Assembly: GCA_015655445.1 (NCBI GenBank)
Contig: JAATFA010000040.1
Location: 1 to 33,993 of the forward strand
Reading direction: 5' to 3'
Length of the DNA: 33,993 nucleotides
Source of the DNA: Actinomycetales bacterium
GTDB lineage: Bacteria > Actinomycetota > Actinomycetes > Actinomycetales > Microbacteriaceae
In this document: one piece after another, positions 1 through 33,993 of the stretch
How positions within the stretch are numbered: position 1 is the first letter of the stretch
Layout of the letters: every line of letters begins with the position of its first letter
Position numbers and translations under genes: made by a program
Notes under the pieces: generated by a model
Databases searched by the model: none
The model's input: only the letters and a program-made list of their open reading frames with translations
What the model was told of the DNA's origin: nothing

Positions 1-126
1 CCATTCACCTCGAACGATGACCGCACCGCGGCACTTGACCCCTGGCTCGAGCACTACAACACTCGACGACGCCACTCAGCCCTCGGCGGTCACCCGCCGC
101 TCAGCCTGCTGGCACCAAAGTGCTGA
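1..126 (+). CDS. IS481-family transposase, C-terminal 41 residues (partial)
   Basis: Frame 1 reads without interruption from the window edge to TGA at 124-126. It contains the signature end of the IS481/IS3-like DDE integrase core: a WLEHYN motif, then RRRHSALGG and PPLS. This stretch follows the catalytic glutamate of the DDE triad, which lies outside the window. The fragment has no frameshift, so the element may be intact to the left. Family assignment is strong from the HYNxxRxHSALGGxPP pattern; the exact subgroup cannot be judged from 41 residues. Confidence 0.8.
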   Translation, partial: PFTSNDDRTAALDPWLEHYNTRRRHSALGGHPPLSLLAPKC

Positions 127-135
127 CCGAGTACA
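1..135 (+). mobile_element. Right end of an IS481-family insertion sequence (cut by window edge)
   Basis: The transposase C-terminus is followed within nine bases by TGACCGAGTACA (124-135). Read inward this is TGTACTCGGTCA, and IS481 elements typically begin with TGT, so I place the right terminal inverted repeat here. The left end lies outside the window, so neither the partner repeat nor a target-site duplication can be checked. The element stops one base before the stop codon of the neighbouring helicase gene. Confidence 0.6.
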
Positions 136-136
136 G

Positions 137-2623
137 CTAGAGCCGCGTGAGCCCGAGGACGCGCACGACGGCGACCCCCTCCGCCTCGGACGCGGCGAGG
201 TCGACCTCGGCGTCGATGCCCCAGTCGTGGTCGCCCGCCGGGTCGTCGAGGATCTGGCGCACCCGCCAGCGACGCGGCTCGCGCTCGATGAGGAGCATCG
301 ACGCGCTGCGCGCGTCCGGTCCCGTGCCGATCGCGTCGTGCTCGGCATAGTAGGCGTCGAGCGCCTCGGGCCACCGCGCGTCCGGGTCGAGGGCGGTGAG
401 CTCCCCCTCGCGCTCGAGCGCCGCGAGCTGCACGCGGCGGAAGAGCTCGTTGCGCACGAGCACGAGGAACGCGCGCGGGTTCGACAGCACGCTCGGCGGA
501 GGGGGCGGCGCGACGGGCGCGTCCGGGTAGGCGCTCGGCGCGATGAGCTCCTCCCACTCGTCGACGAGGCTCGAGTCCACCTGGCGCACGAGCTCGCCGA
601 GCCACTCCACGAGGTCGCGCAGCTCCTCCGTCTTCGCGTCCTCGGGCACGGTGCGGGAGATCGCGCGGTAGGCGTCGCTCAGGTAGCGCAGCAGGAGCCC
701 CTCGCTGCGCCCGAGCGAGTAGAAGGCGACGTACTCGCCGAACGTCATCGCGCGCTCGAACATGTCGCGCACGACGGACTTCGGGCTCAGCTCGAAGTCG
801 AGCACCCAGGGCTGGCTCGCGGCGAAGGTCGCGAACGCCTGCTCGAGCAGGTCGGCGAGCGGGCGCGGATGCGTGACCTCCTCGAGCAGCTCCATGCGCT
901 CGTCGTACTCGATGCCCTCGGCCTTCATGGCCGCGACCGCCTCGCCGCGCGCGACGAACTGCTGCTGGAGCAGCACGGGGCGCGGGTCGTCGAGCGTCGC
1001 CTCGACGACGCTCACGACGTCGAGCGCGTACGAGGGCGACGCGCGATCGAAGAGCTCGAACGCCGCGAGCGCGAACGGCGAGAGCGGCTGGTTGAGCGCG
1101 AAGTCCGGCTGGAGGTCGACGGTGAGCCGCACGGTCGCCGTCCCCGGCTCCGCCCCCGGCACGACCTCGACGATCCCGGCGGTGCGGAGCGTGCGGTAGA
1201 TGCCGAGGGCACGGCGGGCGAGGGCGAACTGCCGCTCGCGCGGCTCGTGGTTGCCGAACACGAGCTCCCGCACGTTCGCGAGGACGTCTCCCCCGCGTGC
1301 GATGACGTTGACGAGCATCGCCGCCGTCATGCGCATGCTGCTCGTGAGCGGCTCGGGCTGCGCCTCCACGAGCCGACGGAAGCTCGCCTCGCCCCACGAG
1401 ACGAAGCCCTCCGGAGCGCGCTTGCGCACGACGCGGCGCAGCTTCCGCGGGTCGTCGCCCGCCTTCTCGACCGCGCGCGCGTTCTCGATCTCGTGCTCGG
1501 GGGCCTCGACGACGACCGCCCCCGCGTCGTCGAACCCCGCGCGCCCGGCGCGCCCGGCGATCTGGTGGAACTCGCGCGCCGTGAGGTGACGCATGCGCGT
1601 GCCGTCGTACTTCGTGAGCGCCGTGAGCAGCACCGTGCGGATCGGCACGTTGATGCCCACGCCGAGCGTGTCGGTGCCGCAGATGACCCGCAGGAGGCCG
1701 CGCTGCGCGAGCTGCTCGACGAGTCGCCGGTAGCGCGGGAGCATGCCCGCGTGGTGCACGCCGATGCCCGCGCGCACGAGCCGGCCGAGGGAGCGGCCGA
1801 ACGCCGTCGTGAAGCGGAAGTCGCCGATCGCCTCCGCGATCGCGTCGCGTCCGGCGCGGTCGACGACGCGCACGCTCGAGAGCGCCTGCGCGCGCTCGAC
1901 CGCGGCCGCCTGCGAGAAGTGCACGACGTACACGGGCGCCTGGCCGCCCGCGAGGATCTCCTCGACGGTCTCCTGCACGGGCGTGCGGGCGTAGGAGAAG
2001 TGCAGGGGGATGGGGCGCTCGACCGACGTGACGCGCGCCGTCGGCCTGCCGGTGCGCCGGCTCAGGTCGTCGGCGATCGCCGTCACGTCGCCGAGCGTCG
2101 CGGACATGAGCAGGAACTGCACGCGCGGGAGGGTAAGCAGCGGCACCTGCCACGCCCAGCCGCGATCCGGGTCGGCGTAGAAGTGGAACTCGTCCATGAC
2201 GACCTGGTCGACGGGAGCGTCCGCGCCGCGCCGCAGCGCGAGATTCGCGAGGATCTCCGCCGTGCAGCACACGATGGGGGCATCGGCGTTGACGGACGAG
2301 TCGCCCGTGACCATGCCGACGTTCGCAGGGCCGAAGACGTCCGCGAGCGCGAAGAACTTCTCGCTCACGAGCGCCTTGACGGGCGCCGTATAGTACGTGC
2401 GCCGGCCCGCGGCGACGGCCATCGCGTGGGCGGCGATCGCGACGAGCGACTTGCCGCTGCCGGTCGGGGTCGCGAGCACGACGTGGGAGCCCGTCGCGAG
2501 CTCGATGACCGCCTCGTCCTGCGCGGGGTAGAGCGCGATCCCCTGCTCCGCGACCCACGCGACGAAGCCCGCGTACGCCTCGTCGGGGTCGCCGTCGGCG
2601 GGCATGCGGTCGAGGAGGCTCAC
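137..2623 (-). CDS. DEAD/DEAH-box superfamily 2 helicase with DUF3516
   Basis: This is an 828-residue ATP-dependent RNA/DNA helicase of the Ski2-like type that carries a C-terminal DUF3516 domain in Actinobacteria; its substrate is not established. Visible motifs are Walker A ATPTGSGKS (51-59), motif II DEFH (144-147), motif III SAT (174-176), GTDTLGVGIN of motif V, and HQIAGRAGRAG of motif VI. The DUF3516 part fills roughly the last 400 residues. The start is GTG at 2623. A CAGGAT box six bases upstream suits a leaderless transcript that diverges from the small gene at 2692. The stop (TAG, 137-139) lies one base from an IS481 end, so the last residues could have been altered by the insertion, although the length looks normal. 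Confidence 0.88.
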   Translation of the reverse strand: MSLLDRMPADGDPDEAYAGFVAWVAEQGIALYPAQDEAVIELATGSHVVLATPTGSGKSLVAIAAHAMAVAAGRRTYYTAPVKALVSEKFFALADVFGPANVGMVTGDSSVNADAPIVCCTAEILANLALRRGADAPVDQVVMDEFHFYADPDRGWAWQVPLLTLPRVQFLLMSATLGDVTAIADDLSRRTGRPTARVTSVERPIPLHFSYARTPVQETVEEILAGGQAPVYVVHFSQAAAVERAQALSSVRVVDRAGRDAIAEAIGDFRFTTAFGRSLGRLVRAGIGVHHAGMLPRYRRLVEQLAQRGLLRVICGTDTLGVGINVPIRTVLLTALTKYDGTRMRHLTAREFHQIAGRAGRAGFDDAGAVVVEAPEHEIENARAVEKAGDDPRKLRRVVRKRAPEGFVSWGEASFRRLVEAQPEPLTSSMRMTAAMLVNVIARGGDVLANVRELVFGNHEPRERQFALARRALGIYRTLRTAGIVEVVPGAEPGTATVRLTVDLQPDFALNQPLSPFALAAFELFDRASPSYALDVVSVVEATLDDPRPVLLQQQFVARGEAVAAMKAEGIEYDERMELLEEVTHPRPLADLLEQAFATFAASQPWVLDFELSPKSVVRDMFERAMTFGEYVAFYSLGRSEGLLLRYLSDAYRAISRTVPEDAKTEELRDLVEWLGELVRQVDSSLVDEWEELIAPSAYPDAPVAPPPPPSVLSNPRAFLVLVRNELFRRVQLAALEREGELTALDPDARWPEALDAYYAEHDAIGTGPDARSASMLLIEREPRRWRVRQILDDPAGDHDWGIDAEVDLAASEAEGVAVVRVLGLTRL

Positions 2624-2629
2624 CCTTCC

Positions 2630-2635
2630 GATCCT
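2630..2635 (-). promoter_or_regulatory. Candidate -10 box of the DUF3516 helicase gene
   Basis: CAGGAT on the minus strand lies six bases before the GTG start. It departs from TANNNT only at its first base but has the spacing seen at many other genes here. Confidence 0.4.
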
Positions 2636-2678
2636 GCCGCACGCCGGGCCCGCGCCGGTCCGCGCGACGGTCCGGGGT

Positions 2679-2684
2679 TACGCT
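2679..2684 (+). promoter_or_regulatory. Candidate leaderless -10 box (TACGCT)
   Basis: TACGCT ends seven bases before the ATG at 2692, which would place the transcript start at or next to the start codon. The same hexamer precedes the ribokinase gene and the leader ORF of the ROK gene. Confidence 0.55.
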
Positions 2685-2691
2685 CGAATGC

Positions 2692-2994
2692 ATGGCCGAC
2701 ACGTCGCAGCGCCCGAGGGCGAGCCTCGAGGTGCTGCGCGCCGAGGCGCGCGACGAGCTCGAGACCGTCATCCTCGAGCGCTGCCGGCACGGCGAGGACC
2801 CGTGGGACTTCATGAGCGAGCTGCCGACCGTCGACGAGCTCGTCGTGTTCCTGCTGCGCGCCGACGCGATCGCGCGCGACGGCGGGCGCACCCCCTCCGC
2901 GACGCGCGAGTACCGACTCCTGCGTCAGATCGCCCTCGACCACCCGCCGCTCACGCGCGCCGTCTGGACGCTCATCGGGCGTCTCGTCGCCTGA
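2692..2994 (+). CDS. Small conserved actinobacterial protein of unknown function
   Basis: I do not recognise a domain in this 100-residue protein. It is acidic and predicted mainly helical, with no signal peptide, membrane segment or cysteine cluster. The motif WDFMSELPTVDELV (about 43-56) looks like a compact helix-turn segment. The gene diverges from the DUF3516 helicase with 68 bases between the start codons and has its own TACGCT -10 box seven bases before ATG, so it is probably a leaderless transcript. A strong hairpin follows within 20 bases. Coding status is supported by the promoter, the terminator and the GC-rich third positions; function is unknown. Confidence 0.72.
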   Translation: MADTSQRPRASLEVLRAEARDELETVILERCRHGEDPWDFMSELPTVDELVVFLLRADAIARDGGRTPSATREYRLLRQIALDHPPLTRAVWTLIGRLVA

Positions 2995-3012
2995 GCGGGG
3001 CGACAGCCGCGA

Positions 3013-3031
3013 GCGCTCGCATCGCGAGCGC
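3013..3031. terminator. Bidirectional hairpin between convergent genes
   Basis: GCGCTCGC, a 3-nt loop, then GCGAGCGC forms a perfect 8-bp stem. Outer GGGGC (2997-3001) and GCCCC can extend it. It lies between the convergent ends at 2994 and 3037. There is no U-tract, as is common in high-GC Actinobacteria. Confidence 0.6.
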
Positions 3032-3036
3032 CCCGG

Positions 3037-4554
3037 TCAGAGCGCCTCGACGGCCGACCGGAAGCGCTTGACCTCGCGCCGCACACGGTCGATGTGCTCG
3101 GCCGCGGCGTCGCGCTCGGCCCGCGCGAGCAGCTCGAGCGCCTCGCGGTGCTCGGGCGCGTCGCCCGCGAGCTCCTCGAGCCGCGCGGCGAGGATGAGCG
3201 CGTCGCGGCCGTCGCCGAGCAGCCGCTGGGCGCGCTCCGCGGCACGCGCGAGCGTGCGTGCCCGTCCGCCGAGGACCCCCGCCGGCGGCCTCGAGAACGC
3301 CGCGACGAGATGCTGCACGCGCCGCAGCGCCTTGCGCGCCTCGTGCATGCTGCCGAGATCCTCGCGCCGCATGCGCCGCACGCGCCGCAGCGCGCGACGC
3401 GCCTCCGCGCGCACGATGCGACCGAGCGTCGCGCGCGCGGGGGCCCACGCACGCGGTCCGAGGGGCGGCCGTGCGACGAGCGACTCGAGCCCGTCGAGGA
3501 AGGCGAAGTAGTCGCTGCTCGAGAGCGCGACGAGCGCCTCGGCCTGCGCCCCACGGAGCTCGCCGTCGTCGAGGACGAGCGCACGCACCTCGTCGCGCAC
3601 GTCGGGCAGCTGCCCCGCTCGCGCCTCGATCACGCGCGCGGCGCGGTCGCGTCCCGCCTCGAGGTCGCGCACGCGACCGAGCACGGCGCCGAGGCGGCGC
3701 AGGCTCGCCTCGACGGCGCTCACGGCGTCCTCGTCGAGCACGCCGCGTGCGGCCACGAGCGCCGCCCGCAGCCGCCGCACCGCCGTGCGCAGGCGGTGCA
3801 CGCCATCCGGCTCGCCCGCGCGCGCGTCGGGGTCCGCCTCGACGATGCGCTCGGTCGCCGTCGCGATCGCGGCGGGCGCCGCGTGCAGCGCGGGACCGTC
3901 CTTGCTCACGGGACGCAGGACGGGGTTGCGCGGCTGCGGGCGCGCGTCGGCGAGGCTGTCGACGCCGAGGGCGCGCGCGAGCTTGGACGGGCTCGCGGAG
4001 GGCCGCGCGCCCGCGCGCGCGAGCCGCTCCTGCACGGCGTCGAGCAGCGCGTCGCGCTCCCGCGCGTCGTCCGGGGCGCCCTCGAGCAGCTCGACCTCCC
4101 ACTCCCGCCACGTGCGCACGACGCCGCCCGCGATGTCGGAGGCGACGACGCGATCGTCGGCGACCTCGGCGACAGGTCTGCCGTCGCGCGCGATGCGGAC
4201 GATCCTCCGCGTCGTGTCGACGTGCGCGATCTCGACGAGTGGCCGCTCGCGCACGAACGCCCGCACGCGGTCGAGGAGCGCGTCGGGCGCCTCCGGGGCG
4301 TCCGGCGCGCCGAGCTCGACGCGCCCGAGCTCGGCCGGCAGCTTGACATGCCAGCCGGCGTCCTCGCCGCCCGCGCGCCGGCGGAGCACGATGCGGCGGC
4401 GCGCGAGCGCCCCGTCGCCGGTGTCGTAGTAGACCGCGCGGAGCTCGATCGGCTCGCGTGCCTCGAGCTCGCCGAGCCCCTCGAGAGTGGGGAGCAGGGT
4501 GGTGTCGTCGACGTCGTACTTGCGCTCGATCTCCAGGTGCGTCGTGGGAGGCAT
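3037..4554 (-). CDS. CYTH and CHAD domain protein
   Basis: This 505-residue protein joins two domains linked to polyphosphate and triphosphate chemistry. The N-terminal CYTH domain (about 1-200) opens with the ExExK motif at E8, E10 and K12, typical of metal-dependent triphosphate tunnel enzymes. The C-terminal CHAD domain (about 220-500) is an alpha-helical bundle with many conserved Arg and His residues (VHRLRTAVRRLRAAL, MHEARKALRRVQHL), which in this family bind polyphosphate. I chose ATG at 4554 because it places the ExExK motif at the very N-terminus; a near-match -10 box (TACAAC) lies six bases before it. Likely roles are inorganic tripolyphosphatase activity or polyphosphate-granule association. 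The substrate cannot be read from sequence. Confidence 0.88.
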   Translation of the reverse strand: MPPTTHLEIERKYDVDDTTLLPTLEGLGELEAREPIELRAVYYDTGDGALARRRIVLRRRAGGEDAGWHVKLPAELGRVELGAPDAPEAPDALLDRVRAFVRERPLVEIAHVDTTRRIVRIARDGRPVAEVADDRVVASDIAGGVVRTWREWEVELLEGAPDDARERDALLDAVQERLARAGARPSASPSKLARALGVDSLADARPQPRNPVLRPVSKDGPALHAAPAAIATATERIVEADPDARAGEPDGVHRLRTAVRRLRAALVAARGVLDEDAVSAVEASLRRLGAVLGRVRDLEAGRDRAARVIEARAGQLPDVRDEVRALVLDDGELRGAQAEALVALSSSDYFAFLDGLESLVARPPLGPRAWAPARATLGRIVRAEARRALRRVRRMRREDLGSMHEARKALRRVQHLVAAFSRPPAGVLGGRARTLARAAERAQRLLGDGRDALILAARLEELAGDAPEHREALELLARAERDAAAEHIDRVRREVKRFRSAVEAL

Positions 4555-4657
4555 CCGGCCGTTGTATCCCGCGCGGGTGAACATGCGCTGCACGCCGCGC
4601 CGAGCGGGAGGACGGCGCGCAGGTGGGACGGAGCGCGGAGGCGGGAAGAATAGGGGC

Positions 4658-5545
4658 ATGCCGACGACCGCGCTCGCCATCCTCGCCCGCCCCTCGCTCG
4701 AGGCTCCCCCGCACGCGGGTCCCGCGCCCTTCGCGCTCGTCGACCCCCTCTCGCCGCAGCTCTCGGCGCTCGACCTCGCCGCGACGCGCGGCGACGGCGT
4801 GTTCGAGACGATCAGCGTGGGCGGCGGGCGCCCGCAAGCCCTCGAGCCGCACCTGCGGCGCTTCGCGCGGTCGGCCTCGGCGCTCGACCTGCCCGCCCCC
4901 GACCCCGAGGTGTGGCGCGCGGCGATCCTCGCGGTCATCGCGGCGATCGACCCCGCCCGCGAGGCCTCCGTGAAGACCGTGCTGAGCCGGGGCGTCGAGG
5001 GCGACGGACGGCCCACGGGATGGGCGTTCGCGAGCGTCTCCCCCGACCACGCGCACGCGCGCACGCACGGAGTGCGAGCGGTCACTCTCGACCGCGGATA
5101 CCGGCACGATGTCGAGCGCACGTCGCCGTGGCTCCTCGCGGGCGCCAAGACGCTCTCCTACGCCGTCCACCGCGCCGCGCTGCGCGAGGCCGCGCGGCGC
5201 GGCGCCGACGACGCGGTCTTCGTGAGCTCGGACGGCTATGTGCTCGAGGGCCCCACGTCGAGCGTCGTCTACCGGCGCGGCGAGCGCCTGCTCACACCGG
5301 GCACGGGCCTCGGGATCCTCGAGGGCACGACGCAGGGCTCGCTCTTCGCCTTCGCGGCGGAGCGTGGGATGGAGACGGGGTACGAGCTCATCACGCCCGC
5401 CGAGCTCGCGGCCTCCGACGCCGTATGGCTCGTCTCGAGCGTGCGCCACGCCGCGCCCGTGCGCGAGCTCGACGGGTCCGCCCTGCGCACGGATCCCGTG
5501 CTCACGGCCGCCATGAACGACTACCTCGCGCGCCGCCTCGACTAG
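4658..5545 (+). CDS. PLP-dependent class IV aminotransferase (aminodeoxychorismate lyase-like)
   Basis: This 295-residue fold-type IV PLP enzyme belongs to the family of branched-chain aminotransferases, D-amino acid transaminases and 4-amino-4-deoxychorismate lyase (PabC). The Schiff-base lysine is K164 in GAKTLSYA. E197 in LEGPTSS is the conserved glutamate that contacts the PLP ring nitrogen. GDGVFET near residue 47 is typical of PabC-like members, so folate biosynthesis is the first guess, but no pabA/pabB neighbour is present to confirm it. The start is ATG 4658. AAGAAT six bases upstream resembles the leaderless -10 pattern with one mismatch. The gene diverges from the CYTH-CHAD gene with about 100 bases between them. 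Confidence 0.85.
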   Translation: MPTTALAILARPSLEAPPHAGPAPFALVDPLSPQLSALDLAATRGDGVFETISVGGGRPQALEPHLRRFARSASALDLPAPDPEVWRAAILAVIAAIDPAREASVKTVLSRGVEGDGRPTGWAFASVSPDHAHARTHGVRAVTLDRGYRHDVERTSPWLLAGAKTLSYAVHRAALREAARRGADDAVFVSSDGYVLEGPTSSVVYRRGERLLTPGTGLGILEGTTQGSLFAFAAERGMETGYELITPAELAASDAVWLVSSVRHAAPVRELDGSALRTDPVLTAAMNDYLARRLD

Positions 5546-5637
5546 CCGCCTCCCCCCGATGCCGGGCGTGTGCCGAGAAGTCGTCCAGGAGGGCTCCAGT
5601 GGCCGCCCAGGATCCCCGCACCGGGCGCGAGGGCGAG

Positions 5638-5643
5638 TAGCGT
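5638..5643 (+). promoter_or_regulatory. Candidate leaderless -10 box (TAGCGT)
   Basis: TAGCGT ends seven bases before the GTG at 5651 and supports that codon as the start of maltokinase, rather than upstream in-frame ATG at 5570. Confidence 0.55.
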
Positions 5644-5650
5644 TCCCGGA

Positions 5651-7015
5651 GTGGACCCCCTCCTCGACTGCCTGACCGACTGGATGAGCAGGCAGCGGTG
5701 GTACGGCGGCAAGGGCCGGCTCCCGCGGCTGAGCCTCGTCGCGACGCTCGAGCTCCCCTCCGACGAGGAGGACGTGCGCGTCGGCGACGTGCTCGTGCGC
5801 GACTCGTCCGCGTCGACACCCGTCACCTACCAGGTGCCCGTCACGGGGCGCGGGACGATCCCGCGCGGCTGGGGGCCGCACCTCATCGGGCGCGTCGGCG
5901 ACCGCTACCTCTTCGACGGTCCGCGCGATCCCGCGTTCGCGCGCGCGCTCGTGCGCCTCATCGCGCGCGAGGAGCACGTGGAGGGCTCGGACGCGGCCGC
6001 CGACGGACGCTTCCTCGACCGCCCCATGCCTACGGGCACGGGGGGATCGCGCGTGCTCTCCGGCGAGCAGTCGAACACGTCCGTGGTCGTCGAGGGCGAC
6101 GCGGGCGCGCCCGCCGCGATCGTCAAGGTCTTCCGCACCCTCCAGGACGGCGAGAACCCCGACGTCGTGCTGCAGTCGGCGCTCTCCGCCGCGGGGTCGC
6201 CGTTCGTGCCGCCGTGCCTCGGATCCGTCGCCGCCTCCTGGCCCGACGAGGACGCCTCGAGCGGTCGGGCGTCGGGTCACCTCGCGTTCGCCCAGGAGTT
6301 CCTGCCCGGCGTCGAGGACGCGTGGCGCGTCGCCCTCGACGCCGCGCGCTCGGCCCGCGGCTTCGACGGGGAGGCGCGCACGCTCGGCGTCGCGACGGCG
6401 CGCGTGCACGAGAGCCTCGCCTCGATCCTCCCCACGCGCCCCGCGACGCTCGGAGACGCGGTCGCGACGGCGAGCTCGTGGCACTCCCGGCTCGCGGCCG
6501 CGATCGCCGAGGTGCCCGGCATCGCCGAGCTCCGCCCCGCGATCGAGGACGCCTACGACGAAGCGCGCGAGGCGTCCTGGCCCGCGCTCCAGCGCATCCA
6601 CGGCGACTACCACCTCGGCCAGGTGCTCTCCGTGCCGGGGCGCGGGTGGATGCTCGTCGACTTCGAGGGCGAGCCGCTGCGGCCCATGGCGGAGCGGTCG
6701 CGGCCCGACCTCGCGCTGCGCGACGTCGCCGGCATGCTCCGCTCGTTCGACTACGCGGCAGGCTCGGTGCGCCTCGAGTCCGGGCTCGACGCCGAGGACT
6801 GGGCGCGGGCGGCGCGGGGCGCCTTCCTCGACGGCTACGCGGAGGCCGCGGGGGCGCGCCCCGAGGAGCACGGAGCGCTCCTGGCCGCGCTCGAGCTCGA
6901 CAAGGCCGTGTACGAGGCGATCTACGAGGCGCGCAACCGACCGTCGTGGCTGCCCATCCCGGTCGCCGCGATCCGCCGCCTCGCCGCGAGACGGGACGCG
7001 TCCGCCGCGTCGTGA
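5651..7015 (+). CDS. mak: Maltokinase (aminoglycoside-phosphotransferase fold)
   Basis: Maltokinase phosphorylates maltose to maltose-1-phosphate, the donor used by GlgE to extend alpha-glucan. The 454-residue protein begins with RQRWYGGKGR, the hallmark of the N-terminal cap of the Mak/Pep2 family. GEQSNTSVV forms the nucleotide-binding loop. The kinase core shows HGDYHLGQVL (H317, catalytic D319) and LVDFEGEP (metal-binding D337). GTG 5651 is preferred because a TAGCGT box precedes it by seven bases and the conserved cap begins straight after it. In other actinobacteria mak lies beside treS and glgE; neither is nearby, so the rest of the pathway must be elsewhere or absent. The identification is good; an unrelated sugar kinase of the same fold is the alternative. 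Confidence 0.87.
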   Translation: MDPLLDCLTDWMSRQRWYGGKGRLPRLSLVATLELPSDEEDVRVGDVLVRDSSASTPVTYQVPVTGRGTIPRGWGPHLIGRVGDRYLFDGPRDPAFARALVRLIAREEHVEGSDAAADGRFLDRPMPTGTGGSRVLSGEQSNTSVVVEGDAGAPAAIVKVFRTLQDGENPDVVLQSALSAAGSPFVPPCLGSVAASWPDEDASSGRASGHLAFAQEFLPGVEDAWRVALDAARSARGFDGEARTLGVATARVHESLASILPTRPATLGDAVATASSWHSRLAAAIAEVPGIAELRPAIEDAYDEAREASWPALQRIHGDYHLGQVLSVPGRGWMLVDFEGEPLRPMAERSRPDLALRDVAGMLRSFDYAAGSVRLESGLDAEDWARAARGAFLDGYAEAAGARPEEHGALLAALELDKAVYEAIYEARNRPSWLPIPVAAIRRLAARRDASAAS

Positions 7016-7101
7016 GGGGGACGGGGCGCGCGCATCCCAAGCAACGCGCAGCAACCGATGGCACAGTGATCGAGTCCGACCGACTCCCGGGCGACCCACG
7101 C

Positions 7102-7554
7102 ATGCAACCAACGACCGTACTCCTCGGATACTCCCCCCTCGGGGTCGCGGCCGTGCTGCCCGTGCTCGTGCTGTGGGACGCCTCGATCCGTCGCCGCTCG
7201 CGTCCCGCCTGGCCCGCGACGCTGCAGGCGGTGCTCGGCCTCGGGATGCTCCTGTGCGCGACCTCTGCGGTCGTCCTGTCGATGTCGACGCTCGCGAGCT
7301 ACTCCTTCCGCGACACGCGCTCCCACGACGAGCTCGTCGTGGTCCTGCTCGTGGGCGAGACGGTGCTCGGCGTCGTGTGCGCCGCGACCCTCGCGGCGGG
7401 CCTCGCGCGTCCCGCCCACCCCGTGCCGCGGCGCGGCTTCACCTCGATCGTGCTCGCGACCGACGTCGCGGTCGTCCTCGTCGGCGGATGGTACGCGACG
7501 ACGGTCCTGCCGCTTACGGTCGCGCGCATGGTCGCCGTGCTCCCCGGCGACTGA
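7102..7554 (+). CDS. Small four-helix membrane protein, function unknown
   Basis: This 150-residue protein has four hydrophobic stretches of membrane-spanning length: about residues 9-25, 42-62, 78-101 and 115-137. Between the second and third lies a short polar loop with RDTRSHDE. It has no signal peptide cleavage site or recognised domain. The start ATG 7102 is chosen because the first helix follows directly. An in-frame GTG at 7066 would add 12 residues, and neither has a convincing ribosome-binding site or -10 box. The gene follows maltokinase by 86 bases and converges on the SNF2 helicase across a strong hairpin. Confidence 0.65.
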   Translation: MQPTTVLLGYSPLGVAAVLPVLVLWDASIRRRSRPAWPATLQAVLGLGMLLCATSAVVLSMSTLASYSFRDTRSHDELVVVLLVGETVLGVVCAATLAAGLARPAHPVPRRGFTSIVLATDVAVVLVGGWYATTVLPLTVARMVAVLPGD

Positions 7555-7562
7555 GGCCGCGG

Positions 7563-7604
7563 GCGCGCCGCGCGGCTGATCCGCGCGGATCAGCCGCGGC
7601 GCGC
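7563..7604. terminator. Long bidirectional hairpin terminator
   Basis: The perfect 9-bp inner arms GGCTGATCC (7574-7582) and GGATCAGCC (7587-7595) enclose a 4-nt loop. Outer arms GCGCGCCGC (7563-7571) and GCGGCGCGC (7596-7604) extend the stem past a 2-nt bulge. It lies between convergent genes and includes the stop codon of the SNF2 gene. Confidence 0.7.
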
Positions 7605-9716
7605 GAGCGCGTCGGTGAGCAGCGACACGAGCGCCTCGAGCTGCACGGTCGACTCGGCGCCGAGCTCCTCGTCGCTCCCGTCGAGGGCGCGCGCCGCGAG
7701 CCCCGCCTTCGCGTCGATGAGCTCGGCGATCTTCGCGTCGATCGTCTGGGCGGCGAGGATGCGCCACGCGGTCACGGGAAGCTCCTGCCCGATCCGGTGC
7801 ACGCGGTCGATCGCCTGCGTCTGCTCCGCGTCCGTCCAGCTGAGCTCGGCGAGGACGACGTTCGAGGCGACCTGCAGGTTGACGCCCACGCCCGCCGCGG
7901 TGAGCGAGCACACGGCGATCGAGACGTCCGGGTCGTTCGTGAACGCGTCGATCTGCCGCTGGCGGAAGGCTGCCGTCTGGTCGCCCCGGATCGAGACCGT
8001 GCGCAGGCCCGCGCGCGCGAAGTGGTCCTCGGCGGCGTCCATGACGTCGATGTGCTTGGCGAAGAAGACGACCTTGCCGACGTTGCGCGCGAGGTTGACG
8101 GTGTAGTCGGCCGCGAGGCCCGCCTTCGCCTGCCCGATGCGGCGCACCATCGCGAACACGTTGTCGCCCGCCGTGCTGTGCTTCGACTCCTCGAGGTCGG
8201 CGTGCGCGACCGTGCGGATGACGGTCGCCGGGTCCGCGTCGGGGCGCGAGGCCATGACGCGGTCGAAGCGCTCGAGCAGCCGCGCGACGAGCTTGCGCTC
8301 CGACTCGCGGATCGAGCGGCCGAGCTCGCCGTCGAGCTCGACGGGGATGTCGGCGATGCGCCGCGCGGGGATGTCGGCGGCGACGTCGACCTTCTTGCGG
8401 CGCACGATGCCCATGTCGATGACGGCCTGGCGCGCGGCGGCGAAGAAGCCCGGGTCCGCGGGCGTGAGGCCCGTCTCGTCGAGCCTCTCCATGAGGGGGC
8501 CGAGCGGCCGCTTGTCGTCGATCCAGCCGAGGAACTCCCAGATCATGCGGAAGTCCTCGATCTGGTTGATGAGGGGCGTGCCCGTGAGCGCGATCATGAG
8601 CGCCTTGGGGTAGAGGGCGCGGATGCTCCGCGAGAGGGCGAGGACGTTCTGCGAGCGCTGCGACTCGCGGTTCTTGATGAAGTGCGCCTCGTCGACGACC
8701 ATGCCGCGGAAGCCGCGGCGAGAGAGCCACGCCACGTGGCGGTCGAGCACCTCGTAGTTGACGATGACGACGTCGGCGAAGGCGTCGAGGTCGTCGCCGT
8801 CGCCGTGCACGATCGTCGCCGTGCGGCGCGGCGTCCACAGCGCGACCTCGCGCGCCCAGTTGACCTTGACGACGTTGGGCGCGACGACGAGGAGGGGGTA
8901 GGAGCCCGTCGCGTACGCCGCGAGGAGCGCCTGCGCGGTCTTGCCGAGGCCCGGCTCGTCCGCGAGCAGGAACGTGCGGTGCCCCTGGCGCGCGGCCTCG
9001 ACGAAGCGCGCCTGGTGCGGCATGAGCTCGAGCCGTCCCGGCGTCTGCAGCGACTTCGGCTCGGGCAGCTCCATGCTCGCCGCGCCGCCGCCCGCGCCGT
9101 GCTCGAAGGCACGGAAGAGCGGCTCGATGAGCTCCCAGTTCGCGAGGCGGCTCGAGATCTCCTGCTTGGGCTTCGCCTGCAGCGCCGAGAGGTCGGGCGC
9201 GAGGAACGGGTTCGCCATCTGGTACTGCCGCACCGACTGCGGCACGACCTGGCGCTCGGCGTGCAGGTCGGGCTGCGGCGTCTCGGTCGTCACGACGAGC
9301 TCGTCCGGGCTCAGCTCGATGCCCGCCGCGAGGAGCATGTCGCGCCGCAGCTCGCGCGCCGCGGGCGTGATGGGCGCGTCGTCCTGCAGGAGCGAGATGA
9401 GGCTCGTGTCGCGCGCGGCCGTCTTGGCGAGGATCGCCGCGAGGCCGTCGAGGCGGCGCTGCCCCTCGGCGCGCTCCGCCTCGCTCATCGTCGTGTCGGT
9501 CTTGAGCCGCGCGCGCTCCTCGCGCAGGAGCATCGTCGCGACCTGGAAGCGCGTGCGATTGGCCGCCTTGACGGGCCCTCGCTGCGCCGCCGCCTCGACC
9601 TCGCGCGCGACGCGGGCGAGGATGGGGATGACGCCCGCCTCGTCGGCGTGCGGACGGCGCCGCTGGCTGTGGTTGCGGGCACGAGTGCCCGCGGAACGCT
9701 GGCCCGTGGTGGCCAT
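7590..9716 (-). CDS. SNF2/RapA-type DEAD/DEAH helicase
   Basis: This 708-residue SNF2-family ATPase is expected to translocate on double-stranded DNA and remodel bound proteins or act in repair. Motifs seen are Walker A DEPGLGKT (253-260), motif II DEAH (342-345), ALTGTPLIN (motif III), and DRVHRIGQ (motif VI) near the C-terminus. The first 225 residues are basic to mixed and show no domain I recognise; they may set target specificity. ATG 9716 is chosen because GGGAGGG stands five bases before it, and a TAGAAT -10 box at 9853-9858 would give a leader of about 130 nt. No nuclease or methylase partner is adjacent, so there is no sign of a defence module. The stop codon lies within the terminator hairpin. 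Confidence 0.87.
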   Translation of the reverse strand: MATTGQRSAGTRARNHSQRRRPHADEAGVIPILARVAREVEAAAQRGPVKAANRTRFQVATMLLREERARLKTDTTMSEAERAEGQRRLDGLAAILAKTAARDTSLISLLQDDAPITPAARELRRDMLLAAGIELSPDELVVTTETPQPDLHAERQVVPQSVRQYQMANPFLAPDLSALQAKPKQEISSRLANWELIEPLFRAFEHGAGGGAASMELPEPKSLQTPGRLELMPHQARFVEAARQGHRTFLLADEPGLGKTAQALLAAYATGSYPLLVVAPNVVKVNWAREVALWTPRRTATIVHGDGDDLDAFADVVIVNYEVLDRHVAWLSRRGFRGMVVDEAHFIKNRESQRSQNVLALSRSIRALYPKALMIALTGTPLINQIEDFRMIWEFLGWIDDKRPLGPLMERLDETGLTPADPGFFAAARQAVIDMGIVRRKKVDVAADIPARRIADIPVELDGELGRSIRESERKLVARLLERFDRVMASRPDADPATVIRTVAHADLEESKHSTAGDNVFAMVRRIGQAKAGLAADYTVNLARNVGKVVFFAKHIDVMDAAEDHFARAGLRTVSIRGDQTAAFRQRQIDAFTNDPDVSIAVCSLTAAGVGVNLQVASNVVLAELSWTDAEQTQAIDRVHRIGQELPVTAWRILAAQTIDAKIAELIDAKAGLAARALDGSDEELGAESTVQLEALVSLLTDALARRG

Positions 9717-9852
9717 GGCCCTCCCGCTGTGGGGGACGAGGCGCCGGCTCCGGCGCGTCCGTCCTGTCGTGCTCCCGCCACCGCGGCGGGACTGTGTCGC
9801 CTCGTGTCGGCCCAGACCCAGCACGAAACGCTGGTGGACCGAAGCTTCCTCC

Positions 9853-9858
9853 ATTCTA
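9853..9858 (-). promoter_or_regulatory. -10 box of the SNF2 helicase gene (TAGAAT)
   Basis: TAGAAT on the minus strand lies between the SNF2 start and the end of the FAD/Rieske gene. It predicts a leader of about 130 nt that carries the Shine-Dalgarno sequence GGGAGGG. Confidence 0.5.
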
Positions 9859-9957
9859 GGGCCTCCACGCGATGCGCGCGGCACACGTCCTCCGCCTGTC
9901 GCGAACGGGCGCCCGAGCACCGGAGGGCCGCTCAGCGGCGGCGGCGGCGGCGCGCGC

Positions 9958-11439
9958 TCACCCCGGCGCGAGGTCCCACGTCGCCGGCCCCTCGAGGAGC
10001 GTGCCGTCGGCGGCGAAGCGCGAGCCGTGCGCGGGGCAGTCCCAGCTGAGCTCCTGGTCGTTCCACGTGACGATCGCGTGCAGGTGCGGGCACACGGCCG
10101 AGAGGCGGCAGCTCACGCCGTCGACCGTCGAGATCGCGGTCGGCGCGAGCCCGGAGCGCCCGACGCGACCGCGGCCCTCCTCGGGAGCGTCGTCGCCGAG
10201 CGGCACGAGGAGCGCGCGCGTCCAGCCCGCGAGGTACTGTGTGGCGACGGCCGCGTTGACGCCGATGCCCCACGCGATCGCCTGCGGGAGCGTCACGCGA
10301 TGGTGCAGCGTGGTCGCCCACGGCTGGTGACCGCCGAGGATGTCGCCCGCGAGCGTGAGGGCGGCCTGCACGGCGTTCGTCATGCCCCACTTGTCGTAGC
10401 CCGTCGCGAGGTAGATCCGTCGCCGCCCGCGCGGCAGCCAGCCGACGAAGGGAACGCCGTGCGGTGTGCGGTAGTCCTGCGCGCTCCACACGTGCGTGCG
10501 CTCCGCCCCCGGCCACGTGCGGCCCGTCCACGCCGTGAGCTCGGAGACGAGCGACGCCGGGGAAGGATGGCGTCCGACGGGGTGGTCGTGGCCGCCGACG
10601 AGCAGGAGCTCGTCCTCGCCGTCGCGCACGGTGCGCAGCGACCGCGTGGGCGCGTCCACGCTCAGGTACATGCCCGCGGGCAGCTCCCCGCCCGGCACGC
10701 GGAACGTCGCCGCGTAGGACCGGCGCGGCTCGACCTTCGCGAAGTAGAGCCCGCGGTCGAGGATCGGCACGCCCGTCGCGAGGATGACGTATCGCGCGAG
10801 CACGTCCCCCCTGCTCGTGCGCACGCGGGCGGGGTCGCTCGCGCGCACTCCCGTGACGCGCACATCCTCGACGACGACCCCTCCGTGTGCGTGCAGGTCG
10901 TCCACGAGCGCCGCGAGCACGCGCAAGGGATCGATCTGGGCCTGGTCGGCGAGGCGCACGGCGCCGTAGGTCGTGAACGGGAGGGCGGCGTCGGGCAGGC
11001 GCTCGACGGGCAGGCCGGCCGAGCGCGCTGCCTCGAGCTCGCGGTCGAGCGCGGGCACGCCGGAGAGCGAGGACGTGAAGCTGTAGGCGTCGCGGCGCTC
11101 GACGGGGATGCCACGGTCCTCCGCGTAGCGGAGCATCCAGCGCTGCCCCTCGAGGTTCGCCTGCACGTAGGCCTCGAGCACGGACTGGCCGCTCATGCGC
11201 CGGATGCGCTGCAGCTGCGCGCCCTGGAGCACGCTGAGCTTCGCGGTCGTGCGGCCCGTCGTCCCCGTGCCGACGCGACGCGACTCGAGCACCGCGACGC
11301 GATGGCCCGCGCGCGCGAAGAGGTTCGCGGCGACGAGTCCCGTGAGCCCGGCCCCCACGACGACGGTGTCGTACCGCTCGTCCGGCTCGAACGGGTCCGT
11401 GGCGATCGCGGGCGCGCGATCGAGCCATAGCGAGGTCAT
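9958..11439 (-). CDS. FAD-dependent oxidoreductase with C-terminal Rieske [2Fe-2S] domain
   Basis: This 493-residue protein fuses a DAO-type FAD domain to a Rieske ferredoxin domain. The Rossmann motif GAGLTG lies at 29-34 after a short N-terminal tail. The Rieske ligands are C450-x-H452 and C468-x2-H471, near the C-terminus. Electrons probably pass between FAD and the cluster within one chain; the substrate is unknown. RTTAKLS after the FAD motif and GYDKWGMTNA before the Rieske domain are typical of this bacterial family. ATG 11439 is preceded by GGAGGT, and a TACCGT -10 box at 11484-11489 would give a leader of about 38 nt. The gene is divergent from the macrodomain gene and apparently monocistronic. 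Confidence 0.88.
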   Translation of the reverse strand: MTSLWLDRAPAIATDPFEPDERYDTVVVGAGLTGLVAANLFARAGHRVAVLESRRVGTGTTGRTTAKLSVLQGAQLQRIRRMSGQSVLEAYVQANLEGQRWMLRYAEDRGIPVERRDAYSFTSSLSGVPALDRELEAARSAGLPVERLPDAALPFTTYGAVRLADQAQIDPLRVLAALVDDLHAHGGVVVEDVRVTGVRASDPARVRTSRGDVLARYVILATGVPILDRGLYFAKVEPRRSYAATFRVPGGELPAGMYLSVDAPTRSLRTVRDGEDELLLVGGHDHPVGRHPSPASLVSELTAWTGRTWPGAERTHVWSAQDYRTPHGVPFVGWLPRGRRRIYLATGYDKWGMTNAVQAALTLAGDILGGHQPWATTLHHRVTLPQAIAWGIGVNAAVATQYLAGWTRALLVPLGDDAPEEGRGRVGRSGLAPTAISTVDGVSCRLSAVCPHLHAIVTWNDQELSWDCPAHGSRFAADGTLLEGPATWDLAPG

Positions 11440-11483
11440 GCTCCCGGCACCTCCGCTCTCCGCCCGACGGCGCGGACGCTCTC

Positions 11484-11489
11484 ACGGTA
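11484..11489 (-). promoter_or_regulatory. Candidate -10 box of the FAD/Rieske gene (TACCGT)
   Basis: TACCGT on the minus strand lies 44 bases upstream of ATG 11439. This gives a short leader that includes the GGAGGT Shine-Dalgarno sequence. Confidence 0.45.
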
Positions 11490-11564
11490 TTGTCCCCCAC
11501 GGGCGTGCTCCGGATCGCCTGGACACAGGCTCAGCGAAGCCGCGCGGAGCGGCGCGCTGGGCCC

Positions 11565-11570
11565 TATCGT
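11565..11570 (+). promoter_or_regulatory. Candidate leaderless -10 box (TATCGT)
   Basis: TATCGT ends six bases before the GTG at 11577, the expected first residue of the macrodomain protein. Confidence 0.55.
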
Positions 11571-11576
11571 GGCCTC

Positions 11577-12104
11577 GTGCGCATCGAGCTGGTCCGGGGC
11601 GACATCACGCGGCAGTCCGTCGACGCGATCGTGAACGCGGCGAACTCCTCCCTCCTCGGCGGCGGGGGTGTCGACGGCGCGATCCACCGGGCGGGCGGCC
11701 CGGAGATCCTCGAGGAGTGCCGGCGCATCCGGCGCGAACGCTACCCCGACGGACTGCCGCCGGGACAGGCCGTCGCGACGACCGCGGGACGGCTTTCCGC
11801 ACGCTGGGTCATCCACACCGTCGGCCCGGTCTACTCCCGACGCGAGGACCGCAGCGCCGTGCTCGCGAGCGCGTACCGCGAGTCCGCGCGCCTCGCCGCG
11901 CGCCTGGGCGCACGGTCGATCGCCTTCCCCGCGATCTCGGCGGGCGTCTACGGCTGGCCCATGGACGACGCCGCGCGCATCGCGATCGGCACCATCCGCT
12001 AGCTCACCGAGGACGAGACGCCGGGGCTCGAGGTCGCGCGGTTCGTGCTCTTCTCGGACGACGCGCTGCACGCGTTCGAGCGCGCGGCCGCGGCGCCCGC
12101 GTAG
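11577..12104 (+). pseudogene. Macrodomain ADP-ribose hydrolase (YmdB-like), interrupted by in-frame TAG
   Basis: Macrodomains of this type remove ADP-ribose or deacetylate O-acetyl-ADP-ribose. The N-terminal strand RIELVRGDITRQSVDAIVNAAN, the ligand loop GGGGVDGAIH and the second loop AISAGVYGWP are all intact. TAG at 12000-12002 (codon 142) stops translation after GTIR. The same frame then continues with a normal family C-terminus, including VARFVLFSD and AFERA, to TAG at 12102-12104. The total of 175 codons matches a full-length family member. The truncated product would lack the last strand and helix, so it is probably unstable. GAG to TAG is the simplest change. GTG 11577 with a TATCGT box six bases upstream sets the start. 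A sequencing error or readthrough remain possible. Confidence 0.82.
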
Positions 12105-12120
12105 CGCCCGAGCTGGAAGG

Positions 12121-12696
12121 CTAGAGACGCGGCAGCGTGATCGTGCCGCTCATGGGCGGCAGCTCGCGCAAGCGCTCGAGCGCGGGCCGCAGCTAGGCGA
12201 GCCACGCCTGATAGCCCGCCTCGTTGAGGTGCAGACGATCGGGGCTGTACTCGGGGTCGATCTCGCCGTCCTCGCGGGCGAGCGCCGGCCACAGGTCGAG
12301 GTACTGCCCGCGCACCGTCGCGACGAACTGCCACAGGTGGCGGTTGGCGTCGCGCACGCCGTCGGCGATCTCCCGCCCGCGCGGCGGGATCGACACGAGC
12401 AGGAGCCGCGAGCTCGGCAGAGCCTTGCGCAGCTCCACCATGATCGTCTCGACGCCGCGCACGACGCGCTCGACCGAGCGGCGCGCGCCGAAGTCGTTCG
12501 TGCCGATGAGCAGCACGACCTCGTCGGGGTCCGCGGCGACGACGTCGTCGAGCCGCGCGAGCAGGTCGTCGGTCGTCTCCCCCGGCGCGCCGAACTCGAG
12601 GACCTCGTCGTCGGGGAACCACTCCGCCCAGCGCCCGCCCGCGATGAGATCGTCACCGACGAGGGCGAGGCGATGTCGTGGGGTCTCGTGCGTCAT
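12121..12696 (-). pseudogene. SGNH/GDSL-type hydrolase, interrupted by in-frame TAG
   Basis: SGNH hydrolases are esterases or lipases with conserved Ser, Gly, Asn and His blocks. Seen here are block I as GDDLIAGG near residue 14, the Gly region GAPGETT, block III GTNDFG, and block V DRLHLNEAGYQAW. TAG at 12193-12195 is codon 168 and follows QAWLA. The frame then continues with LRPALERLRELPPM to TAG at 12121-12123, as full-length relatives do. The block I serine is replaced by aspartate, so even the complete protein might lack ordinary esterase activity. ATG 12696 has GAGGAG eight bases upstream. The gene converges on the interrupted macrodomain gene with 16 bases between the two restored ends. 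Confidence 0.8.
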
Positions 12697-12787
12697 CTCG
12701 AACTCCTCAACCCGCCGTCAGGGATCGCGAACGTCCCTCCATCATCCGCCGCGCTCCCGGCAAAGGCCAAGAGCGCGCCGCCCCGCC

Positions 12788-13651
12788 TCACGTCTCGCGC
12801 AGACGCCGCTCGATCGCCTCGCGCGCGGGGATAGAGGGCACAGCGCCCTCGGTCTCGACGGCGAGCGACGATGCCGCGTTCGCGAACGCGGCGGCCTCCG
12901 CGAGCGCCGCGCCCTCCGCGAGACGCGCCGAGAGGGCCCCCACGAACGTGTCCCCCGCGCCCGTCGTGTCGACGACAGGGACGACGCGGCCGGGGACGAC
13001 GATCGTGCCGGAGGCGTCCCGCACCTCCGCGCCGCGAGGCCCGAGCGTGCGGACGACGACCGGCACTCCCGCCAGCGCGTCGCCGAAGGCCGCGGCCTCG
13101 TGCTCGTTGACGACGAGGACGTCGACCGCGTCGAGCACGGACGCCGGAAGCGGGCGCCACGGCGCCGCGTTGAGCACGACGCGCGTGCCCGCCGAGCGCG
13201 CCGTCGTCACGGACTCCTCGACGACCTCGAGGGGAACCTCGAGCTGGGCGACGAGCACGCGCGCGTCGCGGATCGCGGCGCGGTCGTCCTCGGTGAGCGT
13301 CACGAGCGACGCGTTCGCGGCCGCGTCGACGACGATCGCGTTCTCGCCGCGCTCCTCGAGCAGGATGATGGCGGTCCCGGTCGGTCCCTCGACCGTGCGC
13401 ACGCGCGTGACGTCCACCCCGTCGGTCGCGAGCGCCTCGCGGAGCCACGCGCCGTTCCCGTCGTCGCCGACCGCCGCGACGAAGGCCGTCGAGGCGCCCG
13501 CGCGTGCCGCCGCGACCGCCTGGTTCTGCCCCTTGCCGCCCCGAGCGCGCGCCGTGCCCGTCGAGAGGATGGTCTCGCCGCCCGCGGGGATGCGGGGAAT
13601 GCGGTAGACGAGATCGACGTTCGCGCTCCCCACCACGACGACCTCGACCAC
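12788..13651 (-). CDS. rbsK: Ribokinase-like PfkB-family sugar kinase
   Basis: This 287-residue PfkB-family kinase most likely phosphorylates ribose or deoxyribose at O5. It has the N-terminal strand VVVVGSANVD, the sugar-binding GGKGQNQA (38-45), and the C-terminal signature DTTGAGDTF with catalytic base D234. ANAASSLAVETEGAVPSIP is typical of RbsK. The start is GTG 13651; TACGCT six bases upstream indicates a leaderless transcript. The gene sits immediately downstream of the deoC-ALDH operon on the same strand but keeps its own promoter. That position makes pentose or deoxyribose salvage a sensible role. No ribose transporter is adjacent. Confidence 0.85.
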   Translation of the reverse strand: MVEVVVVGSANVDLVYRIPRIPAGGETILSTGTARARGGKGQNQAVAAARAGASTAFVAAVGDDGNGAWLREALATDGVDVTRVRTVEGPTGTAIILLEERGENAIVVDAAANASLVTLTEDDRAAIRDARVLVAQLEVPLEVVEESVTTARSAGTRVVLNAAPWRPLPASVLDAVDVLVVNEHEAAAFGDALAGVPVVVRTLGPRGAEVRDASGTIVVPGRVVPVVDTTGAGDTFVGALSARLAEGAALAEAAAFANAASSLAVETEGAVPSIPAREAIERRLRET

Positions 13652-13657
13652 GCTTCG

Positions 13658-13663
13658 AGCGTA
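13658..13663 (-). promoter_or_regulatory. Candidate leaderless -10 box (TACGCT)
   Basis: TACGCT on the minus strand ends six bases before the GTG start of the ribokinase-like gene. Confidence 0.55.
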
Positions 13664-13698
13664 CCGGTCGGCGGGGGACGGCACGGACGCGTGCGTCC

Positions 13699-14553
13699 CT
13701 AGCGCGTCGACTTCGGATGCCAGACGGTCTTGACCTCGGTGAGGGCGGTGATGCGCTCGAGGGTGAGCGGGGGGACGCCGGGCTCGGGGCGACGTACGCG
13801 CGTGAGGGTCTCGGCGGCCGCGACCTCGAGGTCGACCCACTCGAGGGAGCCGGCGCCGGTGAGGTCGAGCGCGTTGACGTCGGCGTGACTTGCGAGCCAG
13901 GGGGCGATCTGGGCGGGCGCGCCCGTGAGGATGTTGACGACGCCGGGGGGCAGGTCGCTCGTGGCGAGGACCTCGGCGAGGCTGATCGCCGAGAGCGGGG
14001 CGCTCTCGGCGGCGACCGCCACGACGGCGTTGCCGGAGACGATCGCGGGCGCGACGACGCACACGAGGCCCAGCAGAGCGGAGTCCTGAGGGGCGACGAC
14101 CGCGACGACGCCCGTCGGCTCGGGGGTCGAGAGGGTGAAGTAGGGGCCCGCGACGGGGTTGGCGTTGCCGGCGACCTGGGCGTACTTGTCGGCCCAGCCG
14201 GCGTACCAGACCCACGCGTCGATCGCGGACTCGACCTCCGCGGCGGCGAGGGTGCGGCGGCCGCCGCGCTGGGCGAGGATCTCGTCGGTGAACTGCTGGG
14301 CGCGGCCCTCGAGCATCTCGGCGATGCGGTAGAGGACCTGGCCGCGGTTGTAGGCGCTCGCGCCGACCCATCCGGGCTGCGCGGCGCGCGCGGCGACGAC
14401 GGCGTCGCGCGAGTCCTTGCGGCTCGCGGACGCCGCGTGGGCCAGGAACTCGCCCTTCGGGCCCGTCACCGGGTAGGTGCGGCCCGACTCGCTGCGGGGG
14501 AAGGCCCCGCCGATGTATAGCTTGTAGGTCTTGGGCACGCTCAACCGCGTCAC
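13699..14553 (-). CDS. Short aldehyde dehydrogenase homologue without catalytic residues
   Basis: This 284-residue protein matches the N-terminal, NAD-binding part of aldehyde dehydrogenases (LYIGGAFPRSESGRTYPV, GVVNILTGAP, ALDLTGAGSLE). The oxyanion PWN motif is replaced by APQDS, the lysine of VLKPA is missing (VVAVAAES), and the protein ends before the catalytic cysteine domain. It is probably a non-catalytic partner of the full-length ALDH encoded just upstream. The GTG start at 14553 overlaps that gene's stop codon as GTGA, which implies translational coupling and paired synthesis. The clean frame and coupling argue against a decaying pseudogene. The stop is TAG at 13699. Confidence 0.8.
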   Translation of the reverse strand: MTRLSVPKTYKLYIGGAFPRSESGRTYPVTGPKGEFLAHAASASRKDSRDAVVAARAAQPGWVGASAYNRGQVLYRIAEMLEGRAQQFTDEILAQRGGRRTLAAAEVESAIDAWVWYAGWADKYAQVAGNANPVAGPYFTLSTPEPTGVVAVVAPQDSALLGLVCVVAPAIVSGNAVVAVAAESAPLSAISLAEVLATSDLPPGVVNILTGAPAQIAPWLASHADVNALDLTGAGSLEWVDLEVAAAETLTRVRRPEPGVPPLTLERITALTEVKTVWHPKSTR

Positions 14554-16106
14554 TTGCCGTTCCCCTTCCCGCCTCGGCCGGAGGCCGCGGAGCGCGCCGA
14601 CGCGGACGCGCGCGTCGCCGCCGAGCCGGTCACGCCCGTCGTGTCGATCATCGCCGGCGGTGTCGCGAGGGTGCTCGGGCTCAGGTAGGGGTGCAGCCCG
14701 TGGCGGCCGCCCTCGCGACCGTAGCCGGACTCCTTGTAGCCGCCGAACGGGGCGGCGGGGTCGAACCGGTTGAACGTGTTCGCCCACACGACACCCGCAC
14801 GCAGCTGGTCCGCGATCGCGAGGATCCGCGAGCCCTTCTCCGACCAGATGCCGGCGGAGAGCCCGTACGGCGTGTTGTTCGCCTTCGCGACCGCCTCGGC
14901 GAGCGTGCGGAAGGTCAGCACCGAGAGCACGGGGCCGAAGACCTCCTCGCGCGCGATGCGCGAGGAGGTCGTCACGCCGTCGAAGATCGTCGGCGCGAAC
15001 CAGAACCCCCGATCGGGGATCGCGCACTCCGGGCTCCACCGCGTGGCACCCTCCTGCTCCCCGGCTGCGGAGAGCTCGCGGATGCGCTCGAGCTGCTCTG
15101 CCGAGTTGATCGCCCCGATGTCGGTGTTCTTGTCCAGGGGGTCGCCCAGCCGCAGCGTCGCCAGGCGCCGCTTGAGCCGGTCGAGGACCTCGTCGTGGAT
15201 GCTCTCCTGCACGAGCAGCCGGCTGCCCGCGCAGCACACGTGGCCCTGGTTGAAGAAGATGCCGTTGACGATCCCCTCGACCGCCTCGTCGAGCGGCGCG
15301 TCGTCGAAGACGATGTTCGCGGCCTTGCCCCCGAGCTCGAGCGTGAGCCGCCTGCCCGTCCCCGCGACCGCGCGCGCAATCTGGCGCCCCACCGCCGTCG
15401 ACCCCGTGAAGGCGACCTTGTCCACGCCCGGGTGCGCGACGAGAGTGCGGCCGGTCTCCCCCGCGCCCGTGAGGATGTTCACGACCCCCGGCGGCAGGTC
15501 CGCCTGCTGCAGGATCTCGGCGAGCAGGAGCGCCGTGAGGGGCGTCGTCTCGGCGGGCTTGAGCACGACCGTGTTCCCCGCCGCGAGCGCGGGCGCGATC
15601 TTCCACGCCGCCATGAGCAGCGGGAAGTTCCACGGGATCACCTGGGCGGCGACGCCCAGCGGACGCGGACGCGGGCCGAGCCCCGCGTACTCGAGCTTGT
15701 CCGCCCAGCCCGCGTAGTAGAAGAACCAGGCCGCCACGAGCGGGATGTCCACGTCCCGGCTCTCCCGGATCGGCTTGCCGTTGTCCAGGCTCTCCGCGAC
15801 CGCGAGCTCGCGCGCCCGCTCCTGCACGAGGCGCGCGATCCGGAAGAGGTACTTGCCGCGATCCGTGCCGCTCATCCGCGACCACGTCCGCTCGTAGGCG
15901 CGCCGGGCGGCCGCGACCGCGGCGTCCACGTCCCGCTCGTCCGCGCGTGCGACCTGCGCTATGCGCTCCTCCGTCGCGGGCGAGATCGTCACGAACGGCT
16001 CGCCGTGCCCGTCCACGAACTCCCCGTCGACGAAGAGGCCGTACTCCGGCCGCAGCGACAGGATCGACGCCGACTCGGGAGCCGGCGCGTAGTCCAGAAA
16101 GCCCAT
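14550..16106 (-). CDS. NAD(P)-dependent aldehyde dehydrogenase
   Basis: This 518-residue ALDH oxidises an aldehyde to the acid. All catalytic elements are present: N160 in IPWNFP, K183 in VLKPAE, E257 in LELGGK, and nucleophile C291 in NQGHVCCAGS. It lies 20 bases downstream of deoC. DeoC yields acetaldehyde and glyceraldehyde-3-phosphate, so acetaldehyde is the likely substrate. The last 30 residues (TGSAATRASASARS and a basic GGKGNGK end) are a low-complexity tail beyond the usual ALDH end; it could serve contact with the short homologue translated next. ATG 16106 is chosen because GGCGGGG precedes it and it leaves a normal N-terminus. Confidence 0.9.
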   Translation of the reverse strand: MGFLDYAPAPESASILSLRPEYGLFVDGEFVDGHGEPFVTISPATEERIAQVARADERDVDAAVAAARRAYERTWSRMSGTDRGKYLFRIARLVQERARELAVAESLDNGKPIRESRDVDIPLVAAWFFYYAGWADKLEYAGLGPRPRPLGVAAQVIPWNFPLLMAAWKIAPALAAGNTVVLKPAETTPLTALLLAEILQQADLPPGVVNILTGAGETGRTLVAHPGVDKVAFTGSTAVGRQIARAVAGTGRRLTLELGGKAANIVFDDAPLDEAVEGIVNGIFFNQGHVCCAGSRLLVQESIHDEVLDRLKRRLATLRLGDPLDKNTDIGAINSAEQLERIRELSAAGEQEGATRWSPECAIPDRGFWFAPTIFDGVTTSSRIAREEVFGPVLSVLTFRTLAEAVAKANNTPYGLSAGIWSEKGSRILAIADQLRAGVVWANTFNRFDPAAPFGGYKESGYGREGGRHGLHPYLSPSTLATPPAMIDTTGVTGSAATRASASARSAASGRGGKGNGK

Positions 16107-16126
16107 CGAGATCCCCGCCCGTCCGC

Positions 16127-17200
16127 TCAATCGATCGCCACGTAGTCGGCGCCGCTGTAGTGCCCTGACCGCATCCGCTGCCGCTGCAGCACGACGTCGC
16201 TCAGGAGGCTCGACGCCCCGAAGCGGAACAGCTCGGGGTCGAGCCACTCCTCGCCCACCGTCTCGGCGACCGCCACGAGGTATCGGATCGCCTCCTTCGC
16301 CGACCGGATCCCGCCCGCGGGCTTCACCCCGATCCGCTCGCCCGTGAGTCGGCGCCAGTCCCGCACGACCTCCAGCATGAGCAGCGTCACGGGCAGCGTC
16401 GCCGCGGGCGACACCTTGCCCGTCGAGGTCTTGATGAAGTCGGCTCCAGCGAGGATCGCGAGCCACGACGCGCGCCGCACGTTGTCGTACGTGGCGAGCT
16501 CCCCCGTCTCCAGGATCACCTTGAGGTGCGCACGTCCGCCGTCCCGCCGCCGGCACGCCTCCGCGACCGCCACGATCTCGTCGAACACCTCGCCGAACCG
16601 GCCGGAGAGGAATGCGCCGCGATCGATGACCATGTCGATCTCGTCCGCTCCCGCCGCGACCGCGTCCCGCACGTCCGCGAGCTTGACGCCCATGCTCGCC
16701 CGGCCGCTCGGGAAGGCGGTCGCGACCGCGGCGATCCGCACGCCCGCGCGCCGCGCGCCGTCGCCCGGCGCGCCCTCGCCTCGCGCACCGTCGCCCTCGC
16801 CCCTCGTGCCGTCGCCCCGCGCGCCGGCCGCCTTCAACGCGTCGACCGCGTACGGGACCATGTCGCCGTAGACGCACACGGCGGCGACGGGCGGCGTCGA
16901 CGGGTCCGACGGATCCGGCCGCACCGCCCGCGCGGCGAGCGAGCGCACACGGCCCGGCGTGTCCGCGCCCTCGAGCGTCGTCAGATCCGTCAAGCCGATG
17001 ATCGCGTCGAGTGCCGCGCGCTTCGACGCCTCCTTCACCGAGCGCGTGCTCAGCGCCGCGGCACGCTGCTCGAGGCCCACGCCGTCCACGCCCGGGAGCC
17101 CCTCGAGCTGAAGACGCAGCGCCGCCTCCGTCACATCGCCGCCGAGGAGCCGCACCGCCCGCTCGGCGGGGGCGAGCGCGATCTGTGTCGAGTCGGTCAC
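16127..17200 (-). CDS. deoC: Deoxyribose-phosphate aldolase
   Basis: DeoC cleaves 2-deoxyribose-5-phosphate to acetaldehyde and glyceraldehyde-3-phosphate in deoxynucleoside catabolism. The 357-residue protein has the Schiff-base lysine K257 in FIKTSTGK, D189 in EIDMVID, K227 in LKVILETG, and K293 in GVKPAGGIR. It is longer than usual because of an N-terminal extension and a Gly/Arg/Asp/Glu-rich insert at about 126-152, which lies between DALKAAG and VRIAAVATAFPSG. It heads an operon with the two ALDH genes. The start GTG 17200 has TAGACT six bases upstream, so it is probably leaderless. No DeoR-type regulator is adjacent. Confidence 0.92.
   Translation of the reverse strand: MTDSTQIALAPAERAVRLLGGDVTEAALRLQLEGLPGVDGVGLEQRAAALSTRSVKEASKRAALDAIIGLTDLTTLEGADTPGRVRSLAARAVRPDPSDPSTPPVAAVCVYGDMVPYAVDALKAAGARGDGTRGEGDGARGEGAPGDGARRAGVRIAAVATAFPSGRASMGVKLADVRDAVAAGADEIDMVIDRGAFLSGRFGEVFDEIVAVAEACRRRDGGRAHLKVILETGELATYDNVRRASWLAILAGADFIKTSTGKVSPAATLPVTLLMLEVVRDWRRLTGERIGVKPAGGIRSAKEAIRYLVAVAETVGEEWLDPELFRFGASSLLSDVVLQRQRMRSGHYSGADYVAID
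16745..16825 (-). repeat. Degenerate repeat insert within deoC
   Basis: The segment encodes alternating short units such as GARGDG, TRGEGD and GARGEG. On the plus strand it shows repeated GCGCCGTCGCCC-like blocks. It keeps the reading frame and probably forms a surface loop. Confidence 0.6.
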
Positions 17201-17206
17201 GCGAGG

Positions 17207-17212
17207 AGTCTA
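17207..17212 (-). promoter_or_regulatory. Candidate leaderless -10 box of the deoC operon (TAGACT)
   Basis: TAGACT on the minus strand ends six bases before the GTG start of deoC. Confidence 0.6.
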
Positions 17213-17460
17213 CGTCCGGCGCACCCGGTCCGGGACGGGCGCGAAGCGGCCGCCGAGCCCGCGTGCGGCACGCCCCCCGTGCGGCAGGACTGCTCACGCG
17301 AGAGGAAGGCGGTCGAGATCGAGGAGGTCTCTCAGCAGTGCAGAACGCCGTCCGATGTCGGCCGCCCCGAGCGGTCCCCGCCACGGCTCTCCCCGACGTG
17401 CTCGACGACGCCGATGTCACGTCTCCGTCGGTGAGTGGTAATCCGGCGGCGTCCGAGGGA
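17213..17460. other. Intergenic stretch without a recognisable gene
   Basis: These 248 bases separate deoC from the HxlR gene. No convincing gene is present on either strand. At 17292-17302 lies GCTCACGCGAG, an 11-bp sequence repeated at 18895-18905 on the far side of the HxlR/aldo-keto reductase pair. The part from 17303 onward may be a remnant carried with that pair. Confidence 0.4.
17292..17302 (+). repeat. 11-bp direct repeat, left copy (GCTCACGCGAG)
   Basis: This is identical to 18895-18905, where the sequence is the 3' end of the Dabb gene. The pair flanks the putative acquired HxlR/aldo-keto reductase island. Confidence 0.5.
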
Positions 17461-17889
17461 TCAGCGGTGCCTGTCGTGATGATCCCGATGGATCTGCACG
17501 GCGTCCATGTGGTCTTGCGCCCAGGCCCTGAGCTGGCGGGTGGTCTGGTGCAGCGAGAGACCGAGGTCGGTGAGCGCGTAGTCGACGGTGACGGGGACGG
17601 TCGCGGTGACGGTGCGGGTGATCAGCCCGTCGCGTTCCAAGGAGCGGAGGGTCTGGGTGAGCATCTTCTGACTGACGCCCGCGATGACGCGGGAGAGCTC
17701 CGAGTACCGCATCGACACCGGCTCTCCCCCACCGCCCGGGCCGTCTCCCCCGAGGGCGCAGAGAACGAGCACGACCCATTTGTCGGCGAGTCGGTCCAGG
17801 AGCTGACGGCTTGGGCACACCGCAAGGAAGGCGTTGTAGGCGTTCTTCGCGTCGTCTCGTTTGTCGGCTGCGGTCGGGGTCACCACCAC
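17461..17889 (-). CDS. HxlR-family transcriptional regulator
   Basis: This 142-residue winged-helix regulator has the family pattern: a conserved N-terminal cysteine (C25 in AVCPSRQLLDRLADKW), the recognition helix SQKMLTQTLRSLERDGLI, and the wing VDYALTDLG. In studied HxlR proteins (YodB, HypR) the N-terminal cysteine senses quinones, aldehydes or disulfide stress. It is divergent from the aldo/keto reductase gene and most likely controls it. GTG 17889 is chosen because AAAGG stands eight bases before it. An ATG at 17912 is in another frame. Codon use is less GC-biased than the neighbours, as for its partner, which points to joint acquisition. Confidence 0.87.
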   Translation of the reverse strand: MVVTPTAADKRDDAKNAYNAFLAVCPSRQLLDRLADKWVVLVLCALGGDGPGGGGEPVSMRYSELSRVIAGVSQKMLTQTLRSLERDGLITRTVTATVPVTVDYALTDLGLSLHQTTRQLRAWAQDHMDAVQIHRDHHDRHR

Positions 17890-17925
17890 GGTTACCTTTC
17901 ATGGAAGGGAGGTACCGCACCTTGG

Positions 17926-17935
17926 AGTACGTACT
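17926..17935. promoter_or_regulatory. Candidate HxlR operator (AGTACGTACT palindrome)
   Basis: The perfect 10-bp palindrome AGTACGTACT lies in the 129-bp divergent region between the HxlR regulator and the aldo/keto reductase. A second short palindrome, GGTACC, lies about 11 bases to the left. It overlaps the proposed -35 element of the reductase promoter, a position suited to repression. Confidence 0.45.
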
Positions 17936-17963
17936 TCCTGGAAGAGAGTTGCTCTCCAATAAT
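17935..17963 (+). promoter_or_regulatory. Candidate promoter of the aldo/keto reductase gene
   Basis: TTCCTG (17935-17940) and AATAAT (17958-17963) are separated by 17 bases. A GAGAG...CTCTC inverted repeat lies between them. The match is partial, so this is tentative. Confidence 0.35.
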
Positions 17964-18018
17964 GGTGCGTAGAGGGGTGACTAGCCACCCCCGATCTGAA
18001 TGCGAAAGGCACGACACG

Positions 18019-18915
18019 ATGACCACACCCTCGACCGCGCTTCCCGGCGGCACATGGAAACTCGGCGACCGGACCGTCACCCGCTTCGGCTACGGGGCGA
18101 TGCAGCTCGCCGGCCCCGGGGTCATGGGGCCTCCTGCCGACCGTGACGGCGCGATCTCGGTATTGCGTGACGTTGTCGCGCAGGGCATCACGCACATCGA
18201 CACCAGCTACGCATACGGCCCACGGGTCACCAATGAGTTGATTCGGGAGGCGTTGCATCCGTACCCGCAGTCGCTGCTGATCGCGACCAAGGTCGGCGCG
18301 AACCGCGACGCCGAAGGTGGCTGGCCGACCGCGCGCACCCCCGACGATCTGCGCCAGCAGGTCAGGCAGAACCTCGAATCTCTGGGAGTGGAGCGCCTCG
18401 ATCTGGTGAACATGCGGATGGGAGACGCCAACGGTCCGCAACCCGGCTCGATCACCGAGCCGATGGAGACCCTCCTCGAACTCCAGCGCGAAGGATTGAT
18501 CGCTCAGCTCGGGGTCAGCAACGTCACCGCCGAGCAGGTCGCCGAAGCCCGCAGGGTCGCCCCGATCGTGTGCGTGCAGAACATGTACAACCTCGCCAAC
18601 CGTGGGGACGACCCGCTGATCGACCAGCTTGCCGCCGACGCCATCGCCTACGTGCCGTTCTTCCCTCTGGGCGGGTTCACGCCACTCCAAGCCGATGCCC
18701 TCTCGAGCGTGGCAACGCGCCTCGAGGCGACCCCGATGGCGGTCGCCCTCGCCTGGCTGCTGCAGCGCTCGGAGAACATCCTCCTGATCCCGGGCACCTC
18801 CAAGGTCGCACACCTGCGGGAGAACATCGCCCACGCCGCCCTCTCCCTCACCGAACGAGACCTCGCGGAACTCGACAGCATCACACGACGTCCCGCTCAC
18901 GCGAGGGGCACGTAG
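18019..18915 (+). CDS. Aldo/keto reductase
   Basis: This 298-residue NADPH-dependent TIM-barrel oxidoreductase reduces aldehydes or ketones; the substrate is unknown. D61 and Y66 (HIDTSYAYG) and K91 (IATKVG) of the catalytic tetrad are present. The usual histidine position reads DLVNMRMG, so it is substituted. The C-terminal cofactor loop IPGTSKVAHLRENI is clear. AAAGG precedes ATG 18019 by nine bases. Codon use includes TTG and other forms rare in neighbouring genes, which suggests horizontal acquisition with the divergent HxlR gene. The last seven residues (PAHARGT) are encoded by the antisense of the Dabb gene's 3' end, so the original stop was probably lost at the insertion junction. Confidence 0.9.
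   Translation: MTTPSTALPGGTWKLGDRTVTRFGYGAMQLAGPGVMGPPADRDGAISVLRDVVAQGITHIDTSYAYGPRVTNELIREALHPYPQSLLIATKVGANRDAEGGWPTARTPDDLRQQVRQNLESLGVERLDLVNMRMGDANGPQPGSITEPMETLLELQREGLIAQLGVSNVTAEQVAEARRVAPIVCVQNMYNLANRGDDPLIDQLAADAIAYVPFFPLGGFTPLQADALSSVATRLEATPMAVALAWLLQRSENILLIPGTSKVAHLRENIAHAALSLTERDLAELDSITRRPAHARGT
18895..18905 (+). repeat. 11-bp direct repeat, right copy (GCTCACGCGAG)
   Basis: This matches 17292-17302 exactly. It covers the end of the aldo/keto reductase frame and the stop codon of the Dabb gene on the other strand. Confidence 0.5.
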
Positions 18916-19190
18916 TCGAGCTCGAGGAAGTCCTCGACCTCCGTCGCCCACCGCCGCTCCACGAACGCGCGATGCGTCGGGTGGCCGTCGTACGCGGCAT
19001 AGGCGACCTCGTCGGCGAACTCCATCGAGAGCGCGAACCGGAATCTGTTCTTCGTGCCCACCTGGCGGAGCCGCTCGAACCTCTCGACCCCGGGGATGCC
19101 CGCGAGCTCGAACGCGGCGTCGAGGAAGGCGCGCTCCGCCTCCGAGCCCTCTGGATGACGCAAGCGGAACGCGACGGTGTGACGGATCAT
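18897..19190 (-). CDS. Dabb family (stress-responsive A/B barrel) protein
   Basis: This 97-residue ferredoxin-like dimeric alpha/beta barrel protein starts with the family pattern MIRHTVAFRLR. It continues with a helix, then FALSMEFADEVAYAAYDGHPTHRAFVE and ends ELDYVPLA. Dabb proteins range from olivetolic acid cyclases to stress proteins of unknown role, and no active-site assignment is safe here. ATG 19190 has TACAGT six bases upstream, so the transcript is probably leaderless. An upstream in-frame extension to 19289 lacks family similarity. Its 3' end overlaps the convergent aldo/keto reductase by 19 bases. Confidence 0.85.
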   Translation of the reverse strand: MIRHTVAFRLRHPEGSEAERAFLDAAFELAGIPGVERFERLRQVGTKNRFRFALSMEFADEVAYAAYDGHPTHRAFVERRWATEVEDFLELDYVPLA

Positions 19191-19196
19191 GCGCCC

Positions 19197-19202
19197 ACTG
19201 TA
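19197..19202 (-). promoter_or_regulatory. Candidate leaderless -10 box (TACAGT)
   Basis: TACAGT on the minus strand ends six bases before the ATG of the Dabb gene. Confidence 0.55.
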
Positions 19203-19240
19203 CGGGCGCGCGGCCATGCGCCGAGGCCGCACGGGGGCGG

Positions 19241-20839
19241 TCAGTCGCTCGGTCGAAGCCTGTCGAGAGGCGTGGGATCCGGCGGCCACGGATCGAACGG
19301 CAGCGGATCAGGCGGCACGGGATCAAGCAGCACCGGATCAAGCGGCACGGGCTCGGGCGGCGCGGGGTCCGATGGCATGGGGTCGCCGGTCACCGGATCG
19401 GCCGGCCGATCGCCGCCCCGGCGATCGCCGGGAACGGGCGGGCTCGCCCCGCGCATCCGCACGGAAGGATCGGTGATCGCGACGTGCGCGGTCGGGCTCG
19501 TCCACACGAGCGTTCCGGCACGATCCGCATGCATGACCGACCACGCGGCATGGTGCTTGAGCGTGTGGTGACCCCGGCACAGGTGTGCGAGGTTGTCGTG
19601 GCCCGTCGTGCCCGCATATGCCCAGTCCCGCGTGTGGTCGAGATCGCACGCGGACGCGGCGCGGCCGCAGCCGGGGAACCGGCACGTCCCGTCCCGCAGC
19701 CGGAGCCAGCGGCGCAGCCCGGCCGGGATCCGGTACGCGTCCCGCCCGACAGAGAGCACGACCCCCGTCTCGGGGTGCGTGAGCAGGCGCGTGAGCGAGG
19801 GCGCGTCGGCCGCCAGGCGTGCCGCGGTTCCGATGTCGATCGGACCGTATCCGTCGAGCTCGGCCGGCTCCTCGCCGCGGCCGAGCAGGGTGAGCACGGG
19901 CACGACCACGTGCACGCTCGGAACGATGCCCTCCCCGACACGCCCCGCCACGCCCGTCAGCAGCAGGTCAGCGAGCACGTCGGCGCGCGCCCGGCGCACG
20001 TGCTCGGCACCCGTCGGGGCGCACGCGACTCCTGTCGCGCCGGCAGCGCGCACGCCGGGCGCGCCTCCCCCGGGCTCGGACGGGCCGTCGACGCGAGCGC
20101 GGGCCGCGGCAGTCAGGCGCGCGTCGATTGCGAGCGCCTGCTCGGCCGGCAGCACGGCCGTGAGCTCGGCCATGCCGTCCCGCATGGGCGCGACCCACAC
20201 GCCCCTCCGCGCGACGGCCCTGCGCCGACGCTCGTCGGCAGACTCTGCGAGGAGCCGCTCGCGCGCGCGTCGCAACCACGCCGCGAACCGCGGAGGCGTC
20301 AACGCCTCGGCCCTGGGCAGCGCGCGACGCTCGAGCGCCGAGGCGACCGCCGGATCGAGATCGGCCGTGTGCTCCACGAGCACGGACACGTGCCGCTCCC
20401 CGATCCGCCCCTCCTGCACCGCAGCGAGCGTCGCCGGGAGCATCTCGTGCAGCACCCGGCTCACGCCCAGCAGGGACTCGGCCGCGCGCTCCGACATCCG
20501 GAGCGCGACCGCGACCTCGGCGCGCAGCGATCGCAGGGCCAGCTCCCGCTCGCGGGAGCGCGCACTCGCGTCGGTGCCCGCCGTGTCGATGCCCGCCACC
20601 CCGGCGCCCGCCACCCCGGCGCCCGCCACCCCGATGCCCGCGACCCCGGCACCCGCGGTGTCGGGGTCGGCCGTGTCGGTGGCCGCCCGGCCGCCCGCCG
20701 CGCTCGCGCGCCGCAGCTGCTCGACCGCGACGAGCTGGGCCGCGTACGCGCGCGCACGCGCGACGCCCGTCTCCGCGAGCCGCTCCACGAGCGCGGCGCG
20801 CGAGGCGGCGTCGCGAGCGGGATGGCGCATCTCCTCCAT
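19241..20839 (-). CDS. DUF222 and HNH endonuclease domain protein (13E12-like)
   Basis: This 532-residue protein belongs to the DUF222/HNH family (REP13E12-like), which is multicopy in many actinobacteria and of unclear role. DUF222 covers about residues 70-330. The HNH nuclease lies at about 388-430, with CRFPGCG, the metal-ligand pair in DLDH, N...LCRGHH and KHH. Two repeat regions are unusual. Five-residue AGVAG-type units lie near residues 62-85. The last 50 residues are a proline/aspartate tail with DPVPLDP-like units. ATG 20839 is chosen because TTGAGT, a weak -10 form, lies six bases upstream. A second ATG nine bases downstream is possible. Confidence 0.85.
   Translation of the reverse strand: MEEMRHPARDAASRAALVERLAETGVARARAYAAQLVAVEQLRRASAAGGRAATDTADPDTAGAGVAGIGVAGAGVAGAGVAGIDTAGTDASARSRERELALRSLRAEVAVALRMSERAAESLLGVSRVLHEMLPATLAAVQEGRIGERHVSVLVEHTADLDPAVASALERRALPRAEALTPPRFAAWLRRARERLLAESADERRRRAVARRGVWVAPMRDGMAELTAVLPAEQALAIDARLTAAARARVDGPSEPGGGAPGVRAAGATGVACAPTGAEHVRRARADVLADLLLTGVAGRVGEGIVPSVHVVVPVLTLLGRGEEPAELDGYGPIDIGTAARLAADAPSLTRLLTHPETGVVLSVGRDAYRIPAGLRRWLRLRDGTCRFPGCGRAASACDLDHTRDWAYAGTTGHDNLAHLCRGHHTLKHHAAWSVMHADRAGTLVWTSPTAHVAITDPSVRMRGASPPVPGDRRGGDRPADPVTGDPMPSDPAPPEPVPLDPVLLDPVPPDPLPFDPWPPDPTPLDRLRPSD
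19265..19400 (-). repeat. 15-bp degenerate repeats at the DUF222/HNH 3' end
   Basis: Units close to GGATCAAGCGGCACG recur at about 15-bp spacing on the plus strand. In the minus-strand gene they encode a DPxPxDPxP tail. The DNA is coding on the minus strand only. Confidence 0.7.
20591..20650 (-). repeat. Four 15-bp tandem repeats in DUF222/HNH
   Basis: Four consecutive 15-bp units are present (GCCCGCCACCCCGGC at 20591 and 20606, near copies at 20621 and 20636), followed by a partial fifth. They encode AGVAG-type units in the N-terminal linker, and copy number could vary without a frameshift. Confidence 0.8.
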
Positions 20840-20992
20840 GCGTCCACTCAAGCAGTCACCACCGACATTCCCACGGTGAGGGAGCGTGCGCGGTTCCACC
20901 CGCCGGAACGGGTCGGAGGAGGTGCCACGGGGCGCGCGGAACGGCAGGCCGCAAGCGGCGCGCGCGTGAGCGCCCGCGAACAGCGCAGCGCG

Positions 20993-21490
20993 TCAGCGTC
21001 CGGGAACCGCGCGCCCGACACCGCCGGCGGGCGAGCCGCCGTAGTCCGCCTCCCACTCCGACCAGACGACGGGATGACCGTGCAGCAGGTCGGCGAGCGC
21101 CTCGAGGTGCGCGGCCCAGTGTGCGCGCGCATGGACGGGACGCTCCGCGTCCCCGTCGAGGGCGACCTCGATCGTGAGCCGCGTGGACCGCCCTCGCGGA
21201 CCCCCCGCGATCGCCGCCGTGCCGCCGGGGAGCGACTCGAGGCGGAAGGCGATCGACTGCCGCCCGTCGCCCATCACGAGCTCCTCGGGCGGCCTCAGCG
21301 CCTCGACCTCGCCGCGGAAGTCGGCTCCGTGATGCCGCTCGCGCCAGCGCATGCGCACCTCGCCGCCGGCGACGGGATCGACGTGGGCGTCCGCGAGCCA
21401 GCCCTCGAGCAGCACGTCGTCCGCGAGCGCGTCCCACACGACGACGGGGTCGAAGTCGTAGTCGCGCTGGAGCACAAGGGACGGGGACAT
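20993..21490 (-). CDS. SRPBCC (AHSA1-like) domain protein
   Basis: This 165-residue START-like fold protein of the AHSA1 group has typical landmarks. LQRDYDFDPVVVWDALAD forms the first strand and helix with the VW motif. LEGWLAD follows, and HLEALADLLHG forms the long C-terminal helix lining the ligand cavity. Members bind hydrophobic ligands or act as Hsp90-activator homologues; here the ligand is unknown. ATG 21490 has TACCCT six bases upstream and is probably leaderless. It diverges from the ROK kinase leader ORF with 66 bases between the start codons. The last 15 residues are Gly/Pro-rich and likely disordered. Confidence 0.83.
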   Translation of the reverse strand: MSPSLVLQRDYDFDPVVVWDALADDVLLEGWLADAHVDPVAGGEVRMRWRERHHGADFRGEVEALRPPEELVMGDGRQSIAFRLESLPGGTAAIAGGPRGRSTRLTIEVALDGDAERPVHARAHWAAHLEALADLLHGHPVVWSEWEADYGGSPAGGVGRAVPGR

Positions 21491-21496
21491 GCGACC

Positions 21497-21502
21497 AGGG
21501 TA
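21497..21502 (-). promoter_or_regulatory. Candidate leaderless -10 box (TACCCT)
   Basis: TACCCT on the minus strand ends six bases before the ATG of the SRPBCC gene. Confidence 0.55.
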
Positions 21503-21544
21503 TGCGCCGCGTCCGTCATCCGCGGGGCGATACGCCGGCGCCGC

Positions 21545-21550
21545 TACGCT
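21545..21550 (+). promoter_or_regulatory. Candidate -10 box of the leader ORF and ROK kinase (TACGCT)
   Basis: TACGCT ends six bases before ATG 21557. A transcript starting there would begin with the leader ORF. Confidence 0.55.
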
Positions 21551-21556
21551 GGAGGC

Positions 21557-21628
21557 ATGCCGCCGGCGCCCCTCCCCCGTCCGCGCGCCCTGGCCCGCGC
21601 GTCCGACGCGAGCGCGGTCGCCTCGTGA
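21557..21628 (+). CDS. 23-residue leader ORF coupled to the ROK kinase
   Basis: The ORF begins at an ATG six bases after a TACGCT -10 box and ends in a TGA that overlaps the GTG start of the ROK kinase as GTGA. The peptide is Pro/Ala/Arg-rich (MPPAPLPRPRALAR...) with no domain. The kinase GTG has no Shine-Dalgarno sequence, so translation of this leader from a leaderless mRNA may deliver ribosomes to the kinase start. No run of identical codons suggesting amino-acid attenuation is seen. Expression is inferred from position only. Confidence 0.45.
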   Translation: MPPAPLPRPRALARASDASAVAS

Positions 21629-22557
21629 GCGTCGTTCTCGCCGTCGACCTCGGCGGCACGAAGGTGGAGGCCGCGCTCGTGACCGATCGCGGAGCGCTCG
21701 TGCCGGGGTCCCGCCACCGCCGCCCGACGGGCGCCGGATCGACGAGCGACGAGCTGTGGACGTCCGTCGAGTCGGCCGTGCGCGCGACCCTCGCGACGCT
21801 CGGCGCCGAGCCGCTGCAGGGCGTCGGGATCGGATCGGCGGGCCCCATCGACGAGGACGCCGGCCTCGTCTCGCCGCTCAACCTCCCCGCGTGGCGCGGC
21901 TACGCGCTGCGCGACCGCATCGCGGAGCTCGTCCCCGGCGTGCCCGTGACCCTGCGCATGGACGGCGTCGCGATCACCCTCGCCGAGCACTGGGTGGGCG
22001 CGGCGCGGGGGTGCGACAACCTCATGGGCATGGTCGTCTCGACGGGCGTGGGCGGCGGCCTCATCCTCCAGGGCAAGACCGTCTCCGGGCCCACGGGCAA
22101 CGCCGGCCACATCGGGCACGTCGAGATCGCCGGGTTCGACGACCCGTGCTTCTGCGGCGGGTCGGGCTGCCTCGAGGCGGTTGCCTCCGGCCCGAAGACG
22201 GTCGCGTGGGCGCGCGCCCAGGGATGGACGGGAGCGACCGGCGAGGAGCTCGCGGCCGCGCACGCCGCGGGGGATCCGGTCGCGATCGCCGCCGTGCGCC
22301 GCGCGGGCCGAGCGATCGGGCGCGGCATCGCCTCGGCGACGGCGCTCGTCGACCTCGACCTCGTGGCGATCGGCGGCGGGTTCTCGCACGTCTCGCCCGT
22401 GCTCTTCGACCACGTGCGGGAGGCCATCGCCGAGCACTGGCAGTTCGCGTTCGTCACGAAGGTGCGCGTCGTGCCCTCCGGGCTCTCGGGCGCGGGCCCG
22501 CTCATCGGCGCGGGCGCGCTCGTCCACCGCGCCGCGATGCTGCCCGAGAGCTCCTAG
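21625..22557 (+). CDS. ROK-family sugar kinase (glucokinase-like)
   Basis: This 310-residue ROK protein has the phosphate loop AVDLGGTKVEAAL (6-18), the conserved STGVGGGLIL, and GNAGHIGH. The zinc site is C175-x-C177 and C182 in CFCGGSGCLE. There is no N-terminal DNA-binding domain, so it is a kinase rather than a ROK repressor. The usual NDxN active-site segment reads RMDGVAITLAE: catalytic D113 is kept, but the asparagines are lost. The substrate, probably a hexose or amino sugar, is uncertain. GTG 21625 is chosen because the P-loop strand begins directly after it and it couples to the leader ORF. The gene converges with ribF. Confidence 0.85.
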   Translation: MSVVLAVDLGGTKVEAALVTDRGALVPGSRHRRPTGAGSTSDELWTSVESAVRATLATLGAEPLQGVGIGSAGPIDEDAGLVSPLNLPAWRGYALRDRIAELVPGVPVTLRMDGVAITLAEHWVGAARGCDNLMGMVVSTGVGGGLILQGKTVSGPTGNAGHIGHVEIAGFDDPCFCGGSGCLEAVASGPKTVAWARAQGWTGATGEELAAAHAAGDPVAIAAVRRAGRAIGRGIASATALVDLDLVAIGGGFSHVSPVLFDHVREAIAEHWQFAFVTKVRVVPSGLSGAGPLIGAGALVHRAAMLPESS

Positions 22558-22577
22558 CCCGGCATCCCGTCCCGCGC

Positions 22578-22590
22578 CGCGGTTGCCGCG
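22578..22590. terminator. Short hairpin between convergent ROK kinase and ribF
   Basis: CGCGG, loop TTG, CCGCG forms a 5-bp stem in the 34-bp gap between convergent stop codons. It has no U-tract. Confidence 0.4.
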
Positions 22591-22591
22591 C

Positions 22592-23560
22592 CTAGCTCGA
22601 GCGCGTGTCCGCGCGCGGGAGCACGGTCGCGGGCGCGAGCAGCTCGCGCACGCGCTGCTCGTCGCGGTGCAGCTGCGCGACGAGCGCCTCGACTCCGTCG
22701 TACTTCTGCATCGGGCGCAGGTAGTCCGTGAACTCGAGCTCGACGACCTGGTCGTAGAGGTCGAGCTCGCGATCGAGCACCCACGCCTCCGCCTGCCGCG
22801 CCGGGACCCCCTCGAAGGTCGGGTTGTTGCCGATCGAGATCGCGGCCGGCATGCGCTCGCCGCGGTAGCGCAGGTAGCCCGCGTACACGCCGTCGCGCGG
22901 CAGAAAGCCCTCCCGCTCGGGCGAGAGGTTGGCCGTGGGGTAGCCGAGCTCGCGTCCGCGCTTCTCGCCGTGCACGACGACCGCGCGCACGACCGGGTTG
23001 CGCCCGAGCAGGCGCGCCGCGCCGACGACGTCGCCCTCCTCGAGCCGCTCGCGCACGCGCGTCGACGAGACCGGGCGCCCGTCCGGCCCGTCGACCTCCG
23101 GAACCGGCTCGACGACGAAGCCGCGCTCGGCACCGAGGCGCGCGAGGAGCGCGACGTCCCCCCGCCCGCGCGCGCCGAACCGGAAGTCCGGCCCGACGAG
23201 CACGACGCGCGCGGCGAGCGCTCCCACGAGCACACGGTCGACGAAGTGCTCGGGCTCCTCCGACCGCAGCCGCTCGTCGAACGTGAGCACGACGACCGCG
23301 TCGACGCCCGTCTCGGCGAGCAGCTCGATCTTCTGGGCGAGGCTCGTGATGGCCTCCGGCTCCCTCCCGGGCGCGAGCACCGCGAGCGGATGCCGGTCGA
23401 AGGTCACGACGACGCTCGCGAGCCCGCCCTCGTCGGCGCGCGCGCGGAGGCGGTCGATGACCGCGCGGTGCCCGAGGTGGACGCCGTCGAACTTGCCGAT
23501 CGTGACGGCGCTCGGACCCCACCCAGCGGGCAGCTCGGAGAGGTCGCGCACGACGAGCAT
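22592..23560 (-). CDS. ribF: Bifunctional riboflavin kinase / FAD synthetase
   Basis: RibF converts riboflavin to FMN and then FAD. The 322-residue protein has the N-terminal nucleotidyl-transferase domain with IGKFDGVHLGH (H28 and H31 of the HxGH motif) and STRVRERLEEGDV near residue 165. The C-terminal riboflavin kinase domain has GYPTANL and DGVYAGYLRYRGERMPA, then GNNPTF. Length is standard. ATG 23560 shares its A with the TGA of the upstream membrane protein gene (TGATG), so the two are translationally coupled. It belongs to the truB-ribF locus common in bacteria. The stop is TAG at 22592. Confidence 0.95.
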   Translation of the reverse strand: MLVVRDLSELPAGWGPSAVTIGKFDGVHLGHRAVIDRLRARADEGGLASVVVTFDRHPLAVLAPGREPEAITSLAQKIELLAETGVDAVVVLTFDERLRSEEPEHFVDRVLVGALAARVVLVGPDFRFGARGRGDVALLARLGAERGFVVEPVPEVDGPDGRPVSSTRVRERLEEGDVVGAARLLGRNPVVRAVVVHGEKRGRELGYPTANLSPEREGFLPRDGVYAGYLRYRGERMPAAISIGNNPTFEGVPARQAEAWVLDRELDLYDQVVELEFTDYLRPMQKYDGVEALVAQLHRDEQRVRELLAPATVLPRADTRSS

Positions 23561-24057
23561 CAGGCGCGGCCCTCGGGCGAGCCGCTCGCGCCGACCGCGT
23601 GGTCCGCGGATGATCCGCTTGCGCCGACCGCGTGGTCCTCCGGCTCGGCGACCGCCGCTGCGCGGCGCGTGCGGCGCAGCCAGAGCAGGCCGAGCACGGG
23701 CAGCACGAGCGGGACGAAGACGTAGCCGATGCCGTACAGCGACCACACCGTCGAGGCGGGGAAGAGCACGGGGTCGAAGACGCTCAGCGTGCCCACGACG
23801 AGCACGCCCGCGAGCTCGAAGCACATCGTCACGAGGGCGACGCGATACCACGCGCGCCCGGGGACGATGAGCGCGATCGTCGCGAGGATGTACACGACGC
23901 CGGCGAGACCCGAGAGCAGGTAGGCGAGGGGCGCGCGATCGAAGTCGGTGAGGATCTGGACGACGGACCGTGCGGTCGCCCCCAGGGCGAGGATGGCGTA
24001 GACGGCCACGAGGACGCGTCCGGCGCCGACCGCGCGGGATCCGGTGGTTCGAGGCAT
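23560..24057 (-). CDS. Four-helix membrane protein, coupled to ribF
   Basis: This 165-residue integral membrane protein has hydrophobic segments at about 13-35, 45-66, 72-96 and 103-127, after a short basic N-terminus. LLWLRRTRRAAA marks a cytoplasmic end. The hydrophilic C-terminal tail holds an 11-residue duplication (ADHAVGASGSS / ADHAVGASGSP type). No named family is recognised. Its position upstream of ribF with a TGATG overlap suggests co-expression; whether it transports riboflavin is untested, and it lacks the length of known riboflavin transporters. ATG 24057 is supported by TATCCT eight bases upstream. Confidence 0.78.
   Translation of the reverse strand: MPRTTGSRAVGAGRVLVAVYAILALGATARSVVQILTDFDRAPLAYLLSGLAGVVYILATIALIVPGRAWYRVALVTMCFELAGVLVVGTLSVFDPVLFPASTVWSLYGIGYVFVPLVLPVLGLLWLRRTRRAAAVAEPEDHAVGASGSSADHAVGASGSPEGRA
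23588..23638 (-). repeat. 33-bp tandem duplication in the membrane-protein tail
   Basis: The sequence GCGCCGACCGCGTGGTCC occurs at 23588 and again at 23621, a period of 33 bp. It encodes two 11-residue units in frame. The copies differ at a few bases, so the duplication is not very recent. Confidence 0.75.
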
Positions 24058-24065
24058 CAGTAGCC

Positions 24066-24071
24066 AGGATA
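24066..24071 (-). promoter_or_regulatory. Candidate -10 box upstream of the ribF unit (TATCCT)
   Basis: TATCCT on the minus strand ends eight bases before ATG 24057. It would let the membrane protein and ribF be transcribed apart from truB. Confidence 0.5.
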
Positions 24072-24121
24072 GACGGCCGCGGAGGCCCGCCGGCGCATCG
24101 CGGCCGCCCGGCCGGCGCTCG

Positions 24122-24490
24122 TCACGCGCGCTGCACGAACCAGATGACGTCCATGCGATAGACCATGACCGCGATCGCGAGCGCCGCGACCCCGAGCACG
24201 ACGGTGCTCCACTTGTCGCGCGCGGCGAGCGCCCAGAACGCGGCGAGCGGCGGGATGAGCACGGCGCTGCCGAGATAGACGAAGAACTCGAGCACGCTGC
24301 CGCTCGCGTCGTTGCCGAACAGAGGCGCGACGAGGGCGATGACCAGCTGCACGATGAGCAGGAGCTCGACGAGGGCGAGCGATCCGAGCGTGAGGTCGCC
24401 CGGCGGCCGCCCGACGAGGCCGACGACGAGGCACAGGAGCCCGGCGGCGACCGCGACGCCGATCTCGATCCAGCTGTACCACTCGATCAC
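24122..24490 (-). CDS. Small four-helix membrane protein downstream of truB
   Basis: This 122-residue protein has four hydrophobic stretches at about 7-27, 36-56, 66-88 and 95-112, with a MDVIWFVQRA end. No signal peptide or named domain is seen. The start GTG 24490 lies in the last of three 20-bp repeats that continue from the end of truB. Without the two extra copies the gene would overlap truB as GTGA. It keeps the truB operon direction, so co-transcription is likely. Function unknown. Confidence 0.75.
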   Translation of the reverse strand: MIEWYSWIEIGVAVAAGLLCLVVGLVGRPPGDLTLGSLALVELLLIVQLVIALVAPLFGNDASGSVLEFFVYLGSAVLIPPLAAFWALAARDKWSTVVLGVAALAIAVMVYRMDVIWFVQRA

Positions 24491-24547
24491 GCGAGCACCC
24501 CGTCCGTCACGCGAGCACCCCGTCCGTCACGCGAGCACCCCGTCGGT
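24488..24547 (-). repeat. Three 20-bp tandem repeats at the truB end
   Basis: CACGCGAGCACCCCGTCCGT starts at 24488 and 24508 exactly, and at 24528 with a changed end. Read on the minus strand each copy ends in GTGA. The truB stop uses the upstream copy and the next gene's start uses the last copy. Confidence 0.9.
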
Positions 24548-25432
24548 CGGGAAGGTCGCGAGCGAGCGGAGCGCTCCCCCGCGCACCTCGACGACCGCCA
24601 CGAGACGTCCCTCGGGGCTCACGGCCGCGAGCGGGCCCCCGTCGGGCACATCGAGCGCGACGCGCCGGCCGTGCGCGAGGTCGCGCGTCGCCGCCGCGTC
24701 GAGCTCAAGGCGCGCATGCACGCGCGTCGCCGCGTCCGCGGGGGCGAGAGCGCGATCGCGCACCGACTCGTCGAGGGGAACGGCCTCGTCGACCGAGAAC
24801 GGGCCCACGCGCGTGCGCCGCAGCGCCGTGAGGTGGCCGCCCGTGCCGAGCGCCGCGCCGAGGTCGCGCGCGAGCGCCCGCACGTACGTGCCCGACGAGC
24901 ACGCGACGCGCACGTCGAGCTCGATCGCCGCGTCGGCGTCGCGTCGTGCGAGCAGGTCGAACGCGGATACGGTCACGGGGCGCGCGTCGAGCACGACCTG
25001 CTCCCCGTCCCGCACGCGCGCGTACGCGCGGCGACCGCCGATCCTGATCGCGCTCACCGAGCTCGGGACCTGCAGGATCGCGCCCGTTAGCTCGCGCATC
25101 GCGCGCGCGACGGCCTCCGGGGTCGCCGCCGCGAGCGCGGCTCCGCCCGCCGTCGAGACGACCTCCCCCTCCGCGTCGTCCGTCGTCGTCGACGCGCCCA
25201 GACGCACGGTCGCGAGGTACTCCTTGTCGAGCCCGACGAGGTACGTGAGCAGGCGCGTCGCCGAGTCGAGCCCGAGCACGAGCAGGCCCGTGGCCGCCGG
25301 ATCGAGAGTCCCCGCGTGGCCGACCTTGCGCGTGCCCGCGAGCCGGCGGACGCGCGCGACGACGTCGTGGCTCGTGACCGCGGGAGGCTTGTCCACGAGG
25401 AGGACGCCTCCGGGCTGACGAGGTCCGGTCAC
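24527..25432 (-). CDS. truB: tRNA pseudouridine(55) synthase
   Basis: TruB makes pseudouridine 55 in the T-arm of tRNAs. The 301-residue protein has LLVDKPPAVTSHDVV, the catalytic motif HAGTLDPAATGLLVLG with nucleophile D44, and YLATVRLG. The C-terminal part has LDARPVTVSAFDL and CSSGTYVRALARDLG. The start GTG at 25432 overlaps the stop of the serine hydrolase gene as GTGA, so it is translationally coupled to that gene rather than to rbfA, the frequent upstream partner. Its 3' end is the source of a 20-bp tandem triplication that separates it from the following membrane protein gene. Confidence 0.95.
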   Translation of the reverse strand: MTGPRQPGGVLLVDKPPAVTSHDVVARVRRLAGTRKVGHAGTLDPAATGLLVLGLDSATRLLTYLVGLDKEYLATVRLGASTTTDDAEGEVVSTAGGAALAAATPEAVARAMRELTGAILQVPSSVSAIRIGGRRAYARVRDGEQVVLDARPVTVSAFDLLARRDADAAIELDVRVACSSGTYVRALARDLGAALGTGGHLTALRRTRVGPFSVDEAVPLDESVRDRALAPADAATRVHARLELDAAATRDLAHGRRVALDVPDGGPLAAVSPEGRLVAVVEVRGGALRSLATFPTDGVLA

Positions 25433-26904
25433 CCCCTCAGGCTAGCGCGAGCGCGATCGCCTCGGCCCGCCTCGGTCGCGCGCAGCAGCTCGGTCTGCTC
25501 CGCCCAATAGGGCAGGTCGAGTCCGATGCGCACGCGCCACGCCCCCTCGCCGTCCGGCTCGAACCGCCACACCCGCCGGAAGGCCGTCTCGACGCACTGC
25601 TCGTGCAGCTCGAGCGCGCCGTCGACCCACGCCACGCGCGACGCCGTGCGGGTCGTCGGCTCGTCCTCGCCGCCATCCCCCCACAGCCGACTCGAGCCCG
25701 GCACCCACGCGTCGAGTCCCGCCTCGATGCGCTCGACCCCGCCGTCCGCCCGCTCGAGCTCGGCCGACACACGGTCCTCGTGCAGGCGCAGCCGCACGCG
25801 CGCGACGCCGAGGCGCGAGAACGACAGGACCAGGAGCCGGTCCCAGATCGCGCACGCGCGCACGGCGTCCGCGTCGATCGGCGGGGCGGCGATCTCGAGC
25901 GTCGCGAGCCGCTCACGCACGCGAGCCCGCCCGTCCGGGTCCTCCGCGAGCGGGCCGTCGGTGAGCCCCGGCAGGAGGTGCTCCCACACGAGGGCGGGGA
26001 TGCGCGTGTTGTCGGGCTCGCCCGCCGTGATCGCGACGACCGTGTCATGCTCGGGCAGCACGAGCGCGAACTGGCCGAACGCGCCGTCGGCGCGATAGCC
26101 GTGCCGCGAGCGCCAGAGCTGGTAGCCGTAGCCCCGGCCCCAGTCGGCGGCCGCGCTCGTGTTGTCGACATGCTTCGCGCTCGCCTCGTCCACCCACGCG
26201 GGGTCGAGCACGCGCGTGCCGCCCCACGAGCCCCGGCGCAGGTAGAGCTCGCCGAGCGCCGCGAGGTCCTCCGTGCGCATGCGAACGCCCGACCCGCCGA
26301 GCACGACGCCGCTCGGTGCGTGCGCCCAGGGCGGCCGCTCGATGCCGAGCGGCGCGAAGAGCCGCGGCTCGAGGTAGTCGAGGAGGTCCATGCCCGTGCG
26401 CGCGGTGAGCGCGGCGGCGAGCACGTACGAGGCGCCCGAGTTGTAGAGGAAGTGGGTGCCCGGCGGATGGCGCAGCGGCACCTCGAAGAAGAGCCGCACC
26501 CAGTCCGCGTGCGGCAGGCCGCGCATGACGCCCATCGTGTCGACCTCGTGGCCCGTCGCCATCGCGAGCAGATGGCGCACGCGCAGCTCGGCGGCACGGG
26601 GCTGCAGGGAGCCCGGGTCGAGGTGCGGGAAGAACGACAGCACGGGGTCGTCGACCGTGAGCGTCCCCTCCGCCTGCGCGATGCCGACGGCCGTCGCCGT
26701 CACCGTCTTCGAGACCGAGAAGACCGTGTGGCGGTCCTCGCGCCGATACGGATGCCACCATCCCTCGGCGACGACGCGGCCGTGCCGGAGCACGAGCAGG
26801 CTGTGCAGCGCGACGCGCGTGCGCGCCACCGCGTCGAGCAGGCCGAGGAGCGCGCGGGGGTCGACTCCCTCTGCCTCCGGGGCCGATCGGGGCAGGGACG
26901 GCAT
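25429..26904 (-). CDS. Class C beta-lactamase-like serine hydrolase
   Basis: This 491-residue protein has the penicilloyl serine-transferase fold of esterase EstB and related proteins. S63-x-x-K66 (FSVSK) gives the nucleophile, and Y154-N155-S156 is the second motif. No signal peptide is visible, which argues against a secreted beta-lactamase and for a cytoplasmic esterase or peptidase. The last 150 residues form an extra beta-rich domain (VRLRLHEDRVSAEL, then WRVRIGLDLPYWAEQ) of unknown role. ATG 26904 has AGGAG four bases upstream. It heads the truB unit through a GTGA overlap, so a housekeeping tRNA gene depends on its transcription. Confidence 0.85.
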   Translation of the reverse strand: MPSLPRSAPEAEGVDPRALLGLLDAVARTRVALHSLLVLRHGRVVAEGWWHPYRREDRHTVFSVSKTVTATAVGIAQAEGTLTVDDPVLSFFPHLDPGSLQPRAAELRVRHLLAMATGHEVDTMGVMRGLPHADWVRLFFEVPLRHPPGTHFLYNSGASYVLAAALTARTGMDLLDYLEPRLFAPLGIERPPWAHAPSGVVLGGSGVRMRTEDLAALGELYLRRGSWGGTRVLDPAWVDEASAKHVDNTSAAADWGRGYGYQLWRSRHGYRADGAFGQFALVLPEHDTVVAITAGEPDNTRIPALVWEHLLPGLTDGPLAEDPDGRARVRERLATLEIAAPPIDADAVRACAIWDRLLVLSFSRLGVARVRLRLHEDRVSAELERADGGVERIEAGLDAWVPGSSRLWGDGGEDEPTTRTASRVAWVDGALELHEQCVETAFRRVWRFEPDGEGAWRVRIGLDLPYWAEQTELLRATEAGRGDRARASLRG

Positions 26905-27083
26905 GCTGCTCCTCTCCTCTCGGGGCGACCGCGTCCTCCTCCGGCCGCCGCGTCCTCGCGGATCGGCCGTGCCGAGGGGGCGGGGCGTCTACACCACTGT
27001 CGCACGATCGCGCCCCGCGCGACGGGGCCCGCCCCGGCCCCCCGGGGCACAGCGCACGGGGAGGTTTTCTCGGAAGCGCCGCC

Positions 27084-27089
27084 TAGGAT
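27084..27089 (+). promoter_or_regulatory. Candidate leaderless -10 box (TAGGAT)
   Basis: TAGGAT ends six bases before the second of two adjacent GTG codons (27096). It favours that codon over 27093 as the start of panE. Confidence 0.6.
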
Positions 27090-27095
27090 CGAGTG

Positions 27096-28106
27096 GTGCG
27101 GATCGCGGTTCTCGGCGCCGGCGCGATCGGTGGGGCCATTGCTGCGCTCCTCGATCGCGGCGGTCACGACGTCCGCGTGACCGCGCGCGGCGAACAGCTC
27201 GACGCGATCCGCGCGCGCGGACTGCGGCTCGAGGGTGCCTGGGGCGAGCACCTCGCGCGTCCCGCCGCGGCGGAGCGCATCTCCTCCCCCATCGAGCTCG
27301 CGGTGCTCGCGACGAAGGCTCACGACGCCGAGGACGCCCTGAGCGCGAACGCCGCTCTCCTGCGCGGCATCCCCGTCGTCGTCGTGCAGAACGGACTCGC
27401 GGGCGTCGAGACGGCGCGCAGCCTGCTCCCCCGCTCGGATGTCGTGGGCGGGATCGCGGTGTTCGCGGCGTCGCTGCGTGAGCCCGGCGTCGTCGTCGTC
27501 ACGGCGGCCGGCACGCTCTTCCTCGCGCGCGGCGACGCGCGCCACGACGTGCCCGCGCGCTACGCAGCGAGTGTGCTCGGGACCGTGCTGCCGGTCGAGC
27601 TCGTCAGCGACTTCCGCGGCGCGCAGTGGTCCAAGCTCGTGCTCAACCAGGTCAACGCGCTGCCCGCGATCACGGGCCTGAGCGTGCAGGAGACCGTCGC
27701 GGACGCGGGACTGCGGCGCCTGCTCGTCCTCTCGATGCGCGAGAGCGTGCGCGTCGCGCGCGCCCTCGGCGTGCGCTTCGCCCCCCTGCAGGGGCTCGGC
27801 GACGGCATCCTGCGCGTGTTCACGGCGGCGCCGCTGCCGCTCGCGGAGCTCCTGCCGCGGGCGATGGCGCGCCGCATGGGCGACGTGCCGAACCCCGGGT
27901 CGACCCTGCAGAGCATCCGCCGCGGCCGGACGACGGAGATCGACGCGCTCCACGGCGCGGTCGTCGACGCCGCCAGCCGCGCGGGCGGGGAGGCGCCCGT
28001 CAACGCGTTCCTCGTCGAGCTCGTGCACGAGGTCGAGCGCACGCGATCGTTCCTCGCGCCGCGCGAAGTCCTCGAGCGCGCGCGGGCGGCGGACCTGCTG
28101 CCGTGA
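27096..28106 (+). CDS. panE: 2-dehydropantoate 2-reductase family protein
   Basis: Ketopantoate reductase makes pantoate with NADPH for coenzyme A synthesis. The 336-residue protein has the Rossmann motif GAGAIGG (7-13), ATKAHD, VVQNGLAG, catalytic K180 with N184 in WSKLVLNQVNALPAI, and the C-terminal GSTLQSIRRGRTTEID (S269, E281). The family is broad, and several members act on other 2-keto acids, so the symbol is provisional. GTG 27096 is chosen over GTG 27093 because it gives the usual six-base distance to the TAGGAT box. Its TGA overlaps the mutY start as GTGA. Confidence 0.85.
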   Translation: MRIAVLGAGAIGGAIAALLDRGGHDVRVTARGEQLDAIRARGLRLEGAWGEHLARPAAAERISSPIELAVLATKAHDAEDALSANAALLRGIPVVVVQNGLAGVETARSLLPRSDVVGGIAVFAASLREPGVVVVTAAGTLFLARGDARHDVPARYAASVLGTVLPVELVSDFRGAQWSKLVLNQVNALPAITGLSVQETVADAGLRRLLVLSMRESVRVARALGVRFAPLQGLGDGILRVFTAAPLPLAELLPRAMARRMGDVPNPGSTLQSIRRGRTTEIDALHGAVVDAASRAGGEAPVNAFLVELVHEVERTRSFLAPREVLERARAADLLP

Positions 28107-29005
28107 GCGCGCTCGCCGCCCGGAACGCGCCGGGCCCGCACGCCGAGCTCGTGCGCGCGCTCGCCGCGTGGTTTCGCGACCACCGCCGCCCGCTGCCCTG
28201 GCGCGAGCCCGGATTTCCCGCGTGGGGCGTGCTCGTGAGCGAGATCATGCTGCAGCAGACCCCCGTCGCGCGCGTCGTGCCCCGCCTCGCCGCGTGGCTC
28301 GAGCGGTGGCCGACGCCCGCCGACCTCGCGGCCGTTCCGCCGGGCGAGGCCGTGCGCGCGTGGGACAGGCTCGGCTACCCGCGGCGCGCGCTGCGCCTGC
28401 ACGAGGCCGCCGTCGTGATCGCCGAGCGCCACGCGAACGTCGTGCCGGCCGAGCTCGACGACCTCCTCGCGCTGCCCGGGGTCGGGGAGTACACGGCGCG
28501 CGCCGTCGCGGTCTTCGCATACGGACGGCGTCATCCCGTCGTGGACGTCAACGTGCGGCGCGTCCTCGCGCGCGCCGTCGAGGGTCGCGCGCAGCCCGCC
28601 GCCGCGTCGACGCGACGCGACCTCGAGCTGCTCGAGTCGCTCCTGCCGCACGACCCGGCCGAGGCCGCGATCGTCGACGCGGCCGCGATGGAGCTCGGCG
28701 CGCTCGTGTGCGTCGCGCGTCGTCCGCGCTGTGCGGAGTGCCCCATCGCGACGGAGTGCGCGTGGCGCCGCGCGGGATGTCCCGCGCACGACGGGCCGCC
28801 GCCGCGCACGCAGCGGCCGTACGCCGGGTCCGACCGCGAGGTGCGCGGGCGCCTCCTCGCGCTCGTGCGCTCGAGCGAGGTGCCCGTGGCGGCCGCGGAC
28901 CTCGAGCACGCGTGGCCCGACGCCGTGCAGCGCGAGCGGGCGCTCGCGGGCCTCGTCGCGGACGGGCTCGTCGTCGCCGAGGACGACGCCTACGCGCTGC
29001 CCTGA
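28103..29005 (+). CDS. mutY: A/G-specific adenine DNA glycosylase
   Basis: MutY removes adenine mispaired with 8-oxoguanine and so prevents G:C to T:A mutations. The 300-residue protein has catalytic E47 (VSEIMLQQT), a helix-hairpin-helix LPGVGEYTARAV, and catalytic D148 in VVDVNVRR. The [4Fe-4S] ligands are C203, C210, C213 and C219 with the exact 6-2-5 spacing. It lacks a full NUDIX-like C-terminal domain, as in many short actinobacterial MutYs; instead about 60 residues form a winged-helix-like tail. The start GTG 28103 overlaps the panE stop. Its end overlaps the convergent tetR gene by 16 bases. Confidence 0.93.
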   Translation: MSALAARNAPGPHAELVRALAAWFRDHRRPLPWREPGFPAWGVLVSEIMLQQTPVARVVPRLAAWLERWPTPADLAAVPPGEAVRAWDRLGYPRRALRLHEAAVVIAERHANVVPAELDDLLALPGVGEYTARAVAVFAYGRRHPVVDVNVRRVLARAVEGRAQPAAASTRRDLELLESLLPHDPAEAAIVDAAAMELGALVCVARRPRCAECPIATECAWRRAGCPAHDGPPPRTQRPYAGSDREVRGRLLALVRSSEVPVAAADLEHAWPDAVQRERALAGLVADGLVVAEDDAYALP

Positions 29006-29679
29006 GGGGCGGCGTCGAGGCGAGGGCCGGCGGGCCGGCCGTGGGAGTCGCTCGCGTCCGCCGGGCCGCCCGGGCCGTCGGCGGACGGCGCGGCGAGCTC
29101 GGGAGAGGACAGCACGGCGCCGAGCAGCTCCGCGGCGGTCGGGTCGGAGGCCTCCGCGCCCATCTGCAGGCCGATGAGGGTGTTGACGAGCATGCCGAAC
29201 GAGAGGAAGGAGCGCGCGTCCTCGACGCTCATGCCCGCCTCCTCGCGCAGCGCGCGCCATACGGCGAGGAAGCCCGCGCGCGCGTCCGGCCCGATGCCGG
29301 CGTCGGCGCCGAGCACGAACGCGTGCATGAGCGAGAGGAGCACCCCGCGCTCGCGCGCGAGGCTCATGTAGGCCCTCCCCATGCGGTCGTGGACGTCGGG
29401 GCCGCCCTCGGCGATCGCGGCGCGGAAGGTCGCGAGCACGAGTGCGACCCAACGGTCGAGCACGGCGCGGAAGAGCGCCTCCTTCGTGCCGAACATGCGC
29501 ACGACGTACGGCTGGCTCACGCCCGCGGCGCGCGCGACCGCCTCGGTCGTCGTGCCCGTGTAGCCGCGCTCGGCAAAGATCGCCGTCGCCGCCTCGACGA
29601 CCTGCTCGCGCCGCTCGCTCGCGGGCATGCGCGACGCAGGCGCGGCTCCGGCCGCCGCGGCCGTCTCTTTCGCTCTCAC
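28990..29679 (-). CDS. TetR-family transcriptional regulator
   Basis: This 229-residue TetR repressor has its helix-turn-helix at about 43-63 (TTTEAVARAAGVSQPYVVRMFGTKEALF). The ligand domain follows, and the C-terminal 35 residues are Gly/Pro-rich and probably disordered. It is divergent from an MFS exporter with a 70-base shared region full of inverted repeats, the standard layout of an efflux repressor. The start GTG 29679 has TACCCT seven bases upstream, so it is probably leaderless. That -10 overlaps the -35 of the exporter promoter and a small dyad, so autoregulation is likely. Confidence 0.9.
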   Translation of the reverse strand: MRAKETAAAAGAAPASRMPASERREQVVEAATAIFAERGYTGTTTEAVARAAGVSQPYVVRMFGTKEALFRAVLDRWVALVLATFRAAIAEGGPDVHDRMGRAYMSLARERGVLLSLMHAFVLGADAGIGPDARAGFLAVWRALREEAGMSVEDARSFLSFGMLVNTLIGLQMGAEASDPTAAELLGAVLSSPELAAPSADGPGGPADASDSHGRPAGPRLDAAPQGSA

Positions 29680-29686
29680 CCTTGAC

Positions 29687-29692
29687 AGGGTA
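29687..29692 (-). promoter_or_regulatory. Candidate leaderless -10 box of tetR (TACCCT)
   Basis: TACCCT on the minus strand ends seven bases before the GTG start of tetR and overlaps the exporter's -35 element. Confidence 0.55.
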
Positions 29693-29702
29693 TCAGCCGA
29701 TA
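29691..29702. promoter_or_regulatory. Secondary dyad TATC-4-GATA
   Basis: TATC and GATA with a 4-base centre lie within the exporter promoter spacer and over the tetR -10. This could be a second, weaker TetR site. Confidence 0.35.
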
Positions 29703-29715
29703 ACTAATCTCCAGG

Positions 29716-29735
29716 TAGTAATCGATCAATTACTA
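29716..29735. promoter_or_regulatory. Candidate TetR operator (TAGTAAT-6-ATTACTA)
   Basis: Perfect 7-bp arms TAGTAAT (29716-29722) and ATTACTA (29729-29735) surround a 6-base centre. It is strikingly AT-rich in a GC-rich genome and sits at the predicted transcript start of the exporter, where a bound dimer would block transcription. Confidence 0.75.
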
Positions 29736-29749
29736 AGAACGGAGATGTC

Positions 29750-31285
29750 ATGTCCCGCAGCACGTCCGCACGGCCGGCCCGGTCGGTGCCGTTCCTCCTC
29801 GCGGTCCTCGCGACGAGCGTGCCGACCTTCATGGCCACCCTCGACAACCTCGTCATGACCAACGCGCTGCCCGTCATCCACGCCGACCTCGGCGCGAGCA
29901 TCGACGAGCTGCAATGGTTCGTGAACGCCTACTCCCTCGCCTTCGCGAGCCTCATCCTGCTCGCCGTCGGCCTCGGCGACCGTCTCGGCCGCCGCACGCT
30001 CTTCGTCGCGGGCATCGTCGTCTTCACGCTCGCCTCCGCGGCCTCCGCGCTCAGCACCACCGCCGGCGAGCTCATCGCCGCGCGCACGATCCAGGGACTC
30101 GGGGCCGCCGCGATCATGCCCCTCTCCCTCCCCCTGCTCGCGGGCTCCGTCGCGCCGCGGCTGCGCCCCCTCGCCATCGGCATCTGGGGCGGCGTCTCCG
30201 GCCTCGGCGTCGCCGCGGGCCCGCTCATCGGCGGCGCCGTCGTCGAGGGCTGGAACTGGCAGGCGATCTTCTGGCTCAACGTGCCCGTGGGCGTGCTCGC
30301 CGTGCCGTTCGTGCTCGCCGCCCTGCCCGACTCCTTCGGCGCCCGCGTGCGCGCCGACGTGCTCGGCGTGCTGCTCGCGGGCCTCGGCGTGCTCGGCGTC
30401 GTCTACGGCGTCGTGCGCGGCAACGACGCGGGCTGGGGCAGCGGCGAGGTGCTCGGCTCGCTCGTCGCGGGCGGAGCGCTCGTGATCGCGTTCCTGCTCT
30501 GGGAGCTGCGCACCGCGACGCCGCTCCTGCCTCTGCGCCTCTTCCGCGACCGGAGCTTCGCGGTCGCGAACCTCGTCGCCGTCGGGTTCAGCTTCGGGGT
30601 CTTCGGCGCGATCTTCATCCTCATCCAGTTCCTGCAGATCGTGCAGGGGCGCACGCCGCTCGAGGCGGCCGTGCTCACGACGCCGTGGACGATGGCGCCC
30701 ATGGTCGTCGCGCCGCTCGCGGGGGCGATCGCCCCGCGCGTGGGGACGCGCGTTCTCATCGTCGCGGGACTCGTGCTCCAGTCCGCCGCGCTGTTCTGGA
30801 TCGCGGCGAGCATGGGCGCGGACGTGCCCTACGCGCGCCTGCTGCCCGCCTTCATCGCCGCCGGCATCGGGATGGGCCTCGTCTTCGCCCCCCTGTCGAC
30901 GGCCCTCCTCGCGCGCATGGCGCCCGCCGACACCGCGAAGGCGAGCGGCACCAACTCGACGCTGCGCGAGATCGGCGTCGCCCTCGGCGTCGCCGTGCTC
31001 ACCGCCGTCTTCACCGGCGCCGGAGGACGGCTCACGCCCGCCGGATACGTCGACGCGGCCATCCCCGCCGTCTACGTCGGCGCCGCCGTCGTACTCGCCT
31101 CCGCGGTCGCGGCGCTCCTGCTGCCGGCCGGACGCATGCCCGCGGCGACGGTCGCGGATCGCGCTGCCGAGCCGGCGCCGCAGCATCCCGCCGCACCGGC
31201 CGCAGCCGAGGGACCCGCCGCGGCGCCCGCCGAGGCGCCCGCGCCGCCCGCGCCGCCCGCGGCGGGCGTCGTCGTCGCCCCCTGA
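29750..31285 (+). CDS. MFS drug exporter of the DHA2 (14-helix) family
   Basis: This 511-residue proton-driven multidrug efflux protein is of the EmrB/QacA type. It has the DHA2 signature LDNLVMTNALPVI in helix 1, motif A GDRLGRR between helices 2 and 3, and ARTIQGLGAAAIMPLSLPLL in the helix 4-5 region. About 14 membrane segments fill residues 14-455. The last 55 residues form a cytoplasmic Ala/Pro-rich tail. GGAG precedes ATG 29750 by five bases. It is divergent from the TetR gene and controlled by a strong TTGACA promoter with an inverted-repeat operator. The substrate cannot be read from sequence. Confidence 0.9.
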   Translation: MSRSTSARPARSVPFLLAVLATSVPTFMATLDNLVMTNALPVIHADLGASIDELQWFVNAYSLAFASLILLAVGLGDRLGRRTLFVAGIVVFTLASAASALSTTAGELIAARTIQGLGAAAIMPLSLPLLAGSVAPRLRPLAIGIWGGVSGLGVAAGPLIGGAVVEGWNWQAIFWLNVPVGVLAVPFVLAALPDSFGARVRADVLGVLLAGLGVLGVVYGVVRGNDAGWGSGEVLGSLVAGGALVIAFLLWELRTATPLLPLRLFRDRSFAVANLVAVGFSFGVFGAIFILIQFLQIVQGRTPLEAAVLTTPWTMAPMVVAPLAGAIAPRVGTRVLIVAGLVLQSAALFWIAASMGADVPYARLLPAFIAAGIGMGLVFAPLSTALLARMAPADTAKASGTNSTLREIGVALGVAVLTAVFTGAGGRLTPAGYVDAAIPAVYVGAAVVLASAVAALLLPAGRMPAATVADRAAEPAPQHPAAPAAAEGPAAAPAEAPAPPAPPAAGVVVAP

Positions 31286-31306
31286 GGACTCGCGGGACAG
31301 GTGCGC

Positions 31307-31318
31307 CTCCGGCCGGAG
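31307..31318. promoter_or_regulatory. 12-bp perfect palindrome upstream of the Fpg/Nei gene
   Basis: CTCCGGCCGGAG lies in the 50-base gap between the MFS gene and the glycosylase gene. It could be an operator or a minimal hairpin; there is no independent support for either. Confidence 0.3.
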
Positions 31319-31335
31319 TGGACGAGACTGGAGGC

Positions 31336-32214
31336 GTGCCCGAGCTCCCCGAGGTTCAGGCGCTCGTCGCCGACCTCGACGCGCGCCTCGCCGGCCGCGT
31401 CGTCGACCGGCTCGACGTCGTCTCGTTCGCCGCGCTCAAGACCTTCGACCCTCCCGTCACGGCGCTCGCCGGCGGGACCGTCGACGGCGTCGCACGGCAC
31501 GGCAAGTTCCTCGACATCCGGATCGGGGACCTGCACCTCGTGCTGCACCTCGCCCGCGCCGGGTGGATCCGCTGGCGGGACCGCGCGCCCGGCGGCACGG
31601 GGCGACCGGGCAAGGGGCCGCTCGCCGCGCGCCTCGTGCTGCGCGGCGGCGAGGGGGTCGAGCCGGGAGCCGGCCTCGACGTGACGGAGGCGGGCACGAA
31701 GAAGAGCCTCGCGATCCACCTCGTGCGCGATCCCGCCGAGGTCCCCGGGATCGCGCGCCTCGGGCCCGACCCGCTCGACCCAGCCTTCACCGAGGACGCT
31801 CTCGCCGGCATCCTCGCGCGTGCCGGTCGCGCGCAGATCAAGGGCGTGCTGCGCGACCAGAGCCTCATCGCGGGCGTGGGCAACGCGTACTCGGACGAGA
31901 TCCTGCACGCCGCGCGCATGTCGCCGTTCAAGCCCGCGGCCATGCGGCCCGAGGAGGTCGAGCGCCTCTACCGCGCCCTGCGGACGACGCTCGCCGACGC
32001 CCTCGCGCGCGCCGACGGCCTCGCCGCCTCCGAGCTCAAGGCCGAGAAGAGGTCCGGCCTGCGCGTGCACGGGCGCACGGGCGAGCCGTGCCCCGAGTGC
32101 GGCGACACGATCCGCCAGGTCATCTTCGCCGACTCCACGCTCCAGTACTGCCCGACGTGCCAGACGGGCGGCAGGCCGCTCTCCGACCGCGTGCTGTCGC
32201 GACTGCTCAAGTAG
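31336..32214 (+). CDS. Fpg/Nei family DNA glycosylase
   Basis: This family excises oxidised bases by beta,delta-elimination. The 292-residue protein starts with the processed PELPEVQ sequence (catalytic P2 and E3) and has the loop lysine K57 in HGKFLD. The helix-two-turn-helix region contains KGVLRDQSLIAGVGNAYSDEI. The zinc finger is C252, C255, C272 and C275. GPDPLDP and the short DNA-contact region differ from classical Fpg, so an actinobacterial Nei-like subgroup is possible and I give no symbol. GTG 31336 is fixed by the PELPE motif. The gene converges with rbfA. Confidence 0.9.
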   Translation: MPELPEVQALVADLDARLAGRVVDRLDVVSFAALKTFDPPVTALAGGTVDGVARHGKFLDIRIGDLHLVLHLARAGWIRWRDRAPGGTGRPGKGPLAARLVLRGGEGVEPGAGLDVTEAGTKKSLAIHLVRDPAEVPGIARLGPDPLDPAFTEDALAGILARAGRAQIKGVLRDQSLIAGVGNAYSDEILHAARMSPFKPAAMRPEEVERLYRALRTTLADALARADGLAASELKAEKRSGLRVHGRTGEPCPECGDTIRQVIFADSTLQYCPTCQTGGRPLSDRVLSRLLK

Positions 32215-32219
32215 CCGGC

Positions 32220-32238
32220 GGAGCGCTGCTACCGCTCC
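32220..32238. terminator. Weak hairpin between Fpg/Nei gene and rbfA
   Basis: GGAGCG, a 7-base loop, and CGCTCC form a 6-bp stem covering the rbfA stop codon in a 14-base convergent gap. No U-tract. Confidence 0.3.
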
Positions 32239-32678
32239 TCGTCGTCCTCGTCGTCCAGATCGCGCGGCCGCACGTACGGGTCCTCATCGCCCGCGTACCG
32301 CGCCTGCGCGGCGAGGGTCGACACGTGGCTGTCGCGCTCGCGCGCCTCGCGCAGGAGCCGCTCGATCGAGGCCGCGTTCTCCGGCACGGCGTCGGGGATG
32401 AACTCGAGGCTCGGGGTCAGCCGCGCCGTGATGTTGCGACCTACCTCCGTGCGCAGCATCCCCGTCGCGGCCTTGAGCGCCGCGGCCGTGTCCGCGCGCT
32501 CGCGCTCGTCGCCGAGGACCGTGTAGAACACGGACGCGTGCTGCAGGTCGCCCGTCACGCGCACGTCCGTGATCGTCACGAAGCCGAGCCGCGGATCGCG
32601 GATGCCGCGCTCGAGGCGCTGGGCGACGATCTCCTTGATCCGGTCGGCCATCTTGCGTGCCCGCTGCGGATCCGCCAT
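32229..32678 (-). CDS. rbfA: 30S ribosome-binding factor RbfA
   Basis: RbfA is a KH-fold protein that helps mature the 30S subunit near the 16S 5' domain. The 149-residue protein has RKMADRIKEIVAQRLERGIRDPRLGFVTITDVRVTGDLQHASVFYTVLG, followed by LRTEVGRNITARLTPSLEFIPD, which is the family signature. The C-terminus is an acidic DEDDEE tail. ATG 32678 has GGAG ten bases upstream and is chosen over in-frame upstream codons. It follows infB by 157 bases on the same strand, the conserved actinobacterial order. Two 12-bp tandem copies lie directly upstream. Confidence 0.94.
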   Translation of the reverse strand: MADPQRARKMADRIKEIVAQRLERGIRDPRLGFVTITDVRVTGDLQHASVFYTVLGDERERADTAAALKAATGMLRTEVGRNITARLTPSLEFIPDAVPENAASIERLLREARERDSHVSTLAAQARYAGDEDPYVRPRDLDDEDDEER

Positions 32679-32690
32679 TGCGCTCTCCTC

Positions 32691-32714
32691 TCTGTCCTCG
32701 CGTCTGTCCTCGCG
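32691..32714 (-). repeat. Two 12-bp tandem copies in the rbfA leader
   Basis: TCTGTCCTCGCG occurs at 32691-32702 and again at 32703-32714 (plus strand). The copies lie just upstream of the rbfA Shine-Dalgarno region and keep an open frame with it. Confidence 0.8.
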
Positions 32715-32835
32715 AGGCTCCGTCCCCACGAGGGGGTCGGAGGCGGCGGAGCGAGCGAGCGTCGGGCGCCGGGGGTCGGGGCAGGATCCCCGCCGTCCCG
32801 CACGCTCGGCGGCCGCGCGCTCCGCCGTCCCGGCG

Positions 32836-33993
32836 TCAGCCCCTGGGCTTCTCGCGCATCTCGATCGTCTCGATCTCGTCGCCGACCTGGATGTCGTTGA
32901 AGCGGCCGAGGCCGATGCCGGCCTCGAAGTCCGCCCGCACCTCGGTGACGTCGTCCTTGAAGCGACGCAGCGACTCGATCGCGAGATTGTCGCCGACCAC
33001 GACCCCGTCGCGGATCACGCGAGCGCGAGCGTTGCGCGTGATCACGCCGCTGCGCACGTAGACGCCGGCGATGTTGCCGAACTTCGACGACCGGAAGATC
33101 TCGCGGACCTCCGCGAGGCCCGACTGGACCTCCTCGTACTCGGGCTTGAGCATGCCCTTGAGCGAGTTCTCGATGTCCTCGAGCGCCGCGTAGATGACCG
33201 AGTAGAAGCGGATGTCGATGCCCTCGCGCGCCGCGCGCTCGCGAGCCTTGACGTCCGGCCGCACGTTGAACCCGATGACGATGGCGTTGTCGATCGTCGC
33301 GAGGTCCACGTCCGACTCGGTGATCGCGCCGACGCCGCGGTGGAGGATGCGCAGCTGCACCGAGTCGTCCACATCGATCTTGAGCAGGGCCTCCTCGAGC
33401 GCCTCGACGGCACCGGAGACGTCGCCCTTGATGATGAGGTTGAGCGACTCGACCTTGCCCTCCTCGAGAGCGCGCGTGAAGTCCTCGAGGCTGATGCGCT
33501 TGCGGGCCTTCGCGAGCTGCGCATTGCGCTCGACCGCCTCGCGCTTCTCGGCGATCTGCCGGGCGGTGCGGTCGTCCTCGGTCACGATGAACGTGTCACC
33601 CGCGCGCGGGACCGTGGACAGTCCCTGCACCTGCACGGGTCGTGACGGCGGAGCCTCGTCGACGGTCTGGCCGTTCTCGTCCATCATCGCGCGCACGCGG
33701 CCGTAGGCCGTGCCCGCGACGATCGCGTCGCCCACGTGGAGCGTGCCGGACTGGATGAGCACGGTCGCGACCGCGCCGCGTCCCCGGTCGAGCTTGGCCT
33801 CGATCGCGACGCCACGCGCGGGCTTGTTCGGGTTCGCGCGCAGGTCGAGGCCCGCGTCGGCCGTGAGCAGCACGGCGTCGAGCAGCTCGGGGATGCCCTG
33901 CTTGGTGAGCGCGGACACGTCCACGAACATCGTGTCGCCGCCGTACTCCTCGGCGACGAGACCGAACTCGGTGAGCTGCTGGCGCACCTTGGC
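32836..33993 (-). CDS. infB: Translation initiation factor IF-2, C-terminal 385 residues (partial)
   Basis: IF-2 is the GTPase that brings initiator tRNA to the 30S subunit and promotes subunit joining. The window shows the end of the G domain ([16 protein letters not shown]), domain II ([21 protein letters not shown]), and domain III ([20 protein letters not shown]). The C-terminal fMet-tRNA-binding part follows ([19 protein letters not shown] and later). The G1-G4 motifs and the variable N-terminus lie beyond the right edge. The gene ends 157 bases before rbfA. Confidence 0.96.

Follow-up and report, generated by a model that had tools for sequence, protein, structure and literature searches.

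The window analysed here is a stretch of 33,993 nucleotides from a Microbacteriaceae genome (contig JAATFA010000040.1). Within it, a macrodomain gene and an SGNH/GDSL hydrolase gene lie as convergent neighbours, and each of them can be read through one in-frame TAG to a second. The macrodomain gene, which is of the O-acetyl-ADP-ribose deacetylase type, occupies positions 11577-12104 of the forward strand from a GTG start to its second TAG, and its internal TAG stands at 12000-12002, as codon 142 of 176. Between this codon and the final TAG (12102-12104) lies a C-terminal extension of 33 codons (12003-12101), which contains the family-like segment RFVLFSDDALHAFE and brings the protein to a total length that fits most homologues. 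Whether truncated or read through, the protein scores above the cut-offs of Pfam PF01661 and of NCBIfam NF001664; for the latter (cut-off 200) the score is 252.5 bits without the extension and 271.1 bits with it. The extension continues the family alignment and carries in its own frame a coding signature of +19.0 bits over the 33 codons, the best of the other five frames reaching +3.3. The alignment holds 29 of the 31 matches outside the source genome (G000), two rows without the locus having been left out, and none of the 29 homologues has a stop or ends at the site of the internal TAG. The residue at this site is variable (Ala in 10, Glu in 6, Thr in 4, Asp in 3, Gly in 3, Ser in 2 and Gln in 1), and the near-invariant columns of the alignment show no private deviation (0 of 35).

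The SGNH/GDSL hydrolase gene is located on the reverse strand (12696-12121), with its ATG at 12696 and matches to Pfam PF13472 and PF00657. Its internal TAG (12195-12193) is codon 168 of 192, and is followed by an extension of 23 codons (12192-12124), LRPALERLRELPPMSGTITLPRL, and by the final TAG (12123-12121), the second of the frame. This extension likewise continues the family alignment, with a coding signature in its own frame of +4.7 bits over the 23 codons against +2.5 for the best of the other five frames. Fifteen of the 28 matches outside G000 were aligned, the 13 weak rows (at most 35 bits) being left out, and in none of the 15 is there a stop or a protein end at the TAG site. Here the residue is Glu in 12 homologues (GAG in 8, GAA in 4), Val in two and Arg in one, and the near-invariant columns again lack private deviations (0 of 24). 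Two of the 15 homologues (L052 and L060) terminate within about ten residues past the site, and therefore the SGNH tail may be dispensable. One of the excluded weak rows (G018, 29% identity) carries a TAG inside.

Both internal TAGs lie on the coding strand in the hexamer CTAGCT (11999-12004 and 12191-12196), at a distance of about 193 bases from each other. The initial annotation had placed the two TAGs at these codons and described the C-termini beyond them as family-like, and the alignments and the own-frame coding signatures agree with it; the alignment to homologues, which it had proposed as a check, gives no protein that ends at either site. It had also held that both codons are one G-to-T change away from GAG. 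The alignment supports this for the SGNH gene, where Glu prevails; for the macrodomain gene, given the variability of the site, it is no more than plausible.

A macrodomain match is present in 28 of the 59 genomes searched and an SGNH match in 21 of the 59, G000 being included in both counts. The convergent arrangement recurs in G009, a genome of the same family (L012 and L047), with the match ends about 0.2 kb apart. The two matches lie 1.6 kb apart in G028 and about 9 kb apart in G001. A scan of genome contigs returned two loci, one in a Microbacteriaceae metagenome-assembled genome and one in a gammaproteobacterial one.

Internal stops across the genome

The assembly that holds the window comprises 2,959,495 bases in 185 contigs and is 85.93% complete. 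Eighty stretches of it, together with the window, were scanned (908,327 bases) for stops that have a coding signature in the same frame on both sides. Twelve internal stops were obtained, consisting of nine TAG, two TGA and one TAA, and they are distributed over ten contigs, including that of the window. The list depends in part on judgement by eye, as 26 places were selected, 11 kept, and 15 dropped because they were unclear or reflected the next gene lying in that frame; the SGNH stop narrowly missed the cut of the final scan, but had been selected in an earlier scan, and was hence added to give twelve.

Outside the window, internal TAGs interrupt genes for a GMC oxidoreductase (L076, position 15452), methylisocitrate lyase PrpB (L078, 3180), YifB/ComM (L095, 5825), a BMP-type lipoprotein (L099, 940), a glycosyltransferase and GtrA (both in L113, at 9074 and 13071), and GlgE (L137, 458). 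Internal TGAs are found in the polyphosphate kinase gene ppk (L109, 2567) and in pheT (L112, 11945), and the internal TAA in an alpha/beta hydrolase gene (L096, 5014). In all ten of these genes an alignment to a family, a structure or a relative crosses the stop. The Pfam match of GlgE does not reach as far as the stop, and continuity is given there by 29 relatives; for the alpha/beta hydrolase only a weak Pfam match extends across the stop (E 1.8e-6); and the stop in pheT falls inside the Pfam match to the CLM domain. The gene pheT is essential, and only one match to it is present in the assembly. A long frame of L074 is closed by a TAG (3734), and the 23 codons after it have a strong coding signature; this TAG could be a further internal stop and is not counted here.

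The same scan in two relatives selected three places in G001 (400,000 bases) and two in G022 (225,380 bases). Four of these were judged to be adjacent genes and the fifth (L194 of G022, with a tail of 12 codons) was not classed as clearly internal, leaving no clearly internal stop in either sample, of which that of G022 is a small control with its 119 coding ends (G001 has 303 and G000 has 690). By a hand estimate, the probability that all twelve stops fall in G000 is (908/1534)^12 = 0.002; measured by coding ends (690 against 303 + 119), it is 0.003. The relatives' rows listed for GlgE, PheT, Ppk and the BMP-type lipoprotein contain no stop inside. A homology scan with the relatives' proteins gave clear G000 stops in ComM, Ppk and GtrA, all already on the list. 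Four additional places that it returned, two of them in G001 and one each in L075 and G022, resemble shadow frames and were discarded. No frameshift occurs in about 25,700 aligned residues. The twelve stops correspond to a rate of 12 in 21,689 recoverable sites, or about 5.5e-4 per site, which extrapolates to about 1,200 changes of this kind genome-wide. The stretches also contain 4,620 N letters in 695,579 bases, some of which may be other than gaps.

Against this background the pair in the window loses much of its singularity. The initial annotation considered two such events at this distance unlikely by chance, which holds for the locus viewed alone, but not once twelve stops in 908 kb are taken into account. 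When 12 class-specific stop sites are placed at random in the sample, 3.2% of 20,000 draws contain a pair no more than 195 bases apart. The two stops are thus mildly unusual in their closeness, which does not require a mechanism of its own, although a locally reduced read depth would account for it. The hexamer CTAGCT surrounds three of the nine internal TAGs, the third being that of the GMC oxidoreductase gene, as compared with 9% expected at TAG-making sites (P 0.04).

Replaced residues and the class of change

A replaced residue is suggested at eight of the twelve sites: Glu at four (SGNH, GlgE, PrpB and the BMP-type lipoprotein), Ser at two (GtrA and ComM) and Gly at two (PheT and Ppk). 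Among relatives, Glu stands at the GlgE site in all 29, Ser at the GtrA site in 26 of 28, and Gly at the PheT site in 19 of 29. For GtrA, L257 was left out, having three stops in its match, and six further rows that were used hold stops in the match as well, seemingly in a stretch ahead of the gene that the query included. In the five PDB alignments shown for PrpB, the site is Glu four times, two of these in one and the same enzyme, and Leu once, while all five alignments shown for the BMP-type lipoprotein have Glu, four of them being one protein. At the ComM/YifB site a single same-genus genome has Ser and one more distant PDB alignment has Gly; at the Ppk site a single same-genus genome has Gly and a more distant PDB chain has Asn. 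The macrodomain, GMC oxidoreductase, alpha/beta hydrolase and glycosyltransferase sites, the last with Gly in one relative, stand outside the eight.

All eight sites with a suggested residue are one G:C-to-T:A transversion away from a codon of that residue, the fit at the two Gly sites assuming the codon GGA, where relatives mostly use GGC. In a simulation on G000, this class accounts for 53% of the stop sites that are recoverable when all rates are equal, so that eight out of eight has a probability of 0.006 at equal rates per site, and of 0.001 if G:C-to-A:T changes are twice as frequent. The simulation further predicts for the recovered sites of the class 71% TAG, 19% TAA and 10% TGA, which fits the nine TAG, one TAA and two TGA observed. 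The excess of TAG thus follows from G:C-to-T:A changes at GAG and TCG in a genome of 72% GC, and no altered decoding of UAG is needed.

At conserved positions other than stops, comparison with a same-genus relative gave no excess of G:C-to-T:A changes (40 against 90 in the reverse direction, over 6,146 codons), a comparison of low power in which an excess of only about 5 is expected by hand estimate. The corresponding comparison of G022 with G001 covers 660 codons and is too small to use. Near-invariant columns tell little about the class, since their counts are too few to judge it: GlgE has three deviations of 88 (the stop itself, a Leu to Phe common to the same-genus genome, and a Thr to Ser that is more than one base away from the commonest codons), PheT has one of 117 (a Leu to Ile that falls into the G:C-to-T:A class), and GtrA has none of 10.

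Origin of the stops

We consider it probable that the two TAGs are instances of genome-wide G:C-to-T:A consensus errors in a fragmented draft Microbacteriaceae genome, which appears to be a metagenome assembly. Errors of the oxidation type in reads or library would become fixed in the assembly consensus as single-base G:C-to-T:A changes. The stops would then not be features of the living locus and the changes would be absent from the organism, in which the macrodomain and SGNH genes are probably intact and of full length. Consensus errors are expected to be scattered without relation to gene function and to strike indispensable genes too; the twelve stops lie on ten contigs in unrelated families, and one of them is a UGA in the single-match pheT. 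Because the same one-letter breaks are scattered over the genome, an essential gene included, sequence error is likelier than special decoding. It is also the best of the three options first offered, the other two being joint relaxation of a dispensable locus and UAG readthrough, with the amendment that the error is genome-wide and not, as first put, local.

Oxidation-type (G-to-T or C-to-A) artefacts in a draft consensus share with G000 the scattered transversions of one class, the hit in an essential gene and the lack of frameshifts. However, such artefacts are usually rare among reads and outvoted, and their fixation here would take low depth or an assembler error. Oxidative G-to-T damage is described as a source of sequencing artefacts (PMC12390751), and local errors in metagenome-assembled genomes are described as leading to incorrect protein-coding sequences (PMC7111523). 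The portions of the literature consulted on oxidation artefacts in metagenomes yielded nothing pertinent.

The main rival, though an unlikely one, is a real nonsense load. According to it, the stops are true mutations in the sampled population, in which a lineage or a minority strain with a G:C-to-T:A bias would carry a nonsense load in mostly dispensable genes. Mutators defective in 8-oxoguanine defence, through loss of MutY or MutM, produce G:C-to-T:A changes, the same class as in G000, into which all eight inferable sites fit. Most of the broken genes are, in our judgement, probably dispensable, and two SGNH homologues manage without the tail. However, such a lineage should be inviable with a broken pheT and no second copy in the assembly; frameshifts are lacking, and conserved sense positions show no surplus of the class, in a test of little power. 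The window also contains open MutY-like and Fpg-like frames, whereas mutators of this kind have lost these enzymes. Both frames score below curated cut-offs, and the MutY-like match spans only positions 3-211 of 277; a repair defect may thus still be present. The two frames (27626-29002 and 31300-32211) are predicted 8-oxoguanine repair enzymes within about 4 kb. No literature on mutY mutators with nonsense alleles in actinobacteria was found.

Readthrough of UAG is remote. Under this explanation, UAG followed by C would be read through often enough for the nonsense to be tolerated, the extended proteins being made at a reduced level. The initial annotation pointed to the C that follows both stops as a weak termination context, and this observation extends beyond the locus, as eight of the nine internal TAGs have C at the +4 position, where 35% would be expected (P 0.0013). 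The extensions resemble the family and have kept their coding signature. A C at +4 is documented as a weak termination context, especially for UGA (PMC5289835). Nevertheless, TAG ends without a coding extension favour C as well (37 of 72), and the internal UGAs and UAA (pheT, ppk and alpha/beta hydrolase) are followed by A, T and G, with C in none of the three. Release factor RF1 is encoded (prfA in L090, 469.5 bits, cut-off 423.25), and ARAGORN detects no tRNA with a CUA anticodon among the nine tRNAs of the 80 stretches and the window (about 31% of the genome), and no tRNA at all in the window. The aligned homologues carry sense codons at these positions, so no readthrough signal is conserved. 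The bias towards C at +4 is not predicted by random error, oxidation-type artefacts included, and is unexplained. The frame that precedes prfA in L090 looks like rho.

A bolder combination of the two preceding explanations can be formulated, in which a Microbacteriaceae lineage carries dozens of true nonsense alleles, most of them UAG-C, and survives as suppression of UAG-C and of some UGA supplies even PheT. We regard it as highly improbable.

The proposal of a relaxation confined to the macrodomain-SGNH locus, with both genes turning into pseudogenes together, draws on the nearness of the two stops in neighbouring genes and on the many genomes that lack a match to one or the other. The genome scan speaks against this restriction, since comparable stops are present on nine further contigs of the sample, including the one in pheT, and both genes have kept their near-invariant columns and coding signature; the idea is left with hardly any credibility. 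Genome-wide reassignment of UAG to an amino acid, the least credible of all, would account for in-frame UAGs inside conserved genes and for the over-representation of TAG at ends that a coding-like extension follows (14 of 86, as compared with 12 of 354 for TGA, with only seven of the 14 TAG judged internal). It is rejected on the mixed residues at the sites, on RF1 and on the common terminator role of TAG, which forms 137 of the 690 coding ends sampled over 908 kb, internal ones included, and the excess is covered by the 71% TAG expected from the G:C-to-T:A class. Since UAG occupies both Glu and Ser positions of homologues, it has no single sense meaning in G000; the initial annotation had argued against reassignment from its use as a terminator, and the encoded RF1 and the at least two different residues at internal UAGs strengthen that argument.

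Consensus error is thus most likely, with the class of change, the scatter, the broken pheT, the lack of frameshifts and the fragmented assembly counted in its favour. The absence of a class excess at sense sites (a weak test), the C bias at +4, the short distance between the two stops (P 0.03), and the Gly of ComM and Asn of Ppk in PDB alignments weigh against it. The in-frame TAG pair is most likely not a real biological feature, and what seemed a striking local coincidence becomes a measurable property of one draft genome, at about 5.5e-4 per recoverable site. Since GAG and TCG turn into TAG by changes of the G-to-T type, in-frame stops in GC-rich drafts can mimic UAG recoding. If the stops were real, they would represent a natural case of a heavy nonsense load with suppression.
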